From: Inconstantimicrobium porci
GTDB lineage: Bacteria; Bacillota; Clostridia; Clostridiales; Clostridiaceae
DNA length: 64,000 bases
NCBI RefSeq assembly: GCF_009696465.1
Contig: NZ_VULX01000013.1
Location: 1 to 64,000 of the forward strand
Reading direction: 5' to 3'
The notes under the pieces were generated by a model. The model was given only the letters and a program-made list of their open reading frames with translations, made no database searches and had not been told where the DNA came from. Position 1 is the stretch's first letter; every line of letters starts with the position of its first letter. This document shows, piece after piece, positions 1 through 64,000 of the stretch. Position numbers and translations under genes: made by a program.

Positions 1-162
1 ATCATCCTCATGGGGATAGTATACCCTTTTTTGAGTCACTTTATTAATAAAAAACCTAACTTTTCCAAAATATTTCTCTATATCAATATTAAATTTTTAA
101 AGATCAATTATGCTCATGTCTATTTTATTTTTATAATCTAACAATCTTGTTAATTGCTTATA

Positions 163-627
163 TCATTGCTTTTCTGAATTTATAATAGTTGTAAGCTTGT
201 CTATAGAAGAGCTCATTATTTCTATTGTTTCATCATCCAAAATACATAGAAGTCTTTCAACATAACTACTATCTGCTTCATTTGATATCTTTTTTAGTAA
301 TTCTTTTCCCTGTGTGCTTAACTTAACACGGCTTATTCTCCTGTCAGATTCGTCTTTTACTCTTACAACCAGATTCATCTTTTCAAGTCTAGTAACTCTT
401 TCAGAGATTGTATTCTGAGATAAATTCCTTCTGCTTGCAATATCACTTATTTTAGGTCCAACGTTATCTGGAACCTTTATTTCCAGTTCCTCCAGTTCCA
501 CAAGAAGATGAAACTGATCAAGTGTCAGCCCGTATTCTTTAGCTGTCTTATGAAATCTTAAATTAACATGCTCCTCTATGAAATCTATTCCTTCAACAAT
601 CTTCTTTATCTTATCTATCTTATTCAT
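163..627 (-). CDS. MarR-family transcriptional regulator
   Basis: The 154-residue protein has the MarR winged-helix layout: an N-terminal dimerisation helix, then a recognition region around residues 60-85 (SDIASRRNLSQNTISERV) and a wing with the DESDRRISRVKL stretch typical of MarR (D-x-R-x3-V/L). MarR dimers usually bind a palindrome near their own gene and respond to small phenolic or other ligands. The gene is divergent from the amidase at 861, and the 233-bp spacer could hold its operator, but I see no convincing palindrome that I would assign to it. Its ligand and targets cannot be read from sequence. The ribosome site is weak, so the start is the only ATG that preserves the family N-terminus. 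Confidence 0.85.
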   Translation of the reverse strand: MNKIDKIKKIVEGIDFIEEHVNLRFHKTAKEYGLTLDQFHLLVELEELEIKVPDNVGPKISDIASRRNLSQNTISERVTRLEKMNLVVRVKDESDRRISRVKLSTQGKELLKKISNEADSSYVERLLCILDDETIEIMSSSIDKLTTIINSEKQ

Positions 628-655
628 ATTATCTAATCATCATCTCCAAAGATAA

Positions 656-696
656 AAATAAATCGTGCAGCGATATAATCGCCTCACGATTTATTT
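656..696. other. Hairpin in divergent spacer with GCAGCGATAT loop
   Basis: A 12-bp perfect stem (AAATAAATCGTG pairing with CACGATTTATTT) encloses an inner GCGAT/ATCGC stem. It sits between divergent genes, so it is not an ordinary terminator. The GCAGCGATAT loop resembles the third hairpin of the heptamer-armed elements seen elsewhere in this window (for example 8206-8233), so it may be a solitary module of that family. Confidence 0.5.
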
Positions 697-830
697 TATA
701 CTTCTATTTTTGCTTTTTCAATATTTAAATTATTAATTTGCTATAAAAGCTTAATTTATTTTTATATAGGCCTATAAAATCTTTTTAATTATCTTTTCAT
801 ACTTTAGAAATATTTTAAAGTTAAAACTAA

Positions 831-839
831 TGCTATAAT
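831..839 (+). promoter_or_regulatory. Extended -10 promoter candidate for the amidase gene
   Basis: TGC followed by TATAAT (834-839) gives an extended -10 element 22 bases before the amidase ATG at 861. No good -35 hexamer is visible, which is tolerated when TGn precedes the -10 box. A GGGGG ribosome site follows at about 849-853. Confidence 0.45.
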
Positions 840-860
840 AATCTTATAGGGGGTTTTGTA

Positions 861-1556
861 ATGACAAGAAAATATCATACTCGAAGAAGGAAAAAACGAA
901 GGAAATTCAAGTTCAAAATAGATAAACATCGTATAGAATTATTTCTTATACTACTGATTATTATTCTTATTGCAATTTCCTCATCATTATCTTCATGCAT
1001 AAAGACAAAGTACAACTCATCTTCAAAGAATATATTTTCTGAAATGAGATTAAAACGTCATTTAAATAAGTCTTACCCTGTAAAAATTAATGAAGTAACT
1101 TATAACTGGAAATCTCCACTAAATACTAAGGATTTTATCCCAACACAAATAGTACTTCATCATACAGCTACAAGTACTGCAAACCCACAGCTTGTTAATG
1201 CTGCACATTTAGCAAATGGCTGGAGCGGTATAGGTTATCATTTTCTTATAAGAAAGGATGGTACTATCTATAGAGGGCGTCCAGAAAACGCCATTGGTGC
1301 TCATGTTCTGAATTACAATGCCCAGTCCTTAGGTATCTGCCTTGAAGGCAACTTTGAGAATGAGAACATAACAGCTGCACAGGAAAAGGCAGTCACATCA
1401 CTTTGTGGTATGCTTATGGACAAGTATAGTATAAATAAAATCTGCAAACATTCTGATTTATATAATACAGCATGTCCCGGAAAAAAGTTTCCTTTTGACA
1501 AAATATATTCAGAATCAAAAGAAAAAGCGGAAGAATATAAAAAACTACCAGATTAA
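861..1556 (+). CDS. Membrane-anchored N-acetylmuramoyl-L-alanine amidase (Amidase_2/PGRP fold)
   Basis: The 231-residue protein starts with a very basic cytoplasmic segment (RRRKKRRK), followed by one membrane helix at about residues 26-46, then an Amidase_2 domain from about residue 85. Zinc-ligand motifs are visible: LHHTAT near residue 98 and KHSDLYNTACPG near the C-terminus, matching the His-His-Cys set of T7 lysozyme-type amidases. GYHFLIRKDGTIYRGRP is the conserved core. The family cleaves the amide between MurNAc and the stem peptide, so the enzyme probably acts on peptidoglycan outside the membrane. It is monocistronic, with a GGGGG ribosome site and an extended -10 upstream. Confidence 0.9.
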   Translation: MTRKYHTRRRKKRRKFKFKIDKHRIELFLILLIIILIAISSSLSSCIKTKYNSSSKNIFSEMRLKRHLNKSYPVKINEVTYNWKSPLNTKDFIPTQIVLHHTATSTANPQLVNAAHLANGWSGIGYHFLIRKDGTIYRGRPENAIGAHVLNYNAQSLGICLEGNFENENITAAQEKAVTSLCGMLMDKYSINKICKHSDLYNTACPGKKFPFDKIYSESKEKAEEYKKLPD

Positions 1557-1737
1557 TAGATTAATTTATTTCTTATTAGTTTGTTGCAAAAAAAACGCTT
1601 TTTCACAAAAAACTTTCTATTAAATCATTAACTTTTTAACAAATAAGTGATAAAATATATAATTAATTTATATGTTTTACATTTCACTGCACACAGTTAA
1701 TTACTCAATTTCATGTATAAAATAAGGAGGGATTGTT

Positions 1738-2763
1738 TTGAGTAAAGATGTAAATATTGATTGGGAAAATCTTGGTTTTAATTATATAAAAACAGATTTT
1801 CGTTATATTTCAAAATGGAAAGATGGCAAATGGGATGATGGCAAATTAGTTACTGATAACAAAATTTGTATAAGTGAAGCTTCAACTTGTCTACATTATG
1901 GCCAGGAATGTTTTGAGGGATTAAAAGCATACAGAAGAAAAGATGGCAAAATCCAATTATTCAGAGTTAATAAAAATGCTCAAAGAATGAAGACAAGCAC
2001 AGACAAACTTCTTATGCCTGAGTTTCCTGAAGACAAATTTATTGATGCCTGCATGCAGGTAGTAAAAGCAAACGAACACTATGTTCCACCATATGGTACC
2101 GGCGCCACTTTATACTTAAGACCTTACATGATTGGTGTTGGAGATAATATAGGTGTTAAACCTGCTCCAGAATATATATTCAGTATATTCTGTGTTCCAG
2201 TTGGACCTTACTTTAAGGGCGGACTTACTCCTTGCAACTTCAACGTAGCTGACTATGATAGAGCAGCTCCTAGAGGAACAGGCGGATACAAAGTTGGAGG
2301 AAACTACGCTTCATCATTACAGTCACATAAATTAGCTGCTGAAGCTGGATTTGCAGACTGCATCTACCTAGATCCTGCAACTAACACAAAAATTGATGAA
2401 GTTGGTGCTGCAAACTTCTTTGGTATAACAAAGAATGATGAATTTGTAACTCCACATTCTCCATCAATATTACCAAGTATAACAAGAATATCTTTAATGC
2501 AGATTGCTAAGGATTATCTTCACATGCCTGTTTATGAAAGAGAAGTTTTCATAGACAAGCTTGATGAATTTAAAGAGGCTGGTGCATGCGGTACAGCTGC
2601 TGTAATTACACCAATCGGCGGCATAGAATACAAAGGAAAAATGCATGTATTCTATGATGAAAAAGAAGTTGGACCAGTCGTTAAAGAATTATATAGAATC
2701 TTAAGCGGAATCCAGTTTGGAGATGTAGAAGCTCCAGAAGGATGGATATACGTAGTTGAATAA
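1738..2763 (+). CDS. ilvE: Branched-chain amino acid aminotransferase
   Basis: The 341-residue protein is a fold-type IV PLP aminotransferase of the usual length for bacterial BCATs. The PLP lysine is in [12 protein letters not shown] near residue 186, and the [10 protein letters not shown] and EVGAANFFG motifs are present. It interconverts leucine, isoleucine and valine with their 2-oxo acids. Translation begins at TTG: AAGGAGG at 1724-1730 is seven bases upstream and no in-frame ATG is placed as well. No ilv or leu genes are adjacent and no T-box is seen upstream. A strong terminator follows at once, so the gene is a single-gene unit. Confidence 0.95.
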
Positions 2764-2800
2764 AAGAAATAAGCTGCCTTGGCGGGCAGCTTATTTCTTT
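2763..2800 (+). terminator. Intrinsic terminator after ilvE
   Basis: A 16-bp perfect stem, AAAGAAATAAGCTGCC pairing with GGCAGCTTATTTCTTT, begins on the ilvE stop codon and ends in TTT. It is symmetrical enough to act on both strands. Confidence 0.9.
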
Positions 2801-2807
2801 TATTCAA

Positions 2808-2942
2808 TAATTTATAATTTAAAATTTATAATGTATAATTGTGGATTAAACTCCGCTAAAGCGGAGTTCCAAAAAGAAGGCTACGCCCTCTTTAAAATAC
2901 CTAATTATATAGAGGTTTGGATGCAAAGCCTCCATTAAAATA
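2808..2942. repeat. Heptamer-armed intergenic element, copy H1
   Basis: Five tandem heptamers (2808-2842; words TAATTTA and TAATGTA) lead into the AACTCCGC/GCGGAGTT hairpin (2849-2868). Two further hairpins follow: one around AAGAAGG/CCCTCTTT (about 2873-2894) and GAGG/CCTC (2911-2933). There is no right-hand heptamer arm; a second repeat family (2948-3134) directly follows. With the next entries this fills the 444-bp gap between ilvE and the gene ending at 3208. A short reading frame crossing the region is not supported as a gene. Confidence 0.75.
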
Positions 2943-2947
2943 AAAAA

Positions 2948-3134
2948 GGGTGAAAGACATATTCCGAAGCCTCCGTCGTTCCCTGCGGTCTCTCCAAGTC
3001 GTTTCTTCATATGTCTTTCACCCCTTGATGACTAAAGGACGAAATTGCATTCTACCATTCTTTTACACAAACGTGTAAACCCTTTATTATCAAAACTTTA
3101 TGTTATTAAAAATTGCAGTTTTTGAATGCAATTT
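2948..3134. repeat. CTCCAAGTCGTTTCT hairpin repeat, copy B1
   Basis: A perfect outer stem joins GGGTGAAAGACATAT (2948-2962) to ATATGTCTTTCACCC (3009-3023), enclosing the family core CTCCAAGTCGTTTCTTCATATGT. A second stem pairs GAAATTGCATTC with GAATGCAATTTC (about 3040-3134), and inside it is an extra TTTACAC/GTGTAAA hairpin. Copies B2 (47829-47952) and B3 (62122-62311) share the core but have different outer-stem sequences. Confidence 0.75.
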
Positions 3135-3143
3135 CCTATACAA

Positions 3144-3169
3144 TAAAAAAGAATCCCTGCCAGGGATTC
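3144..3169 (-). terminator. Terminator of the YjdF-like gene
   Basis: GAATCCCTG pairs with CAGGGATTC around a one-base loop. On the minus strand the stem is followed by TTTTTT, so it fits termination of the gene ending at 3208. Confidence 0.8.
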
Positions 3170-3172
3170 CTT

Positions 3173-3211
3173 CCTTCAATTCTAAATTTTAAAATCTAAA
3201 TTCCAAATTAT
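3173..3211. repeat. Heptamer array, copy H2 (solo arm)
   Basis: About five 7-base words (3177-3211), all variants of AAATTCT, run from the terminator up to and across the stop codon of the minus-strand gene at 3208. On the minus strand the words read GAATTTA-like and end in AAGG. The hairpin core of the family is absent. Confidence 0.5.
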
Positions 3212-3828
3212 TTTTTATAATGTTCTTCAATTTCCTTTTCCATATAAGAAATGACTTTAATCTTTTTCTTATTCTGATGTACCCACAACATAATCGCTAT
3301 GATAAGCGCTGTAATTGTTCCTGCAATTATGTCTGACATTGTATCTACAAGACTGTTGTTCTGGCATAGAAGTCCCAATAGATGATCTACTGTGAACTCA
3401 TATATCTCCCATATCCCTGCACAGGCTGAACCAAACAAGAAAGAAAATATTACACTACACCATGCGTTCATCTTTTCTCTTGCTTCTTTAGGTACCAGAT
3501 TTAAAAATACTACATATCCCAGCATTCCAAGTATAAGCCCTGACGTAAAATGAAGTATCTTATCCCAATGCTTTATTTTAAAGTATAACTCCATAGCATT
3601 TCCAAGATACTGTGACATAAAAATAAAAATAACAGTACTTATATATATAAGGCTAGGCATTTTTATTCTTGTCTTAAGCAGGACCACATAACTAAGTATA
3701 AGTGTCCCAAAACAAAGTAAAATGATCTGAAGCTTCTTAGGATTATTAAATACAAAAAATATTGCTGTTACTGCTAAAATTAGAATATATAAAATAGTAA
3801 CTATTTTATTTACATTATGCTTTTTCAT
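3208..3828 (-). CDS. YjdF/DUF2238-like integral membrane protein
   Basis: From the ATG at 3828 the protein has 206 residues and about five or six hydrophobic helices. Conserved DUF2238 features are the WDKILHFTSG segment in the middle and GIWEIYEFTVDHL plus VDTMSDIIAGTITA near the end, where acidic and histidine residues sit at membrane edges. The family's biochemical role is not established. The start is set by GGAGG five bases before the ATG; an in-frame TTG four codons earlier lies inside that ribosome site. It is a single gene with its own terminator. Confidence 0.75.
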   Translation of the reverse strand: MKKHNVNKIVTILYILILAVTAIFFVFNNPKKLQIILLCFGTLILSYVVLLKTRIKMPSLIYISTVIFIFMSQYLGNAMELYFKIKHWDKILHFTSGLILGMLGYVVFLNLVPKEAREKMNAWCSVIFSFLFGSACAGIWEIYEFTVDHLLGLLCQNNSLVDTMSDIIAGTITALIIAIMLWVHQNKKKIKVISYMEKEIEEHYKK

Positions 3829-3894
3829 TTTCTCCTCCAATTACTTCTTTCATATAGTCATATATAAATATATCATAAATATAATATTCCTCGT

Positions 3895-3985
3895 CGCAAT
3901 TATTTATATTTATAATGTATAATTTTTGTTTAAAGAATTCATTTAATAATATCATATTTATAATTTATAATCATAGATTTTATTA
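3895..3985. repeat. Degenerate AT-rich heptamer tracts, copy H3
   Basis: Two short tracts, at 3899-3925 and 3952-3983, repeat TATAATG/TATAATT-like 7-base words without the hairpin core. The AT-richness makes this weaker than the other copies. They lie in the 184-bp spacer before the ferritin-like gene. Confidence 0.3.
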
Positions 3986-4012
3986 TAAGAAATTATATAG
4001 GAGATTATCGCT

Positions 4013-4543
4013 ATGATGTCCAATGAAGAATGTGATAAAAAATTTTTTTTAGATACTCCCTATCCTGAAATAAAGGTATCTTCACCTAATCCTGATTACG
4101 CAAAGATATTGCTAAAAGATTATGCCGGTGCTATCTCCGAATTTTCAGCTATAGCCCAATATGAATATGGCGCTTTCAGATTATCTAAGGCTTATCCTAA
4201 AATATCAAATGCACTTGCCTGCATAGCTAGAACTGAAATGAAGCACTTGAAAATAATAGCTTCTCTTATTGTAGAACTTGGCGAAGATCCTAAGTACGGT
4301 ATACTAAGAAGAAATAGAACGCTTTTCTGGGATGCCTCATTTGTAAATTATGATGCAACTGTAGAAGCTATCCTAAAACAAAACATACAAGATGAAACAA
4401 TGCAAATAGCTGAATATAATGAAACAATAAGTGCTATTCCTGATCCAGATATACAAGCTGTACTTAAAAGAATAATTCAGGATGAACAGCTTCATATCCA
4501 AATCCTTAATGCTATAGTAAAAGCCACTCCTCAACTATATTAA
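4013..4543 (+). CDS. Ferritin-like four-helix protein
   Basis: The 176-residue protein has carboxylate and histidine residues spaced as in ferritin-like diiron folds: E in AISEFSAIAQYEYGAF (about residues 46-56), EMKH near residue 71, then QDETMQIAEYNE and IQDEQLHIQIL in the second half. This E...ExxH...E...ExxH arrangement indicates a diiron site as in rubrerythrin or Mn-catalase relatives, but the CxxC rubredoxin domain of rubrerythrin is absent. A role in peroxide or metal handling is inference. A double ATG (4013 and 4016) follows GGAG, so the exact start is uncertain by one codon. Confidence 0.75.
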   Translation: MMSNEECDKKFFLDTPYPEIKVSSPNPDYAKILLKDYAGAISEFSAIAQYEYGAFRLSKAYPKISNALACIARTEMKHLKIIASLIVELGEDPKYGILRRNRTLFWDASFVNYDATVEAILKQNIQDETMQIAEYNETISAIPDPDIQAVLKRIIQDEQLHIQILNAIVKATPQLY

Positions 4544-4631
4544 AATAAGAATTTAAGACCTATTCTGAGCCCTACCTCTCATAATCTAAGTTTGCTCTGC
4601 ATAAGTCTTAAACTTCAACGCTTACTATAAT

Positions 4632-4663
4632 AAAAGAATCGGATTTTTATATCCGATTCTTTT
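4632..4663. terminator. Bidirectional terminator
   Basis: AAAAGAATCGGAT pairs perfectly with ATCCGATTCTTTT between convergent genes ending at 4543 and 4667. T-tracts follow on both strands. Confidence 0.9.
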
Positions 4664-4666
4664 TTA

Positions 4667-5851
4667 CTATATTTCTTTATTCAAATTATCAACCACTATT
4701 TTGTTAATTGACTTCTTATAACTGTAAGTTAAAAATAATCCTATGGCTATAACGCATAGTCCAGCACACAGTGCAAATGAAAACTGCAGTGATTTGTCTG
4801 CGGCTTTTCCAAGCACAGGATTTATAAATGCTGACACAACATCGCTTACAATAGAATATAGCGAAAGCATTGTTGCTCTGTCATTACCTATAATCGATTT
4901 ATTTTCTATATCCATTGCTAAAGGATTCATTAAGGCTATTGAAACTGAAACCATCATAATACAGAGAATACTTATGACTGCATTAACTGTAAATATAAGA
5001 CTTATACAGCTTAGAGCCATTATACTGTAAAGCGCTATTATTATTTTCCTTCTGCCAAACCTTTCTGTTATCTTATATGACTTAGCAGCCCCAAGTCCCA
5101 TAATCTGAATAAGGGCAAGAAGAATTCCAAAATATTTTATATCAATGCCGCTCCTTGAATATTGAGCTTGGTTAAGAAATACTGTAACCGTCTGATTCAC
5201 TTCTGTAACAAGGGCTAAAGATACAATAAACAGTATAATTTCCTTTTTCCCGAACAGTTGTTTAAAACTTTCCTTGATTCCTGTTTTCTCTTCTTTTTCT
5301 TCATGTGTTTCAATAAGAAAAAAACTTAGAATAGCCGCTGCTGCGTATGGAAATATAGTAAGAATTGCTGTAAGATCAACGGATATCTTAACTATAAAAC
5401 TTGATGATACAGATGCTACCAAAAATCCTGCCGTTGAAAACGCACTATATTCCCCAAAAACTTTTTCAGATTTATCCTCATCTATGGATGAGTACAAAAT
5501 CGCACTATCACAACCTGATATTCCTGATAAGGCTATAGATATAAAAACTCTTTCAAGAAGGAACATTACAAGGGAATGAGCCTGCCAGAATATTATTTTT
5601 GATATAAAATACATAATATTCGATATTATTATAGTATTCTTATAGCCAAACCTATCAGCAAAGTATCCCCATGGAACTTCTAATAAAATCATCAAAACCC
5701 ATGATACTGATTCTATTAAAAATATATCATACAGAGATATACCTCTTCCCTGCCTGTAAACTGTCGCTACTGATCCATAGAACACCAATCCTTGAAGGAA
5801 AACAATAGCGTACATCAAATACACATTTCTCTTTTTATTCAATTTAACCAT
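4667..5851 (-). CDS. Major facilitator superfamily transporter
   Basis: The 394-residue protein has about twelve hydrophobic helices and the MFS motif after helix 2 (GYFADRFGYKN, about residues 61-71), with a central cytoplasmic loop rich in E and K (ETHEEKEEKTGIKES) separating the two six-helix halves. It is an inner-membrane carrier, with substrate unknown; the closest general class is drug or sugar efflux MFS. The ORF starts directly after an AGGAGA ribosome site. It is convergent with the ferritin-like gene and has its own terminator. Confidence 0.85.
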   Translation of the reverse strand: MVKLNKKRNVYLMYAIVFLQGLVFYGSVATVYRQGRGISLYDIFLIESVSWVLMILLEVPWGYFADRFGYKNTIIISNIMYFISKIIFWQAHSLVMFLLERVFISIALSGISGCDSAILYSSIDEDKSEKVFGEYSAFSTAGFLVASVSSSFIVKISVDLTAILTIFPYAAAAILSFFLIETHEEKEEKTGIKESFKQLFGKKEIILFIVSLALVTEVNQTVTVFLNQAQYSRSGIDIKYFGILLALIQIMGLGAAKSYKITERFGRRKIIIALYSIMALSCISLIFTVNAVISILCIMMVSVSIALMNPLAMDIENKSIIGNDRATMLSLYSIVSDVVSAFINPVLGKAADKSLQFSFALCAGLCVIAIGLFLTYSYKKSINKIVVDNLNKEI

Positions 5852-5932
5852 CTCCTAAACTGCATTGCAATACAGAGCCGTTGTACAAATTTGCCTTAAC
5901 TTATATTCATTTTCTTAACTACAACTTAAAAA

Positions 5933-6064
5933 GTTTAGGGATATGAGATTAGGGATTAGAGTAAAGGAGGAAACTTATTCGCTTATGCCTTGGCTTGAAA
6001 CTCCCAAAAGGAGTTTCATCCGATTCTCTTCTCTCTTAGTTCTTAACTCTAATCTACTCTATAA
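5933..6064. repeat. Heptamer-armed intergenic element, copy H4
   Basis: The left arm (5933-5967) has five 7-base words such as GATTAGG and GATTAGA. The core hairpin is GAAACTCC/GGAGTTTC (5997-6017), followed by ATCC. The right arm (6023-6064) has about six words and includes TCTAATC, the exact reverse complement of the left word GATTAGA. The rest of the 513-bp spacer (6065-6364) holds only a possible decayed coding segment described separately. Confidence 0.75.
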
Positions 6065-6169
6065 TTAAGTACAACAACTTCTAATTTTTCTTGTTTAGAT
6101 ATTGGTTAAATTGGATTATGCATAAGAAATGTGCTCCTTTATCTATTTATTTTTTATGTTCTTGCTGCA

Positions 6170-6335
6170 CTACTTTGCTAAAATCTTTCCTGCTGTGAAC
6201 AATTGCATATTTTTATTGTTCTTATATGAGTCTGTTTCAAGCAAAGATTTAAGAACTGGTAATCCTTCGCCACGCTTTATTAACGTTTCATTTGTATTTT
6301 CAATTATATACTTTAGAAACTCATATTACAAGTTA
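6170..6335 (-). pseudogene. Possible decayed C-terminal coding remnant
   Basis: Downstream of the glycosyltransferase stop, the minus strand stays open for about 50 codons without a start, with a protein-like stretch GEGLPVLKSLLETDSYKNN and a stop TAG at 6170-6172. Composition looks coding (balanced charged and hydrophobic residues), but I do not recognise a family. It could be the tail of a lost gene following the GT2 gene, or chance. Confidence 0.25.
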
Positions 6336-6364
6336 TTCCTTTTCAATACATCCCCACTTAATCT

Positions 6365-7351
6365 TTAGTTCTCACCTTTAACAACGTCTAAATACTTTCT
6401 TATAAACTTTTCCGGACTCCATGCAGCTATCTTCATCCACTTAACCATAGACTTGCCATATCTAGGAGTTCTCATTTTTGCTTTCATTAAATATCTATGT
6501 ACACTCTTATCATCTAAAATATCTAGGACTTCTTCAGCATTATCCTTATTCAGATATCCCAATATCTGATACATTATATGTTCAGGTATAAATTCTCCAA
6601 TAATAGGCTTTTCCAGTGATACATCCATTTCCTTATATTCTATAAACTTAAGTACATCCTCAAATGCATCTATAACTGTCATATTTTTTTCTATATTAAT
6701 ATTGTTTGTAAGAGATTCTTTTCTCTGGCAGTAATATGATAAAACATAATTAATTACTTTTACCCTATCTGTACTTAAAAGTGCTTTAAATTGAAATCCT
6801 AAATCTTCTGCCGCATGCGCTTCAGGACAGAAAATAATTTTCTTCCTTCTTAAAAATTCCCTTCTGTATATTGCAGAAGATGTCCACATGTTAAATTGAT
6901 TTTCCTTATACTTTTTAATAATCTCACAACCAGCTACATTGTCATCTGAACTTAAGCTGATCTTATTTTCTCTTGTTGTTCCATCTTCATCAACTCTCTT
7001 ATAATCAAACATCAATATATCAGGCTTTTCCAAAACTGCTTGCTTACATTCTGATACAAGATTCTTAGATACAATGTCATCACTATCAAGGAATAGAATG
7101 TATTCACCCTTTGCACTCTGCATACCTATATTTCTGGCAATACTCTGTCCCTGATTATTCTTTTTTATAACCTTATGATTTATATATGAATTTTCTAAAT
7201 ATGATACTGCTGTTTCATATGACTTATCAATAGAACCATCATCTACTAAAATAACTTCAAAATCATTGTCAGTCTGTCTAATTATTGATTCAAGACATCT
7301 ATCTATATATTTTTCCATATTAAACACAGGAATTACTACACTTAAAAACAT
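6365..7351 (-). CDS. Family 2 glycosyltransferase
   Basis: The 328-residue protein begins with the GT-A hallmark SVVIPVFNMEKYIDRCLESI, then VILVDDGSIDKS and the metal/nucleotide motif YILFLDSDDIV near residue 90. No membrane helices are evident, so it acts at the cytoplasmic face. GT2 enzymes transfer sugars from nucleotide-sugar donors, typically into wall or capsule polysaccharide; the specific acceptor is unknown. It is monocistronic here, with no polysaccharide cluster around it. Confidence 0.9.
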   Translation of the reverse strand: MFLSVVIPVFNMEKYIDRCLESIIRQTDNDFEVILVDDGSIDKSYETAVSYLENSYINHKVIKKNNQGQSIARNIGMQSAKGEYILFLDSDDIVSKNLVSECKQAVLEKPDILMFDYKRVDEDGTTRENKISLSSDDNVAGCEIIKKYKENQFNMWTSSAIYRREFLRRKKIIFCPEAHAAEDLGFQFKALLSTDRVKVINYVLSYYCQRKESLTNNINIEKNMTVIDAFEDVLKFIEYKEMDVSLEKPIIGEFIPEHIMYQILGYLNKDNAEEVLDILDDKSVHRYLMKAKMRTPRYGKSMVKWMKIAAWSPEKFIRKYLDVVKGEN

Positions 7352-7540
7352 TTAAATTACTCCAATCTGAACTGCTAAGCTTACTATTATAAATATACTT
7401 ACAGTATAAACTAACTGACATAAAAATTCATCAATATTTTATCTTAAAACTGCATATGCAGTTTAGCTACTAATTGTTCATAGAACCTTTTGTTCCCACA
7501 AAAATATACTATATTGAAACTATATATGAAGGAGGTTCTT

Positions 7541-8107
7541 ATGCAAGAAATTATGGCTGCTCTTGTGCTTGCAGTATCTGCTAATTTAGATACTTTCTCT
7601 GTAGCAGTTTCCTACGGAATTAAAAAGATTAAAATACCTATGGCCAGCAATATTCTCATTTCATTACTTACAACTATTGGTACATTTCTTTCAATGGAAT
7701 TTGGTCTTCTAATATCAGAATTTATCCCCTCAATCTTAGCTAATGCCATTGGAGGCATTGCAATAGCATTGATTGGAATATGGTTTCTTATAGATTACTT
7801 TAAAAAAAGAAATAAAGATACTATTCCTATGGCTGATTCTGATAATTCTGGTGACATAAGTTTACAAGAAGCACTTCCACTTATAATCGCTCTTACAGTA
7901 AATAACCTGGGAGTAGGAATCTCAGGAAGTATGGCAGGTGTAAGCACAATATACACAACTACTTTTACCTTTATAATTACAGTATTATTCTTAGTAATCG
8001 GAACATTTGCAGGAAAAACAGTATTTGGTAGACTCTTTGGCAAGTATACACCGTTAATATCTAATATATTATTAATACTTCTTGGTATATACGAAATCTT
8101 CTTTTAG
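7541..8107 (+). CDS. ytaF: YtaF-like sporulation membrane protein (MntP-related)
   Basis: From the ATG at 7541, set by GGAGG at 7531-7535, the protein has 188 residues and six hydrophobic helices. The N-terminus AALVLAVSANLDTFSVAVSYGIKKI matches YtaF/MntP proteins, with the ANxD pattern in helix 1 and NNLGVGISG repeating a similar pattern in the second half, as expected for an internally duplicated MntP-type fold. MntP members export manganese; YtaF is a sporulation-associated relative of unknown substrate. An upstream ATG 17 codons earlier is in frame but lacks a ribosome site. No yybP-ykoY riboswitch is recognisable upstream. Confidence 0.8.
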   Translation: MQEIMAALVLAVSANLDTFSVAVSYGIKKIKIPMASNILISLLTTIGTFLSMEFGLLISEFIPSILANAIGGIAIALIGIWFLIDYFKKRNKDTIPMADSDNSGDISLQEALPLIIALTVNNLGVGISGSMAGVSTIYTTTFTFIITVLFLVIGTFAGKTVFGRLFGKYTPLISNILLILLGIYEIFF

Positions 8108-8268
8108 ATCAATGAATAGTGAATAGCGAACAACGAATAGAAAAGGATGAAACTCCTACAGGAGTTTCAAAAAAGAGGTTTGGAGGATTAGTCCTCCATT
8201 ATTTTAAATTCATAAGCGCAGCGATATGAATTTAAACCTTCATTTGGCACTTGGGATCTGGCATTATA
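8107..8268. repeat. Heptamer-armed intergenic element, copy H5 (mismatched arms)
   Basis: This is the most complete copy. It begins at the ytaF stop codon with about five 7-base words (8107-8141; GAATAGT-like). Hairpins follow in order: GAAACTCC/GGAGTTTC (8149-8168), GGAGG/CCTCC (8182-8197), and AAATTCAT/ATGAATTT with an AAGCGCAGCG loop (8206-8233). The right arm (8241-8268) has four words, CATTTGG and CACTTGG among them, that are not complementary to the left words. The end meets the next terminator. Confidence 0.8.
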
Positions 8269-8307
8269 AAAAGTGGACTTCCTAAATATTTAGGAAGTCC
8301 ACTTTTT
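8268..8307. terminator. Bidirectional terminator between ytaF and hsp20
   Basis: AAAAAGTGGACTTCCTAAA pairs perfectly with its complement around a short AT loop, with T-runs on both strands, between the convergent genes ending at 8107 and 8315. Confidence 0.9.
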
Positions 8308-8314
8308 AATGGTT

Positions 8315-8866
8315 CTATTCAACTTTATACGAGTCCACATCTATTATCTCCGGTGTATTTTCTCTTACAGCTGGAGCCTCAACTTTTCTTATCTTGGGAA
8401 TTAATAGTATAAGCTGACCATTTTTAAAACTAGCAGCAAGCTTTGAAACATCAACTTCACCAATATAAAAATTCTTTTCTAAATCTCCGCCGCTCTGCAT
8501 AATTGTCATCATAGCATTTTTGCCATTAGAATATGTTCGCTTATTCTTTATTGACAGTATAGCTTTATTCTTTTCAAAATCTATATCTATATCCTTAGGG
8601 CTTACACCTGGAAGATATCCTGTAATCATATAGTAATCATCATATTCTTTCATCTGAACATTATACTCACTCTGCTCCTGCATCATCTCACTTGTAGCAG
8701 TTCTGATAAAATTACTGTCGAAAATTTCATCAACCATTCCACCTATAAAATCCATATTAAAAAAGTTCATAAAAGGATTCATTCTGGTGAGATTAGAAAT
8801 TGCATTGAAAGCATTGTTTCCACTATTTAAAGGATTATTAAATAAAAAAGGAAACATCCCAAACAT
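8315..8866 (-). CDS. Hsp20/alpha-crystallin family small heat shock protein
   Basis: The 183-residue protein has a methionine- and phenylalanine-rich N-terminal arm (MFGMFPFLFNNPLN...), then an alpha-crystallin domain at about residues 70-160 ending in the family signature ASFKNGQLILLIPK. YYMITGYLPGVSPKDIDIDF is the start of the domain. Such proteins are ATP-independent holdases forming oligomers in the cytoplasm. The basic length is typical. The M/F-rich N-terminus resembles clostridial spore-associated Hsp18-type proteins, but that is inference. A GGGAGG ribosome site precedes the ATG. Confidence 0.9.
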   Translation of the reverse strand: MFGMFPFLFNNPLNSGNNAFNAISNLTRMNPFMNFFNMDFIGGMVDEIFDSNFIRTATSEMMQEQSEYNVQMKEYDDYYMITGYLPGVSPKDIDIDFEKNKAILSIKNKRTYSNGKNAMMTIMQSGGDLEKNFYIGEVDVSKLAASFKNGQLILLIPKIRKVEAPAVRENTPEIIDVDSYKVE

Positions 8867-8977
8867 ATATTATTCCTCCCTATAGTAAAGCAATATACTA
8901 TATATGTATTAAAATACTTCCTTTTTGTTACAATTTAATGTAATGCTGCTGTATTTTTATTCTTTTAACTATATAAC

Positions 8978-9628
8978 TTACAGATATATCTTTATTTCAG
9001 GAAGCTTTGGAAACTCATACTGTTGAAATGGCAAATCCTTAAGAACATTTATAACTTCATCAAAGTTATCTTCAAGATTAATATTCTTCTCTCTAAGCAT
9101 CATTTCCAAAGAATAATTTTCCCAATCTATACATCTCACATAATTCTCACGTTCTTCAATATATTTTTTGTATTCTTCCATATGGCTTATTTTATTAATT
9201 ACCTCATCACAAATAAAAAAATTACATACATAGCTTCTATACTTAGCAGGTAATGTACACCCCTCCCCAGACTTAACAAATGGACATGTCCTAAAAAATA
9301 TTGATTTATCCTTTGCTTCAGAATAAGGTTTGTACTCATTCATCATATACATATTGTATGCTTTTTTATCAAATGAACCTTTAGCATGTATATAGTAATG
9401 ATATATAATCGTCTTTGGCATGCTTAGTATCCTTTTAAGAATAGCTAGTCCCTTTTCACTCTTTACCATCCTATGAATTTCATATAATGTGAATTTAGGA
9501 AAGTACCAACAGCATCCTCTATTTTTTATAGCACATAAACTCTTTGAAAATAAACTGTCACAACTACCGCAACAATTACATGAATATTGAGGAGTACCTT
9601 CACTTAATTCAGATTGAATTTTTATCAT
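8978..9628 (-). CDS. YkgJ-like cysteine-cluster protein
   Basis: From the ATG at 9628, chosen because GGGGATGAG lies just upstream, the protein has 216 residues. Cysteines occur as CNCCGSCDSLF, CAIKNRGCCWYFP, FRTCPFVKSGEGCTLPAKYRSYVCNFFIC, the pattern of UPF0153/YkgJ zinc- or iron-binding proteins. The RSYVCNFF segment is the family hallmark. Function is not established; a metal-binding role is likely. No operon partner is adjacent. Confidence 0.7.
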   Translation of the reverse strand: MIKIQSELSEGTPQYSCNCCGSCDSLFSKSLCAIKNRGCCWYFPKFTLYEIHRMVKSEKGLAILKRILSMPKTIIYHYYIHAKGSFDKKAYNMYMMNEYKPYSEAKDKSIFFRTCPFVKSGEGCTLPAKYRSYVCNFFICDEVINKISHMEEYKKYIEERENYVRCIDWENYSLEMMLREKNINLEDNFDEVINVLKDLPFQQYEFPKLPEIKIYL

Positions 9629-9727
9629 GCACTCATCCCCTATTTTTATAATATTTACCCTACCTATATTATAGTCCAATCTTATTATACACCTAAAATT
9701 ATCTATATAAACCGAAACCTAACAACT

Positions 9728-9890
9728 AAGTCATAGGTCAAAAGTCACAGGTACAAGGTAAGGAAATAGGCTTTGCCTCCAAACCACTAAATTCTTGAAA
9801 CCTAGAGGTTTAGAGGTGCAACCTCCATTTTGAAACTCCATCAGAGTTTCATCCTTACTTTGTTCTTTCGACCTGTGACTTATTTAATTC
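9728..9890. repeat. Heptamer-armed intergenic element, copy H6
   Basis: The left arm (9728-9762) has five words such as AAGTCAC and AGGTCAA. The core has GAGG/CCTCC and GAAACTC/GAGTTTC (9832-9850) hairpins, followed by ATCC. The right arm (9857-9890) includes ACCTGTGACTT, the exact reverse complement of AAGTCACAGGT in the left arm. The word family is the same as in copy H10 (38234-38421), 28 kb away. Confidence 0.8.
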
Positions 9891-9951
9891 TCATTTATCA
9901 AATAGTTTTATATTGATGTTAAAAAAAATAACTACTGTAATTGCTTTTATT

Positions 9952-10437
9952 TTATACACCATAGATTGGCTGTTGCAAATCTCTTTCATATATTCCTAAA
10001 GCTCCTCTGTAAGAATAAAAACTGCTCAACATTCCAAGCACATTACCAATATTTATATCTATATTAGGCTGAAGTGAATAACTTATTTCTCCATTTTCAT
10101 AACTCTCATACAGCTCATTATATTTTATAAAACCTATTTGCATAAAATTATACCTTGAAATAATACCAAACAGCAGTGACTGTATTGCCAAAATATCTGC
10201 AGCATAAAATAATGATTGATCAATTGCTTCCAACCTGTCATTATTCTCATGCTTAACATTTAACAACTCGATACCTGCAAGCGTAGAATAGTATGAAAGC
10301 ATACTAGAAGAAAATATCAGCATCTGATTCCTTAGCTGTTCCTGTAATAATGCCATATTATGTTCATAATTATTACCATTTGTACTGTTGCTTTTTTGAG
10401 TATTATTACGACTTTTTCTACTTGAATGCCTCCCCAT
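9952..10437 (-). CDS. Hypothetical protein, basic N-terminus and helical body
   Basis: I do not recognise this 161-residue protein. The first 25 residues are low-complexity and rich in R, K, S and N (GRHSSRKSRNNTQKSN). The rest is predicted helical and amphipathic, with a moderately hydrophobic stretch at about residues 80-105 (LFYAADILAIQSLLFGIISRYN), then a Q/Y-rich tail. No signal peptide or catalytic motif is seen. Spacing and codon use look like a true gene. A spore-coat-like or membrane-associated role would be guesswork. Confidence 0.6.
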   Translation of the reverse strand: MGRHSSRKSRNNTQKSNSTNGNNYEHNMALLQEQLRNQMLIFSSSMLSYYSTLAGIELLNVKHENNDRLEAIDQSLFYAADILAIQSLLFGIISRYNFMQIGFIKYNELYESYENGEISYSLQPNIDINIGNVLGMLSSFYSYRGALGIYERDLQQPIYGV

Positions 10438-10552
10438 ATTACTACTCCCAAATACATTTCTATAATATATACTATGACTTCTTATTTAAAAGTAACCACA
10501 ATATATATTCACATTCCCATAATTATTACTCACAAATAATTTTTTAATATTA

Positions 10553-10582
10553 TTGACACATAATGTATTCTCATGTTATTAT
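10553..10582 (+). promoter_or_regulatory. Sigma-A promoter of the ABC-F leader
   Basis: TTGACA (10553-10558) is followed after 18 bases by TATTAT (10577-10582); a 17-base spacer to TTATTA is the alternative. Transcription would start near 10590, giving a leader of about 335 nt before the ABC-F start codon. Confidence 0.75.
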
Positions 10583-10614
10583 TTAACAAAATATACCAAG
10601 AAGGAATGTGCCCG

Positions 10615-10635
10615 ATGTCACTTAGAACTCGTTAA
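10615..10635 (+). CDS. Six-codon upstream ORF (leader peptide MSLRTR)
   Basis: ATG at 10615 follows AAGGA (10601-10605) by nine bases and reads MSLRTR then TAA. It is too short to stand alone as a gene call; support comes from the ribosome site, the strong promoter just upstream, and overlap of its stop codon with a leader pairing region. It may sense stalled ribosomes. Confidence 0.45.
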   Translation: MSLRTR

Positions 10636-10819
10636 CAGACTTTATCATAATAAAAAAATCATTTTTCAGCTTATTTTAATAGGCTTATTTGTGATGCTTT
10701 TATGTTGTTAACAATGAGTGATATCTTACATTCTTACTAATTTAATTTTTATATCATGTGTATTTTTTATTTTAAAAAATTTATGGTATATAAATTTCTA
10801 TATATTCAGAATAGAATTG

Positions 10820-10853
10820 AAATGTAAGAAAGCCTTTTCTTACATTTTTTTAT
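10820..10853 (+). terminator. Attenuator terminator upstream of the ABC-F gene
   Basis: AAATGTAAGAAA pairs perfectly with TTTCTTACATTT around a GCCT loop, followed by a T-rich tract. It stands 72 bases before the ABC-F start, where a terminator would block the downstream gene. Confidence 0.85.
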
Positions 10854-10924
10854 TTTATAACTCTTTAAATCTCGTTGTTACTCCATTATTGTAAGCAATT
10901 TATATAGATACGGGGGAAATAATT

Positions 10925-12835
10925 ATGTTTGAATTATCATTTAATAGTGTAAAAAAATATCTTGATGCAAAACTAATACTTCAAAATGTATCATTTAATA
11001 TATTTGATGGTGAAAAAGTCGGAATTGTAGGTATTAATGGATGTGGTAAAAGTACTATCTTAAAGCTTATGGCAGGTATACATACAATGACTAAAGATGA
11101 TAAAGGTCTTGTACTAATGCCAAGAGGTGCTACTGTTGCCTATCTAGAACAATCTCCTAGCTTTGATGGAGACCTGAAGGTTAAAGAAGTTCTAAATTTA
11201 GCATTTAAAAAAGCAGATGATATTGAGCTTGAGATGCGCACTATCGAAAATAAAATGAATACTTCTGTTTCAACAGAAGTAGATTCTCTTCTAAAAAAAT
11301 ATGCTAAGCTTCAAAGTGACTTTGAGGCAATTGGTGGATATGAAAAAGCTGAAAAATTAAGTAAAGTCTGCATAGGCCTTAATTTTTCAGAAAGTTTTCT
11401 TGAGAAGCAGTTTGACCTTTTAAGCGGAGGAGAAAAAACTACTGTAACCCTAGGTAAAATTCTTCTTGAAAATCCTGACATACTACTTCTTGATGAACCT
11501 ACTAACCATCTTGATATACAAGCAGTTGAATGGCTTGAAGAATATTTAAAAGCTTATAAGGGAATTGTCGTAGTTGTATCACATGATAGATACTTTCTTG
11601 ATAATGTGGTTAATAAAATTATTGAAATTGAAGATGGCGAGGCTACTACATATAAAGGTAACTATTCAAGTTTTACAAAACAGAAAGAAGAAAATATGCT
11701 TATACAGTTTGAGCAGTTTAAAGAGCAGCAAAAACAAATTAAGGCTATGGAAAATACAATTAAAACTCTTAGAGACTGGGCGCAGAGACCTGGCGCTGCT
11801 GGTGAAAAATTCTTTAAAAGAGCTGCTAGCATACAAAAACAGCTTGATAAAATTCAAAGAATACAAAAACCTAAATTCGATAAACCAAATATGAAGCTTG
11901 ATCTTAAAGAAGCCGAACGTTCTGGTAGCGAAGTAATTAAAATAAAGAACTTCTCTAAAAGATTTGACGACAAAGTCTTATTTGAGGACAGTAATCTTCT
12001 TGTTAAATTCAAGGAAAGAGCTGCACTTGTAGGTCCTAATGGTTGTGGAAAGACTACTCTTTTAAAAGTACTTCTTGGCGAAAAAACTGCTGATAAAGGT
12101 GAAGTAGTCCTTGGTGCCAGCGTAAAATATGCTTATCTTCCTCAAAACATCAAATTTGATGATGAAGAAGCTACTGTAGTTGATACATTTAGAAAAGATC
12201 TCTTCATGGGTGAAGGCGAAGCAAGACAATATCTTTCTAAATTCATGTTCTACGGAAGTGCTGTATTTAGAAAGGTTAAACAATTATCTGGCGGAGAAAG
12301 AATCAGGCTTAAATTAAGCAGGCTCCTTTATGATGACATTAACCTTCTAATTCTTGATGAACCTACAAACCACCTTGATATAGATTCTATTGAAAACTTA
12401 GAAGAGACTCTTGATAACTTCAACTGCACATTATTCTTCATATCTCATGACAGATATTTTATAAACAAGATTGCTACGACTATAATTGAAGCAGACAATC
12501 ATAAGCTTAAAAAATATAATGGCAATTATGATTACTTCAAGCATGAAAAAACAAAACTTCTTGCTGCTGCTAAAGAAGCCGATGCTCAAAAAGAAAAAGT
12601 GGTAAAACCAAAACAGGTGAAACAAAGAGACCCTCAGCCAAAGAAAAAGAATGTTTATAAAATCACTAAACTTGAAGAAAAAATTGAAGAGCTGGAAAAC
12701 ACTCTGAAACAAATAGAACAAGATATGGCAGAAAACAGTACAAACTATGACAAACTTAATGACCTGTACAAAACTAAAACAGACACAGAGTCAGAACTTG
12801 AATCTGCCATGACAGAATGGGAAGAACTACAGTAG
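10925..12835 (+). CDS. ABC-F family ATPase (ribosome-acting)
   Basis: The 636-residue protein has two ABC ATPase domains and no membrane segments. Domain 1 has Walker A GINGCGKST, signature LSGGEK and LLLDEPTNHLD; domain 2 (from about residue 333) has GPNGCGKTT, LSGGER and LILDEPTNHLD. A charged linker of about 90 residues (242-333) joins them and a coiled-coil tail (about 560-636) closes the protein, as in YdiF/Uup-like and resistance-type ABC-F proteins. ABC-F factors bind the ribosomal E site and either resolve stalled complexes or dislodge antibiotics. Which role applies cannot be decided here, but the attenuator-like leader favours an inducible ribosome-protection role. GGGGG precedes the ATG. 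Confidence 0.9.
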   Translation: MFELSFNSVKKYLDAKLILQNVSFNIFDGEKVGIVGINGCGKSTILKLMAGIHTMTKDDKGLVLMPRGATVAYLEQSPSFDGDLKVKEVLNLAFKKADDIELEMRTIENKMNTSVSTEVDSLLKKYAKLQSDFEAIGGYEKAEKLSKVCIGLNFSESFLEKQFDLLSGGEKTTVTLGKILLENPDILLLDEPTNHLDIQAVEWLEEYLKAYKGIVVVVSHDRYFLDNVVNKIIEIEDGEATTYKGNYSSFTKQKEENMLIQFEQFKEQQKQIKAMENTIKTLRDWAQRPGAAGEKFFKRAASIQKQLDKIQRIQKPKFDKPNMKLDLKEAERSGSEVIKIKNFSKRFDDKVLFEDSNLLVKFKERAALVGPNGCGKTTLLKVLLGEKTADKGEVVLGASVKYAYLPQNIKFDDEEATVVDTFRKDLFMGEGEARQYLSKFMFYGSAVFRKVKQLSGGERIRLKLSRLLYDDINLLILDEPTNHLDIDSIENLEETLDNFNCTLFFISHDRYFINKIATTIIEADNHKLKKYNGNYDYFKHEKTKLLAAAKEADAQKEKVVKPKQVKQRDPQPKKKNVYKITKLEEKIEELENTLKQIEQDMAENSTNYDKLNDLYKTKTDTESELESAMTEWEELQ

Positions 12836-12945
12836 TAATGTAGAATTTATAATTTAGGATTGAACTCCTTTACGGAATTCTAACTAATTCATAATCGAAC
12901 ATGCCAAATCGAAGATTTGGAGGCTCCACTTTCATTAAAATAAAA
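12836..12945. repeat. Heptamer-armed intergenic element, copy H7
   Basis: Four 7-base words (12836-12863; TAATGTA, GAATTTA and relatives) begin immediately after the ABC-F stop codon TAG, then lead to an ACTCC/GGA hairpin and a CCAAATC/GATTTGG hairpin with GGAGGCTCC (12904-12926). The right arm is represented by the short copy at 13007-13043. Confidence 0.65.
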
Positions 12946-12946
12946 A

Positions 12947-12971
12947 AATTAGCAGTTAAAAACCGCTAATT
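12947..12971 (-). terminator. Terminator of gdhA
   Basis: AATTAGC pairs with GCTAATT around an AGTT/AACC-containing loop. On the minus strand the stem is followed by a run of seven T. Confidence 0.7.
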
Positions 12972-13006
12972 CTCTTCTATCTCAACTAGTAAAAAGTTTC
13001 AAAGAA

Positions 13007-13043
13007 GAACTCCCCCTAAGGGAGTTCAATCAATAATCATTGT
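13007..13043. repeat. Heptamer-armed element, short copy H7b
   Basis: On the minus strand, directly after the gdhA stop, two or three TGATTAT/TGATTGA-like 7-base words lead into GAACTCC/GGAGTTC (13007-13027). It probably forms the opposite end of copy H7 across the gdhA terminator. Confidence 0.5.
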
Positions 13044-14408
<1,365 letters not shown>

Positions 14409-14552
14409 TTAAATTTTTTAACATTTTAATATATAAAGCTTAATTTTGTTAACATTTATAATATAAATAAATTATAATATACATCCATTGTTAATTTCAA
14501 TAGTCATTCAGTGATAATTTGTAAATTTCTCACTATAATATCCTATTCCACA

Positions 14553-14602
14553 AATGCAAAAGTATGAACGAAGAACAAAACTCTTCCATGGGAGTTTCTG
14601 GA
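14553..14602. repeat. Degenerate heptamer-armed element, copy H8
   Basis: A short arm with GTATGAA and CGAAGAA words leads into AAACTC/GAGTTT (about 14578-14597). The GGAGG and GCAGCG modules are absent. The element sits in the 264-bp spacer between gdhA and queG. Confidence 0.4.
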
Positions 14603-14610
14603 CAATGCAT

Positions 14611-14648
14611 AAATAGACATACCAAATCTTCATTTGATATGTCTATTT
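14611..14648 (-). terminator. Terminator of queG
   Basis: AAATAGACATACCAAAT pairs with ATTTGATATGTCTATTT (one G-T pair) just beyond the stop codon at 14655. Confidence 0.7.
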
Positions 14649-14654
14649 AAATGA

Positions 14655-15632
14655 CTACTTATCATTAAGTCTCTCTATATACTTATTAATGTATTCTGAG
14701 TTTCCTCTGTATTTTTCAATTTCTCTGCCGTTATGTTTTATATTGATAATTGCATTTCTTCTTATAACATTCTTACCTCGCCATCCACATGATGTACAGC
14801 TTATTTTTTCTTTAAAATACTTATTATCCATATCTGCATAAACTTCCGCATTTTCATTCATGTAATCTATTGTCTTAAAATCATCAAGAACATTACATTC
14901 TGCAACTTCATTATATGGACATTTAAGCTGACAAAAATCGCAGCCAAATATATTGCCTTTAAGCAGCTTAATCTCTTTATCACTTATATCCTTCTTCTGA
15001 GTTATATAAGACAGGCAGATGTTAGGATTCCTTCTATGATTATTAATAGCCTTAGTAGGACATTCCTCTAAACATATCTTACATTCTCCACATTCGGTAT
15101 AATCTGATATATTTTCAAATGAACCATTATCTTCACATTCAAATTCTAAATCCGTGATAATTTCCCCAAGAAAAACGTATGAACCATATTTTCTAGTTAT
15201 TATCATGTTATTTTTGCCTATAAATCCAACACCACATAAATATGCAATATATCTTTCTGGAAGTGAATTACTGTCCACAAAAGCTTCTGCTTTTCCTCCT
15301 AGTGTTTCTATAAATGCACATATTTGATCAAGGTATTTTCTTACCACCCTATGATAATCAAATCTCTTAGTATAAACAGAAAATCCATTGTTTTCTGCAT
15401 GATCATCATGATAATAAGGAAAAGCTATTGAAATAATAGTCTTTCCATCATCCATATAAACATTAGGATTAATTCTTTTCTCTATATCATCTTCTTCAAA
15501 CTCATTCTGAAGATTATTTTCTTTTCTATATTGATAAAAAGCACGTAATTCCTCAAATCTTCTACATCTTATAAATCCAATAGTATCTAGTCCTAATGAT
15601 GCACAAAATTTTTCTATATCCTTCTTCAACAT
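14655..15632 (-). CDS. queG: Epoxyqueuosine reductase (QueG-like)
   Basis: The 325-residue protein has the QueG layout: an N-terminal cobalamin-binding DUF1730 part with VDSNSLPERYIAYLCGVGFIGKNN (catalytic Asp followed by the GxGFIGKN core), then a two-cluster ferredoxin region with CGECKICLEECPTKAI (about residue 178) and CDFCQLKCPYN (about 236). QueG reduces epoxyqueuosine to queuosine in tRNA wobble position 34. The C-terminus has an extra SCTSCGW cysteine pair that I cannot assign. The gene is monocistronic; no other queuosine genes are near. Confidence 0.85.
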   Translation of the reverse strand: MLKKDIEKFCASLGLDTIGFIRCRRFEELRAFYQYRKENNLQNEFEEDDIEKRINPNVYMDDGKTIISIAFPYYHDDHAENNGFSVYTKRFDYHRVVRKYLDQICAFIETLGGKAEAFVDSNSLPERYIAYLCGVGFIGKNNMIITRKYGSYVFLGEIITDLEFECEDNGSFENISDYTECGECKICLEECPTKAINNHRRNPNICLSYITQKKDISDKEIKLLKGNIFGCDFCQLKCPYNEVAECNVLDDFKTIDYMNENAEVYADMDNKYFKEKISCTSCGWRGKNVIRRNAIINIKHNGREIEKYRGNSEYINKYIERLNDK

Positions 15633-15767
15633 TGTTAATCACCTTTATTAAATATTTAGCTCAAATCTAACTTTATTACTGATAATTATAATACAAAAGA
15701 TCTATGAAAAATACTAGATTACAATGGATGAAAGTACATCAGCTGACTGAACTTTCTTATATAATAA

Positions 15768-15806
15768 AAAGTGCTGTAAAACCTTTTATAGGCTTAACAG
15801 CACTTT
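15768..15806 (-). terminator. Terminator of the YtxH-DUF948 pair
   Basis: AAAGTGCTGT pairs with ACAGCACTTT, with an inner AAACC/GGCTT-like loop, 18 bases beyond the DUF948 stop. The T-run on the minus strand supports this direction. Confidence 0.75.
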
Positions 15807-15823
15807 AACTATATGAAAATATT

Positions 15824-16156
15824 CTATTTTCCAAAAACATTTCTTATTATGCTTAATATTTCAGTTGCAACTTCTAAGTTTGACTTAACATTATCCTTAG
15901 CAACAATAAAATCTGCAGTAACATCAGTGACAACTTCTGAAACATCTTTAATGTTTTCACTTGCATCACTTATATTCGTAACAAGCGCTGGCAGATCATC
16001 GATTGCTTCTTTTAATGATTGCTTATTATCTGCTAAAATTTCATTTGACTGTTTTAAAAGCTTGTTAAAATTCTTAAGTACAATAATAAGATAAAATACA
16101 GCAATGCAACCTGCTGATGCTAGGATAAAATATATTGTGTTTAATTCTATATACAT
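15824..16156 (-). CDS. DUF948-like membrane-anchored coiled-coil protein
   Basis: The 110-residue protein has one N-terminal membrane helix (about residues 8-27) followed by a long hydrophilic helical part with methyl-accepting-like heptads (LPALVTNISDASENIKDVSEVVTDV). This is the DUF948 pattern. It is translated directly after the YtxH gene with one base between stop and start, a partner often seen next to DUF948 genes. Role unknown; probably cell-envelope or general-stress related. Confidence 0.75.
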   Translation of the reverse strand: MYIELNTIYFILASAGCIAVFYLIIVLKNFNKLLKQSNEILADNKQSLKEAIDDLPALVTNISDASENIKDVSEVVTDVTADFIVAKDNVKSNLEVATEILSIIRNVFGK

Positions 16157-16157
16157 C

Positions 16158-16520
16158 TTATTCCTCTATGTTTTCTTCAGTTTCCTGAACAGTTTCTACA
16201 GTTTCAACTTCTTCAGCATCTTCTTTAACTTCTTCAATCTTCTTTCTCTTTTCTAAGTATTCCTTAATCTTAGTCTTAGATTCGCTTACTTTTTCCTTAG
16301 TATTCTTAACACCTTCATCAAGTTTTTCTTTTGCAGTTTTTGACTTGTCTTTTAATTCTTCTCTAGTCTCTTTTCCAGACTTAGGTGCAAAAAGTATTCC
16401 TGCAGTACCACCAACTAATGCTCCTACTGCTGCTACAGCTGTTGCAACTGCTGCTTTCTTTCTCTTTTCTACTCTTCTTTGTTTCTTTCTCTTCATCTCT
16501 ATTTTCTTTAATAAACTCAT
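16158..16520 (-). CDS. YtxH-domain general stress-like protein
   Basis: The 120-residue protein has a basic N-terminus (KKIEMKRKKQRRVEKRKK), a glycine-rich hydrophobic helix AAVGALVGGTAGILFAPKSGKETRE, and a lysine/glutamate coiled tail ending in an acidic, VETVQETEE-rich segment. GxxxGxLFAPKSGxxTR is the YtxH hallmark. Members are stress-induced membrane-associated proteins of unknown biochemistry. It forms a two-gene unit with DUF948. Confidence 0.8.
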   Translation of the reverse strand: MSLLKKIEMKRKKQRRVEKRKKAAVATAVAAVGALVGGTAGILFAPKSGKETREELKDKSKTAKEKLDEGVKNTKEKVSESKTKIKEYLEKRKKIEEVKEDAEEVETVETVQETEENIEE

Positions 16521-16617
16521 AGTTCTTATCTCCTGTAAAATTATTTTTATACTATATAGTCGGTTTTTTTCGAAAGAAATTTAGTATTTTTTTTAATAAT
16601 TATTTAGAAATGCTTTC

Positions 16618-16688
16618 AATTAATAAGCGCAGCGTAATTAATTTCATCCTTAATTGATCATTAATCACCGATTATTGATCATTGGATC
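16618..16688. repeat. Heptamer-armed intergenic element, copy H9
   Basis: The arm starts immediately after the polC stop on the minus strand and holds about five 7-base words (16652-16686; TATTGAT, CATTAAT). It ends in AAGGATG and continues into the AATTAAT/ATTAATT hairpin whose loop contains AAGCGCAGCG (16618-16645). The GAAACTCC module is missing. Confidence 0.7.
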
Positions 16689-19600
16689 CTAGCCTATCAT
16701 ATCAAAGAAACTTACCTGGTCGCTTTCCTGTAGCCCGTTTAAACATCCAAACTTTCTTAAAAGATCTATAGAAGCATTTCCTATCTTTGCTCTTTTTCTT
16801 AAATTATCTATAGAACTAATTGGTGTCTGTTCATGACAAACTTTATATATTGCTTCTGCTGCTACATTACCCATACCAGAAATACTGTTAAGTGGTGGTC
16901 TAAGTCCATCTTCTTCAACTTTAAACTTAGTTGCATCTGATTTATATAAATCAATTGGCAAGAACTTAAATCCTCTTTCATACATTTCTAATACAAGTTC
17001 CATATCATCATACATATCCTTGTCTTTAGGAGCTGCATCATTTCCCTGCATCTTTATTTCCTTCATTTTTTCTTTGACTTTTTCTTTGCCGAAAATCATA
17101 AATTCAGCATCAAAAGCCTTTGCTCTTATACTAAAATAAGCTGCATAATAAGCTTTTGGTATGTGAACCTTAAACCATGCAATTCTAAATGCCATCATTA
17201 CATAAGCTGCAGCATGGGCCTTAGGGAACATGTATTTAATCTTCTTACATGATTCTATATACCATTCAGGTACATCATGCTCTCTCATTAAAGCTTCATA
17301 TTCTGCCCACTTTACAGGGTCCTTTAATGCTTTACCCTTACGTACAGTCTCCATTATCTTGAATGCAGTATCTTTAGGTAACCCCTGCTTAATTAGGTAA
17401 ACCATAATATCATCTCTACAACATACTGCATCACTAATACTTGTTATTATTCCTGAATCAATAAGATCTTTAGCATTACCTACCCATACATCTGTACCAT
17501 GAGAAAGTCCAGATATACATAAAAGGTCAGCAAAATGCTTTGGCATTGTATCAACAAGCATTCCCCTTGAGAACTTAGTTCCGAATTCCGGTATTCCGTA
17601 TGTACCAACTTCAGAATTTATCTGCTGAGGTGTAACTCCCAATGCATCAGTTGAAGAGAATATGGACATAGTCTCTTTATCATCAAGTGGAATCTTATGC
17701 GGATTAACTCCTGTTATATCCTGTAGCATTCTAATTACAGTGGGATCATCATGACCAAGTATATCAAGCTTCAATAGGTTCTGATCAATTGAGTGATAAT
17801 CAAAATGTGTTGTAATTATATCTGAAGTTGGATCATCGGCTGGATGCTGCACTGGACAGAATTCAAATATTTCTCTTCCCTTAGGTACAACTATGATACC
17901 TCCTGGATGCTGTCCAGTAGTCCTCTTTATTCCAGTACATCCCTTGGCAATTCTCATTGTTTCCGCCTTACTTATTGGTTTATTCCTTTCCTCAAAATAC
18001 TTTTTAACGTATCCAAATGCTGTCTTTTCAGCAACTGTACCTATTGTTCCAGCCTTAAATGTAGTTCCTTTACCAAAAATAACTTCTGTATATCTATGAG
18101 CCTTTGCCTGATATTCACCTGAGAAGTTTAAATCTATATCAGGTTCCTTATCACCGTTGAATCCAAGGAATGTTTCAAACGGTATATCCATTCCATCCTT
18201 ATCAAGTGGTTCACCACAGACTGGACAAGTCTTGTCAGGAAGGTCAAAGCCATTACTTACGCCATAATCGTTAAAATCTGAATATTTACACTTAGGACAT
18301 CTGTAATGAGGTGCAAGTGAATTAACTTCTGTAATACCTGTCATATAGGCAACAAGCGAAGAACCAACTGATCCTCTCGAACCAACTAGGTATCCATCTT
18401 CATTTGATTTCCATACAAGCTTCTGAGCAATGATATACATAACTGAGAAACCATTCTTAATAATAGAATCAAGCTCTCTATCAAGTCTTTCCTGTACTAT
18501 TTCAGGAAGCGGATCACCATAAAGTTCATGTGCTTTGTTATACGCAATATCCTTTATTGTCTGTTCACAACCATCTATATGAGGCGGACACTTTTCTGGG
18601 GAAATTGGGCTTATCTGCTCACACATATCAGATATCTTATTTGTGTTTGTAACAACTACTTCATAAGCCTTATCACTACCTAAATATGCAAATTCATCAA
18701 GCATTTCCTTTGTAGTTCTAAGATATAAAGGTGCTTGGTTATCTGCATCTTTAAATCCTTGTCCTGCCTCAAGAATTCTTCTGTATATTTCATCTTCAGG
18801 GTCCATAAAATGAACGTCACCTGTTGCTACTACAGGCTTATTAAATTTATCTGCCAGTTTAATTATTTTTTTATTAATTGTTTTAAGATACTCTTTATCT
18901 GGCACTTCACCATTTCTAACAAGGTAATCATTATTAGCTAATGGCTGTATTTCTAGATAATCATAATATTGTGCAATTTTCTCAATTTCTTCTTCAGCTT
19001 TTCCTAGAAGTACTGACTGATAAAGTTCTCCTTCACTACATGCACTTCCTACAATAAGTCCTTCTCTGTACTTATCCAGCATGCTTCTAAGTATACGAGG
19101 TTTCTTGTAGAAGTAATCAAGATGAGAATAAGATACAAGTTTGTATAAGTTCTTAAGTCCAACGTAATCTTTAGCAAGGATGATAACATGATAAGTTTTA
19201 AGCTTTTTATATGCTACCTTCTTTGACTCTTCAGTTGAAGCAAATTCATCTATATCGCTAACAGTCTTTGCTCCTCTTTCCTTAAGCTCATCTATCATCT
19301 TATTAAAAACTTTTACTGTAGTATCAACATCATCAAGTGCTCTATGAGCAACTTCAACTTTAATTCCTAGATTTTTAGCTATTCTGCCAAGCTTATAAGT
19401 TTTAAAATCAGGATAAATATCTTGTGCTAATGAAAGTGTATCTAAATAAGTAAAATCAAAATCATAACCTAATTCTTTTGCATAATGTTTTAAGAATCCA
19501 ACATCAAATTCAGCATTATGTGCTACAAGAACTGAATCCTCTAAAAACTCAAGCATCTTAGGGAAAACTTTATCAATTGTTTCTGCATCCCTTACCATAT

Positions 19601-21053
19601 CATCAGTAATATTAGTTACTTCAACAACTCTAGGCGGAATAGGTTTTTCAGGATTTACAAAACAACTGAAACTATCTATTACCTTTCCTTCTTTAACTTT
19701 CATAATACCTATTTCTGTTATCTTTTCAGTAATAGGTGAAAAACCTGTAGTTTCAAGGTCAAGCACACAATAAGTTGTATCTATATCCTGTCCCTTTATG
19801 TTCTTAACTGATGGTTTTTTATCTGGTGCAAGATAGCCTTCAACACCGTAAATAATTTTCATATCAGGATTGTCTCTTCCAAGAAGCTTATGTGCTTCAG
19901 GGAACGCCTGAACCACACCATGGTCTGTAATAGCTATTGACTTCATTCCCCACTTCATAGCTCTCTTTATAAGGTCTCCAGCACTTGTCATGCCGTCCAT
20001 CTGACTCATCTTAGTATGCATGTGAAGTTCTACTCTCTTCACTTCTGCATCATCCATTCTTGTTACCTTCTTCATACCTTCAGTTTCAAGAATTGTATTT
20101 GCCAGCATTTCCACTTCTCCAGAGAAATTACTATGACTTGCTCTTCCTGCAAGCTTTACACCTCTGGCTTTTTTAAGCCTTGCGTATACTTCATCATACT
20201 GATCAGGCTGTACGAATGATTTACATGTCATAGAACTTGATCCATCATATAAGTCAAATGATATAAGCATTTTACCGCTTCTAAGTTCTTTTGATTCAAG
20301 ATTTGAAATTTCTCCTTCAAGTGCAACAACGCCTTCATCTGGTGTTATATCTGTAATTTTGATTACCTTTTCTTTTATATAGCCATATCTTCCGTAAATG
20401 ACATTGGCATCTTTCTTTTTAGTACCTTTGCCATTATCCTTACTATCACTATCAGAAGTATCTTTAGCTACTGCTACTTCTTTCTTCATAGTTGTATCAG
20501 TTTTAGGTGTAGCATGTATATGCTTTCTTGCTTCAGAAAGTATCTTTCTTTCCTCTTCCATCTTAATCTTCATAAGTTCCTCAGCACTTATGTTATCTAC
20601 GAAATTTATCTTATATGTTTTACCATAAAAGTTTCTTATGGCATCTTCAATCTTCTTATCATAACTCATTCCTCTTAAAATATCTGATACCACTATTTTA
20701 AATTTAAAGTTAATGATTTTATCTTCAATTTCATAATCACAATTATTTAATGAGGCTTTTAAAAATGGATATCTATCACAAAGCATGACAATAATATCTT
20801 CAATACTCTCTTCTATAGGTTTTTTAGTTACTTCATCTGTATAGTTAATACTTATTATGGAATCATTAAGCATAAACCTTTTTCTTAAAAACGTATTAAG
20901 TCCCTGGACTTCATTTAGACTTATATATTTATCTGAACTTATAGTTAATTCTAATGTTTTTGTCTTTTTCCTCAGCGCCGCATTTTCCACAATTGCAGCA
21001 CATATGCTGCCTCCAGACTTATAATCACTAAAAATTTCATTTACCTTTTTCAT
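16689..21053 (-). CDS. polC: DNA polymerase III alpha subunit, PolC type
   Basis: The 1454-residue protein is full length for PolC. In order: an N-terminal domain, an OB-fold (about 230-320), a PHP domain (HMHTKMSQMDGMTSAGDLIKRA near residue 345), an inserted DnaQ-type 3'-5' exonuclease (VLDLETTGFSP near 422; HNAEFDVGF), and the polymerase core with GSRGSVGSSLVAYMTGI, PDIDLNFSGEYQ and zinc-binding CPKCKYSDF/CPVCGEP. PolC is the main leading-strand replicase of Firmicutes. It stands alone here with a following terminator-like heptamer element. Confidence 0.97.
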   Translation of the reverse strand: MKKVNEIFSDYKSGGSICAAIVENAALRKKTKTLELTISSDKYISLNEVQGLNTFLRKRFMLNDSIISINYTDEVTKKPIEESIEDIIVMLCDRYPFLKASLNNCDYEIEDKIINFKFKIVVSDILRGMSYDKKIEDAIRNFYGKTYKINFVDNISAEELMKIKMEEERKILSEARKHIHATPKTDTTMKKEVAVAKDTSDSDSKDNGKGTKKKDANVIYGRYGYIKEKVIKITDITPDEGVVALEGEISNLESKELRSGKMLISFDLYDGSSSMTCKSFVQPDQYDEVYARLKKARGVKLAGRASHSNFSGEVEMLANTILETEGMKKVTRMDDAEVKRVELHMHTKMSQMDGMTSAGDLIKRAMKWGMKSIAITDHGVVQAFPEAHKLLGRDNPDMKIIYGVEGYLAPDKKPSVKNIKGQDIDTTYCVLDLETTGFSPITEKITEIGIMKVKEGKVIDSFSCFVNPEKPIPPRVVEVTNITDDMVRDAETIDKVFPKMLEFLEDSVLVAHNAEFDVGFLKHYAKELGYDFDFTYLDTLSLAQDIYPDFKTYKLGRIAKNLGIKVEVAHRALDDVDTTVKVFNKMIDELKERGAKTVSDIDEFASTEESKKVAYKKLKTYHVIILAKDYVGLKNLYKLVSYSHLDYFYKKPRILRSMLDKYREGLIVGSACSEGELYQSVLLGKAEEEIEKIAQYYDYLEIQPLANNDYLVRNGEVPDKEYLKTINKKIIKLADKFNKPVVATGDVHFMDPEDEIYRRILEAGQGFKDADNQAPLYLRTTKEMLDEFAYLGSDKAYEVVVTNTNKISDMCEQISPISPEKCPPHIDGCEQTIKDIAYNKAHELYGDPLPEIVQERLDRELDSIIKNGFSVMYIIAQKLVWKSNEDGYLVGSRGSVGSSLVAYMTGITEVNSLAPHYRCPKCKYSDFNDYGVSNGFDLPDKTCPVCGEPLDKDGMDIPFETFLGFNGDKEPDIDLNFSGEYQAKAHRYTEVIFGKGTTFKAGTIGTVAEKTAFGYVKKYFEERNKPISKAETMRIAKGCTGIKRTTGQHPGGIIVVPKGREIFEFCPVQHPADDPTSDIITTHFDYHSIDQNLLKLDILGHDDPTVIRMLQDITGVNPHKIPLDDKETMSIFSSTDALGVTPQQINSEVGTYGIPEFGTKFSRGMLVDTMPKHFADLLCISGLSHGTDVWVGNAKDLIDSGIITSISDAVCCRDDIMVYLIKQGLPKDTAFKIMETVRKGKALKDPVKWAEYEALMREHDVPEWYIESCKKIKYMFPKAHAAAYVMMAFRIAWFKVHIPKAYYAAYFSIRAKAFDAEFMIFGKEKVKEKMKEIKMQGNDAAPKDKDMYDDMELVLEMYERGFKFLPIDLYKSDATKFKVEEDGLRPPLNSISGMGNVAAEAIYKVCHEQTPISSIDNLRKRAKIGNASIDLLRKFGCLNGLQESDQVSFFDMIG

Positions 21054-21152
21054 TGTTTTACCTTCCTAAAAAAATTTTTAGTATTTCTCGCTACAAAATA
21101 TTATATCACATATAACATCTTAAATAGATTGTACATTATTACATTTAATCAT

Positions 21153-21178
21153 AAAAAAAGAAGGCCTTACCGGCCTTC
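21153..21178 (-). terminator. Terminator of potD
   Basis: GAAGGCC pairs with GGCCTTC around TTAC; on the minus strand TTTTTTT follows. Confidence 0.85.
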
Positions 21179-21189
21179 TCATTATCTAT

Positions 21190-22245
21190 CTAGTTGCTTG
21201 ATTTTATGTGCACCCATGCTGCATCGTAAATCTTCTTAACATCACTTGATAGATCCTTGTATATTTCGCATCTAGACATTACTTCCTTAGTCATATATGC
21301 ATTTGGATTATTCTTTACTTCATCAGGCTGCATAGCTTTTGCTTCCTTGTTTGGAGTAGTATATCCTATCTCGTCTGCTATTCTTAAAGCTGCATCTTTA
21401 TCACTTACAAAGTTGATAAACTTTTCTGCACCCTCTACATTTTCAGCATTCTTAGGTATGCAAAGACTGTCTATCCAGAAGTTCGCACCTTCTTTAGGTA
21501 CTATATACTCAAGATTTGGATGTTCTTTCTGAAGGTTAAGACCTTCTCCTGACCATATCATATTGATAGCAGTTTCACCATTAGGAATCATTGTAGTTCC
21601 TTCGTCAACACCATATATAGGCTTAACAGTTTCTCTCTGCTTTATAAGTAACTCTTCAGCTTCCTTAATCTGATTCTTATCAGCTGAATTTAATGAATAT
21701 CCAAGCTTCTTTAAAGCTGCTCCCATTGTGTCTCTGTAAGTATCAAACATAAAGATATTACCTTTATATTTTTCATTCCATAATATATCCCAGCTGTCTA
21801 CCTGTTCTTTCACCTTATTCTTGTCATAAACAATACCTACAGTTCCAAACATGTATGGTACTGAATACTGGTTTCCCTTATCTATATCAAGATTTAAATA
21901 AACATCATCCATTTGTGATAAATTCGGTATGTTCTTCTTATCAAGCTTCTTTAGAAGATTCTGTTTTATCATTCTTGGCATTAAAGCATCAGATACAAGG
22001 ATAACATCGTATTTTACGCTGCCACTGCTTACCTTCTGATACATAGTTTCCATGTCATCAAATGTGTCCATGTTAACCTTGATGCCATATTTTTTCTCAA
22101 ATTCGCTTAAAGTCTTATCATCTATGTTTTCGCCGTAATTCAAAAAATTAACAACTTTAGCTTCATTCTTTTTGCACCCAACAAAAACTGAGCCCATTAT
22201 AAGTACACAGATGCATAAACTCAATAATCTTAATTTTCTTTTCAT
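21190..22245 (-). CDS. PotD-like spermidine/putrescine-binding lipoprotein
   Basis: The 351-residue protein has a lipoprotein signal (hydrophobic LLSLCICVLIMGSVFVGC with Cys near residue 24), then a periplasmic-binding-type fold typical of PotD: NFLNYGENIDDKTL, YDVILVSDALMPRMIKQ, VPYMFGTVGIVYDKNKV and INMIWSGEGLNLQ. PotD proteins deliver polyamines to PotABC importers. No potA, potB or potC is adjacent, so this is either an orphan receptor for a distant transporter or binds a different ligand. The solitary gene has its own terminator. Confidence 0.85.
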   Translation of the reverse strand: MKRKLRLLSLCICVLIMGSVFVGCKKNEAKVVNFLNYGENIDDKTLSEFEKKYGIKVNMDTFDDMETMYQKVSSGSVKYDVILVSDALMPRMIKQNLLKKLDKKNIPNLSQMDDVYLNLDIDKGNQYSVPYMFGTVGIVYDKNKVKEQVDSWDILWNEKYKGNIFMFDTYRDTMGAALKKLGYSLNSADKNQIKEAEELLIKQRETVKPIYGVDEGTTMIPNGETAINMIWSGEGLNLQKEHPNLEYIVPKEGANFWIDSLCIPKNAENVEGAEKFINFVSDKDAALRIADEIGYTTPNKEAKAMQPDEVKNNPNAYMTKEVMSRCEIYKDLSSDVKKIYDAAWVHIKSSN

Positions 22246-22310
22246 GCTGCACTTCCTTATTAATAATTATTATCCTTTATAAACATACTATATTATAATC
22301 AGTCAATCAA

Positions 22311-22613
22311 CTAATAATACTGATTTTCACATAATAATTCAAAGCAGGCATTCACTTCTTCATCAGTAAACAGCTCTTGATACTGTGGTTTAACAATTAT
22401 TGCTTCCATAGTTAATTCAATATGTCCCTTTTCTGCTAACTTGTTAAAACAATCAGAAGTTCTGCCTTTTCTGATAATTTCCTTAGCAGTATTAACTATA
22501 CCGAATCTTTCTATAGTACCTATAAGTCTTGTCATTTTACATCCATATTCTTTTTCTGCTGTTTTACAGCCTTTTAAAACTTCCTGCTGTAATTTCTTTT
22601 CTATCTCTGCCAT
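22311..22613 (-). CDS. Conserved small helical protein, function unknown
   Basis: The 100-residue protein is soluble and helical. The run EKEYGCKMTRLIGTIERFGIVNTAKEII and the end ELTMEAIIVKPQYQELFTDEEVNACFELL resemble a small domain that I recall at the C-termini of bacterial proteins and as stand-alone proteins (pattern YGY-x-P-T-RF...GG...TAK; LT-E-L-LFT-EE). I cannot name a function. It lies alone between potD and a divergent Nudix gene. Confidence 0.6.
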   Translation of the reverse strand: MAEIEKKLQQEVLKGCKTAEKEYGCKMTRLIGTIERFGIVNTAKEIIRKGRTSDCFNKLAEKGHIELTMEAIIVKPQYQELFTDEEVNACFELLCENQYY

Positions 22614-22784
22614 CTTTCCACTCCTGTGTCATTTATCTATTTTTCTTTGTATATTATAACATCACCTTATATATTTTCTTACTTCTATTATGGTTTTAAA
22701 TGTATTTTTATATGTATAATAAACTTATAGGGTATATATTGATGTGATTAAAATCAAATTTTATTTAAAAAGGGGATATAATCT

Positions 22785-23348
22785 ATGAAATTAATTGAAC
22801 AGCTGGAGAAGTATCAGCCTGTTAATGAGCAGGAAGAAAAAGATAAGTCATTTATCATTTCCTGTCTTAAGCAGTTTGATAATATTTTTTCAAGGGAAAA
22901 TAATCTTGCCCACATGACTGCATCAGCCTGGGTGGTTAACAAAACACATGATAAGGTGCTGATGGCTTACCACAACATATATGATTCATGGTCATGGCTT
23001 GGAGGACATGCAGATGGAGAGACAGATCTGTTAAGCACCGCTATGCGTGAAGTTGAAGAAGAGAGTGGTATACATAATATTCATCCAGTTTCAGATGATA
23101 TCTATTCACTTGAAGTACTAACTGTGGATGGACATATTAAGAGAGGTGAGTATGTTTCTTCCCACCTTCACTTAAATGTTACATACCTTATAGAAGCAGA
23201 TGAAGCTGAATCTTTATCAATAAAACCTGATGAAAACAGTGGCGTTAAGTGGTTTGCACTTGATGAAGCCATAAAAGCCTCTTCAGAAAAGTGGTTTAGA
23301 GATAATATCTATAACAAGTTAAATGAAAAGCTGAAATATTTCAGATAA
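22785..23348 (+). CDS. Nudix hydrolase
   Basis: The 187-residue protein contains a complete Nudix box, GGHADGETDLLSTAMREVEEESGI, at about residues 67-90 (G-x5-E-x7-REVEEESG). Flanking SWLGGH and the WFALDEAIKASSEKWF segment are typical of the MutT/NUDIX fold. The substrate nucleoside diphosphate derivative is unknown. It begins at an ATG after AAAGGGG and ends just before a strong terminator. Confidence 0.9.
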   Translation: MKLIEQLEKYQPVNEQEEKDKSFIISCLKQFDNIFSRENNLAHMTASAWVVNKTHDKVLMAYHNIYDSWSWLGGHADGETDLLSTAMREVEEESGIHNIHPVSDDIYSLEVLTVDGHIKRGEYVSSHLHLNVTYLIEADEAESLSIKPDENSGVKWFALDEAIKASSEKWFRDNIYNKLNEKLKYFR

Positions 23349-23351
23349 AAA

Positions 23352-23598
23352 TAGCCTTAACCCTTGGTAATACTGGGTTAAGGCTAAAGTTCTGTCTTCG
23401 GCTTTAAATGACGTCCCGCTTAGACTGCGCTCAGAGAGGTAAGTACTTAAGGTCATCTTTTTACGCTATAAGCGTTTAATGGCATCCAACCTCGACCTTG
23501 CTCGGTTGGGCAAGTTCGAGAAGCCAAATCATAGATTTGGACTCTCACTTATGGTACGGTTCACCGTAACATGTCAAAAGGAGAGTTTTCATTACTTC
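23352..23598. repeat. rlmH-end-like intergenic repeat, copy C1
   Basis: The 401-bp spacer starts with TAGCCTTAACCC pairing with GGGTTAAGGCTA (23352-23386), a terminator for the Nudix gene. A GC-richer stretch with several short hairpins follows (including CCAAATC/GATTTGG at 23524-23540), then CACTTATGGTACGGTTCACCGTA (23547-23568), a TACGG/CCGTA hairpin. The last motif and the GGTTAAGGCTA motif recur in C2 (27627-27710) and in C3 at the rlmH 3' end (28646-28740). Confidence 0.6.
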
Positions 23599-23620
23599 CT
23601 CAATATAGCTCCCAAAATGA

Positions 23621-23661
23621 AAATTGTCTGGAGCAATCATAATAGTTGCTCCAAACAATTT
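23621..23661 (-). terminator. Probable terminator of the glycosidase pseudogene
   Basis: AAATTGT...GGAGCAA pairs with TTGCTCC...ACAATTT. On the minus strand the stem is followed by T-rich sequence, downstream of the coding remnant ending at 23750. Confidence 0.5.
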
Positions 23662-23749
23662 GTAACCAACCTCTTGTTCTAAGATTCTTCATTATTAAAT
23701 TCTGTAATACGTCAAGGTCTATAATATATACTTTTCGACCAGCAAATTA

Positions 23750-25156
23750 CTAATTTACTCGTACCAGCCTCCATTGCTGATTATAGCCATTATTTGAGTA
23801 CCACTGAATTACATTTGCTCCATTTTCATTAGATCCATACTCTACATCTAGCACCTTACCACTATTAATGTTCTGTAATATATAGTAACCATCATTAGTC
23901 TTTTTGATATTCCATCTTTGATTTGTCTGTCCATTAACAACATTATATACTGAATTTGATACAGTTTTAGGACCATATGATACTGCATCTTTATTTACCC
24001 AATCTATCTTTTCAATTTTTACTCTTGCCTTAGATGAGATAAATGAAGGTAAATTTCTAAATGTCGTATTAATTGTTCCGTCATTTGGACCACCAAAAAT
24101 AAAGCTTACATATTTTTGATTGTTATCTACGCAAGCTACACCATCCACTTTATCACTATTATCATTAGGTGGAATAACATTAACCATATTACCAGTCATA
24201 TCACCATACCACTTATAGAAGTACCATCCAGCTCCCTTTTGTGTATTAGTTGCTAGTAAACTTCCCAAACGTCCTGGTGCATTAGTAAACCACCATGATA
24301 TTGCAGCACTGTCAATCTTATAACGCTCAAATTTTCCAATAAATCTTGCACTTGATCCAGGTTGTCCTTCAAGCTCATGCTTTGAATCGCAGTACTCATT
24401 TATAGATATTGGTAATTCTCTAATTCCTAATTCTCATTCTAACTTACGATATTCTTTTATATGGCTAGATACTCCACTAAGTCCAGAAAGTTCATGCCAA
24501 CTCATAATATCAGGGAGACAATTGTTTGCTTTACAGAATTGTAAAAATGATCTCATTCTATTATGATTATACCAACTATCACAAGGTCCTATAATTTTTT
24601 CAGTTGGATCAAGTGATTTAAGTAAACGATAAGTTTGTTTCCACATTTTCTCAAATGAAACACCATTGTTTTTTGAAAGTACCATCTGGCTCATTCCAAA
24701 TTTCATAACCATACCAGTTCCTACATCCAGATGCTTTTTTATCATTTACAAATGATCTTACTTGATTTAACCAGCCATCCATTCCTGGCCATCTATAAGG
24801 CCAATATGGTAACATATCTGCTAAATCAATTGAAACTCTTGCACTTGGTATACTTGAAAGTCGTCTTGCAACCTTTATAGCATCTCCATAAGGATGCTGA
24901 CTTCCATTGCCGCCGCGTGCAGGATTTCTAAATACATATGGATGTAATGGTGCAACAAGTTCATTCAAATCATAGGGAACGTTTTCTATTAATCCATAAA
25001 GTGATCCATTTGCACAATGTGTTGCTCCTCTTATAACAGCGTTACAGTCTACAATCATTGTATCTGCTGCATGAGCTGTTATTCCATTTCCTACCAATCT
25101 TCCAATAATCAGCATAAATACAAGAACTGCTGATATTATTTTTTTCTTCTTTTCAT
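23750..25156 (-). pseudogene. Broken secreted clan GH-A glycosidase with lectin-like tail
   Basis: Three overlapping fragments join into one protein: signal peptide (ATG at 25156, then a hydrophobic run ending AHAAD), a TIM-barrel glycosidase with WNEPDGTF (acid/base Glu) and PISINEY (nucleophile Glu), and a C-terminal QQW-rich ricin B-like tail of only about 70 residues. Damage: a missing A in an A7 run at the signal peptide (near 25139-25145), an extra A in an A6 run at 24669-24674, and an in-frame TGA at 24434-24436. The clan assignment is fairly safe; the exact family (GH39-like) is not. The lectin domain is itself shortened. Confidence 0.85.
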
Positions 25157-25472
25157 ACTTTTTCCTCCTTTTAATAAATATATTATTAAGCGGCCTTTAC
25201 TTACATAAATATCCACCCCTATTCATAATACATTAGTTGTAAATAAACTTAACTATCTTATTCGTATATTGGCTATATGTATTCTTGAATAAATAAAAAT
25301 ACAAATTTGTTAGAGTATAATTTTTGTAGGCAGGAAAATTGATAAATAAAATAGATTTACAGGGAAGGGAAAAAATACAATTTATATGTAAAATAATGGA
25401 TAATTAATAAAAAGTTTAAAAAGATATATTTTTGCCAACATTTACTTGACACAAACTACAAATTTTCAACAA

Positions 25473-25501
25473 TTGACAATGTATTTTTTGAAGCGTATAA
25501 T
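25473..25501 (+). promoter_or_regulatory. Consensus sigma-A promoter for the FUSC gene
   Basis: TTGACA (25473-25478), 17 bases, TATAAT (25496-25501): both hexamers match consensus exactly, 40 bases before the start at 25541. A second TTGACA lies at 25446-25451. The rest of the 384-bp gap (25157-25472) is AT-rich with no gene that I can support. Confidence 0.85.
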
Positions 25502-25540
25502 GCTTTTTTACTGACTAAAAAAAATTAGGGGGCTGAATAT

Positions 25541-26578
25541 ATGACATTTTATGAAGAATTGCAGTTAAACCAAGCAGGTTCAAAAGAGCTTATTAGAAAT
25601 TCACAAAATAATAAAGAAAAATTAAGACATTTAGCTATTTATATTTTTAAGATTTTTATAACCATGGTATTTTGTATGGCGTTTGTAATTGCTTATAGCA
25701 AGTTTTTTGGTAATGATAACAGTATTGTTGGTGTTATTGTTCTTCTTTTTGTTTTAGTATTTAGAAATATAGATTTATCAATAAAAACATCCCATGCACT
25801 TCCTTCCTTAATAGCTATATTTGCAATTTTAGCTATAGGACCAAGATTAAGTAATGCTAGTAATATATACGTTGAATCATTAGTGAATAGTGTATGTATT
25901 TTTCTATTAATGTTTTTAGGATGTCATAATGAAAAAATGTGTAATCATTCTACATTAGTATTAGGATACCTTTTACTATATGGTTATGATGTATATGGAA
26001 ATGCTTATATTAAAAGATTAGAGGCTATTGCTGTAGGTGCTATAATTACTGGAATAATATATTTTAGAAATCATAGAAAAAAGACTTATGAGCTAAACTT
26101 TTTAAGTTTCTTTCAAGAGTTTGATATCAACGCCCATAGAACAAAATGGCAGTTATCTCTTACTCTTGCTATATCTTCGATCCTACTTATTGCAAGAATG
26201 ATAAATCTTCCAAGACATATATGGGCAGGTATTGCAGTTATGTCTATAGTAACTCCTTTCCCAACAGGTAAAAAGCAAAAAGTAAAGGAAAGAATTTTAG
26301 GAAATGTTTTTGGAGCTTTACTAGTATTTATTATTTATGCTTACTGTCCAGAATTTATGTATAATAACATTGGAACTATTGGAGGAATAGGGGTAGGACT
26401 TTCTGCAACTTATGGCTTCCAGTCAGTATTTAATACATTTGGAGCTATATCTGCTGCATCAACGCTTCTAGGCTTTCCAGCAGCTATATTCTATAGAGTT
26501 TTTAATAATGTTCTAGGTTCTGTATATGGAATAGTTTTTAATAAATATTTTTGTAAACTTGTAGGTAATGAAAGATAA
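25541..26578 (+). CDS. FUSC-family membrane protein
   Basis: The 345-residue protein has two blocks of hydrophobic helices (about residues 35-170 and 205-320) with a short cytoplasmic charged stretch between (YFRNHRKKTYELNFLSFFQEFD). The segment RHIWAGIAVMSIVTPFPTGKKQKVKERILGNVFGALL matches the FUSC/aromatic acid exporter pattern (WAG...E R..GN..G). Such proteins are proposed exporters; the substrate is unknown and the usual MFP partner subunits are absent. Start has AGGGGG upstream. A perfect consensus promoter precedes it. Confidence 0.75.
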   Translation: MTFYEELQLNQAGSKELIRNSQNNKEKLRHLAIYIFKIFITMVFCMAFVIAYSKFFGNDNSIVGVIVLLFVLVFRNIDLSIKTSHALPSLIAIFAILAIGPRLSNASNIYVESLVNSVCIFLLMFLGCHNEKMCNHSTLVLGYLLLYGYDVYGNAYIKRLEAIAVGAIITGIIYFRNHRKKTYELNFLSFFQEFDINAHRTKWQLSLTLAISSILLIARMINLPRHIWAGIAVMSIVTPFPTGKKQKVKERILGNVFGALLVFIIYAYCPEFMYNNIGTIGGIGVGLSATYGFQSVFNTFGAISAASTLLGFPAAIFYRVFNNVLGSVYGIVFNKYFCKLVGNER

Positions 26579-26582
26579 TTAT

Positions 26583-26605
26583 AAAACCGCCAATATGGCG
26601 GTTTT
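26583..26605. terminator. Bidirectional terminator between FUSC and MerR genes
   Basis: AAAACCGCC pairs with GGCGGTTTT around AATAT, overlapping the stop codon of the convergent MerR gene. Confidence 0.85.
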
Positions 26606-27527
26606 ACTTTTTAGATATTATTATTCTCATATTTTCATCATACTTAATCCCTAATTCCTTAGATAACTTATCATTTAACGTTGTAAGTTTATCATGATAA
26701 TCTTTGTACTCACTACTTAATATTTTCATGTTAGGTATAAATACATCATAATATCCACTGCTATCAAAGAAATCATTAATCTGTTTTTTAAATTTATTAA
26801 ATGGATTTATTAATTTTACTAGAGATTTATCATTTTGTTTTTCTATATTATCCAATAACTTTTTCTTATACCTTTCTAATTCCACACCTTCTGCATTTAA
26901 CATATTATTTATCTCATTTCTCATATTTTCATTCATATGTTTTGCCATCTCTTCAGTTGTATTTTCATATACAGCTTGAATAATTCTAGGTACTTTTATA
27001 TCCGGAACATTATCCAAAAATTCAACAATCTCCATCCATGCTTGATACTTCTCTTGTGTATCTATTGGTTCATTTAAATATGGCGCAAAGTGATATGATA
27101 AATATATACCTATACCATTTGGAAAAGCTCTAATTAATTCTTTTTTAATAAATTCACCATTATTTTTTTCTATTTCTATAATTTCTTTATTCATCTCTCT
27201 AATAAAAATTTCATTAAAATTATTATTTAATACTTTTTCTAGATATACCTTCTCTTTTTTTATCTGTATTTCTTTATCTTGTTTTTCTTTTATAATGTTA
27301 TTAATTATGCTCTTCTTATCTTTACTATTTATTATTATTTTAATATCTTTAATAGCTATATCTAATTTTCTATATAATGATATTTCATTTAATAATGCTA
27401 TGTCTTCTTTTGAGTATTCTCTATATCCATTATTACCTTTTCTAACTCTTATAAGGCCCTGTTTTTCATAATATGAAATTGCTTTCTTTGTTAATCCTGT
27501 TAAACTACAAACTTCTTTTATTAACAT
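26604..27527 (-). CDS. MerR-family transcriptional regulator
   Basis: The 307-residue protein begins with a MerR winged helix-turn-helix (IKEVCSLTGLTKKAISYYEKQGLI, then NGYREYSKEDIALL), followed by a long coiled coil (about 75-130) and a C-terminal helical effector domain of about 180 residues with no recognised ligand-binding cysteines. This suggests an organic rather than metal ligand. It is convergent with the FUSC gene, which it might regulate, though no operator was identified. GGTGG precedes the ATG. Confidence 0.85.
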   Translation of the reverse strand: MLIKEVCSLTGLTKKAISYYEKQGLIRVRKGNNGYREYSKEDIALLNEISLYRKLDIAIKDIKIIINSKDKKSIINNIIKEKQDKEIQIKKEKVYLEKVLNNNFNEIFIREMNKEIIEIEKNNGEFIKKELIRAFPNGIGIYLSYHFAPYLNEPIDTQEKYQAWMEIVEFLDNVPDIKVPRIIQAVYENTTEEMAKHMNENMRNEINNMLNAEGVELERYKKKLLDNIEKQNDKSLVKLINPFNKFKKQINDFFDSSGYYDVFIPNMKILSSEYKDYHDKLTTLNDKLSKELGIKYDENMRIIISKK

Positions 27528-27626
27528 ATAACCACCTCTAATTTATATGTTAATCTAATCCCCTAGGTATCAGTCAATAACAATTTATTATTTTAAAAAT
27601 TTCATCTTATTTATACATATAAAAAT

Positions 27627-27710
27627 AGTGCTAACCCATTTATTCCAATGGTTAACACTAAAAACATCACTTACTTGTGATACGGTTCTCCGTATCGGTA
27701 TTAAGTGAGG
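27627..27710. repeat. rlmH-end-like intergenic repeat, copy C2
   Basis: AGTGCTAACCCATT pairs with AATGGTTAACACT (27627-27659), followed by CATCACTTACTTGTGATACGGTTC (27665-27688) whose GATACGG/CCGTATC hairpin is perfect and nested in CACTTA/TAAGTG. The 27665-27688 stretch is close to the last codons and 3' flank of rlmH at 28716-28740, in the same orientation. With the toxin promoter, this fills the 306-bp gap before 27834. Confidence 0.65.
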
Positions 27711-27750
27711 TTTTACCATTTTATTCTTGTGTATATATTCTAGTTAATTA

Positions 27751-27759
27751 TGGTATAAT
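27751..27759 (+). promoter_or_regulatory. Extended -10 promoter of the small toxin-like gene
   Basis: TGG followed by TATAAT (27754-27759) is an extended -10 box; transcription would start near 27767. No good -35 hexamer is visible. Confidence 0.6.
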
Positions 27760-27787
27760 CCAAAAGTACAATTTAATAGTTGAATGT

Positions 27788-27828
27788 GGGCTACTGGTAT
27801 CGCTCACCTTTCTTGTGAAAGGAGGTGA
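27788..27828 (+). promoter_or_regulatory. Leader structures masking the toxin ribosome site
   Basis: TCACC...TTTC (27804-27812) can pair with GAAA...GGTGA (27817-27828), hiding the very strong AAAGGAGGTGAT ribosome site. In addition GGGCTACT (27788-27795) is exactly complementary to AGTAGCCC across the toxin stop codon (27934-27941), a 5'-3' long-range pairing of the kind used in type I toxin mRNAs. The pairings are seen; the regulation is inferred. Confidence 0.55.
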
Positions 27829-27833
27829 TACTT

Positions 27834-27935
27834 ATGAGTAACGATGATTTAATGTTACTATTTACAGCAGGTATATTCTTAATAGCATTATTAACTTTTA
27901 TAGTGTTACTTATAGAAAAAATCACAAAAAAATAG
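27834..27935 (+). CDS. Small hydrophobic peptide, holin-like type I toxin family
   Basis: The 33-residue peptide (N-terminus MSNDDLMLLFTAGIFLIALL, then TFIVLLIEK and a KITKK tail) is one membrane helix with a short acidic N-terminus and basic C-terminus. This is the pattern of the putative holin-like toxins (Hol_Tox; TxpA/BsrG type) common in clostridia and bacilli. The AAAGGAGGTGAT ribosome site five bases before ATG almost fully matches the 16S tail. The stop codon lies inside a bidirectional terminator. Toxicity is inferred from family and context. Confidence 0.7.
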   Translation: MSNDDLMLLFTAGIFLIALLTFIVLLIEKITKK

Positions 27936-27970
27936 TAGCCCCATCTCGCAATTGACAAGCTACTATTTTT
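27928..27970. terminator. Bidirectional terminator over the toxin stop codon
   Basis: AAAAATAGTAGC (27928-27939) pairs perfectly with GCTACTATTTTT (27959-27970). T-tracts follow on both strands, so a convergent minus-strand RNA could end inside the toxin gene and overlap the toxin mRNA 3' end. Confidence 0.8.
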
Positions 27971-28020
27971 ATTTCATAAAAATCTAGTGCTACCAGTTGC
28001 CTAAGCAACTAGAATTGTAT

Positions 28021-28050
28021 AAGAAGGGTGTTACAGCACTCTTCTTTTTT
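28021..28050 (+). terminator. Second terminator downstream of the toxin locus
   Basis: AAGAAGGGTG pairs with CACTCTTCTT (one G-T pair) followed by TTTT. Between it and the first terminator is an AGTTGC/GCAACT hairpin (27994-28011), possibly part of an antisense RNA read from the minus strand. Confidence 0.65.
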
Positions 28051-28117
28051 ATTATCTGTATTTCTTATTTATATTATATCAAATTTTTATAAAAAATAAA
28101 CATAATAAATTTAAAAC

Positions 28118-28555
28118 TTAACGTTCTGCCATATATTTTTCTATTTCATTAGAATCTAATTTTCTCACTTCAGTATTAGGAAATTCTCTGTATTCTCTAA
28201 CCGAAAAAACAGGAGACATTTTATCACAGAACTTTCCTTTATTCTTTTTTAAATAAACTTCTACATCTTCAGCATCAGCAAAAATTTTATATGATATTCT
28301 ACCTTTATTATTCTTTATCTCATAAATACCACATGACTTCTTCATAGTATAATCAGCAGTTCTTAAATAAAGTTTTGCAATATCTAGAGATTTAAATGGG
28401 AAGTTCCATCTCTGTAGTCCTCTTTTTGAGTCATGCTCTATACATATACAACGTCCACAAGTTCCACAAATATATTGGGTATGATTCTTTAAACATTCTA
28501 ATGGTTTAAGTAATGGCGTTATTCTATTATTATCTACATAGCATTCTTCACACAT
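28118..28555 (-). CDS. Cysteine-rich hypothetical protein (possible zinc ribbon)
   Basis: I do not recognise this 145-residue protein. The N-terminus has paired cysteines (MCEECYVD; then CLKNHTQYICGTCGRCICIEHD), consistent with a zinc-binding module at residues 2-43. The rest is mixed alpha/beta with SYKIFADAEDVEVYLKKNKGKF. No membrane segment. It lies between the toxin-like locus and rlmH. Confidence 0.6.
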   Translation of the reverse strand: MCEECYVDNNRITPLLKPLECLKNHTQYICGTCGRCICIEHDSKRGLQRWNFPFKSLDIAKLYLRTADYTMKKSCGIYEIKNNKGRISYKIFADAEDVEVYLKKNKGKFCDKMSPVFSVREYREFPNTEVRKLDSNEIEKYMAER

Positions 28556-28645
28556 ATATTATCCTCCACATTAAACTACAATTTCAAATATATTAACCGT
28601 ACTTATTTACAATGATATTGTAACATATTCTGTAAATAAAATATT

Positions 28646-28740
28646 ACTTATGATACGCCATTTTCACGTATAAAAATTGTGTTAACCCAGTATTGTGAAG
28701 GTTTAAGGCTAAAAACATCACTTATTTATGGTACGGTTCA
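28646..28740. repeat. rlmH-end-like repeat, copy C3 overlapping the rlmH 3' end
   Basis: ACTTATGATACGCCATTTTCACGTAT (28646-28671; a degraded TACGG/CCGTA-type hairpin, here described by its ends ACTTA and CGTAT) is followed by a GTTAACCC/GGTTTAAGGCT stretch and then CATCACTTATTTATGGTACGG (28716-28736). The last part encodes the final codons (NEPYHK) and stop of rlmH on the minus strand. Confidence 0.55.
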
Positions 28741-29201
28741 TTGTTTGCTATTCTGAAGTTTCTATATATCTGCTCTAGGAGCATTACTCTGAATAGCTGA
28801 TGTGGAAATGTCATTTTTGAAAAACATAGTTTATAGTCTGCTCTTTTGATGACATCTTCTGAAAGACCAAGTGAACCTCCGATGACAAATGCCATGTTTG
28901 AGTTGCCCATTAAGCACTGCTTTTCTATAAACTTTGAGAATTCCACTGATGTAAGTTGCTTACCGTTAAGATCCATGGCTACAACAAACATGCTGTCTTT
29001 AATTCTGCTAAGGATAGCGTTGCCTTCTTTTTCTTTTATTGCAAGTTCTTCTTTCTCTGAAGCATTTTCAGGAGTCTTTTCATCCTGAAGTTCTATAATT
29101 TCAAGTTTGCAGTATCTTGAAAGTCTTTTTGCATACTCATCAATTGCTGCTTTTAAATATTTCTCTTTTAATTTACCAACAGTTATAAGTGTAATGTTCA
29201 T
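28722..29201 (-). CDS. rlmH: 23S rRNA pseudouridine1915 N3-methyltransferase
   Basis: From ATG 29201, chosen by AGGAGG nine bases upstream rather than an earlier in-frame ATG, the protein has 159 residues as usual for RlmH. It shows NITLITVGKLKEKYLKAAIDEYAKRL at the start, FVIGGSLGLSEDV (SAM-binding trefoil knot) and FPHQLFRVMLLEQIYRNFRI before the conserved NEPYHK end. RlmH methylates pseudouridine 1915 of 23S rRNA. In staphylococci the 3' end of this gene is the SCC integration site; here the same region overlaps repeat copy C3. Confidence 0.95.
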   Translation of the reverse strand: MNITLITVGKLKEKYLKAAIDEYAKRLSRYCKLEIIELQDEKTPENASEKEELAIKEKEGNAILSRIKDSMFVVAMDLNGKQLTSVEFSKFIEKQCLMGNSNMAFVIGGSLGLSEDVIKRADYKLCFSKMTFPHQLFRVMLLEQIYRNFRIANNEPYHK

Positions 29202-29262
29202 AAAAAATCCTCCTAAGTGTATACAGATATTGTACCACAAAGGAGGATTTATAATAAATTAA

Positions 29263-30300
29263 TTACTTAGTAATATATAGATAAACAAGCTTAATTGTAT
29301 TCTCAAAAGCTTCATAATGAGTTCTTTCCATTCCATGAGAAGCATGAACTCCTGGTCCAACAAGTGCACCTCTTATATCATTTCCACCGCTAAGAGCAGC
29401 ACTTACGTCCGATCCATATCTTGGATATATGTCTACAGCATAGCTTATACCATTAGCCTTTGCTAAATTTACAAGATCAGTAGTCATATTATAATCATAT
29501 GGACCACTTGAATCTTTAGCACATATAGAAACATCATATTCTGTACAGCTTAAATCATCGCCAATACATCCCATATCAACAGTTAAAAGTTCTGTAATAT
29601 CCTTTGGAAGATATGCAGCTCCATGCCCAACTTCTTCATATGTAGAAATAAGTATCTTCACATTGTATGAAGGAACAATGTTTTCTCTGCTCATCATTTC
29701 TAAAAGTCCTAAAAGACAAGAAACACTGCCCTTATCATCAATAAATCTTGACTTAATAAATCCGCTTTCAGTAATTGTAGTCTTAGGATCTATGAATATA
29801 AAATCTCCAGGACATATTCCAAGCTTTTCAACATCTTCTTTAGATTTAACCACTTCGTCAATTCTAACTTCCATATTTTGAGGTTCGCGTTTCTTGCTTG
29901 ATGCGTCATCAAAAACATGAACAGATGGACTTGTGCTTAAGAAAGTACCTGTATAAATCTTTCCATCCCTAGTTCTTATCTTACAGTATTCTGAATCAAG
30001 AGTCGGTACACATGGTCCTCCCAGTAATGTGAACTTTAAAGTTCCATCTGCAGTGATAGACCTAACCATAGCTCCAAGTGTATCAACATGGGCAGACAAT
30101 CCTATAGTCTTTTCACTACTTTTACCTGGAACTTCAATAACTGCACATCCCTTATTAGTTCTAGTAAGTTTATATCCAAATTCATTAACCTTCTTTTCAA
30201 TTAAATCAACTATATCAAAGCAAAAACCTGTTGGACTATCAAACTTTAATATTTCTTCTGCTGTCTTTAACACGTATTCTTTATTTATTTTTAATTCCAT
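29263..30300 (-). CDS. M42-family metallo-aminopeptidase
   Basis: The 345-residue protein matches M42 (FrvX/YsdC/TET-type) peptidases: IGLSAHVDTLGAMV (metal-binding His-x-Asp), SRFIDDKGSVSCLLG (bridging Asp), ISTYEEVGHGAAY (catalytic and ligand Glu), LTVDMGCIG and a terminal GPGVHASHGMERTHYEA with the last metal ligand His. These dinuclear-metal enzymes form large cytoplasmic tetrahedral assemblies and trim peptides. It follows its own ribosome site and is upstream of rlmH by about 60 bases on the same strand. Confidence 0.9.
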   Translation of the reverse strand: MELKINKEYVLKTAEEILKFDSPTGFCFDIVDLIEKKVNEFGYKLTRTNKGCAVIEVPGKSSEKTIGLSAHVDTLGAMVRSITADGTLKFTLLGGPCVPTLDSEYCKIRTRDGKIYTGTFLSTSPSVHVFDDASSKKREPQNMEVRIDEVVKSKEDVEKLGICPGDFIFIDPKTTITESGFIKSRFIDDKGSVSCLLGLLEMMSRENIVPSYNVKILISTYEEVGHGAAYLPKDITELLTVDMGCIGDDLSCTEYDVSICAKDSSGPYDYNMTTDLVNLAKANGISYAVDIYPRYGSDVSAALSGGNDIRGALVGPGVHASHGMERTHYEAFENTIKLVYLYITK

Positions 30301-30303
30301 TGA

Positions 30304-31020
30304 TTAATCCTCCTCTTTATGATCTTTATTTAACAAATTTAAGAATTCATCAAAAGGTACTGGTTTACTGTAATAATACCCTTGATAATATGTGCATCCA
30401 ATATTCTTCATCATGTCATACTGTTCTTTATCTTCTACTCCTTCACTTACTATATCAAGTCCTAACTTTTTAGCCATAGATGTTACCTGCTGAAGAATAA
30501 TTCTATCCTTTGGTTCCTTCATACTACTATTCGTAAAACCTCTATCAAATTTAAGTTCATCAAGATGCATTTTTGAAAGATATGATAATGATGAATATCC
30601 TGTTCCAAAATCATCAAACGAAAATCTAAAGCCGACCTTTTTGAGTTTCCTCATTGTATCATTAACAAGTTCAATATTATTTATAAGCACTGATTCTGTT
30701 CCATCTCACAAGAGCTTCTGCTCCTGATATATTATTAGTTCCTAAAAAAGGCTTAGGCTGTAGATATACCTCCCAGCTGTCATGCATAATTGCATTCTTT
30801 AACTTTGCCTGCATATTAAGATTTTTTTTGAAGCTGCTCATACATTTTATATTCATATACAGAATATGATTCTGGACTTTTTTTAGCATTATCGCAAGCT
30901 AGTTCAAGTTCACTTAATAGTTTGTCAAACCCTATTTGTCCTCCATCAATAACAGTTATCCCCACATATGGTTCAAGATCTATCATACATGGTGAACTTG
31001 AACTTATTACTCCTATTGAT
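30304..31020 (-). pseudogene. Decayed GGDEF-EAL (c-di-GMP turnover) gene
   Basis: Pieces of one protein lie in different frames. The end of a GGDEF domain (PYVGITVIDGGQ...LLSELELACDNAKK, about 30880-31010) is followed by an A8-run frameshift near 30825-30832. The start of an EAL domain (WEVYLQPKP...GAEALVRWN) then jumps directly to TESVLINNIELVND and FSFDDFGTGYSSLSYL, so roughly 110 codons, including the loop with key ligands, are missing at about 30700. The C-terminal DIVSEGVEDKEQ...YYQGYYYSKP part is intact. It cannot be functional. Confidence 0.85.
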
Positions 31021-31021
31021 A

Positions 31022-31285
31022 TTAATATAAATGAAAAAAAGCTATAATCCTAGCGACTTTCTCTTTAATCCCTGCCTGTATACAAAAATATATAGTGACA
31101 AAGAGCGATGCTTCCAAAGAATAGGCTACAGAAAACTTTTTAATATCATCTATAGACTTAACATAATATTCATGTCTTGATAACTTATCTTCGTAATAGA
31201 CAAAAAATATGTATGATGTTATTACAATTAAATTTAATACCGTTACTATAAATTCTAGCATCTGTCGAATAGTAGATATGTCCAC
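31022..31285 (-). CDS. Small membrane protein or sensor-gene remnant
   Basis: This 87-residue reading frame starts with GTG after a weak AGGATG and has two hydrophobic segments (about residues 10-28 and 57-72) with a charged middle (YEDKLSRHEYYVKSIDDIKK). It directly precedes the decayed GGDEF-EAL gene on the same strand, so it may be the remains of its membrane sensor part or an unrelated small protein. I recognise no family. Confidence 0.3.
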   Translation of the reverse strand: MDISTIRQMLEFIVTVLNLIVITSYIFFVYYEDKLSRHEYYVKSIDDIKKFSVAYSLEASLFVTIYFCIQAGIKEKVARIIAFFHLY

Positions 31286-31380
31286 GTCTTCACATCCTAA
31301 TCTTAGTCCTTATATTAATATATTACTAATAACATGATACCTTGTCAATTTGTGCTTTATATAGTAAATATAATCAAACA

Positions 31381-31419
31381 ACAGAGGCAGTTAATTAAAA
31401 ATTAATTAACTGCCTCTGT
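31381..31419 (-). terminator. Terminator of the SEC-C gene
   Basis: ACAGAGGCAGTTAATTA pairs with TAATTAACTGCCTCTGT, 29 bases beyond the stop at 31448. Confidence 0.8.
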
Positions 31420-31447
31420 ACTATTCTAATTCATTTTTTGTTGTATA

Positions 31448-31960
31448 CTATATGTTCTTACCACAACATTTTTTATATTTCTTTCCACTACCGCATGGAC
31501 AAGAATCGTTTCTGCCAACTTTATTTTCGTTCACTATTATTTTTGATTTTCTAAATTCTTTAGCTAATTCTTTTCTCTTCTCCTGTGAGAATATAGCATC
31601 CCATTGTGGAAGTTGATATAAGTAATCTGCTTTTGCATCAATCATGTTTATGTATAATTTCTCAAAATCAATATCTAAAACCACTTCATCATCAGCTGTA
31701 ATTTTTTCCAAGTCATATTCCTTCTTTAAGCTGTCATTGATTCCATCTAAGAATCCCATAGCAAATTCTACTGTTGTATCAGCTTTCTTTGCAAGTTCAG
31801 TTAAAGATGTCTTTACTACAGTTTCATGATTAGCTAATAGCTCCATGTATATTTTCTTTTCAATAGAACCATATTCTTTCCAAAAAGCAGGCTCTCCATT
31901 TTTCTTAACAAAATCTACAACCATATCAGTCCATTGTTTATATAAATTCATATCTCTCAT
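31448..31960 (-). CDS. SEC-C motif protein
   Basis: The 170-residue protein is a helical body ending in the SEC-C zinc motif [19 protein letters not shown] (last 22 residues), as found at the SecA C-terminus and in many unrelated proteins. The N-terminal body has no recognised enzymatic motif. SEC-C motifs bind zinc and often mediate protein or RNA contacts. It may be an accessory of translation or secretion; that is inference. It is monocistronic with its own terminator. Confidence 0.75.
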
Positions 31961-32029
31961 TCTCCTATCAATACTAACTATACTACATAAATTATAAATA
32001 TTTTTTACTTATTTTTCAAGTAGTCATAT

Positions 32030-32821
32030 TTAAAATATATAACATTCACTAGCATTATTTCTTTCCGCTAATGATAAGTGTACATCGTTTCCTATCACTA
32101 TTCCGTTATCCTCAAGAATATTACCTACTGTTTTATAAGCAAGTTCAGGATAATTATTCGTGTTACTTAAATGTCCTAAGAATATCTTTCTTTTATCTTT
32201 AATTCTTAAAAGATCAAGTATTGCATTACCGCAATCATCATTTGATAAATGACCAATTTCACTTAATATTCTTGTCTTAAGCGGATATGGATATGGTCCA
32301 TACTTAACCATCTGTACATCATGATTACTTTCTATAAGCATTACATCTGATTCTTTTATATTATCCTTTATCTCTTCAGTAAAAGTTCCCATGTCTGTTG
32401 CAACACTACATATCTTTCCATTGCAACACATTGAATACCCAACTGGTGCAGCTGCATCATGTGGTATATTAAAACTTTTAATATCAAGATCTTTTATTGA
32501 TACACTACTTCTTCTATCCATAAATTTAACGTTATGACTCTTTATATTACCAATACTTTTTTCCATAGCAATCCACGTAAGTTCATTTGCATATATAGGA
32601 ATATCATATTTCCTGGATAAGACACCGACACCTTTTACATGATCAATATGTTCATGTGTTATAAATATACCATCTATATCTCTTGGATCTTCATCAATAG
32701 ATTTTAATGCCTCATCTATCTTCTTGCCTGCCATACCTGCGTCTACAAGAATCCTTGCGTTTCCTGATGATATAAAAATACTGTTTCCACCGCTTCCACT
32801 ATACAACGAACAAAACTTCAT
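32030..32821 (-). CDS. walJ: MBL-fold exonuclease-like protein WalJ (YycJ)
   Basis: The 263-residue protein opens with FCSLYSGSGGNSIFISSGNARILVDAGM, then the metal motif THEHIDHVKGV (H-x-H-x-D-H near residue 55), later MLIESNHD and LGHLSNTNN. This is the YycJ/WalJ branch of metallo-beta-lactamase-fold hydrolases, linked to the WalKR locus in bacilli and to DNA repair. The walK-walR genes are not in this window; its immediate upstream neighbour is murA with only 17 bases between them, so the two probably share a transcript. Confidence 0.85.
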   Translation of the reverse strand: MKFCSLYSGSGGNSIFISSGNARILVDAGMAGKKIDEALKSIDEDPRDIDGIFITHEHIDHVKGVGVLSRKYDIPIYANELTWIAMEKSIGNIKSHNVKFMDRRSSVSIKDLDIKSFNIPHDAAAPVGYSMCCNGKICSVATDMGTFTEEIKDNIKESDVMLIESNHDVQMVKYGPYPYPLKTRILSEIGHLSNDDCGNAILDLLRIKDKRKIFLGHLSNTNNYPELAYKTVGNILEDNGIVIGNDVHLSLAERNNASECYIF

Positions 32822-32838
32822 CTCTGTCCCCCATAAAA

Positions 32839-34098
32839 CTAGTCGCTTACTCTTTCTATATTTGCGCCTAATGCTCTAAATTTTTTCTCTATATGTGGAT
32901 ATCCTCTATCTATATGTTCAATATTATGAACTTCTGTAACTCCCTCAGCTATTATTCCTGCTATAACCATAGCTGCTCCAGCTCTTAAATCAGTAGCCTT
33001 TACACTTGCTCCTGTAAGCCTTTCAACACCTTCTATTATTGCAGTTCTACCTTCAACCTTGATATTTGCACCCATTTTTCTAAGTTCATCTACATGCTTA
33101 TGTCTTGCTTCATAGATAGTTTCTATTATAAGGCTTCTGCCTTTTACAGTAGATAAAAGTGTACACATTGGCTGTTGAGCATCTGTAGGGAATCCTGGGT
33201 AAGGAAGAGTTTTAATATTAACTCCCTTCATTTCTCCAACATATCTTACTCTTACAGAATCATCACCACATGTAACTTCTGTGCCCATTTCAACAAGCTT
33301 AGCTGTTATTGATTCTAAATGCTTTGGTATAACATTCTTAACTGTTACATCTCCATGGCTTGCTGCTGCTGCAATCATAAAAGTAGCAGCTTCAATCTGA
33401 TCAGGTATTACACTATAAGAACATCCTTTTAATTCTTTAACACCGTTAATTCGTATTACATCTGTACCTGCTCCCTTTATTTCAGCTCCCATTGTATTAA
33501 GGAAGTTTGCCACATCAACAACATGTGGTTCTTTTGCTGCATTTTCAAGCACTGTAGTTCCTTCTGCAAATACAGCTGCAAGCATAACATTTATAGTAGC
33601 TCCGATACTTACAACATCAAAAAATATGTTTGTTCCAATAAGTCTGTCTGCCTTTACAATTACAGTTCCATGTTCGATACTGACTTCTGCACCTAGTGCT
33701 TCGAATCCCTTTATGTGCTGGTCTATTGGTCTTACACCAATAGGGCATCCACCTGGAAGATCAACTTTTGCATGTTTAAATCTTCCTAACAAAGCTCCTA
33801 TAAAATAGTAAGAAGCTCTCATGTTTCTTACATATTCAGTACATGCTTCACAGTTTGAGATTTCACTTGCATCAACTTCAACAGAATTACTATCTATAGT
33901 ATTAATCTTTCCGCCCAAATCAGTAATTATCTGTTTTAAACATTCTACGTCTTCAATTTCAGGTATATTATCTATTATGCACTTTCCTTTACTTGCCAGA
34001 ACAGTAGCTGGTAATATAGCTACTGCCGCATTTTTAGCTCCATTTATGTCTACTTCGCCATTTAAAGTTGTACGGCCTTTAATAACTAATTTTTCCAT
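32839..34098 (-). CDS. murA: UDP-N-acetylglucosamine 1-carboxyvinyltransferase
   Basis: From the ATG at 34098 (GGGTGG upstream; an in-frame ATG six codons earlier has none) the enzyme has 419 residues. It has [17 protein letters not shown] near the start with the conserved Lys-Asn, the active-site Cys in [24 protein letters not shown] (about residue 115) and the [17 protein letters not shown] signature. It transfers enolpyruvate to UDP-GlcNAc, the first committed step of peptidoglycan synthesis, and the Cys form is fosfomycin-sensitive. Firmicutes often have a second copy elsewhere. Confidence 0.95.
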
Positions 34099-34386
34099 CG
34101 TTTCCACCCTTATCAATAAATTTTCTCTATAAAAAATTTACTTTCATAATCGAAAAATTCCTTGCAATATTATAAGTAAAATTCTAAATTATCATGTTTT
34201 TTATTTATTATAATTAATTTTTGTCCATAGCTTCCATTATATCATATAAGCCTAATATTTAAAGATATTTTTTTATATACTATGTGGTAATTTTTCCTTG
34301 TTAATGATAGGATTGTTGTTTTATCTTCCAAGTATATGATATAATTTATGATAAGTTTAATAACTTATTTTGGAAAGGGGCTTAAT

Positions 34387-34911
34387 ATGAAATATTATTT
34401 AGTTGCTTCATTTGATAATGACTCATACAGTCATATAGAAGCTGTTCAAAAAAGAATCTCAAAAAAATATAAAACATCTAGAAACGCTACTAAGCCTCGA
34501 ATCTTATTAGAAACTATAGAAGATCCTGATTTTGATAAACTTGATAAGATTATTACAGGTTTTCTAGCGCCTTATAAAAAATTTAAAGTTGAAGTACTAA
34601 ACGTTTCTGCTCAGAATAATTCATACCATTCCCTTAATTTAAACATTGAATCAAAAGGATATATCAAGAGGTTTAATAGATGCTTTAACGCATTATTATA
34701 TTCTAATGGCTTTAATGTTAAGTCTAACCATAATATGGATGAATTATGTATATTTTTAGGAAACCTAAACATTAAAGATCAAGTTAATATTTCTAATGTT
34801 GATATTCCTTTAAACTTTCAGACAATAAAAGTTAATAAAATAGAACTGACTAAATCTCTAAACAATAAACCTGACTCTATTATTAAGACATATACTTTAA
34901 GAGATTATTAG
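34387..34911 (+). CDS. 2H-phosphoesterase-like fold lacking catalytic histidines
   Basis: From the ATG at 34387 after AAAGGGG, the 174-residue protein resembles the LigT/2'-5' RNA ligase family in layout: YYLVASFDNDSYSHIEAVQKRI, then a strand TKPRILLETIE where the first HxT/S motif should be, and ELCIFLGNLN where the second should be. Both histidines appear replaced. If the assignment is right it is an inactive member or RNA-binding adapter. The evidence is layout only, so it may be another small alpha/beta family. It is followed by a dUTPase-like gene. Confidence 0.45.
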   Translation: MKYYLVASFDNDSYSHIEAVQKRISKKYKTSRNATKPRILLETIEDPDFDKLDKIITGFLAPYKKFKVEVLNVSAQNNSYHSLNLNIESKGYIKRFNRCFNALLYSNGFNVKSNHNMDELCIFLGNLNIKDQVNISNVDIPLNFQTIKVNKIELTKSLNNKPDSIIKTYTLRDY

Positions 34912-35066
34912 GTCGCTTATTTTTATATCCTCTATTGGTCATAAAAAACATTAAAATAATAAAATGTAAAAAAAATATTCTGATACCGTTTACCTCACTT
35001 TAAAATTTTTTTAATATTTTGTAAAATATTATTATGGTTTTTTCTAATAAAGATGGGAGGCTTTTT

Positions 35067-35546
35067 ATGAATATTGGTAAATTCTATGATCAACAGAGGA
35101 AGTATAATAAGCTATTAGTAATAGACCCAAAAATAAACAAAGCAAAAATGTCTACAAGAAAATATTTGGCCTTAAATGTAAAGCTAAGTGCATTAGCTAA
35201 TGAAACTCAGTGCTTTAAATATTGGATTGATAAGAATTACAAAATGATTAGTAGCAAAATATTTGACAAGTATATTGAATGCTTAAGTCACATACTTACA
35301 ATTGGACTTGATAAAAATTATATCGATATCGAGGAAGTAGATGTACGTCCAAATGATTATTGTTTAAGCGATCAGTTCTTAAACTTATTTGTAGATATAA
35401 ATGATATGATGATTTCATGTTCAATAGATCATTACCAAACACTTTTTGAAGACTTTATAAGTCTTGGAATAAGCCTAGGCTTTTCACAGGCAAAAATAGA
35501 AAAAGGCTTTCTAAACAGTTCAACATGTTTTAGTATAGCTCTGTAA
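35067..35546 (+). CDS. dUTPase_2-like protein with degraded metal motifs
   Basis: The start is the ATG at 35067 (GGGAGG upstream), giving 159 residues. The segment LALNVKLSALANETQCFKYWI (residues about 37-57) aligns with the all-alpha dimeric dUTPase signature, where VELGELANE carries the first acidic metal motif; here two of the glutamates are Lys and Ala. The second motif, usually EYVDGLHF, reads KYIECLSH, losing a Glu and replacing Asp by Glu. The fold is likely; dUTP hydrolysis is doubtful. Confidence 0.6.
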   Translation: MNIGKFYDQQRKYNKLLVIDPKINKAKMSTRKYLALNVKLSALANETQCFKYWIDKNYKMISSKIFDKYIECLSHILTIGLDKNYIDIEEVDVRPNDYCLSDQFLNLFVDINDMMISCSIDHYQTLFEDFISLGISLGFSQAKIEKGFLNSSTCFSIAL

Positions 35547-35601
35547 TTTTATACATTTATTAAGCGCCTATCGGAAATACTAATTTTCGGAGGTGTTTTT
35601 T

Positions 35602-36033
35602 ATGTTCGGAATAATTTTTTCAATAATTGCAGGTGTTGCAATGAGTATTCAAGGAGTCTTTAACAGCAGGTTAGGTGAAAAAATAGGTCTATGGGAAACA
35701 AACACTATAGTTCAGGGTTCAGCATTTGTTTTAACTCTTATAATTACTCTATTATTTGGTAAAGGAAATTTCAAAGAAATTCAAAGTGCAAATAAATTAT
35801 ATCTTACAGGTGGAATAATAGGAGTTATTATAACTTTTACCGTAATGATGAGTATCCTGAAACTTGGTCCTACATATGCTATTTCAATAATCCTTGTGGC
35901 ACAACTTATTGCTGCTGCATTAATCGACCTCTTTGGTTTATTCGATTCTGAGAAAATTGGATTTGGATTTACAAAAATAATTGGCGTAATAGTAATGATA
36001 ATTGGTATAATTATATTTAAATGGAGAAGTTAA
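35602..36033 (+). CDS. YdcZ-like (DUF606) membrane protein
   Basis: The ATG at 35602, with GGAGG at 35589-35593, gives 143 residues and about five hydrophobic helices. IIAGVAMSIQGVFNSRLGEKIGLWETN is the YdcZ/DUF606 signature, related to the DMT superfamily. Such half-size proteins are thought to form dimers for drug or metabolite export; the substrate is unknown. The next gene begins 25 bases downstream. Confidence 0.8.
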   Translation: MFGIIFSIIAGVAMSIQGVFNSRLGEKIGLWETNTIVQGSAFVLTLIITLLFGKGNFKEIQSANKLYLTGGIIGVIITFTVMMSILKLGPTYAISIILVAQLIAAALIDLFGLFDSEKIGFGFTKIIGVIVMIIGIIIFKWRS

Positions 36034-36057
36034 CACATTTAATATAAGGAGTTTATT

Positions 36058-36873
36058 ATGTCTTTTTTTAAAAATATTATTTTTTTGTCTAGAATGACAT
36101 TTAGGAATTTATGTACAGTTCCAAAGCAAAGAAGAAACTGTCATACAGACTCATTAGAGGTGAATTCCGCTTTATGGCTTGGTCATGCTACCGTCCTTTT
36201 AAACATAAACGGTACAACAATACTTACTGACCCTGTTTTATGCGGCTATCTTGGATATATGAAACGAGTAGTTAAAATTCCTGTTGATATATCTAAATAT
36301 CATGTAGATTACATACTTTTATCACACGGTCATACAGATCACATACACTTTCCTTCATTAAGAAAAATAAATAAGGATGCTATAGTAATTGTTCCTACAA
36401 TATATAAGCGTTTTTTAAATCATATCGGTTTTAATAATGTCTATAAACTTTCACCAGGAGAAGTTTTTGAAGATGATAATATAAGAATCGAATCACTTGA
36501 AGCTATTCATGATGGAAGAAGATTTTATATTGGCAAATTTACTGAATCTAACGCTTATCTTATAAAATGCAATAATAAGACAGTTTTTTATGCAGGAGAT
36601 ACAGCATATACTGAAAACTTCAATGATATTAAAAGCGACATTGCATTGATGCCAGTTGGGTGCTATACACCTGAAAGATTTTCTGTAATGCATTGTTCAC
36701 CAGAAGAAAGCTTTAAAATGTTTAAAAAAATGAAAAGTTCTATAATGCTACCTATACATTATAGAACATTTATCATTTCTCTTGATGACGAAGAACGCAC
36801 AATGAAAAAACTTCAAGAACTGAATGATGGTTCAATAAATATTGCTGATATAGGGCAAAGAGTTAATTTTTAA
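36058..36873 (+). CDS. UlaG/NAPE-PLD-like metallo-beta-lactamase-fold hydrolase
   Basis: The 271-residue protein has SALWLGHATVLLNINGTTILTDPVL near residue 37, the metal motif LLSHGHTDHIHFPSL (about residue 89), FYAGDTAYT and MLPIHYRTF near the end. This is the UlaG-like/phospholipase D-like MBL branch. Substrates in the family range from lactones to N-acyl phospholipids; none can be assigned. It follows YdcZ closely and may be co-transcribed. Confidence 0.85.
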   Translation: MSFFKNIIFLSRMTFRNLCTVPKQRRNCHTDSLEVNSALWLGHATVLLNINGTTILTDPVLCGYLGYMKRVVKIPVDISKYHVDYILLSHGHTDHIHFPSLRKINKDAIVIVPTIYKRFLNHIGFNNVYKLSPGEVFEDDNIRIESLEAIHDGRRFYIGKFTESNAYLIKCNNKTVFYAGDTAYTENFNDIKSDIALMPVGCYTPERFSVMHCSPEESFKMFKKMKSSIMLPIHYRTFIISLDDEERTMKKLQELNDGSINIADIGQRVNF

Positions 36874-36958
36874 TTCTTTGTCTTTTTATTTTATGAGTAC
36901 AACTTAAAGACTAATTAATCATATACATATACTGAAACTAATTTTAAGGAGTCTTTTT

Positions 36959-38167
36959 ATGTTTAAACGAAAGCTTGAAGAGAATCTCTTATACTGTGTG
37001 AAACGAAACATATATAAAAAATATAGAGTACTTATAAAATACAACAATTTTTCAGATAAAATTATCTCTAAAATAGAAAAATCCAATGGTACAGTCTATT
37101 CTTCTTTAAAACATATATGCCTTATATGTGCAGAAGTAAAAAGCCTTACCTTAAACAGGCTTATTGAAATGCCAGAAGTAACTTATGTATGCTTTGATGA
37201 TTATTGCCACATATGTGCATCTCCTATAGGTATAGAACCTGCTAACGGACTTCGCTTTTCTCATAATTATAAGTTATGCGGCAAAAATATCTCCATTGCA
37301 CTAATAGATACTGGTGTTTATCCTCATAAAGATCTTACCGAACCTGTAAACAGAATAATATACTTCAATGATATCATAAACAACATTCACTATCCTTATG
37401 ATGATAACGGCCATGGTACATTTATAGCTGGCATTATGTGTGGAAGCGGTCTGTACTGCAACAATATGTATAAAGGTCTTGCCACAAAATCAAATCTATA
37501 TGTCTATAAATGTTTTGATGCTAAGGGAAAAGGATTTGTTTCAGATATACTTTATGCTCTTGATATAATTATAGATATGTATGAAGAAGCTAATATAAAA
37601 ATAATCTGCCTTGCTGCAGAATACTTAAGTTATAACTCTTTTATAATCAATGCTTTTAATGATATGTTTAAAAAATGTTGTGATAAAAACATCATAGTTG
37701 TGGTACCATCAGGCAGCAGCAAAAACAGTGACTGCTCAATTAAAGGCTTCGCTACTTCAAAATACTGTTTTACAATAGGAGGCTATGATACTTACAAGAC
37801 AGATAAACCATATGAATATTCTTCCAGCGGTCCTTATCTAAAGCTTACAAAGCCAGAATTTGTAGCAGCAGCTTCGAATATAACATCATTAAATTCAGAT
37901 GTAACCTTTGTTTCAGAAAGGCGTGGTATAAAACTGTATCCTAGCAAACTTGAAAAGCTCTATACTGTTTATTCAGGCACATCATGTTCCTCTGCTTATA
38001 TATGTTCAATAATTGCATTGCTTTTTGAAGATAACATAAACCTTACATTCAATGATATTTTATCACTCTTTAAGTTATCTGCAGTCTCACCAGATATAAA
38101 CAAAGAATATGTAACAAAAAATATGGTAGGCTATGGACTTATAGATCCAACACAAATACTGAAGTAA
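36959..38167 (+). CDS. S8-family subtilisin-like peptidase, intracellular type
   Basis: The 402-residue protein has no signal peptide. The catalytic triad lies in ALIDTGVYPHKDL (Asp), DNGHGTFIAGIM (His) and YSGTSCSSAYICSIIALL (Ser). A region of about 100 residues before the catalytic Asp could be a propeptide-like domain. The oxyanion-hole motif, normally AxGN, reads VVVPSGSSKN, so the Asn appears replaced by Ser. TAAGGAG precedes the ATG. A cytoplasmic or spore-germination protease role is possible but unproven. Confidence 0.8.
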   Translation: MFKRKLEENLLYCVKRNIYKKYRVLIKYNNFSDKIISKIEKSNGTVYSSLKHICLICAEVKSLTLNRLIEMPEVTYVCFDDYCHICASPIGIEPANGLRFSHNYKLCGKNISIALIDTGVYPHKDLTEPVNRIIYFNDIINNIHYPYDDNGHGTFIAGIMCGSGLYCNNMYKGLATKSNLYVYKCFDAKGKGFVSDILYALDIIIDMYEEANIKIICLAAEYLSYNSFIINAFNDMFKKCCDKNIIVVVPSGSSKNSDCSIKGFATSKYCFTIGGYDTYKTDKPYEYSSSGPYLKLTKPEFVAAASNITSLNSDVTFVSERRGIKLYPSKLEKLYTVYSGTSCSSAYICSIIALLFEDNINLTFNDILSLFKLSAVSPDINKEYVTKNMVGYGLIDPTQILK

Positions 38168-38233
38168 AAGTAGAATTAAAGATCTATTTCGACTCCTCAA
38201 TTGTTAAAATTGAAGCTCATAAAAATAATATAA

Positions 38234-38421
38234 CAGGGCACAAGTCACAGGTCACAGATAATGACGAAACTTCCCTGTGGGCAGTTTCATAAAGAAAACA
38301 AAGCCTTATTCTGAATTTTCTTTTTAGTGGTTTGGAGGATATGCCTCCATTACTTAAAATCCATGAGCTTGCGAATAAATTTTCTCCTTTTCTGTGACCT
38401 GTGACCTATTACCTGTGTCCT
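38234..38421. repeat. Heptamer-armed intergenic element, copy H10 (matched arms)
   Basis: The left arm (38234-38261) has four 7-base words including CAAGTCA and CAGGTCA. Core hairpins are GAAACT/AGTTTC, GGAGG/CCTCC (38335-38347) and AAATCCATG...AATAAATTT. The right arm (38387-38421) has five words: CTTTTCT, GTGACCT twice, ATTACCT, GTGTCCT. Right-arm words are reverse complements of the left type (AGGTCAC). The remaining gap, 38168-38233 and 38422-38487, is AT-rich and featureless. Confidence 0.85.
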
Positions 38422-38487
38422 GTTAAACAAATACTTAATTATTAAACAAATTAATTAAAGTTTATAGACGCTTATTAAAATATATTA

Positions 38488-39678
38488 TTACATTATATAT
38501 TTTGCCGGATTGATTGCAACACCATTTGTTCTTAACTCAAAATGTATATGTGGCCCTGTACTATTTCCAGTGCTGCCTACAAGTGCGATTGTATCACCCT
38601 TCTTTATAACGTCACCTTTTTGCACGAGTATCTTGCTGCTATGTCCATACAATGTTTCTATACCGCCTCCATGATTTACCTTAACATAATATCCATATAC
38701 AGAATTATAACCTGTTTCATTTACTACCCCATCCAGGGCAGCCCCTATATTTGATCCGTAACATGCTGCAATATCAATACCGTGATGAGTTGCTCCATAT
38801 CTTCTGCCATAATTAGAAGTAATAATTCCTCTTGATGGTCTCTGAAGAAACGGTACTCCATCAGCAATAGGATTTTTCACACCATGATAAACTATAGTAT
38901 CAATTGCTGGAATTGTAACATTCTCTTTTATTGTCTTTTCACTATTTTTAATGCCGTTAACATATGCAATCTGCTTATCAATAACAGCCTTTCCAGGGCT
39001 ACCTTTTATCATCCTCATATTGCCTATATACATGGTGCTGTCAGGCATCATTACCGTATCTTCCTTTTTTATTTCCTGTATTTTTTCAACAGCATCTATA
39101 TGTACATTAACTACTGGATAAGTCTTATTTATTTCTTTTATCCTTTTTGCCGCATCCTTATTAGATATTATTTTAGAAAGCTGTACTCGTACTTTCTTGT
39201 AAGTGCTTTTTGTATCTATATCAACTGATTTTACATTTGCTTCTTTAAGCTTCAGGTCCTTTATATAGCTATCTCCAACAGATTGGAGAATCTTTCTTCC
39301 ATCATCTCTTGATGATATAATTGCAATTTCTTTATTATTAAGATACATATCGTATGCATCAACTTCTATATCAAGTGTCTTCTTTAAATTCTCCTTAATT
39401 TCCTGCACTGAAGATGCGTTTATACTTGTATCATTAATAACTCTAAATGAAATATCCTTCTGAGGAAACCTTACATTGCTATACTTTGCTGCAATTTCAT
39501 TCTTAAGTTCATTATATGCCTTATCAGCTTCACCTTTATCATTTACATAACCAACTATTATCCCCTGATTTTTCACTTCATACCTAGTTATAGTTCTATC
39601 TAAAGAAAACCACATAAATAAGGGAAATATTAAGCATAATAACTTAGGCGCCTTTATATTCTTTTTAATTTTATCCAT
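38488..39678 (-). CDS. M23-family peptidase (LytM-type), membrane-anchored
   Basis: From the ATG at 39678 with GGAAGG upstream, the protein has 396 residues. It has a basic start, a hydrophobic anchor (LLCLIFPLFMWFSL), an N-terminal region rich in K and E with two repeated domain-like blocks, and a C-terminal M23 domain: HHGIDIAACYGSNIG (zinc ligands H-x3-D), GGGIETLYGHSS and GPHIHFELR. It would cut peptide crossbridges in the wall or, like SpoIIQ-type members, act structurally; all three zinc-motif residues are present, so it is probably active. Confidence 0.85.
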   Translation of the reverse strand: MDKIKKNIKAPKLLCLIFPLFMWFSLDRTITRYEVKNQGIIVGYVNDKGEADKAYNELKNEIAAKYSNVRFPQKDISFRVINDTSINASSVQEIKENLKKTLDIEVDAYDMYLNNKEIAIISSRDDGRKILQSVGDSYIKDLKLKEANVKSVDIDTKSTYKKVRVQLSKIISNKDAAKRIKEINKTYPVVNVHIDAVEKIQEIKKEDTVMMPDSTMYIGNMRMIKGSPGKAVIDKQIAYVNGIKNSEKTIKENVTIPAIDTIVYHGVKNPIADGVPFLQRPSRGIITSNYGRRYGATHHGIDIAACYGSNIGAALDGVVNETGYNSVYGYYVKVNHGGGIETLYGHSSKILVQKGDVIKKGDTIALVGSTGNSTGPHIHFELRTNGVAINPAKYIM

Positions 39679-39896
39679 AATACATCCTTCCATAATTATC
39701 TTAATTATTTGCAACACATCTTTTACTTTACCCATACTTTCATTTTTTATACAAAAAATCATTAGTTGTTACTTATTGCACCCTTTGATATAATTAGCTT
39801 TAAGAGAACAAATACGTTTTATAGTCATATTCATTCATTAATTAATATGATAAATTGAACTTATTATTAAATAAAATTTGGAGGTGATACTGTCCT

Positions 39897-40898
39897 ATGA
39901 GTACTTTTATGCTAAAAAATTCTCCTATTGAATTTACTCCTGTAAGCAATATTTTTATAGATAAATATATGGCTGAAGCTCGTGGCGAATTTGTAAAAGT
40001 TTATCTCTTAATGCTGAAATATAGAACATCAGGAGAAGTTGGCGTAAATTCATCAATTGTTGCATCAAACCTTCATCTTCTTGAATCTGATGTTATGAAT
40101 GCTCTTGATTATTGGAATACGGAAGGCATCATAAAATTAACTCCTATCGACAACATGGGAAACTATGATATAGACTTCTGTGATCTATCAAATGATACAA
40201 ATAATAATGAAAGCGTTGATCTTCTTTCAGAACTTGATAACAACAATTCAAAGGATATGCTTAAAGATATAGAAAAACTTATATCAAGACCTCTTTCCAC
40301 AAAAGAAATGTCAACTTACTTAAGTTGGCAGAAAGAGCTTAATTTTTCTTATGAACTTATTCTTCTGCTTATTGAATACTGTGTATCCAAAGGAAAAACA
40401 GATGTAAGATACATAGAAAAGGTTGCACTTGGATGGCATAATTCAGGTATACAGAATATTGAAGATGCTCAATCCTATATAGCAAAACATGAAGATAAAT
40501 GGATACAATTTAGAAAAATATTAGACTTTCTTGGTATGAAAAATGCTGAGGTCATGAAACCACAGCAAGATATGATGGAAAAATGGATTTATACTTATAA
40601 TTTTTCTATTGAAATGATAAAAAAAGCTGCAACTATATGTTTTAACAGGCTTAATCATTCAGATTTTAAATATATTGATGGCATACTTTCTAAGTGGCAT
40701 GCAGATAATATAAAGACTATTAAAGATATTGAATTGAAAGATGCAGTAAGAAAAAATAATACAACTTACAACAAATCTAATACTACTGCTTCAAACAGCA
40801 AAAATAATGCTGGTCTTAAATTTAATAACTTTAAACAACGCGAATATGATTATGATGAGTTAGAGAAAAAATTATTAGGATGGGATGACAATGATTAA
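39897..40898 (+). CDS. DnaD-domain replication protein
   Basis: The 333-residue protein has an N-terminal winged-helix part (residues 15-80; EVGVNSSIVASNLHLLESDVMNALDYW) and two DnaD/DnaB_2-type helical domains (about 130-200 and 205-275, with the YIEKVALGWH and YIDGILSKWH motifs). Such proteins cooperate with DnaA in primosome loading. A K/N-rich tail follows. GGAGGTG precedes the ATG. The DnaI-like gene overlaps its end by 14 bases, confirming an operon. Confidence 0.85.
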   Translation: MSTFMLKNSPIEFTPVSNIFIDKYMAEARGEFVKVYLLMLKYRTSGEVGVNSSIVASNLHLLESDVMNALDYWNTEGIIKLTPIDNMGNYDIDFCDLSNDTNNNESVDLLSELDNNNSKDMLKDIEKLISRPLSTKEMSTYLSWQKELNFSYELILLLIEYCVSKGKTDVRYIEKVALGWHNSGIQNIEDAQSYIAKHEDKWIQFRKILDFLGMKNAEVMKPQQDMMEKWIYTYNFSIEMIKKAATICFNRLNHSDFKYIDGILSKWHADNIKTIKDIELKDAVRKNNTTYNKSNTTASNSKNNAGLKFNNFKQREYDYDELEKKLLGWDDND

Positions 40899-41901
40899 GG
40901 GATATAAAACTCAAATTATGGATTACTATGAAAAAATTCGTTACCATGAGAGAAAAGCTCTCCAGGAAAGAAAAGATAATATAAAAAGAGAACATCCTGA
41001 GATACTTGACCTTGAAAATGAGATCGGACGTCTTTCAATAAAGCTTTCTATGGATATACTTAGACACGGAAATGCTGATGATGTAGTAAGTAAAACCAGA
41101 GAAGCCATAACTGATCTTAGAGTACAGAAAGCAGAACTGCTTGTTGCTTACGGCTATGGGCAGGATTATCTTTCAATGCACTATCAGTGCAGTAAATGTA
41201 ATGATACAGGTTACATAGGAACAAAGAGATGCTCATGCTTTGACAGATACCTTGTTAAACTTTATTATAAAAGTTCTGAACTTGCAGAATCAATAAAAAC
41301 AAATAACTTTAATACATTCAACTTAGATTTTTATTCTCCAAGATCAGATGGAAGCGAAAAGTTTTCGCCTAGAGATAATATAGAACAAATATTATCTTAT
41401 ATTAAGAATGATTATATCCCTAACTTTAAAAACCATTCTGTAAATATGCTTTTTTATGGTGATCCTGGTACAGGAAAAACTTTCATGACTCAATGTATAG
41501 CAAAGGAACTCTTAGATAAAGGTTTCCTTGTTATTTATAAAACTTCTGACGAACTTAATAAGGATTTGAGAACTATAACATTTGATAATGATAAAGCATT
41601 AGAAGAATCACTTATAAATTGTGATCTACTTATTATTGATGACTTAGGTGCTGAACAGATAACAGACTTTTCAGTTACTAATTTCTTTACATTTCTTAAT
41701 AAGAAACTTATTAAGAATAAGAAAATGCTTATTTCAACAAATCTATTACTATCAGACTTAACAAAGTCATATACAGAAAGAATTACATCAAGATTATTTG
41801 GAAACTTCAGGCTTCAGAAATTTTATACTGAAGATATAAGAATACAGAAAAAATCCTTAAGGCAAAATAGATTTTCAGAAAAAACTATACTTAATCAATA
41901 G
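40885..41901 (+). CDS. DnaI/DnaC-like helicase loader ATPase
   Basis: The 338-residue protein has an N-terminal helicase-binding region with a CxxC-type zinc motif (YQCSKCNDTGYIGTKRCSCF, about residues 93-112) and an AAA+ domain with Walker A GDPGTGKTF (residue about 195) and Walker B LLIIDDLGAE. DnaI loads DnaB (52 genes' worth of distance away here) onto single strands. The ATG at 40885 overlaps dnaD; a second ATG at 40891 is also possible. A terminator follows. Confidence 0.9.
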   Translation: MTMIKGYKTQIMDYYEKIRYHERKALQERKDNIKREHPEILDLENEIGRLSIKLSMDILRHGNADDVVSKTREAITDLRVQKAELLVAYGYGQDYLSMHYQCSKCNDTGYIGTKRCSCFDRYLVKLYYKSSELAESIKTNNFNTFNLDFYSPRSDGSEKFSPRDNIEQILSYIKNDYIPNFKNHSVNMLFYGDPGTGKTFMTQCIAKELLDKGFLVIYKTSDELNKDLRTITFDNDKALEESLINCDLLIIDDLGAEQITDFSVTNFFTFLNKKLIKNKKMLISTNLLLSDLTKSYTERITSRLFGNFRLQKFYTEDIRIQKKSLRQNRFSEKTILNQ

Positions 41902-41929
41902 ATGCTCTTTTTAATATATAATTAATGAT

Positions 41930-41961
41930 GAAACCAGCAGACCATGACTGCTGGTTTCTTT
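41930..41961 (+). terminator. Terminator of the dnaD-dnaI operon
   Basis: GAAACCAGCAG pairs with CTGCTGGTTTC around ACCATGA, followed by TTTATTTT. Confidence 0.9.
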
Positions 41962-42040
41962 ATTTTAATTAAATCCTTAATAATGCATATCGCATAATGA
42001 AGGAAAATTAAGTGAGTAACTTATAAATTATCTTATGTAC

Positions 42041-42074
42041 AAAAAAGACTATTACAGTTATTGTAATAGTCTTT
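42041..42074 (-). terminator. Terminator of the tRNA operon
   Basis: AAAGACTATTACA pairs perfectly with TGTAATAGTCTTT around GTTAT. On the minus strand TTTTTT follows, just beyond the last tRNA. Confidence 0.9.
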
Positions 42075-42079
42075 ATATT

Positions 42080-42156
42080 TGGCGACTCAGAAGGGACTTG
42101 AACCCACGACATCCAGCGTGACAGGCTGGCACTCTAACCAACTGAGCTACTGAGCC
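42080..42156 (-). tRNA. tRNA-Asp (GTC), copy 1
   Basis: Complete cloverleaf with anticodon GTC and encoded CCA end. It is the last tRNA of the operon and identical in sequence to copies 2 and 3. Confidence 0.97.
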
Positions 42157-42161
42157 ACATA

Positions 42162-42237
42162 TGGTGGTCACAATAGGGCTCGAACCTATGACCCTCTGCT
42201 TGTAAGGCAGATGCTCTCCCAGCTGAGCTATGCGACC
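42162..42237 (-). tRNA. tRNA-Val (TAC), copy 1
   Basis: Complete cloverleaf with anticodon TAC and encoded CCA, between tRNA-Glu and tRNA-Asp with a 5-bp spacer to the latter. Confidence 0.97.
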
Positions 42238-42241
42238 GTAT

Positions 42242-42316
42242 TGGTGACTTCTAGGGGAATCGAACCCCTGTTACCACCGTGAAAGGGTGGTGTCTTAACC
42301 GCTTGACCAAGAAGCC
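42242..42316 (-). tRNA. tRNA-Glu (TTC), copy 1
   Basis: Complete cloverleaf with anticodon TTC and encoded CCA, upstream of tRNA-Val. Confidence 0.97.
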
Positions 42317-42348
42317 ATATTATTTTTTATTTTGTATTGTTTTTAAAA

Positions 42349-42424
42349 TGGAGCTGGCAATAGGACTTGAACCTACAACCTGCTGATTACAAGTCAGCTG
42401 CTCTACCAATTGAGCCATGCCAGC
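42349..42424 (-). tRNA. tRNA-Thr (TGT), copy 1
   Basis: Complete cloverleaf with anticodon TGT and encoded CCA, separated by a 32-bp spacer from tRNA-Glu. Confidence 0.97.
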
Positions 42425-42439
42425 AGTATTTTAAAAAAA

Positions 42440-42516
42440 TGGCGACTCAGAAGGGACTTGAACCCACGACATCCAGCGTGACAGGCTGGCACTCTAACCA
42501 ACTGAGCTACTGAGCC
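42440..42516 (-). tRNA. tRNA-Asp (GTC), copy 2
   Basis: Identical to copy 1 with a 360-bp offset; anticodon GTC, CCA encoded. Confidence 0.97.
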
Positions 42517-42521
42517 ACATA

Positions 42522-42597
42522 TGGTGGTCACAATAGGGCTCGAACCTATGACCCTCTGCTTGTAAGGCAGATGCTCTCCCAGCTGAGCTATGCGACC
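42522..42597 (-). tRNA. tRNA-Val (TAC), copy 2
   Basis: Identical to copy 1 with a 360-bp offset; anticodon TAC, CCA encoded. Confidence 0.97.
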
Positions 42598-42601
42598 GTA
42601 T

Positions 42602-42676
42602 TGGTGACTTCTAGGGGAATCGAACCCCTGTTACCACCGTGAAAGGGTGGTGTCTTAACCGCTTGACCAAGAAGCC
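42602..42676 (-). tRNA. tRNA-Glu (TTC), copy 2
   Basis: Identical to copy 1 with a 360-bp offset; anticodon TTC, CCA encoded. Confidence 0.97.
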
Positions 42677-42708
42677 ATATTATTTTTTATTTTGTATTGT
42701 TTTTAAAA

Positions 42709-42784
42709 TGGAGCTGGCAATAGGACTTGAACCTACAACCTGCTGATTACAAGTCAGCTGCTCTACCAATTGAGCCATGCCAGC
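42709..42784 (-). tRNA. tRNA-Thr (TGT), copy 2
   Basis: Identical to copy 1 with a 360-bp offset; anticodon TGT, CCA encoded. The third block has no Thr gene. Confidence 0.97.
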
Positions 42785-42799
42785 AGTATTTTAAAAAAA

Positions 42800-42876
42800 T
42801 GGCGACTCAGAAGGGACTTGAACCCACGACATCCAGCGTGACAGGCTGGCACTCTAACCAACTGAGCTACTGAGCC
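42800..42876 (-). tRNA. tRNA-Asp (GTC), copy 3
   Basis: Identical to copies 1 and 2; anticodon GTC, CCA encoded. Confidence 0.97.
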
Positions 42877-42881
42877 ACATA

Positions 42882-42957
42882 TGGTGGTCACAATAGGGCT
42901 CGAACCTATGACCCTCTGCTTGTAAGGCAGATGCTCTCCCAGCTGAGCTATGCGACC
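42882..42957 (-). tRNA. tRNA-Val (TAC), copy 3
   Basis: Same tRNA as copies 1 and 2; the flanking spacer towards tRNA-Glu differs slightly from the other blocks. Confidence 0.97.
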
Positions 42958-42961
42958 ATAA

Positions 42962-43036
42962 TGGTGACTTCTAGGGGAATCGAACCCCTGTTACCACCGT
43001 GAAAGGGTGGTGTCTTAACCGCTTGACCAAGAAGCC
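42962..43036 (-). tRNA. tRNA-Glu (TTC), copy 3
   Basis: First gene of the operon on the minus strand, 43 bases downstream of the promoter -10 box; anticodon TTC, CCA encoded. Confidence 0.97.
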
Positions 43037-43078
43037 ATATTGTTTTGTTTTTTCAAGTCTCCCGACCTGACATAGACT

Positions 43079-43107
43079 ATCTTACAAAAAATAAGCCTTT
43101 GTGTCAA
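43079..43107 (-). promoter_or_regulatory. Promoter of the tRNA operon
   Basis: On the minus strand TTGACA (43107-43102), 17 bases, TAAGAT (43084-43079), followed by a GC-rich start region (GGTCGGGAG) as in stringently controlled stable RNA promoters. Confidence 0.8.
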
Positions 43108-43139
43108 CATTTTTTTTTAACTTTTTTTATTTTATTATA

Positions 43140-43736
43140 TTATTTAGTTTTTACTACTGCTTTTGATTCCTCCTCATCTCCTTTACTATAGCTGTTTATA
43201 GCCATTTCATAATGTTTAATAAGATCTCTTCTTCTTTTTATTTGTTTCTCCACCTCTGACATCTCAAACCTGCATCTTTCAATAAATTCTTCCTTATTTA
43301 ACCTAGAAATATTTATATTGTAACTATCTTTCCTGAAATTTTCTCCATTACATAATATATTTAATGGAGTTGTATTATTTGCCTGAAGAAGAATTTCTTT
43401 TTCCCATCTTCCTCTTTTACTTGGTTGTTTATATATATCCTTTAGAAGATTTATATCATATAATCGTCCATTAATTTCTTCTTCTATAGAATCGATAAGT
43501 GCCTTATAAAAAAAACTTCCTACTCCTCTGGGAATTTTTATTTTCAATATAAATCTATTTTTTAAAAGCAGTTCATCTTTTTCGCATTCAGTAATATACT
43601 CTACATCTCTAGACGAAAAAGTCTTCATTCCATTACCCGTAGGATATGATACTATAACCTGATCATAGTTGATTCTTTTAACATCAAACTGCCTTCCGAA
43701 ATCTTCACTTTCCTTATTTATTATTTTTACTTTCAT
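43140..43736 (-). CDS. Hypothetical protein with charged coiled-coil tail
   Basis: From the ATG at 43736 (GAGGTG upstream) the protein has 198 residues. I do not recognise it. The N-terminal half is beta-rich (VKIINKESEDFGRQFDVKRINYDQVIVSY) and the C-terminal half is strongly charged and helical (EMSEVEKQIKRRRDLIKHYEMAINS). No membrane segment or catalytic motif is seen. It is divergent from the flavoprotein gene at 43850. A cytoplasmic structural or nucleic-acid-related role is possible. Confidence 0.6.
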   Translation of the reverse strand: MKVKIINKESEDFGRQFDVKRINYDQVIVSYPTGNGMKTFSSRDVEYITECEKDELLLKNRFILKIKIPRGVGSFFYKALIDSIEEEINGRLYDINLLKDIYKQPSKRGRWEKEILLQANNTTPLNILCNGENFRKDSYNINISRLNKEEFIERCRFEMSEVEKQIKRRRDLIKHYEMAINSYSKGDEEESKAVVKTK

Positions 43737-43849
43737 ATTACTGCACCTCAATATTATTATTCTCAATATAGTGTTATTTATGTTTAAATTATTATTATTT
43801 GTGATAAAATTTTTATAAGATATCTTTGATTAAGGAGTGTTTTATAGAG

Positions 43850-45097
43850 ATGATATATCATGACATAATAGTACTTGGCGGAGGCGCCTCAGGATTAATG
43901 GCAGCTATTACCGCGAAAGATTTTGGTGCAGATGTTGCAATAATTGAAGGAACTGATAGAGTTGGTAGAAAAATTTTAGCTACAGGAAATGGACGATGCA
44001 ATATTTCCAACTCCACTATAAAATTTCCTTTTAATCAATACCATAGTAATAATAAGAACTTTTTCAACTCTGTATTATCACAGTTTGGCGTAGAAGAAAC
44101 TAAAAACTTTTTCTATTCACTAGGGCTTCCTTTTGTTGAACTTCAAAATGGTAAACTTTATCCACAATCGCTGCAATCTTCATCTGTTGTGGATATTTTC
44201 AGATTTGCAATAGAAGATAGATGTATACCTGTGTATAACTCTTTTAAAGTTAAAAATATATCCACAACTAAGAAAGGTTTCATTTTATCCACAGTGGATA
44301 ATTCCAAAGAAGTTATCCACTGCACTAAACTTATCGTTGCCTGTGGAGGAAAAAGTGCAGTGAAAACAGGATCTGACGGTTCAGCTTACAATCTCTTAAA
44401 ATCTCTTGGTCACAATGTAACTCGTACATATCCTGCAATAGTTCAGTTAAAACTTGACTACGGCAGATTAAAAGCTATTTCTGGTGTTAAATTTGACGGA
44501 TATGCTTCTGTATTTGTGGATGATAAAGAAATTAGAAAAGAATTTGGCGAAATACTCTTCACAGATTACGGAATATCAGGTCCTCCAGTTCTGCAGATTT
44601 CAGCTATTGCTTCTTTAAACACTGAGCTTAATAAGAATGTGAAAATAAAAGTTGATATGATGCCTAAAATGACAGATGATGAATTGCAGTCATTCCTAGA
44701 AAATCACCTTGGAATGCTTTCTTATAGGCCTATATGCGATGCTCTGACAGGAATAATAAATAAGAAACTTATACCTGTTATACTTAAGGAAGCTGGCATT
44801 TATGATATTCATATACCATGTTATGAACTTTCATGGCAGCAGAAAAAATCCCTTATGTCATTGTTTAAAAACTGGTCTTTTAAATGCACAGGACCAAATG
44901 GCTTTAATAATGCCCAGGTAACGGCTGGTGGTATTGATACTAATGACATAGATGATAACACTCTTGAATCCAAAATAGTCCCTAATCTTTATTTCTGTGG
45001 CGAAATAATGGATGTTCACGGTGACTGCGGTGGATATAACCTTCAGTGGGCATGGAGTTCAGGATTTGCAGCAGGAAAAGCAGCAGCAAAAAATTAG
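43850..45097 (+). CDS. HI0933/BaiN-like FAD-dependent oxidoreductase
   Basis: From the ATG at 43850, ten bases after AAGGAGTG, the protein has 415 residues. It opens with a dinucleotide motif HDIIVLGGGASGLMAAITAKDFG, then GRKILATGNGRCNISN and GSDGSAYNLL in the HI0933-like fold, and ends with a second FAD contact, NLYFCGEIMDVHGDCGGYNLQWAWSSGFAAG. Members of this family act as flavin reductases or on unsaturated substrates (BaiN on bile acids), but the native substrate here is unknown. Confidence 0.9.
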   Translation: MIYHDIIVLGGGASGLMAAITAKDFGADVAIIEGTDRVGRKILATGNGRCNISNSTIKFPFNQYHSNNKNFFNSVLSQFGVEETKNFFYSLGLPFVELQNGKLYPQSLQSSSVVDIFRFAIEDRCIPVYNSFKVKNISTTKKGFILSTVDNSKEVIHCTKLIVACGGKSAVKTGSDGSAYNLLKSLGHNVTRTYPAIVQLKLDYGRLKAISGVKFDGYASVFVDDKEIRKEFGEILFTDYGISGPPVLQISAIASLNTELNKNVKIKVDMMPKMTDDELQSFLENHLGMLSYRPICDALTGIINKKLIPVILKEAGIYDIHIPCYELSWQQKKSLMSLFKNWSFKCTGPNGFNNAQVTAGGIDTNDIDDNTLESKIVPNLYFCGEIMDVHGDCGGYNLQWAWSSGFAAGKAAAKN

Positions 45098-45228
45098 ATA
45101 TGAGATAAGAACTAAGCGATAAAGAGATTTGAATATTTTTCCTCTATTAAAATTAGAAATTTATGCCTGCTTAACCGCAGCGCATAAATTTCATCCTGTT
45201 CTCTTCTCTCTGCTCTCATATCTCTAAT
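45098..45228. repeat. Heptamer-armed element filling a stop-to-stop spacer, copy H11
   Basis: The element occupies exactly the 131 bp between two convergent stop codons. The left arm starts directly after the TAG of the flavoprotein (45098-45125; ATATGAG, ATAAGAA and two more). The right arm ends at the TAG of the thioesterase (45197-45231; TTCTCTC, ATATCTC and others); its revcomp contains ATATGAG, identical to a left word. The core keeps the AAATTTATG...CATAAATTT hairpin with a CGCAGCG-containing loop, followed by CATCC. Confidence 0.85.
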
Positions 45229-45969
45229 CTATTTTTCTTTTTTCCACTCTGTTTCGCATAGTGCGAGTATTGTGTTTTCTTCGTTAAGTATTCTTGTCTT
45301 TACGACTATTTTTTCATCTTCATTTACGACTTTAGCTTCAACACATACTGTGTGTCCATATTGTACCTCTTTAATAAAGTTTACCTTTATTCTGCTCATC
45401 TTATATTTTAAGATTATATCTCTTGGTACTATTTCAAGTGCCCATTCCATATATTTTGTATTGTTAACGTGTCCGTTTGTATCTATATCACTATATCTTA
45501 CTGCAAATTGTTTAGACATTTCACTTTCAAACTTTTTATCAAGGTTATCAAGTTCAAAACTATCCTCTTCACATTTATAGATTGTTTTCATCGTTTCAGG
45601 AACTCTCATAGCTCTTCTCTTTTTAAGATCTAAAAGAAGGAATAATCCTCTTCCCTTAACTATGATATTTCCTTCTGCGTCTTTAATAAGATAATTTCTA
45701 TATGCATAGAACTTTCTCATTCCAAGTGCATCTGTACAAACAGTAAGCTTCTCTCCCAGCTTTGGATATCTTAAAACCTCTATGTCATACTTATAGAATA
45801 TCCATGCCATATTATCACTTATAAGCTTATTAAGGCCTAATCCTAACGCTTCTGACTGGTGAAAGCCTATATCACAGAAGAAATCAGCTATAGACGTTAA
45901 CTTTGCATCTCCCCTTGCATCTACATTATAGTAGTTAACGTCATATTCTTTTTCATATACTGCTCCCAT
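45229..45969 (-). CDS. Acyl-ACP thioesterase
   Basis: From the ATG at 45969 (GGAGG upstream) the protein has 246 residues with two hot-dog halves. EKEYDVNYYNVDARGDAKLTSIADFF starts the first and RYSDIDTNGHVNNTKYMEWALEIVP carries the conserved Asn/His of FatA/FatB-like bacterial thioesterases. The enzyme releases free fatty acids from acyl carrier protein. It lies downstream of the DUF1858 gene on the same strand. Confidence 0.85.
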   Translation of the reverse strand: MGAVYEKEYDVNYYNVDARGDAKLTSIADFFCDIGFHQSEALGLGLNKLISDNMAWIFYKYDIEVLRYPKLGEKLTVCTDALGMRKFYAYRNYLIKDAEGNIIVKGRGLFLLLDLKKRRAMRVPETMKTIYKCEEDSFELDNLDKKFESEMSKQFAVRYSDIDTNGHVNNTKYMEWALEIVPRDIILKYKMSRIKVNFIKEVQYGHTVCVEAKVVNEDEKIVVKTRILNEENTILALCETEWKKEK

Positions 45970-46052
45970 AACAATACCTCCTTCACTTTCCCTAAATTGC
46001 AATAAAGAGGTCATTGACAAGCAATAACCTCTTATATTATTAAGTATATTTA

Positions 46053-46235
46053 TTATTTATTTAATGCTTCTATTAGAGCATTTACATCTAATCCATGTAC
46101 CATAGCTGCTTCTTCAATTGTTTCTGCCTGAGCTGATGGACATCCAACACAACCCATTCCAAATTCCATTAGAGTAGCTACTTTTTCAGGAGCAGTTCTT
46201 ACAACTTCACCTATAGTCATATCTTTAGTTATCAT
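46053..46235 (-). CDS. DUF1858 redox-disulfide domain protein
   Basis: From the ATG at 46235 (AGAAGGTGAG upstream) the 60-residue protein is one DUF1858 domain: [31 protein letters not shown] with the CVGC pair. Members are proposed redox-active disulfide proteins, sometimes fused to hybrid-cluster-like enzymes. It lies between purA and the thioesterase; the connection to either is unknown. Confidence 0.85.
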
Positions 46236-46321
46236 AATTCTCACCTTCTCCTATTCAGTATATACTATACATCCATAATTATACTAAATAAGATTTTTAA
46301 ATGCAACTAAAACAGTAGGAT

Positions 46322-47611
46322 TTATATTTCCTCTCTAACCCTGATAGTCTGAGCTCTTTCAGGTCCAACAGATACGATAGAAATCTTTGTTCCAGTAAGT
46401 TCTTCTATTCTTCTTAAATAGATCTTTGCGTTTTCAGGAATTTCATCATAAGATCTTGCATTTGCAACTGATTCATCCCATCCATCAAATTCTTCATATA
46501 CAGGTTCGCACTTAGCAACATCTTCAAGACTTGCTGGGAAGTAGTCAATAACTTTTCCATCAAACTTGTAGCCAACGCACACCTTAACCTTATCAAGTCC
46601 AGCTAAAGTATCTATCTTAGTTACTGCAAGTGAAGTTAATCCACATACTCTTACAGTTGTCTTTAAGATAACAAGGTCAAGCCATCCACATCTTCTTGCT
46701 CTTCCTGTAGTAACACCAAATTCATGTCCTTTTTCTCTGATCCATTCTCCCATATCATCATTTAATTCTGTTGGGAATGGCCCCTTACCAACTCTTGTAG
46801 TGTATGCTTTACATATACCAACTGCATTAGTGATCATAGTTGGTCCTATACCAGTTCCGTTTGAAACTCCACCAGAAGTAGTATTTGAAGATGTAACATA
46901 TGGATAGCTTCCGTGGTCTATATCAAGAAGCATTCCCTGAGCACCTTCAAATAATACGTTCTTGTTGTTCATGATTTCATCATAAATTCTAACAGAAGTA
47001 TCACATACGTATGGTCTTATTCTTTCTGCATACTCTAAGTATTGCTTACATATTTCATCAAAGTTTAAAGCTTCTCCACCATAAACCTTAGTTATATAAG
47101 CATTCTTTATTTCAATATTTTCTTTTAGTTTTTCTATAAAAACTTCTTTATGAAGAAGATCACATATTCTTATTCCTGATCTTTCAATCTTATCTGTATA
47201 GCAAGGTCCTATTCCTTTACCTGTAGTTCCTATATCATTTTTTCCTCTTGCTTTTTCTTTTAAAGCATCTAGTATTCTATGATATGGCATAATTAAATGA
47301 GCTCTGTCACTTATTATAAGTTTCTCTGGAGTAACCTTTACTCCTAATCCTTCTAGATAATCTATTTCTGTAAATAATGCCTTTGGATCAACAACGACAC
47401 CATTTCCTATAACATTTAACTTATTATCATATAAAACTCCTGATGGTATTAAGTGTAGTTTATAATCAGTGTCTCCAACAACTACTGTATGACCTGCATT
47501 ATTTCCACCCTGGAATCTTACAACTACGTCTGCTTCTTCTGCAAGATAGTCTGTCATTTTTCCTTTTCCTTCATCGCCCCATTGAGCTCCTAAAACTATA
47601 AATGCTGACAT
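46322..47611 (-). CDS. purA: Adenylosuccinate synthetase
   Basis: The 429-residue enzyme is full length. It begins [25 protein letters not shown] (the conserved GDEGKGK loop) and has [45 protein letters not shown] and [12 protein letters not shown]. It converts IMP and aspartate to adenylosuccinate with GTP. Upstream a promoter and a PurBox-like inverted repeat are visible, fitting purine control. AGGAGGAAG precedes the ATG. Confidence 0.97.
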
Positions 47612-47669
47612 TTGACTTCCTCCTTTTGCTTTTATGCAAACTCATTAGTGAACATATTGTCCCTATACA

Positions 47670-47698
47670 ATACTATCAAACGATACTATATTGGTCAA
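47670..47698 (-). promoter_or_regulatory. Promoter of purA
   Basis: On the minus strand TTGACC (47698-47693), 17 bases, TAGTAT (47675-47670). The start codon of purA is 59 bases downstream. Confidence 0.7.
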
Positions 47699-47704
47699 TA
47701 ATAT

Positions 47705-47745
47705 CCACGAATATTTTTGTAAAGTATATTTTTATAATTCGTGAA
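47705..47745 (-). promoter_or_regulatory. Candidate PurR operator (PurBox pair) upstream of purA
   Basis: Inverted half-sites CACGAAT (47738-47744 region) and ATTCGTG (47706-47713 region) are separated by about 20 AT-rich bases, just upstream of the -35 box. PurBoxes in Firmicutes have CGAA-type half-sites in this position upstream of purA. The match is suggestive only. Confidence 0.45.
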
Positions 47746-47828
47746 AAACTATATTTTTTGATAATTTCTACTAATTCAATAAAATCCTTAAAAGTTGTTT
47801 TTGGCGCTTATTTTCCTTTATAAAAAAA

Positions 47829-47952
47829 GGTTTGCAATACATATTAAGAAGACTCTGTCGCTAAATCGCTCCAAGTCGTTTCTACATATGTCTTGCAAAC
47901 CCTGGATTACCAAAGGACGAAATTGCATTCTACCATTTTTGAATGCAATTTC
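47829..47952. repeat. CTCCAAGTCGTTTCT hairpin repeat, copy B2
   Basis: GGTTTGCAATACATAT (47829-47844) pairs with ATATGTCTTGCAAACC (47886-47901) around the family core CTCCAAGTCGTTTCTACATATG, then GAAATTGCATTC (47919-47930) pairs with GAATGCAATTTC (47941-47952). The outer stem words differ from B1 but are complementary, and the second stem is identical to B1. The neighbouring AT-rich sequence up to 48135 contains only the terminator below. Confidence 0.8.
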
Positions 47953-47968
47953 CTAGACTATAAGAAAT

Positions 47969-47994
47969 AAAAAGTAGCATCTCTGCTACTTTTT
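47969..47994 (-). terminator. Terminator between proC and purA
   Basis: AAAAAGTAGC pairs with GCTACTTTTT around ATCTCT, downstream of the proC stop at 48136, with T-runs on both sides. Confidence 0.75.
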
Positions 47995-48135
47995 AAAAAT
48001 ACTAGTTTAATCGGCCTAAATCGATGTTCTACTATATCGATTTTTTATACCCTTTGTTTTTCAAGCATTATTTTCATATTCAAGTATATTATACACTAAA
48101 TTCAGAAAATTAAAAACTATATTTATAATTTATTT

Positions 48136-48933
48136 TTATAATTTTTTAGATTTTTCTTCGCAACATTTCATTGCCTTTTCAACTGAACTTCTAAAGCCAC
48201 TATTCTCTAATTCTATTACAGCATCAATTGTTGTACCTCCAGGTGAGCAAACCATATCTTTTAAAGCTCCTGGATGCATTCCTGTCTCCAATATCATCTT
48301 TGCAGATCCCATCACAGCCTGAGCCGCAAACTTATATGCTTTACTTCTTGGTATACCCATCTGTACTGCAGAATCAGCCATAGCTTCTATCAGCATAAAT
48401 ATATATGCAGGCGAAGAACCACTAACTGCTATAAAAGCATGAAAATATTTTTCTTCAAGTTCCTCACACTTACCGAAAGAATTAAAGATATCAAAAATAT
48501 CCTTTTTACCTTCGTCTTGCATATATTCATTAAAGCATATGGCAGTCATTGATTCTCCTACAAGTGCAGGAGTGTTAGGCATTGTTCTTGTCGCCTTAAT
48601 CTCTCTGCCAAACCACTGCTCAATATTATCAATGGTTACACCTGCAGCTATTGATACAATAACTGTGTCGTTACTTACGAAACTTTTAATTTCATCTATA
48701 ATACTCTTAAATATATTTGGTTTTACAGCTATAAATAATATATCTGACTTTTGAGCGACCTCTATATTGGAGCAAACATTTACTGCTAGTTCATTCCTTA
48801 TCTTTTCTAAAGTTTCTTTTGTTCTTGCTGATACAAATACATCAGAAACATTACACAAACCACTATCTATTATACCTTTTAATATAGCGTGGCCCATATT
48901 GCCGCAACCTATAAATCCAATTTTCTTATTCAT
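48136..48933 (-). CDS. proC: Pyrroline-5-carboxylate reductase
   Basis: The 265-residue enzyme has the N-terminal Rossmann motif IGFIGCGNMGHAILKGIIDSG, AVKPNIF, SIAAGVTIDNIEQWFG, and the C-terminal ALKDMVCSPGGTTIDAVIELENSGFRSSV signature. It reduces pyrroline-5-carboxylate to proline with NAD(P)H. It lies 17 bases downstream of dnaB on the same strand, an unusual pairing, so it may be co-transcribed. A ribosome site GGGGATG precedes the ATG. Confidence 0.95.
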   Translation of the reverse strand: MNKKIGFIGCGNMGHAILKGIIDSGLCNVSDVFVSARTKETLEKIRNELAVNVCSNIEVAQKSDILFIAVKPNIFKSIIDEIKSFVSNDTVIVSIAAGVTIDNIEQWFGREIKATRTMPNTPALVGESMTAICFNEYMQDEGKKDIFDIFNSFGKCEELEEKYFHAFIAVSGSSPAYIFMLIEAMADSAVQMGIPRSKAYKFAAQAVMGSAKMILETGMHPGALKDMVCSPGGTTIDAVIELENSGFRSSVEKAMKCCEEKSKKL

Positions 48934-48950
48934 AACATCCCCACCTGCTT

Positions 48951-50279
48951 TTAATTATGATTAAATTCAAGATTTCCAAATTTACTGAATTGACCAAGCC
49001 ATGCAAGTTTCACAGTTCCAACCGGACCGTTTCTCTGTTTAGCTATTATACATTCAGCTACATTTTTATCCTCGGTTTCTTTATCATAATATTCATCTCG
49101 ATACAAAAACATAACAACATCGGCATCCTGCTCAATTGATCCAGACTCTCTTAAATCTGAAAGCATCGGTCTATGATCTGCTCTCTGTTCAGGTGCACGG
49201 GAAAGCTGTGAAAGTGCAATTACAGGGCACTCCATTTCCTTAGCAAGTGCCTTGATGTTTCTTGATATTTCTGAAACTTCCTGCTGTCTGCTTTCGCCAC
49301 TTCCAGTCATAAGCTGAAGGTAATCTATAAGGATCATATCTATACCGTGCTCCATCTTTATTTTTCTGCACTTAGATCTTACTTCCATTACAGATACACC
49401 TGCAGTATCATCTATATATATTTTTGCATTTGAAAGAGGTCCAGCTGCACGTGCGATATTTTCCCAATCCTTATCATCAAGATTACCTGTTCTAAGGGCA
49501 AGCATATCTACATTTGCTTCTGAACACAGAAGCTTATATGCAAGCTGTTCCTTTGACATTTCCAGAGAAAATATAACTACACTTTTACCTTCCTTAAGCG
49601 CCGCATTTTCAGCAATATTAAGTGCAAAAGTAGTCTTTCCCATAGATGGTCTTGCAGCAACAAGAACCATATCGCCCTTCTGGAATCCCGAAGTCTTATC
49701 ATCAAGATCTGTAAATCCTGAACCAACTCCAGTGATTTCTCCTTTATTATTAAATAGCCTTTCTATTTCAGCAAAACTTCTTTCAAGTACATCGCTTAGT
49801 GCTTCATATTCGCCAGTATTTCTCTTTTCGCCTATATCGAACACTCTTTTTTCAGCAGAATCTATTACTTTAACTACATCATCCTGCTTGTTATAACAGT
49901 CTTCAATTATATCAGTTGACGATCTTATCAGCTTTCTTAAAAGTGATTTTTCCTCAACTATTTTTATATAAGCAGTAAGATTTGCTGTACTTGGTACAGC
50001 ATTACTTATCTCTGTTACGTAAGTAATACCCCCCGCTTTTTCAAGCCTATCTGTAGCTTTTAAATGTTCAAGAAGAGTTATTTCATCTACAGGCTCATCC
50101 TTCTGTACCATTTCCATTATACTGGAGTATATTGTTTTATGAGAGTCTCTATAAAAGTCTTCGGCTTTTAAAAACTCAGCAGCTTTTGCTATTGCATATT
50201 TATCAATTATCATTGATCCTAATACCATCTGCTCTGCTTCTATGCTCTGAGGCAGACTTCTCATTACTGGTGCATCCAT
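48951..50279 (-). CDS. dnaB: Replicative DNA helicase
   Basis: The 442-residue helicase has an N-terminal collar domain (LPQSIEAEQMVLGSMI), a linker, and a RecA-like domain with Walker A GARPSMGKTTFALN (about residue 210), MILIDYLQLMTG, GLSRAPEQR-like ALSQLSRAPEQRADHRPMLSDLRESGSIEQDADVV. It unwinds DNA ahead of the replisome as a hexamer loaded by DnaI. Together with lonC, rplI and gdpP upstream on the same strand it forms the Firmicute origin-proximal cluster. Confidence 0.97.
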   Translation of the reverse strand: MDAPVMRSLPQSIEAEQMVLGSMIIDKYAIAKAAEFLKAEDFYRDSHKTIYSSIMEMVQKDEPVDEITLLEHLKATDRLEKAGGITYVTEISNAVPSTANLTAYIKIVEEKSLLRKLIRSSTDIIEDCYNKQDDVVKVIDSAEKRVFDIGEKRNTGEYEALSDVLERSFAEIERLFNNKGEITGVGSGFTDLDDKTSGFQKGDMVLVAARPSMGKTTFALNIAENAALKEGKSVVIFSLEMSKEQLAYKLLCSEANVDMLALRTGNLDDKDWENIARAAGPLSNAKIYIDDTAGVSVMEVRSKCRKIKMEHGIDMILIDYLQLMTGSGESRQQEVSEISRNIKALAKEMECPVIALSQLSRAPEQRADHRPMLSDLRESGSIEQDADVVMFLYRDEYYDKETEDKNVAECIIAKQRNGPVGTVKLAWLGQFSKFGNLEFNHN

Positions 50280-50334
50280 AAAGCTGCCCTCCTTTAATAT
50301 GCTTTATTAAACTACTATAAATAAGTCATTTTTC

Positions 50335-52227
50335 TTACTTATCAAAAACTATCTTCATAACATCATCTATATGAGATACTGTCTTAACTTCAATATCCTC
50401 AAGACCTATTGGAACATCTTTCTTATTATCTTCTGGAACAATTACAAGCTTTATGCCTTTTCTCTTTGCTCCATATATCTTTTCAAATATTCCGCCTACA
50501 GGCTTAACATTTCCTCTTAAAGATATTTCACCTGTTATTGCAATATCCTGTTTAATAGGTTTATCCAATAATGCAGATATTATACATATTGTTATTGCAG
50601 TACCAGCTGACGGTCCATCGATATTTCCTCCACCAATAACATTGACATGAACATCGTAATCCTTAATATCTATATCGGTAACCTTTCTGATTACAGATGC
50701 AGCATTAACAACAGAATCCTTTGCCATTGATCCAGCTGTATCATTAAACTTTATAGTTCCCTTACCCTTATGCTGAGCTTTAAAAACGGCAGTTTCTATT
50801 TCTATAGTTGAACCAAGAAATCCTGCAACACCTAGTCCATATACATGTCCAATTTCGCTTCTATCAAGATTATCAAGTATTTCATAAGGAGCATATCTTC
50901 CTATAGATAATACATCCTCTAAATCACTTTTTGTTATTTCGCTTCTATATCCATCATTTTTATATAATGAATAAGCATAAGCATCGGCAAGTATGTTTAC
51001 TGCCTTTCTTCCTTCTATAGTATAGTTAGATATAGTATCAGCAATACCATCTTCAAGTGTTACTTCAAGCTTCTTTGCTGCATTCTGAACTATTACCTTT
51101 ATATTTCCTGATGAAAGTGGTTCAAAGAATACTTCAGTACATCTTGAACGTATAGCAGGATTTATATCCTGGGGGCTTCTTGTTGTTGCTCCTATAAGGA
51201 TAAAATCAGCTGGTGCTCCTTTTTCAAAAAGATATCTTATATACTTTGGTATGTTTTCATCATCTGGGTCATAGTAAGAAGATGAGAACTGAACTCTCTT
51301 ATCTTCAAGAACTTTAAGAAGTTTGTTCTGAAGCATATCATCAAGCTCCCCGATTTCATCTATAAAAAGAACTCCACCGTGAGCTTCTGTTACAAGACCA
51401 GTCTTAGGTTCTGGTATTCCTGTTTCAGCGAGATCCCTTTTACTTCCCTGATATATAGGATCATGTACAGATCCTAAAAGAGGGTTTGTAATTTCTCTTG
51501 GATCCCATCTTAAAGTTGATCCATCAACTTCTACAAACTTTGATTCTTCATCGAATGGTGTATATTCAAGTTTCTTTGCTTCTTCAAGAGCAAGCCTGGC
51601 TGCTGTAGTCTTACCTACTCCAGGAGGTCCATAAAGAATAACATGTTGTGGGTATGGAGATGCAAGCTTTGAAATAAGTGACTTAATAGCTCTCTCCTGA
51701 CCTATTATTTCTTTAAAACTTGATGGTCTTAAAAGACTCATAACACTCTTGTTAGAAGTTCTTGCATCAAGATTCATTAATTTCTCATACTTTTTCTTAG
51801 TCTTATCATTTTCAGGACCTTTTTGCTTTTTAATAATGCCAAGCCTTATCTCATCTATATACTTATCCTGCTTATCAACAAGATACTGCTCAACCTGTCC
51901 TTCAATCTTATTCTGAACATATTTTCTTGCAAGTTCTTCTGAAAACCACTGATATGTATCTTCCAGAGCCTCTTTAAGATTTGCTTCAGTTGGTATTTCC
52001 TTAAGGCCTCTGCCATCTGAAGCAACTTTATTTAAAGCATAAAGTCTTTTGAATTCATCATCAGACTTCATGTTTTTCTGCATCCTATGTCTTATAACTC
52101 TGGCTCTTATGGTTCCTTCATCTAATATGTTCTTTAATATATCAAATAATACATCAACCTGAGCTCTAAGTCCCATATCACTATTAATGATATATTCTAA
52201 AACATTCATTTCATTATTTGAATTCAA
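50335..52227 (-). CDS. lonC: Lon-family ATP-dependent protease, sporulation-type (LonC)
   Basis: The 630-residue protein has no classic Lon N-terminal LAN domain. A helical N-terminal region of about 160 residues is followed by an AAA+ module (LYGPPGVGKTTAARLAL; VLFIDEIGELDDMLQNKLLKVLED) and a Lon protease domain with catalytic Ser in GGGNIDGPSAGTAI and Lys in GGIFEKIYGAKRKGI. This matches the LonC/spore Lon subfamily. It lies between dnaB and rplI, the usual clostridial arrangement. Confidence 0.9.
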   Translation of the reverse strand: MNSNNEMNVLEYIINSDMGLRAQVDVLFDILKNILDEGTIRARVIRHRMQKNMKSDDEFKRLYALNKVASDGRGLKEIPTEANLKEALEDTYQWFSEELARKYVQNKIEGQVEQYLVDKQDKYIDEIRLGIIKKQKGPENDKTKKKYEKLMNLDARTSNKSVMSLLRPSSFKEIIGQERAIKSLISKLASPYPQHVILYGPPGVGKTTAARLALEEAKKLEYTPFDEESKFVEVDGSTLRWDPREITNPLLGSVHDPIYQGSKRDLAETGIPEPKTGLVTEAHGGVLFIDEIGELDDMLQNKLLKVLEDKRVQFSSSYYDPDDENIPKYIRYLFEKGAPADFILIGATTRSPQDINPAIRSRCTEVFFEPLSSGNIKVIVQNAAKKLEVTLEDGIADTISNYTIEGRKAVNILADAYAYSLYKNDGYRSEITKSDLEDVLSIGRYAPYEILDNLDRSEIGHVYGLGVAGFLGSTIEIETAVFKAQHKGKGTIKFNDTAGSMAKDSVVNAASVIRKVTDIDIKDYDVHVNVIGGGNIDGPSAGTAITICIISALLDKPIKQDIAITGEISLRGNVKPVGGIFEKIYGAKRKGIKLVIVPEDNKKDVPIGLEDIEVKTVSHIDDVMKIVFDK

Positions 52228-52239
52228 GTTAAATCCTCC

Positions 52240-52686
52240 TTATTGTTTAGGAACAACTGTTACTTTCATTTTTGTTGAAATTTCTGGATAAACTTTAACT
52301 TCTATTGTAAATGTTCCTGCTGTTTTTATCGTATCCATTACTATCTTCTTTTTATCAATAGTAACATTATGTTGTGCTTTTATATATTCAGCTACATCTT
52401 TGCTTGTTATAGCTCCAAATAATCTGCCATTTTCTCCAGCCTTAGCAGTTATATTAATTTCCTTATTCATTAAGTCATTAGCAACAGCCTGAGCTGCTTC
52501 TGTTTCAGCAAGTTTCTTTCTTCTTTCAGTTTCCTTCTTGGCATTTAATATATGCATATTAGCATCAGTAGCTTCCTCTGCTAATTTCCTTGGAAATAAA
52601 AAGTTTCTTGCATATCCATCAGATGTATTTACTACATCCCCTTTCTTTCCTACTGTTTTAACATCTTTTAATAAAATAACTTTCAT
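52240..52686 (-). CDS. rplI: 50S ribosomal protein L9
   Basis: The 148-residue protein has the typical L9 N-terminal domain with [34 protein letters not shown], a long connecting helix ([15 protein letters not shown]) and the C-terminal domain ([16 protein letters not shown]). It binds 23S rRNA domain V. The start is two bases after the gdpP stop codon, an arrangement for translational coupling. Confidence 0.97.
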
Positions 52687-52688
52687 TA

Positions 52689-54647
52689 TTAATCACCTTC
52701 CTCTAAATATTTACCAATAGCCTTTTTAAGTCTGACAAGTGCTTCATCTATTGTTGAATCAAAAAGCTTTGTGCCAGCAATATTCATGTGACCTCCGCCT
52801 CCAAGTGACTCAAGTATTACCTGAACATTAATATCTCCAAAACTTCTTCCGCTTATGGATACATCATTATTTATTTTAACAAGAACAAACGATGCTTTTA
52901 TAGATGTAATATTAAGCAACTCATCTGCTGCCTGTGCAGGTATTATTGTATCTTTAACACTTGATGGACATATAGCTATAGCTATGCCATTTTCAACTGT
53001 GGCAGATTTAATAGTATCACTTCTCTTTATATAGCTTTCAAGGTCATCACTGAACATTTTCTTTACATCAATTGTATCAGCTCCAAGCCTTCTTAAAAAT
53101 GATGCTGCTTCAAAGGTTCTTACACCAGTTTTAAAATAAAAATTCTTGGTGTCAACACATATTCCAGCAAGAAGGCCCTCTGCTTCTATCTGTTTAAGCT
53201 TAGGCTTATCTAACATATATTGTACCATTTCGGTTATCAATTCGGAAGTGGATGATGCATACACTTCAATATAAGTAAGCAATGCCCCTTCAATTGCATC
53301 AGCACTTCTTCTATGATGATCTATTATAACAACCTTTTTAGCTCTATCTACAAGCTCTATATTACTCACATAATTTCTAGCATGAACATCTACTACAATA
53401 ACAAGAGTATCATCATCAAGATTATTCATTGCGCTGTCATAATCTATAAATAATTCTTCACTTTTATATTGTTCCTTAAGCTTTTTAAGATATAAATCAA
53501 TACCTCTAGTATCATTTCCCATAAGTATCTTACAGTTCTTTCCCAGCTGCCTTATTACTGATGAAATACCAACAGCTGCTCCAAAACAGTCCATATCAGG
53601 GTTCTTATGCCCCACTATATAGACCTTGCTGCTTTCATAAACAAGATCAATAAGAGAACGAGCTATAACTCTTGCTCTTACTCTTGTTCTTCTTTCAATT
53701 TCCTTAGTATTACCGCCAAAAAAACATAACTTATCTTTTCTCTTAACAACTACCTGATCTCCACCTCTACCCAGTGATAATTCAAGTGCTGTAACAGCAT
53801 ACTTCTGATTTTCTCTTGGATTTACTCCGCCTCTTCCAACACCAATGCTTAAAGTAGGCTCAAGTTTATTTCCAACAGAAATTTCTCTTACTCTATCAAG
53901 AATATCAAACTTTTTGCTCATTTCTGCTTCTATTACAGAATCTGAAACTGATAATATATACTTACTTCCTTCATACTTTTTAATCATGGCATTAAGACTC
54001 TTAGCATATTCAGTTATAACACTGTCTATTTCAGCAACAAGCAGTGAAGACTTAATAGAATCGATACTACTGCTGACTTCAGTAAGGTTATCAACGTCTA
54101 TAAGCATTATACTTTCTTTTGTTCCTTCTTCAATGTATGTTACATCATTAAAGAATACCATTATAATATTTGTATTTTCATAGGCATCTACTATCTTTTT
54201 AGAATAAACTTCATAACTGCTTCTATTTATTGATATCTTCTGAGAATAAGTTTTGCTCATCTTTAAGACATTTTCTAGTGACAAACCTCTGACAATAGAT
54301 GCAATATTACAGCCGCTTATCTTTTCTGATTCAAAGACTTCTTTAAATCTGCTGTTACACCATATCATTTCTCCATCTTCTTTTATAAATGCAAGAGGAT
54401 AAATCTGTTTAAATAGATTATCCTTTATAAAATACTCACTAAACCTTCCTATATCTTCTGTATCAGCTACCTGTTTTTTCTCCTTATATCTTGCTCTATA
54501 CAGAATTCCTGAATTCATAGCAAGAGTTAAAATTATGATTATATAAGAATATATATAATACCCTTCACTGATAAAAAATATAGTTACCATAGAACTAAAT
54601 ATCAAAAGAACTAATAATTTGCCATAAGTATTATCCTTGTTATCCAT
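52689..54647 (-). CDS. gdpP: c-di-AMP phosphodiesterase GdpP (YybT)
   Basis: The 652-residue protein has two N-terminal membrane helices (about residues 10-50), a PAS-like domain ([26 protein letters not shown]), a degenerate GGDEF domain (about 150-310) and a C-terminal DHH-DHHA1 phosphoesterase with [39 protein letters not shown] and [12 protein letters not shown]. It hydrolyses the second messenger c-di-AMP at the membrane. It heads the gdpP-rplI-lonC-dnaB run. Confidence 0.95.
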
Positions 54648-54685
54648 ACTCGTGCCTTCCTAACTAATAAGATTTTCTAGAAGAT

Positions 54686-55684
54686 TTATTGTTTACTGTT
54701 AATTCTTCTTCTTAAAGCAGAACCAATACTATTTTCATCTTTTCCCCTAATATCAAAAATCAGATCTACAATTCCTAAAGACAGTAATAATACACTTAAA
54801 GGTGAGACCATTAATACGCATAATATGCCCGCCATAACTCTGCCCATCTTTAATTTATTAACTAGATAATAATCCACAATTGTTAATCCAGATATTATCA
54901 TTATTAATGAAAACAAGCTTAAGCTTGCACCCATAATATATTCTGAATAAATAACTTTCTTTTGTACTAAAAACATTGCAATACATACAATAAGAATAAG
55001 GGCCGCACCAGCTTTTATTCCAATATACCAATCTGCAAATTTTATCATAGGCTGAACATTTATATTCATATTTAATCTGTTAATTACTTTCCTAGCTATA
55101 TTATAAGTTATAATAGATGAAATCACTGCACCAACTACTAGCGCTGCAGGTACAGCCATTAAAAGCATCTTTGCATCTATATTCATCATCTGTACATATG
55201 CTGGATTACTATTTAAATTTATCCCCATTTTTTCATAGATAGACAGCGAATCCTGTATCAGTTTTATAGTTTCATCTGCCCATTTCATAAAAGTCATATT
55301 CATTAATAAATATAAATATACTGTTGAATATACAATAATAGAAATTATATTTGTTATTGTTAAAATAACTGCTGTATATGATGTCTTTTTATTTTTTCTT
55401 ATGCATACGCCTAATATAAGTCCACATGGTGCATAAAGTATCAGCGGCATAATTGCATTGAATACACCGCTAAAAATTCCGATAATAACTGCACTTACCA
55501 GAACAGCTCCAATACCGACTTTATAATTATATTTTATATTAAGCACAACTATAGGGATAGGTGCTATAAAAATGAATAACGGCACAATTATAGGCACATA
55601 TGATGCCATAAGTGAAAATACCACTATAAGAGCTGCCATTAATGCTGCTTCAACTATGGCATGAGCTGAATATCTTTCTTTCAT
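54686..55684 (-). CDS. yybS: YybS-like (DUF2232) integral membrane protein
   Basis: From the ATG at 55684 (GGAGGAC upstream; the reading frame is open a little further without a site) the protein has 332 residues and eight to nine hydrophobic helices. EAALMAALIVVFSLMASYVPIIVPLFIFIAPIPI is the DUF2232 start. The family may be related to energy-coupling S components; the function is unknown. It is next to gdpP in many Firmicutes. Confidence 0.85.
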   Translation of the reverse strand: MKERYSAHAIVEAALMAALIVVFSLMASYVPIIVPLFIFIAPIPIVVLNIKYNYKVGIGAVLVSAVIIGIFSGVFNAIMPLILYAPCGLILGVCIRKNKKTSYTAVILTITNIISIIVYSTVYLYLLMNMTFMKWADETIKLIQDSLSIYEKMGINLNSNPAYVQMMNIDAKMLLMAVPAALVVGAVISSIITYNIARKVINRLNMNINVQPMIKFADWYIGIKAGAALILIVCIAMFLVQKKVIYSEYIMGASLSLFSLIMIISGLTIVDYYLVNKLKMGRVMAGILCVLMVSPLSVLLLSLGIVDLIFDIRGKDENSIGSALRRRINSKQ

Positions 55685-55726
55685 TTTTGTCCTCCGCATC
55701 TTGTAAGCAAATAAAATGCTTACCTA

Positions 55727-56044
55727 TTATTCTCTTGTTTTTAAGTGACTATATAATTTAGAGAGACTTTTTCCTTCCCTCTCTACAGTATCATCCTCAA
55801 TTACTCCTATTTTTAATTTCTTTTTCATATCTTCATCTATCTCGACTGCAGAATATCCAAGTTTATCTCCCAGTACATATAGTACTATTATGGCATTTGA
55901 TATACAATTAAGTATTGCATCTTTCGCCACATTGCTTCCTTTTGTAAGAAGTCTAAAAAACTCTCCTATTATACATAGAAGCTGTGCTTTTAATTGCTCT
56001 ATAGATTTAATATTACCCATTATATTAAAATCGTCTCTGTTCAT
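55727..56044 (-). CDS. MazG-like family protein
   Basis: The 105-residue helical protein fits the short MazG-like domain (PF12643 type): IKSIEQLKAQLLCIIGEFFRLL, then a helix pair ending DKLGYSAVEIDEDMKKKL. The acidic metal-binding ExxE pattern of active MazG enzymes is not obvious, so activity is uncertain. It lies between rpsR and yybS. Confidence 0.65.
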   Translation of the reverse strand: MNRDDFNIMGNIKSIEQLKAQLLCIIGEFFRLLTKGSNVAKDAILNCISNAIIVLYVLGDKLGYSAVEIDEDMKKKLKIGVIEDDTVEREGKSLSKLYSHLKTRE

Positions 56045-56157
56045 ATTTATACCTCTTTTTACACCATTTTAAGCTATATTTACATTTTAATTTTTTTATA
56101 CCCACTTTTCAATAAAAAATGCTTTTATACCTCAAAATTTACATCAATATATAAAAA

Positions 56158-56185
56158 AACCTGAAAAGATAATCTTTTCAGGTTT
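56158..56185 (-). terminator. Terminator of rpsF-ssb-rpsR
   Basis: AACCTGAAAAGAT pairs with ATCTTTTCAGGTT around TA, followed by T-rich sequence on the minus strand just beyond the rpsR stop. Confidence 0.9.
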
Positions 56186-56198
56186 ATATGTTTTATTA

Positions 56199-56459
56199 TT
56201 ACTCAGTTGTGAATGGTAATAATGCTATATTTCTAGCTCTCTTTACTGCATCAGTAATTTGTCTCTGATGCTTTGCACATGTACCAGAAATTCTTCTTGG
56301 AAGAATCTTTCCTCTTTCTGTTACATATTTTCTTAGCTTATTAACATCTTTGTAGTCTATTCCTTCAGCTTTTTCAGCACAGAATACACAAACCTTTTTT
56401 CTAGATCTTCTCATCTTTCCATTAGGTCTTCTGTTGTTATTAGCTTCTTTATTCATCAT
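56199..56459 (-). CDS. rpsR: 30S ribosomal protein S18
   Basis: The start is ATG 56459 five bases after AGGAGGG (a second ATG three bases later is nearly as good), giving 86 residues. [62 protein letters not shown] is the S18 body (quoted by its ends KVCVF and LLPF). S18 pairs with S6 on 16S rRNA helix 22-23. It is the third gene of the operon; ssb lies 22 bases upstream. Confidence 0.97.
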
Positions 56460-56481
56460 TCTTCCCTCCTTACCTAATTTA

Positions 56482-56931
56482 TTAGAATGGTATATCTCCA
56501 TCATCTACAGGAGTCATATCTTCTTCACCATGGCCGCCTCCAAAGCTACTTGAAGGAGCACTATCATATCCAGCAGAGTGTCCGCCAAAGTTATCAGTAG
56601 CCTGACCTGAATGTGAACTCTTACCTAAGAATTCAACTTCATTAGCTACAACTTCTGTGACATATCTCTTTGTACCATCTTTGGCTTCATAAGACCTTGT
56701 TTGGATTCTTCCGCCAACAGCCATCTGACTACCTTTGTTCATATAATTAGCTACAGATTCTGCCTGCTTACCCCATACTACTACAGGAATAAAATCAGCT
56801 TCTCTCTGCTTAGTTGCTGCATTATACTTATCAACTGCTAGTGTTAATGTTGTGACTGCTGTACCTGAACCTGGAGTAAATCTTAATTCAGGATCCTTTG
56901 TAAGTCTTCCTATTAGAAATACTTTGTTCAT
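56482..56931 (-). CDS. ssb: Single-stranded DNA-binding protein
   Basis: The 149-residue protein has the OB-fold start [25 protein letters not shown], a G/S-rich linker and the C-terminal acidic tip DDGDIPF, which recruits replication and repair proteins. It lies between rpsF and rpsR as in nearly all Firmicutes. Confidence 0.97.
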
Positions 56932-56951
56932 GTTAGAACACCAACCTTTTA

Positions 56952-57239
56952 TTACTCTTCATCTTTAACGATAATATGTCTCATAACGCCGTCAGTAATT
57001 CTGAATATTCTATCTAATTCGCTTGGTAATTCAGGATTAGCTGAGAAGTTTATTAATGTGTAGAAACCTTCAGACTTCTTGTTTATTTCGTAAGCAAGCT
57101 TTCTCTTACCCCAAACGTCAACATTGTCTACAGTTCCACCTTCATTTTCTATTACACCCTTGAATTTTTCAGTAGCAGCCTTTATAGCTTCTTCATCCAT
57201 TGCTGGGTCTAATATAAATATAGTTTCATACTTTCTCAT
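56952..57239 (-). CDS. rpsF: 30S ribosomal protein S6
   Basis: From the ATG at 57239 (GGAGGAGG upstream; the frame stays open 22 codons further but those lie in the leader) the protein has 95 residues. [46 protein letters not shown] and [15 protein letters not shown] identify S6. S6-S18 heterodimers bind the leader RNA described at 57257-57290 when in excess. Confidence 0.97.
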
Positions 57240-57256
57240 TATGTTTGCACCTCCTC

Positions 57257-57290
57257 CCCTCGGTCTATGGCTGTGTTTTACACAGCAGGG
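57257..57290 (-). promoter_or_regulatory. S6:S18 ribosomal leader RNA
   Basis: On the minus strand an outer CCCT/AGGG helix encloses GCTGTGT/ACACAGC with an AAA loop, and the conserved CCG lies in the 3' internal loop (ATAGACCGAGGG). This is the S6:S18 leader layout that mimics helix 22 of 16S rRNA. It overlaps the ribosome site region of rpsF, fitting feedback repression by S6-S18. Confidence 0.75.
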
Positions 57291-57380
57291 ATTACAATAA
57301 ATCATTTTATCATAGGTATTTGTTAATTACAAGTAATATGAAAAATTATATTACTTTATTTTTTAGATTTTTAAACATTT

Positions 57381-57563
57381 TTAACCATATATCTTTTTAG
57401 CATTCTTCTGGAACTTAGATCTTGGCAACATGACAATTCTTCCACAGCCAATACATTTTATTTTTACATCTGCTCCTACTCTTATTATTTCCCAGTCATA
57501 ACTTCCACATGGATGCTGTTTCTTCATTCTTACAACATCACCAACATCAAAACTTTCTATCAT
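57381..57563 (-). CDS. DUF951 zinc-ribbon-like small protein
   Basis: The 60-residue protein matches DUF951: DVGDVVRMKKQHPCGSYDWEIIRVGADVKIKCIGCGRIVMLPRSKF (given here by its motifs QHPCGS and CIGCGR). Cysteines C20, C46 and C49 suggest a zinc or nucleic-acid role. It overlaps neither neighbour and stands between rpsF and mscS, the usual clostridial place. Confidence 0.85.
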   Translation of the reverse strand: MIESFDVGDVVRMKKQHPCGSYDWEIIRVGADVKIKCIGCGRIVMLPRSKFQKNAKKIYG

Positions 57564-57581
57564 ATATATCCCCCTTTTGTA

Positions 57582-58481
57582 TTATTTCTCAATATTATCA
57601 AAATTAACTATATGCAATTTCTGATAAGGAATTTCTACATTATTTTCATCAAGTGCTTCCTTAAGCATCTTTCTAAGTCTTGTTTCATTTGTAAGCTGAG
57701 TAAGTGGTTTAACTTTTCCATTTACTCTTATAGTAACGCTTGAATCATTTAACTTAGTCACTCCAAGTACAGCAGGTTTTTCAATTATATCATCATTACC
57801 TTTTGCAAACTTATCACATGCTTTGTTAATTACTTCTATAGCCTTATCAATACTTTCTTCATAAGCAATATCAACATCAACTGTAATTCTTACATTTTCC
57901 TTGCAGTGATTTGTAACAACTTTTATAGAACCATTAGGCATGATATGTGTATTTCCATTAAAATCCACAAGTTTAGTACTTCTAAGACCAATGCTGCTTA
58001 CTATACCACTATAATTATCATCTATTGTGATGTAATCTCCTACTCCAAATTGATCTTCAAAAATAATAAAAAATCCATTGGCTATATCATTTACTATATC
58101 TTTAGCACCAAAACCTATTACAGCTCCTCCTATACCAGCAAAAGTAAGTGACATTCCTCCTGTAAGTTTATCTAATATAGCTGCAATTCCTATAAAATAT
58201 ACAGTATACTTCAAGACACTTTTTAAAATAGCTCCTATAGTTGTTACCTTCTTAGTATCCATAGAGAATCTAGCCTGACTCTCAGACTGTCTCTTAACAA
58301 ATCTGTTTATTGCGTAATTTCCAATCTTGATTACAGCAAACATTACTACCGCTATAATCGCAACAGCAATAAGTCTTCCTATTAAACCGTATATTGTTTC
58401 TAATTTTATTACGCCATAACTTCCAAATCTTACAATTTCATTTTTATCATCTACCGAGAATATGTTTCCTAAAATTCCCAT
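57582..58481 (-). CDS. mscS: Small-conductance mechanosensitive channel (MscS family)
   Basis: The 299-residue protein has N-terminal helices (about residues 30-65 and 90-120) and the MscS pore helix TFAGIGGAVIGFGAKDIVNDIANG, then the GVGDYITIDDNYSGIVSSIGLRSTKLVD beta domain and a C-terminal alpha/beta domain. It opens under membrane tension to release osmolytes. The KDIVNDIANG pore end is unusually exact. It is adjacent to DUF3343 and DUF951 on the same strand. Confidence 0.9.
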   Translation of the reverse strand: MGILGNIFSVDDKNEIVRFGSYGVIKLETIYGLIGRLIAVAIIAVVMFAVIKIGNYAINRFVKRQSESQARFSMDTKKVTTIGAILKSVLKYTVYFIGIAAILDKLTGGMSLTFAGIGGAVIGFGAKDIVNDIANGFFIIFEDQFGVGDYITIDDNYSGIVSSIGLRSTKLVDFNGNTHIMPNGSIKVVTNHCKENVRITVDVDIAYEESIDKAIEVINKACDKFAKGNDDIIEKPAVLGVTKLNDSSVTIRVNGKVKPLTQLTNETRLRKMLKEALDENNVEIPYQKLHIVNFDNIEK

Positions 58482-58497
58482 ACACTTCCTCCGTATA

Positions 58498-58743
58498 TTA
58501 CTTTATTTTTTCTAATGAATTATTGTTTATCTTATATATATTTTTGTAGCTTATCTTTTCATCATCAATAAATTCTTCACTTTTGCTATATACTTCATCA
58601 TCAAACACTATACATATGCCACAGCTATGAGTTATCTGTGTAGGAGTCGGCATTACCATTATATTGAATTTTTTTTCTTTTAATCTGCTTTCCGCATTTA
58701 CCGCATCATGATTATTCTTAAACACCATTAAATACTTATTCAT
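58498..58743 (-). CDS. DUF3343 small protein
   Basis: From the ATG at 58743 (AAGGTGTG upstream; an upstream frame extends without a site) the protein has 81 residues. KYLMVFKNNHDAVNAESRLKEKKFNIMVMPTPTQITHSCGICIVFDD carries the CxxC-like SCGIC centre of the family. DUF3343 proteins are proposed sulfur or selenium carriers; this is not tested here. It lies 16 bases before the mscS start, on the same strand. Confidence 0.8.
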   Translation of the reverse strand: MNKYLMVFKNNHDAVNAESRLKEKKFNIMVMPTPTQITHSCGICIVFDDEVYSKSEEFIDDEKISYKNIYKINNNSLEKIK

Positions 58744-58993
58744 TAAAACACACCTTTCATTTAATAATATTGGTTCATACATAATTACTTATTCAAGAAT
58801 CAAAGCAATTACTATTAGTATATATTATAATTTTTGCTAAGTGAAGAACATTTATTTTGAAACTTAACCACCTGTAATAGATGAAAAAAAATTTTTCTTC
58901 ATATATAATAAGTAGTAGTTTTTTACTTTAATAATAAGAAATAAAAGCTGATATATTCAATAAACTCAGCTGATTGAAATGAAATTCATTATT

Positions 58994-59190
58994 GAATGTA
59001 TAATGTATAATTTCGGATAAAACTTCGCTAAAGCACAGTTTTTATAAAAGTATAAGTAAATACATTTATCTTTAAAATATTTTTAATTCATTAATTCGGT
59101 AGCTTGAAGGTATCCTCCATTAAAATTTATAAATCCGCAAACGGATTTCATCCTTAATTATACATTACACAATATACATTCTACATTAAT
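58994..59190. repeat. Heptamer-armed intergenic element, copy H12
   Basis: The left arm has GAATGTA, TAATGTA and TAATTTC (58994-59014) leading to a degenerate AAAACTTCGC core. A GGTATCCTCC stretch (59109-59118) and AAATCCG/CGGATTT hairpin (59131-59147) with CATCC follow. The right arm (59156-59190) has five words, CATTACA and CATTCTA among them, the reverse complement of the TAATGTA type. The rest of the 470-bp gap is AT-rich; a TAAGTAGTAG run at about 58908 has no interpretation. Confidence 0.75.
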
Positions 59191-59252
59191 TCGATAAACT
59201 CTCATTCAGTAAAACTATTAATATAATACTAAAATAAGGAGACTAATACGAT

Positions 59253-60407
59253 ATGAGTATATATTTAGATAATGCATCTACTTCTTTTCCAAAGCCAAAG
59301 GAAGTACTTGATTCAATAAATAATTTTATGATTAATTTAGGTGGAAACTCTGGTAGAGGCTCTTCTTCAAGTTCATTAAAAAGCAGTCATGTCACTTATA
59401 ATTGTCGAGAAGCAGTAGCTCAGTTTTTCAATTTTAATAAATCTGAGAATGTTATTTTTACTAATAATATAACATCTTCATTAAACATACTTCTTAATTC
59501 AATCGTGCAGGAAGGATGGCATGTTATAACTTCAACTATGGAACATAACTCTGTGTTAAGACCTCTATTCAAACTTAAAGAAGAACGAAATATAGAATTA
59601 ACAGTAGTGCAAGCCGATAATAACGGATTTGTTGCTGCTGCTGATATCGATAATGCTATAAAAGATAACACAAAGCTTGTTATTCTTTCACAAGCTTCAA
59701 ATGTTATAGGAAATATTCAGCCTTTAAAAGAAATTGGTGAATTATGCAGGAAAAAAAGCATATATTTTATTATTGATACTGCTCAGTCTGCTGGAGGTAT
59801 TAATGTAGATTTTAAGGAGCTTAACTGTAATGCATTAGCTTTTACTGGTCACAAGGGACTTCTTGGTCCTCAGGGTATAGGTGGATTTATAATAGATGAT
59901 GATTTAAATGATATCGCCAAACCTGTTTTTGTAGGTGGTACAGGAAGTATGTCATATTCATTGGTTCAACCTGATTTTCTTCCTGATAAATTTGAGAGCG
60001 GTACACTTAATACACCTGGAATAGCAGGCTTGTATTCAGCAATAAATTATATTAATAAAGAAACTATAAATGCTATCCACACAAAGGAAATGTATTTATC
60101 TAGACTTCTTTTAGATGACTTAAACAACATGGATTACATTACTTTATATGGTCCTAATACTACAATTAACAGATTGTCTACTTTTTCAATAAATTTGAAT
60201 GATATGAATTCAAATGAATTTTCATATTACCTTGATTCAAAATATAACATAATTACAAGAACAGGACTTCACTGTGCTCCTCTTGCTCATAAAACTATCG
60301 GTACTGAAAATATGGGTACAGTAAGAATAAGTATAGGCTATTTTAATACTGTGGAGGATATAAAAAGTCTTATTGATGCTATTTATCATATCCATAAGGG
60401 GGTTTAA
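59253..60407 (+). CDS. Class V aminotransferase, cysteine desulfurase-like
   Basis: The 384-residue PLP enzyme begins IYLDNASTSFPKPKEVLDSI, has NNITSSLNILLNS, HNSVLRPLFKL, and the PLP lysine in FTGHKGLLGPQGIGG (about residue 210). The C-terminus has TRTGLHCAPLAHKTIG with the catalytic Cys region. Its 380-residue length and this pattern fit the am_tr_V EF2568 branch of cysteine desulfurase-like proteins, for which sulfur transfer is likely but unproven. GGAG precedes the ATG. Confidence 0.85.
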   Translation: MSIYLDNASTSFPKPKEVLDSINNFMINLGGNSGRGSSSSSLKSSHVTYNCREAVAQFFNFNKSENVIFTNNITSSLNILLNSIVQEGWHVITSTMEHNSVLRPLFKLKEERNIELTVVQADNNGFVAAADIDNAIKDNTKLVILSQASNVIGNIQPLKEIGELCRKKSIYFIIDTAQSAGGINVDFKELNCNALAFTGHKGLLGPQGIGGFIIDDDLNDIAKPVFVGGTGSMSYSLVQPDFLPDKFESGTLNTPGIAGLYSAINYINKETINAIHTKEMYLSRLLLDDLNNMDYITLYGPNTTINRLSTFSINLNDMNSNEFSYYLDSKYNIITRTGLHCAPLAHKTIGTENMGTVRISIGYFNTVEDIKSLIDAIYHIHKGV

Positions 60408-60412
60408 TTTTT

Positions 60413-61483
60413 ATGGAACAAAATATAGAATCAAAGTTAGCTAGATATTCATCATTTTTTATTATCTATACACTGATATTTTATATTTTTGTTTCAACAT
60501 TAAAATATACACTACCTTTTGTATTTGCATTTTGCATTGCTCTTCTCTTAAAAAAGCCCACAAAAGTATTAATGCACAAATTTAACATAAGTCTGACTAT
60601 AGCTTCGTTAATTACCTCATTATCTTTTTGGGCTGTTATCATACTTTTAAATGTTTTGCTTTTTTCTTTAATGATAGATGAATTATTTATATTAGCCAAA
60701 CGTGTTCAGTTATTTTTCTCTTCAGATTATAACAACTTAAATAGTCTGATGTCTAAGGCACAAAATAATCTTTTAAAAATGAATATAGATCCAATAATTC
60801 TTAATTATTTAAAAGATAGTCTCTTGTCTTCATTCAAAGATATTGCAGGAAATATTATGTCTTTAAGCACAGCAGCACTGCAGTTCATAATAAACATTTT
60901 AAAATATATACCATATATTTTTATGCTTATAATCTTTACTATTATTTCAACATACTTTATAACAAAAGAACTTATTATTAGAAGCAGCAAGAGTTTAATC
61001 TCTTCTCGTAATTTCAGAGCTTCTTATTCTAATACTATCTCACAAGTATCAAATAGTTCAAAAAAAATGCTTAGCAGATATATACTATCATACTGTTTCT
61101 TGATTCTTATGTCTTTTTCTATTACATTTTTTGGCCTGGTAATATTAAGAATAAGATATAGTCTTCTTCTAAGTATACTATGTTCAATCTTAGATTTGCT
61201 CCCTGTAGTAGGAATGCCTTTTGTATATATACCTTTATGTATTTTTTACTTTTTATCAGATGATTATTTTACTGCTATAGGACTTATTATATTATATTTT
61301 ATTGTATTCATAAGCAGGCAAATCCTTGAACCTAAAGTAGTTTCTTCGACTCTTAATATTCATCCACTTGCAATACTTATTTCTATCTTTATAGGACTTG
61401 AAGCAGGCGGAATTCGTGGTATGATTTATATGATTTTTCTTGTTATAAGTTATACTATATTAAAACAGTGTAATATATTATAA
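60413..61483 (+). CDS. ytvI: YtvI-like sporulation integral membrane protein (AI-2E family)
   Basis: The 356-residue protein has about eight hydrophobic segments in the AI-2E (PerM-like) arrangement: a hydrophobic N-terminus, the loop SISQVSNSSKKMLSRYILSYCF, and the conserved LDLLPVVGMPFVYIPLCIFYFLSDDYFTAIGL near residue 265, then LEPKVVSSTLNIHPLAILISIFIG. YtvI is expressed during sporulation in bacilli. It follows the aminotransferase with five bases between stop and start. Confidence 0.8.
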   Translation: MEQNIESKLARYSSFFIIYTLIFYIFVSTLKYTLPFVFAFCIALLLKKPTKVLMHKFNISLTIASLITSLSFWAVIILLNVLLFSLMIDELFILAKRVQLFFSSDYNNLNSLMSKAQNNLLKMNIDPIILNYLKDSLLSSFKDIAGNIMSLSTAALQFIINILKYIPYIFMLIIFTIISTYFITKELIIRSSKSLISSRNFRASYSNTISQVSNSSKKMLSRYILSYCFLILMSFSITFFGLVILRIRYSLLLSILCSILDLLPVVGMPFVYIPLCIFYFLSDDYFTAIGLIILYFIVFISRQILEPKVVSSTLNIHPLAILISIFIGLEAGGIRGMIYMIFLVISYTILKQCNIL

Positions 61484-61548
61484 ATATTTATTTTTCATTG
61501 TATACATTTTTAATTTATTGGTAAAAATCCAAATATAGGAGGGTTTTT

Positions 61549-62118
61549 ATGAGTAAATTTATTATAGAATCAAATATGCAAAATTCATTTTTAACTCTTG
61601 GAAAGTATCTAGTAGATAAGGTTACACCAATACTAAAAACTAATAGTGATCTTATATTTTTATGTATTGGCAGTGACAGATGCACAGGTGATTCCCTTGG
61701 TCCTCTTGTAGGCGATAAGATTCAGTTTCTTTCTTCTAATAATGTCTATGTTTATGGAAATCTAGAATCCACAGTAAATGCAACCAATTTAGATAATGTT
61801 CTTACCACCATAAGATCAAATCATGTAAACCCATATATAATCGCAATAGATGCTTCTCTCGGCAATTCAGCTGACATAGGAAAAATTATAATAAATGATG
61901 AACCACTTTACCCAGGAAAAGCTCTAAATAAAAATCTACCTTCAATAGGAAACATAAGTATTGTCGGAATTGTTAATATTTCAAGCCATTTTCAATTTAC
62001 AACACTGCAAAACACTAGACTTTATACAGTTATGAAAATAGCTAACACTATTGCTAAAGGTATTTCATATTTTTCACTGAAACAAAATTATGATGATAAT
62101 TGCTTGTCCAATATGTAA
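61549..62118 (+). CDS. yyaC: YyaC-like spore protease-fold protein
   Basis: The 189-residue protein has the DUF1256/YyaC pattern: IFLCIGSDRCTGDSLGPLVGDKIQ, VYGNLESTVNATNL and AIDASLGNSADIGKIII. YyaC proteins share a fold with germination protease GPR and are found near soj-spo0J in many Firmicutes. The presumed role is in spore formation or germination. AGGAGGG precedes the ATG. The convergent DUF4446 gene lies on the other side of a repeat and a terminator. Confidence 0.85.
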   Translation: MSKFIIESNMQNSFLTLGKYLVDKVTPILKTNSDLIFLCIGSDRCTGDSLGPLVGDKIQFLSSNNVYVYGNLESTVNATNLDNVLTTIRSNHVNPYIIAIDASLGNSADIGKIIINDEPLYPGKALNKNLPSIGNISIVGIVNISSHFQFTTLQNTRLYTVMKIANTIAKGISYFSLKQNYDDNCLSNM

Positions 62119-62121
62119 AAA

Positions 62122-62311
62122 TATTTGAAATACATATTATTAAGCTTTTATAGTAAACTCACTCCAAGTCGTTTCTTCATATGTCTTGAACTCCTCGGAT
62201 TACTAAAGGCTGAAATTGCATTATACTATTTTTTAATTAAGTTGAAATCCTTTGTTTTCAACTCTTTACATCATTAAAATTTCATCTTTTTCAACGCAAC
62301 TTTCTCGAGAC
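62122..62311. repeat. CTCCAAGTCGTTTCT hairpin repeat, copy B3
   Basis: TTTGAAATACATAT (62124-62137) can pair imperfectly with ATATGTCTTGAACT (62179-62192) around the core CTCCAAGTCGTTTCTTCATAT. A longer second part contains GTTGAAA/TTTCAAC (62241-62262 region) hairpins in place of the GAAATTGCATTC stem. This copy is the most degenerate of three. Confidence 0.65.
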
Positions 62312-62317
62312 ATTGAA

Positions 62318-62346
62318 AAAATGCAGAAGCTCTGCTTCTGCATTTT
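62318..62346. terminator. Bidirectional terminator
   Basis: AAATGCAGAAGC pairs with GCTTCTGCATTT around TCT, between the convergent yyaC and DUF4446 genes. Confidence 0.85.
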
Positions 62347-62348
62347 CA

Positions 62349-62852
62349 TTAATTTACTTTATTTATTGCTTCATTAAGAACATCAAGCTCTTCTTCTGAT
62401 AAGTCATATCTTGATATTCCCTTATCAACTGGTTTAGCATAAGTTGTACTTTCGTTTCTTCCAAATATACTAGTTAATATTAGTCCATCGTTATTTTCAT
62501 CTAACATGGCAATTGAGAAACTCAAGTCGCTTCCTATATCCTCAAATGCCTTATATCTTGTAATAGCAATTTTCTGAACACATGATTTAGTTTTCTTTTT
62601 TAAGTCTTTGATTTCTTTTAAGCACTCTTTTGACTTTTCTTCAGATTCATTAATTGAATCTAGATTATTAATAATTAGTTCTTCAAGATTCTGAGTACTT
62701 GTGCCTCTCATCATCTTCTTATATCTACTTTCTATATTATTTATTGCTTTACCCTGTACTAAAACTATTATAAATAATAGAATTACTATTACTGATAATC
62801 CAATAATTATATATGGGCTAAACAATTGTATGTTACTAATTACCTGATGCAT
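62349..62852 (-). CDS. DUF4446 membrane-anchored protein
   Basis: The 167-residue protein has one N-terminal membrane helix (about residues 13-35) followed by a coiled-coil part and a folded C-terminal domain with RYKAFEDIGSDLSFSIAMLDENNDGLILTSIF, the DUF4446 signature. It is a common neighbour of parB in clostridia. A structural or division-related role is plausible but unknown. GGAAAGGAAG precedes the ATG. Confidence 0.85.
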   Translation of the reverse strand: MHQVISNIQLFSPYIIIGLSVIVILLFIIVLVQGKAINNIESRYKKMMRGTSTQNLEELIINNLDSINESEEKSKECLKEIKDLKKKTKSCVQKIAITRYKAFEDIGSDLSFSIAMLDENNDGLILTSIFGRNESTTYAKPVDKGISRYDLSEEELDVLNEAINKVN

Positions 62853-62873
62853 TTTTTCTTCCTTTCCTATAAA

Positions 62874-62889
62874 TGTTTCACGTGAAACA
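62874..62889. promoter_or_regulatory. parS centromere site
   Basis: TGTTTCACGTGAAACA is the exact 16-bp parS consensus bound by ParB/Spo0J. It sits between the DUF4446 start and the end of parB. Confidence 0.95.
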
Positions 62890-62890
62890 T

Positions 62891-63745
62891 TTATAAATTC
62901 ATTATTTCTAATATTCTTTGTAAATCATCCTCTGAATAATATTCTATTTCGATTTTACCTCTGTTTTTCTTTTTATTTATGTTAACTTTTGTTCCAAAAT
63001 AATCTTGAAGTCTATTTTTGATATCCTTATAATAAGGGTTCATTTCATTACCTGCAGGTTCTTTTTTTGTAGTAGTCTGATCTTCATTTAGCTTTTTAAT
63101 TAGCCTTTCAGTTTCCCTAACAGATAGTTTTTCATCAATAATCTTTTCTGCAACTTTATATTGATTATCTTTATTCTGAATACCAAGAAGAGCTCTTCCA
63201 TGTCCTTCACTTAAGACTCCTTCAATTATGTACTGTTGTACTTTTTCATCAAGATTTAAAAGTCTTAACGTATTTGATATAGCTGTTCTTGATTTTCCAA
63301 TTATTGCGCTAAGTTCTTCTTGAACAATTTTAAATTCAGTTAATAACTGCTTATATGCCTTTGCTTCTTCAATAGCATTTAAGTCTTGTCTCTGGATATT
63401 TTCAATAAGAGATACTTCTAGTATTTCCTTATCGTCAAGATTCATTTCAATAACTGGAACTTTTTCAAGGCCAATAAGTTTAGCTGCTCTAAATCTTCTC
63501 TCACCAGCAACTATATTAAAAAATTCACCATCTCTATTTACTAATATAGGCTGTATTATTCCATGCTGCTTGATTGATTCTGCTAATTCAGAGATTTTCT
63601 CATTATCAAAATACTTTCTTGGTTGATTTGTATTTATTTTAAGCTTATTTAACTCAACATATTCTCTTTTATCTTCTTCATTATTACTTTTTTCTTCAGG
63701 AATAAGTGCTCCTAAGCCCTTACCTAAACCATACTTCTTACCCAA
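62891..63745 (-). CDS. parB: Chromosome partitioning protein ParB (Spo0J)
   Basis: The 284-residue protein starts GKKYGLGKGLGALIP (ParA-stimulating tip), then the CTPase domain with INTNQPRKYFDNEKISELAESIKQHGIIQPILVN and GERRFRAAKLIGL, the HTH with AIIGKSRTAISNTLRLLNL, and a C-terminal dimerisation region. It binds parS at 62874-62889. The start codon abuts the parA stop codon. Confidence 0.97.
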   Translation of the reverse strand: MGKKYGLGKGLGALIPEEKSNNEEDKREYVELNKLKINTNQPRKYFDNEKISELAESIKQHGIIQPILVNRDGEFFNIVAGERRFRAAKLIGLEKVPVIEMNLDDKEILEVSLIENIQRQDLNAIEEAKAYKQLLTEFKIVQEELSAIIGKSRTAISNTLRLLNLDEKVQQYIIEGVLSEGHGRALLGIQNKDNQYKVAEKIIDEKLSVRETERLIKKLNEDQTTTKKEPAGNEMNPYYKDIKNRLQDYFGTKVNINKKKNRGKIEIEYYSEDDLQRILEIMNL

Positions 63746-64000
63746 TTACTTCACCTCTTGTCTCTTTATAAATTCTTTTGTTAACTTATCATAGGCTTCA
63801 GCACCTCTGCATTTATCATCATAAAGCAATATTGGTAGACCAAAACTTGGAGCTTCTGCCAACCTTATATTTCTAGGAATTTTTGTATTATACACTTTAT
63901 CTTTAAAGTAATTCTTTACTTCTTTAAAAACTTCGTTACATAAATTAGTTCTTGAATCATACATTGTCATAATTACGCCTTCAACTTCTAAGTCTTTATT
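63746..64000 (-). CDS. parA: Chromosome partitioning ATPase ParA (Soj), partial
   Basis: The C-terminal part of ParA runs off the right edge; the frame stays open to 64000. The visible LEVEGVIMTMYDSRTNLCNEVFKEVKNYF, then IPRNIRLAEAPSFGLPILLYDDKCRGAEAYDKLTKEFI (key: RNIRLAEAPSFGLP) are characteristic of Soj. The ATG at 63970 seen in frame is internal. ParA with ParB and parS segregates the chromosome origin. Confidence 0.95.
   Translation of the reverse strand, partial: NKDLEVEGVIMTMYDSRTNLCNEVFKEVKNYFKDKVYNTKIPRNIRLAEAPSFGLPILLYDDKCRGAEAYDKLTKEFIKRQEVK

Follow-up and report, generated by a model that had tools for sequence, protein, structure and literature searches.

Heptamer-armed inverted-repeat elements dispersed in intergenic gaps of Inconstantimicrobium porci and related Clostridiaceae

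Introduction

MITEs, Correia elements, ERIC, BOX and REP/REPIN sequences are short, non-coding, dispersed intergenic repeats of inverted-repeat or modular build without an enzyme of their own, and the family described here resembles them in all these respects. To our knowledge, none of them has arms of five degenerate heptamers whose words are locus-specific, or cores that are inverted at orthologous sites. No convincing target duplication was found in the present family.

Repeated 7-base words are known from other settings. Variable complementary heptamers build both sides of the P6b stem of cyanobacterial tRNA-Leu introns; that is one intron stem, whereas the present family is dispersed. The cyanobacterial STRR heptamers and the TAACTGA repeats are, like the arms described here, tandem 7-base words in intergenic DNA with a patchy distribution across phyla. 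TAACTGA arrays in Beggiatoaceae, Cyanobacteria and Bacteroidetes repeat one word in direct orientation, and only one inverted case has been reported (PMC4679880), whereas the present elements have two inverted arms of related, varying words around a structured core.

In invertons, too, a segment flips between inverted repeats; unlike invertons, the present family appears to lack a common recombination site, and the one copy scanned had no clear promoter. Small inversions in chloroplast genomes are a further case of spacer inversion between short inverted repeats. Template switching between imperfect inverted repeats homogenizes the arms and inverts the spacer (PMC8604942), and template switching creates and maintains stems (PMC8794818). 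The yeast cases share arm homogenization and inversion with the present family, but they are isolated, involve chance repeats and have spacers of a few bases (PMC8604942), whereas here a repeat family is involved at many loci, with a core of approximately 70-100 bases. A literature search, thin on subscription journals, returned no account of elements that combine inverted heptamer arms, exchangeable words and a core that flips.

Materials and Methods

The window is the whole stretch of 64,000 nt analyzed, on contig C5 of the focal genome (G000; Clostridiaceae, 3.2 Mb). A covariance model (R1) was built from 15 cores. Genome-wide copy numbers derive from 150 scored candidates and are lower bounds. 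For the arm analysis, 93 R1 matches were taken with their flanks. Orthologous loci were compared between Clostridium saudiense (G029) and Clostridium sp. 1001271B (G044), approximately 93% identical and each represented by one strain and a draft genome. Flanks paired 20 elements between the two, and each core was scored forward and reversed against the orthologous interval.

Results

The focal copy and its relatives in the window

A first-pass annotation had placed a modular element with heptamer arms at 38234-38421, and direct reading of the window shows this architecture. The left arm (38228-38262, plus strand; register from the alignment of 93 genomic copies) consists of five 7-base units, ATATAAC, AGGGCAC, AAGTCAC, AGGTCAC and AGATAAT. 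The outermost unit (ATATAAC) is decayed, and clear words span 38235-38262. The core (38262-38388, plus strand) matches model R1 with 56 bits (E 4e-13 in the window). It contains, on the plus strand, a decayed H1 hairpin (GAAACTTCC..GGCAGTTTC; 38266-38288, from sequence and folding), the H3 hairpin TGGAGG-ATATG-CCTCCA (38333-38349, from the sequence and the A1 and A4 alignments) and a degenerate H4 region with the loop AGCTTGCGAA (38358-38383, from alignment to the family). The right arm (38387-38421, minus strand) reads AGGACAC, AGGTAAT, AGGTCAC, AGGTCAC and AGAAAAG on the minus strand; its period of 7 was also returned by a tandem repeat finder, and its register again comes from the alignment of genomic copies.

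The annotation had listed nine spacers sharing this plan. Those at 2.8, 5.9, 8.1, 9.7, 12.8, 38.2, 45.1 and 59.0 kb were supported by the model, whereas the spacer at 16.6 kb holds only a half copy. The copy at 2809-3207 (plus strand) has a long composite core, with a left arm at 2809-2843, a core match at 2843-2966 and a right-type arm at approximately 3173-3207. An AGA-word-class copy lies at 5934-6056 (minus strand; H1 at 5997-6017, sequence and model match), and a second, without H1, at 45097-45231 (plus strand; sequence and model match, E 0.0018). The copy at 8111-8272 (plus strand) has chimeric arms, the left of class AGTGAAT and the right of class AATGCCA. Model R1 also matched an AGGTCAC-class copy at 9702-9888 (minus strand, 47.5 bits), a decayed copy at 12823-12978 (plus strand, 40.4 bits; left arm AATGTAG, AATTTAT, AATTTAG) and an AATGTAT-class copy at 58981-59187 (plus strand, 49.4 bits). 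The half copy (16606-16684, plus strand) comprises the H4 hairpin, CATCC and a right arm of class AATGATC, by direct reading and a weak model match (E 0.065).

Across copies, the core is assembled from H1 (GAAACTCC/GGAGTTTC), optional middle modules, H3 (GGAGG/CCTCC) and H4 (GAAATT..AATTTC). The GAAACTCC/GGAGTTTC hairpin, originally attributed to every copy, is present in exact form in only two copies of the window, and in the focal copy it is decayed. One middle module (GCCAAGGCATAAGCGAACATGCCAAATCAAAGATTTGG) recurs, being swapped into and out of cores and sometimes placed in tandem (L003, L012, L027, L030, L136 and L147). Elsewhere in the window, 42080-43053 holds approximately 2.7 tandem copies, 99% identical, of a 360-bp block of tRNA genes, with 11 tRNAs in all; this array is either a recent amplification of a tRNA cluster or an assembly feature.

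Heptamer arms

Both arms were strongly periodic. Left arms showed identities of 0.549, 0.509 and 0.488 at lags 7, 14 and 21, compared with approximately 0.34 in dinucleotide shuffles; the lag-7 z-score of 27 overstates independence because the copies are related, but the effect is still large. Right arms gave 0.533, 0.504 and 0.470 against the same approximate value of 0.34. No 7-base periodicity was found in flanks more than 100 bases out. On either side the periodicity breaks off abruptly after the fifth unit, and its register relative to the core is constant. Position by position, the unit is A (approximately 0.9), A/G, A/T, G/T, A/T, A (approximately 0.8) and not-C, giving the frame A-R-W-K-W-A-D; the constant GATGAAA/GATTAAA bordering the core agrees with it as a sixth unit.

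Approximately eight word classes were distinguished in the focal genome: AGATAAG, AATGTAT, AATTTAA, AGGTCAC, AATGATG, AGTGAAT/AATGCCA, AATGATC and AATTCAT. They behave as subfamilies; in a minority of elements the two arms differ in class. In one AGA-class element (C67:64975), left-type and right-type words have traded sides of the core. The 7-base period described in the annotation was thus borne out by its excess over shuffled sequence (0.55 vs. 0.34 at lag 7), as were the words that differ between loci, whereas its range of four to six words per arm became, in the alignment of genomic copies, typically five.

Two features were absent from that annotation: the arms of an element are mutually inverted, and they carry the same word class. 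At the variable positions, left arms agreed with their own right arms at 0.556 and with permuted arms at 0.383 (z 7.1). The mirrored unit was no better matched than its neighbors (0.541 vs. 0.569, 0.542 and 0.572). Inverted arms of approximately 35-42 bp with a common word class are terminal inverted repeats of the kind found in MITEs.

Copy number, distribution and genomic context

The pattern GAAACTCC-N(2,10)-GGAGTTTC had 43 exact sites in the focal genome and none for the reversed control, which confirms the further core copies that the annotation expected. Model R1 gave at least 145 matches there at E ≤ 0.01, a few of them representing one copy on both strands. The family thus comprises approximately 130-145 or more copies in the 3.2-Mb genome, dispersed and intergenic. 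In G001, the only genome of the same genus compared, R1 had no matches. G001 was rejected as a source of empty sites: its genes are approximately 80% identical, it has no model matches and its intergenic regions are not comparable.

When 84,980 species genomes were scanned for the exact core, armed relatives came up in C. saudiense, C. sp. 1001271B, C. cuniculi, C. sp. D43t1, C. gallinarum, C. polynesiense and C. sp. LS; their heptamer arms keep the same register. The matches in other phyla had no arms and appear fortuitous. With a short-core model, C. saudiense had at least 34 copies and C. sp. 1001271B at least 32; relatives occurred in at least 44 of 208 genomes of the family Clostridiaceae. 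On contig C1 of genome G150, eight short-core matches all had the same score; these may stem from a repeated locus, for example an rRNA operon, and not from the element.

When both neighboring genes could be called (71 copies, simple ORF rule), 43 pairs were co-directional, 21 convergent and 7 divergent. Most copies are thus placed at a gene 3′ end, and nearly all have a gene upstream of them. In C. saudiense they occupy nearly the whole gap from the stop codon to the next gene. Several copies (L132, L181, L190 and L159) have, to judge from their left flanks, a Rho-independent terminator or a stop codon immediately before them; insertion beside terminators may be preferred. Some copies (L023, L134, L152 and L155) have a motif near GATAAAYTRGAATTTRT approximately 5-22 bases outside one arm, on either side, which may reflect an insertion preference or the outer end of an element. 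A conserved motif near GATAAAYTRGAATTT was seen in outer flanks.

Orthologous loci

Of the 20 elements paired by their flanks between C. saudiense and C. sp. 1001271B, 19 could be oriented, and in four of these the core was inverted. Five extra sites were located by flanks; among them L316/L349 was inverted and L313/L350 collinear. The core was therefore inverted between collinear flanks at 5 of 21 informative loci, a count that omits L314/L105 (not orientable), L288/L347 and L302/L351 (too degraded) and L282/L354 (element absent in G044). At inverted loci, reverse scores were 70-112 and forward scores 36-44, with shuffled maxima of 38-45.

Arms also changed by whole words: 12 of 21 arm indels of at least 5 bases between the two species were 7, 14 or 21 bases long. 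Substitution was 0.12 in arms, 0.11 in the core and 0.07 in flanks, and the number of units per arm varies within C. saudiense. At one site shared by C. saudiense and C. cuniculi/D43t1, the flanks are 93% identical and the core is conserved in the same orientation, whereas the arms are of AGTGACA class in C. cuniculi/D43t1 and of AATTAAT class in C. saudiense, with a different number of units. The flanking genes look like pgk and tpi, to judge by their sequence.

Core hairpins and strand test

The core hairpins covary: double-changed cells numbered 224 compared with 59 in shuffles in one set, and 66 compared with 13 in the other. If the hairpins served as an RNA transcribed from one strand, G-U pairs should be admitted in them but A-C pairs should not. 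Pairs of G-T and A-C numbered 33 and 53 in short-core copies and 69 and 43 in the focal genome, where the model itself favors G-U. The lack of a consistent G-T excess, together with core flips relative to genes and the absence of a register preference in the arms, argues against selection on one transcribed strand; covariation without such an excess points to core pairing at the DNA level. Single strands folded strongly as DNA (z -4.6, -10.1 and -9.5). An Rfam scan of the window returned only tRNAs above the curated threshold and no match to the element; the annotation likewise had recognized no named family, and none was matched here.

Discussion

That a repeat-rewriting process acts on the arms is shown by the gain and loss of whole words, by the turnover of word class at a fixed site and by cores that are inverted in one species relative to another. 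The explanation that we favor, at about even confidence, is a mobile inverted repeat of MITE-like type, in which template switching between the arms during replication homogenizes, lengthens and flips them. The element is a non-coding unit of approximately 130-210 bp, with two arms of typically five degenerate heptamers around a core of two to four hairpins, and the family behaves as a non-autonomous MITE-like mobile repeat of gene-end intergenic gaps, its transposition and the enzyme responsible being presumed. During replication, the arms would pair in single-stranded DNA and the polymerase would switch template from one arm to the other. An in-register switch would bring the two arms into agreement and, if it ran all the way round the loop, would invert the core; a switch displaced by at least one word would insert or delete complete heptamers. 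Repeated switches could then produce concerted word turnover, such that the arms of one locus share a class while loci differ.

Taken together, core inversion, concerted words without register-specific pairing and covariation without a consistent G-T excess argue for DNA-level arm-to-arm copying. What we infer is that the polymerase switches template and that copies spread by transposition. Template switching alone would predict neither the shared frame (A1, R2, K4 and A6) nor the five units per arm of the focal genome; a recognition step, for example a binding or cutting protein, may set both frame and arm length. Against the favored explanation, a clean target duplication and a mobilizing enzyme were not found, and the inverted spacers in the literature are far shorter than the cores of this family.

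A classical MITE is a possible, although rather unlikely, account of the whole pattern. The six heptamers at each end would be iterons for a transposase supplied elsewhere, the period and fixed number of units would follow from protein binding, and core inversion would be an occasional by-product of recombination between terminal repeats. The arms are sharply bounded, of equal length and in register with the core at both ends, and a degenerate frame is shared by more than 100 dispersed copies in a genome whose genus-mate has none. The elements are also dispersed, multicopy, short and non-coding, as MITEs are. This account is at odds with the approximately eight word classes that coexist in one genome, with class changes at fixed sites and with the variable unit number in C. 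saudiense. No 3-12 bp direct repeat stood out as a reproducible target-site duplication, the only signal being a weak one of two bases, and no gene-containing or autonomous long copy occurred among the loci read. An IS200-type Y1 transposase was rejected as the mobilizer, since such genes do not track the element; by class, they were present in 8 of 10 element-rich genomes and in 5 of 10 poor genomes or fewer. The family did not qualify as a REPIN/RAYT system either, with no Y1 transposase match in the element-rich G044 and G016.

Dispersal, patchy species distribution and absence from a sister species fit a mobile miniature element. At L282/L354 the element is absent in G044, where the gap sequence is unalignable and offers no clean empty site, and a second site without the element, in the more distant G007, does not have clean boundaries. 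The element was present in both species at most orthologous loci, so movement must be slow. The annotation had left the choice between a mobile miniature element, a repeat-generating mechanism and a 3′ UTR RNA; the first two are supported by dispersal, patchy distribution, one sister-species absence and arm rewriting, and the third is disfavored.

A broader reading appears doubtful: a Bacillota-wide class of heptamer-armed elements with unrelated cores, whose arms would be written in 7-nucleotide steps by a dedicated process, each lineage repeating a single word throughout its two arms. Arrays of five perfect A-R-T-K-N-A-N units occurred in 34 species of many families among 399 Bacillota genomes, although the frame is not proved across Bacillota because the reversed control also matches where words are palindrome-like. 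Approximately 6-7 of 30 Bacillota arrays read had an inverted partner array within 400 bases, and their cores were unlike the Clostridium one. Heptamer arrays with inverted partners and unrelated cores were seen in other Bacillota families at L200, L201, L205, L210, L218 and L223. These sequence patterns suggest that the arm design is broader than the Clostridium-type family.

That the element is an inverton, in which a recombinase would act at the arms and downstream expression would switch as the core flips, is improbable. The same segment does occur in both orientations between fixed flanks, between species, at 5 of 21 orthologous loci. However, no common recombination site is apparent, because arm words and length differ by locus; the one copy scanned had no clear promoter or terminator excess, and the elements lie mostly at gene 3′ ends.

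We give equally little credence to a 3′ UTR or operon RNA, in which the arms would close a multi-hairpin structure controlling mRNA processing or stability. The position downstream of genes (7 of 71 divergent), the covarying hairpins and the strong folding of single strands would suit such an RNA, but there is no consistent G-T excess, the arms show no register preference, the core flips relative to genes and Rfam has no match. Covarying hairpins alone do not prove a functional RNA, because DNA-level arm conversion gives an equal signal. Plain replication slippage in AT-rich spacers, which would place unrelated heptamer arrays near hairpins by chance, is very improbable and already disfavored: heptanucleotide repeats are the commonest class of long simple repeats in many bacterial genomes and have been attributed to slippage with a 7-base polymerase footprint or contact length (Mrazek 2007, as cited in PMC4679880), but slippage does not account for inverted pairing, fixed core register, defined unit number and concordance of left and right words.

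Heptanucleotide repeats themselves are already known, and we file the element with the small mobile inverted repeats, as one with an unusual mutational life. Under template switching between arms, the family would be a natural system with many parallel loci in which arm homogenization, change in unit number and loop inversion can be counted together, and it would make hairpin template switching directly testable in bacteria. It may also explain why heptamer arrays of differing words recur in bacterial spacers.
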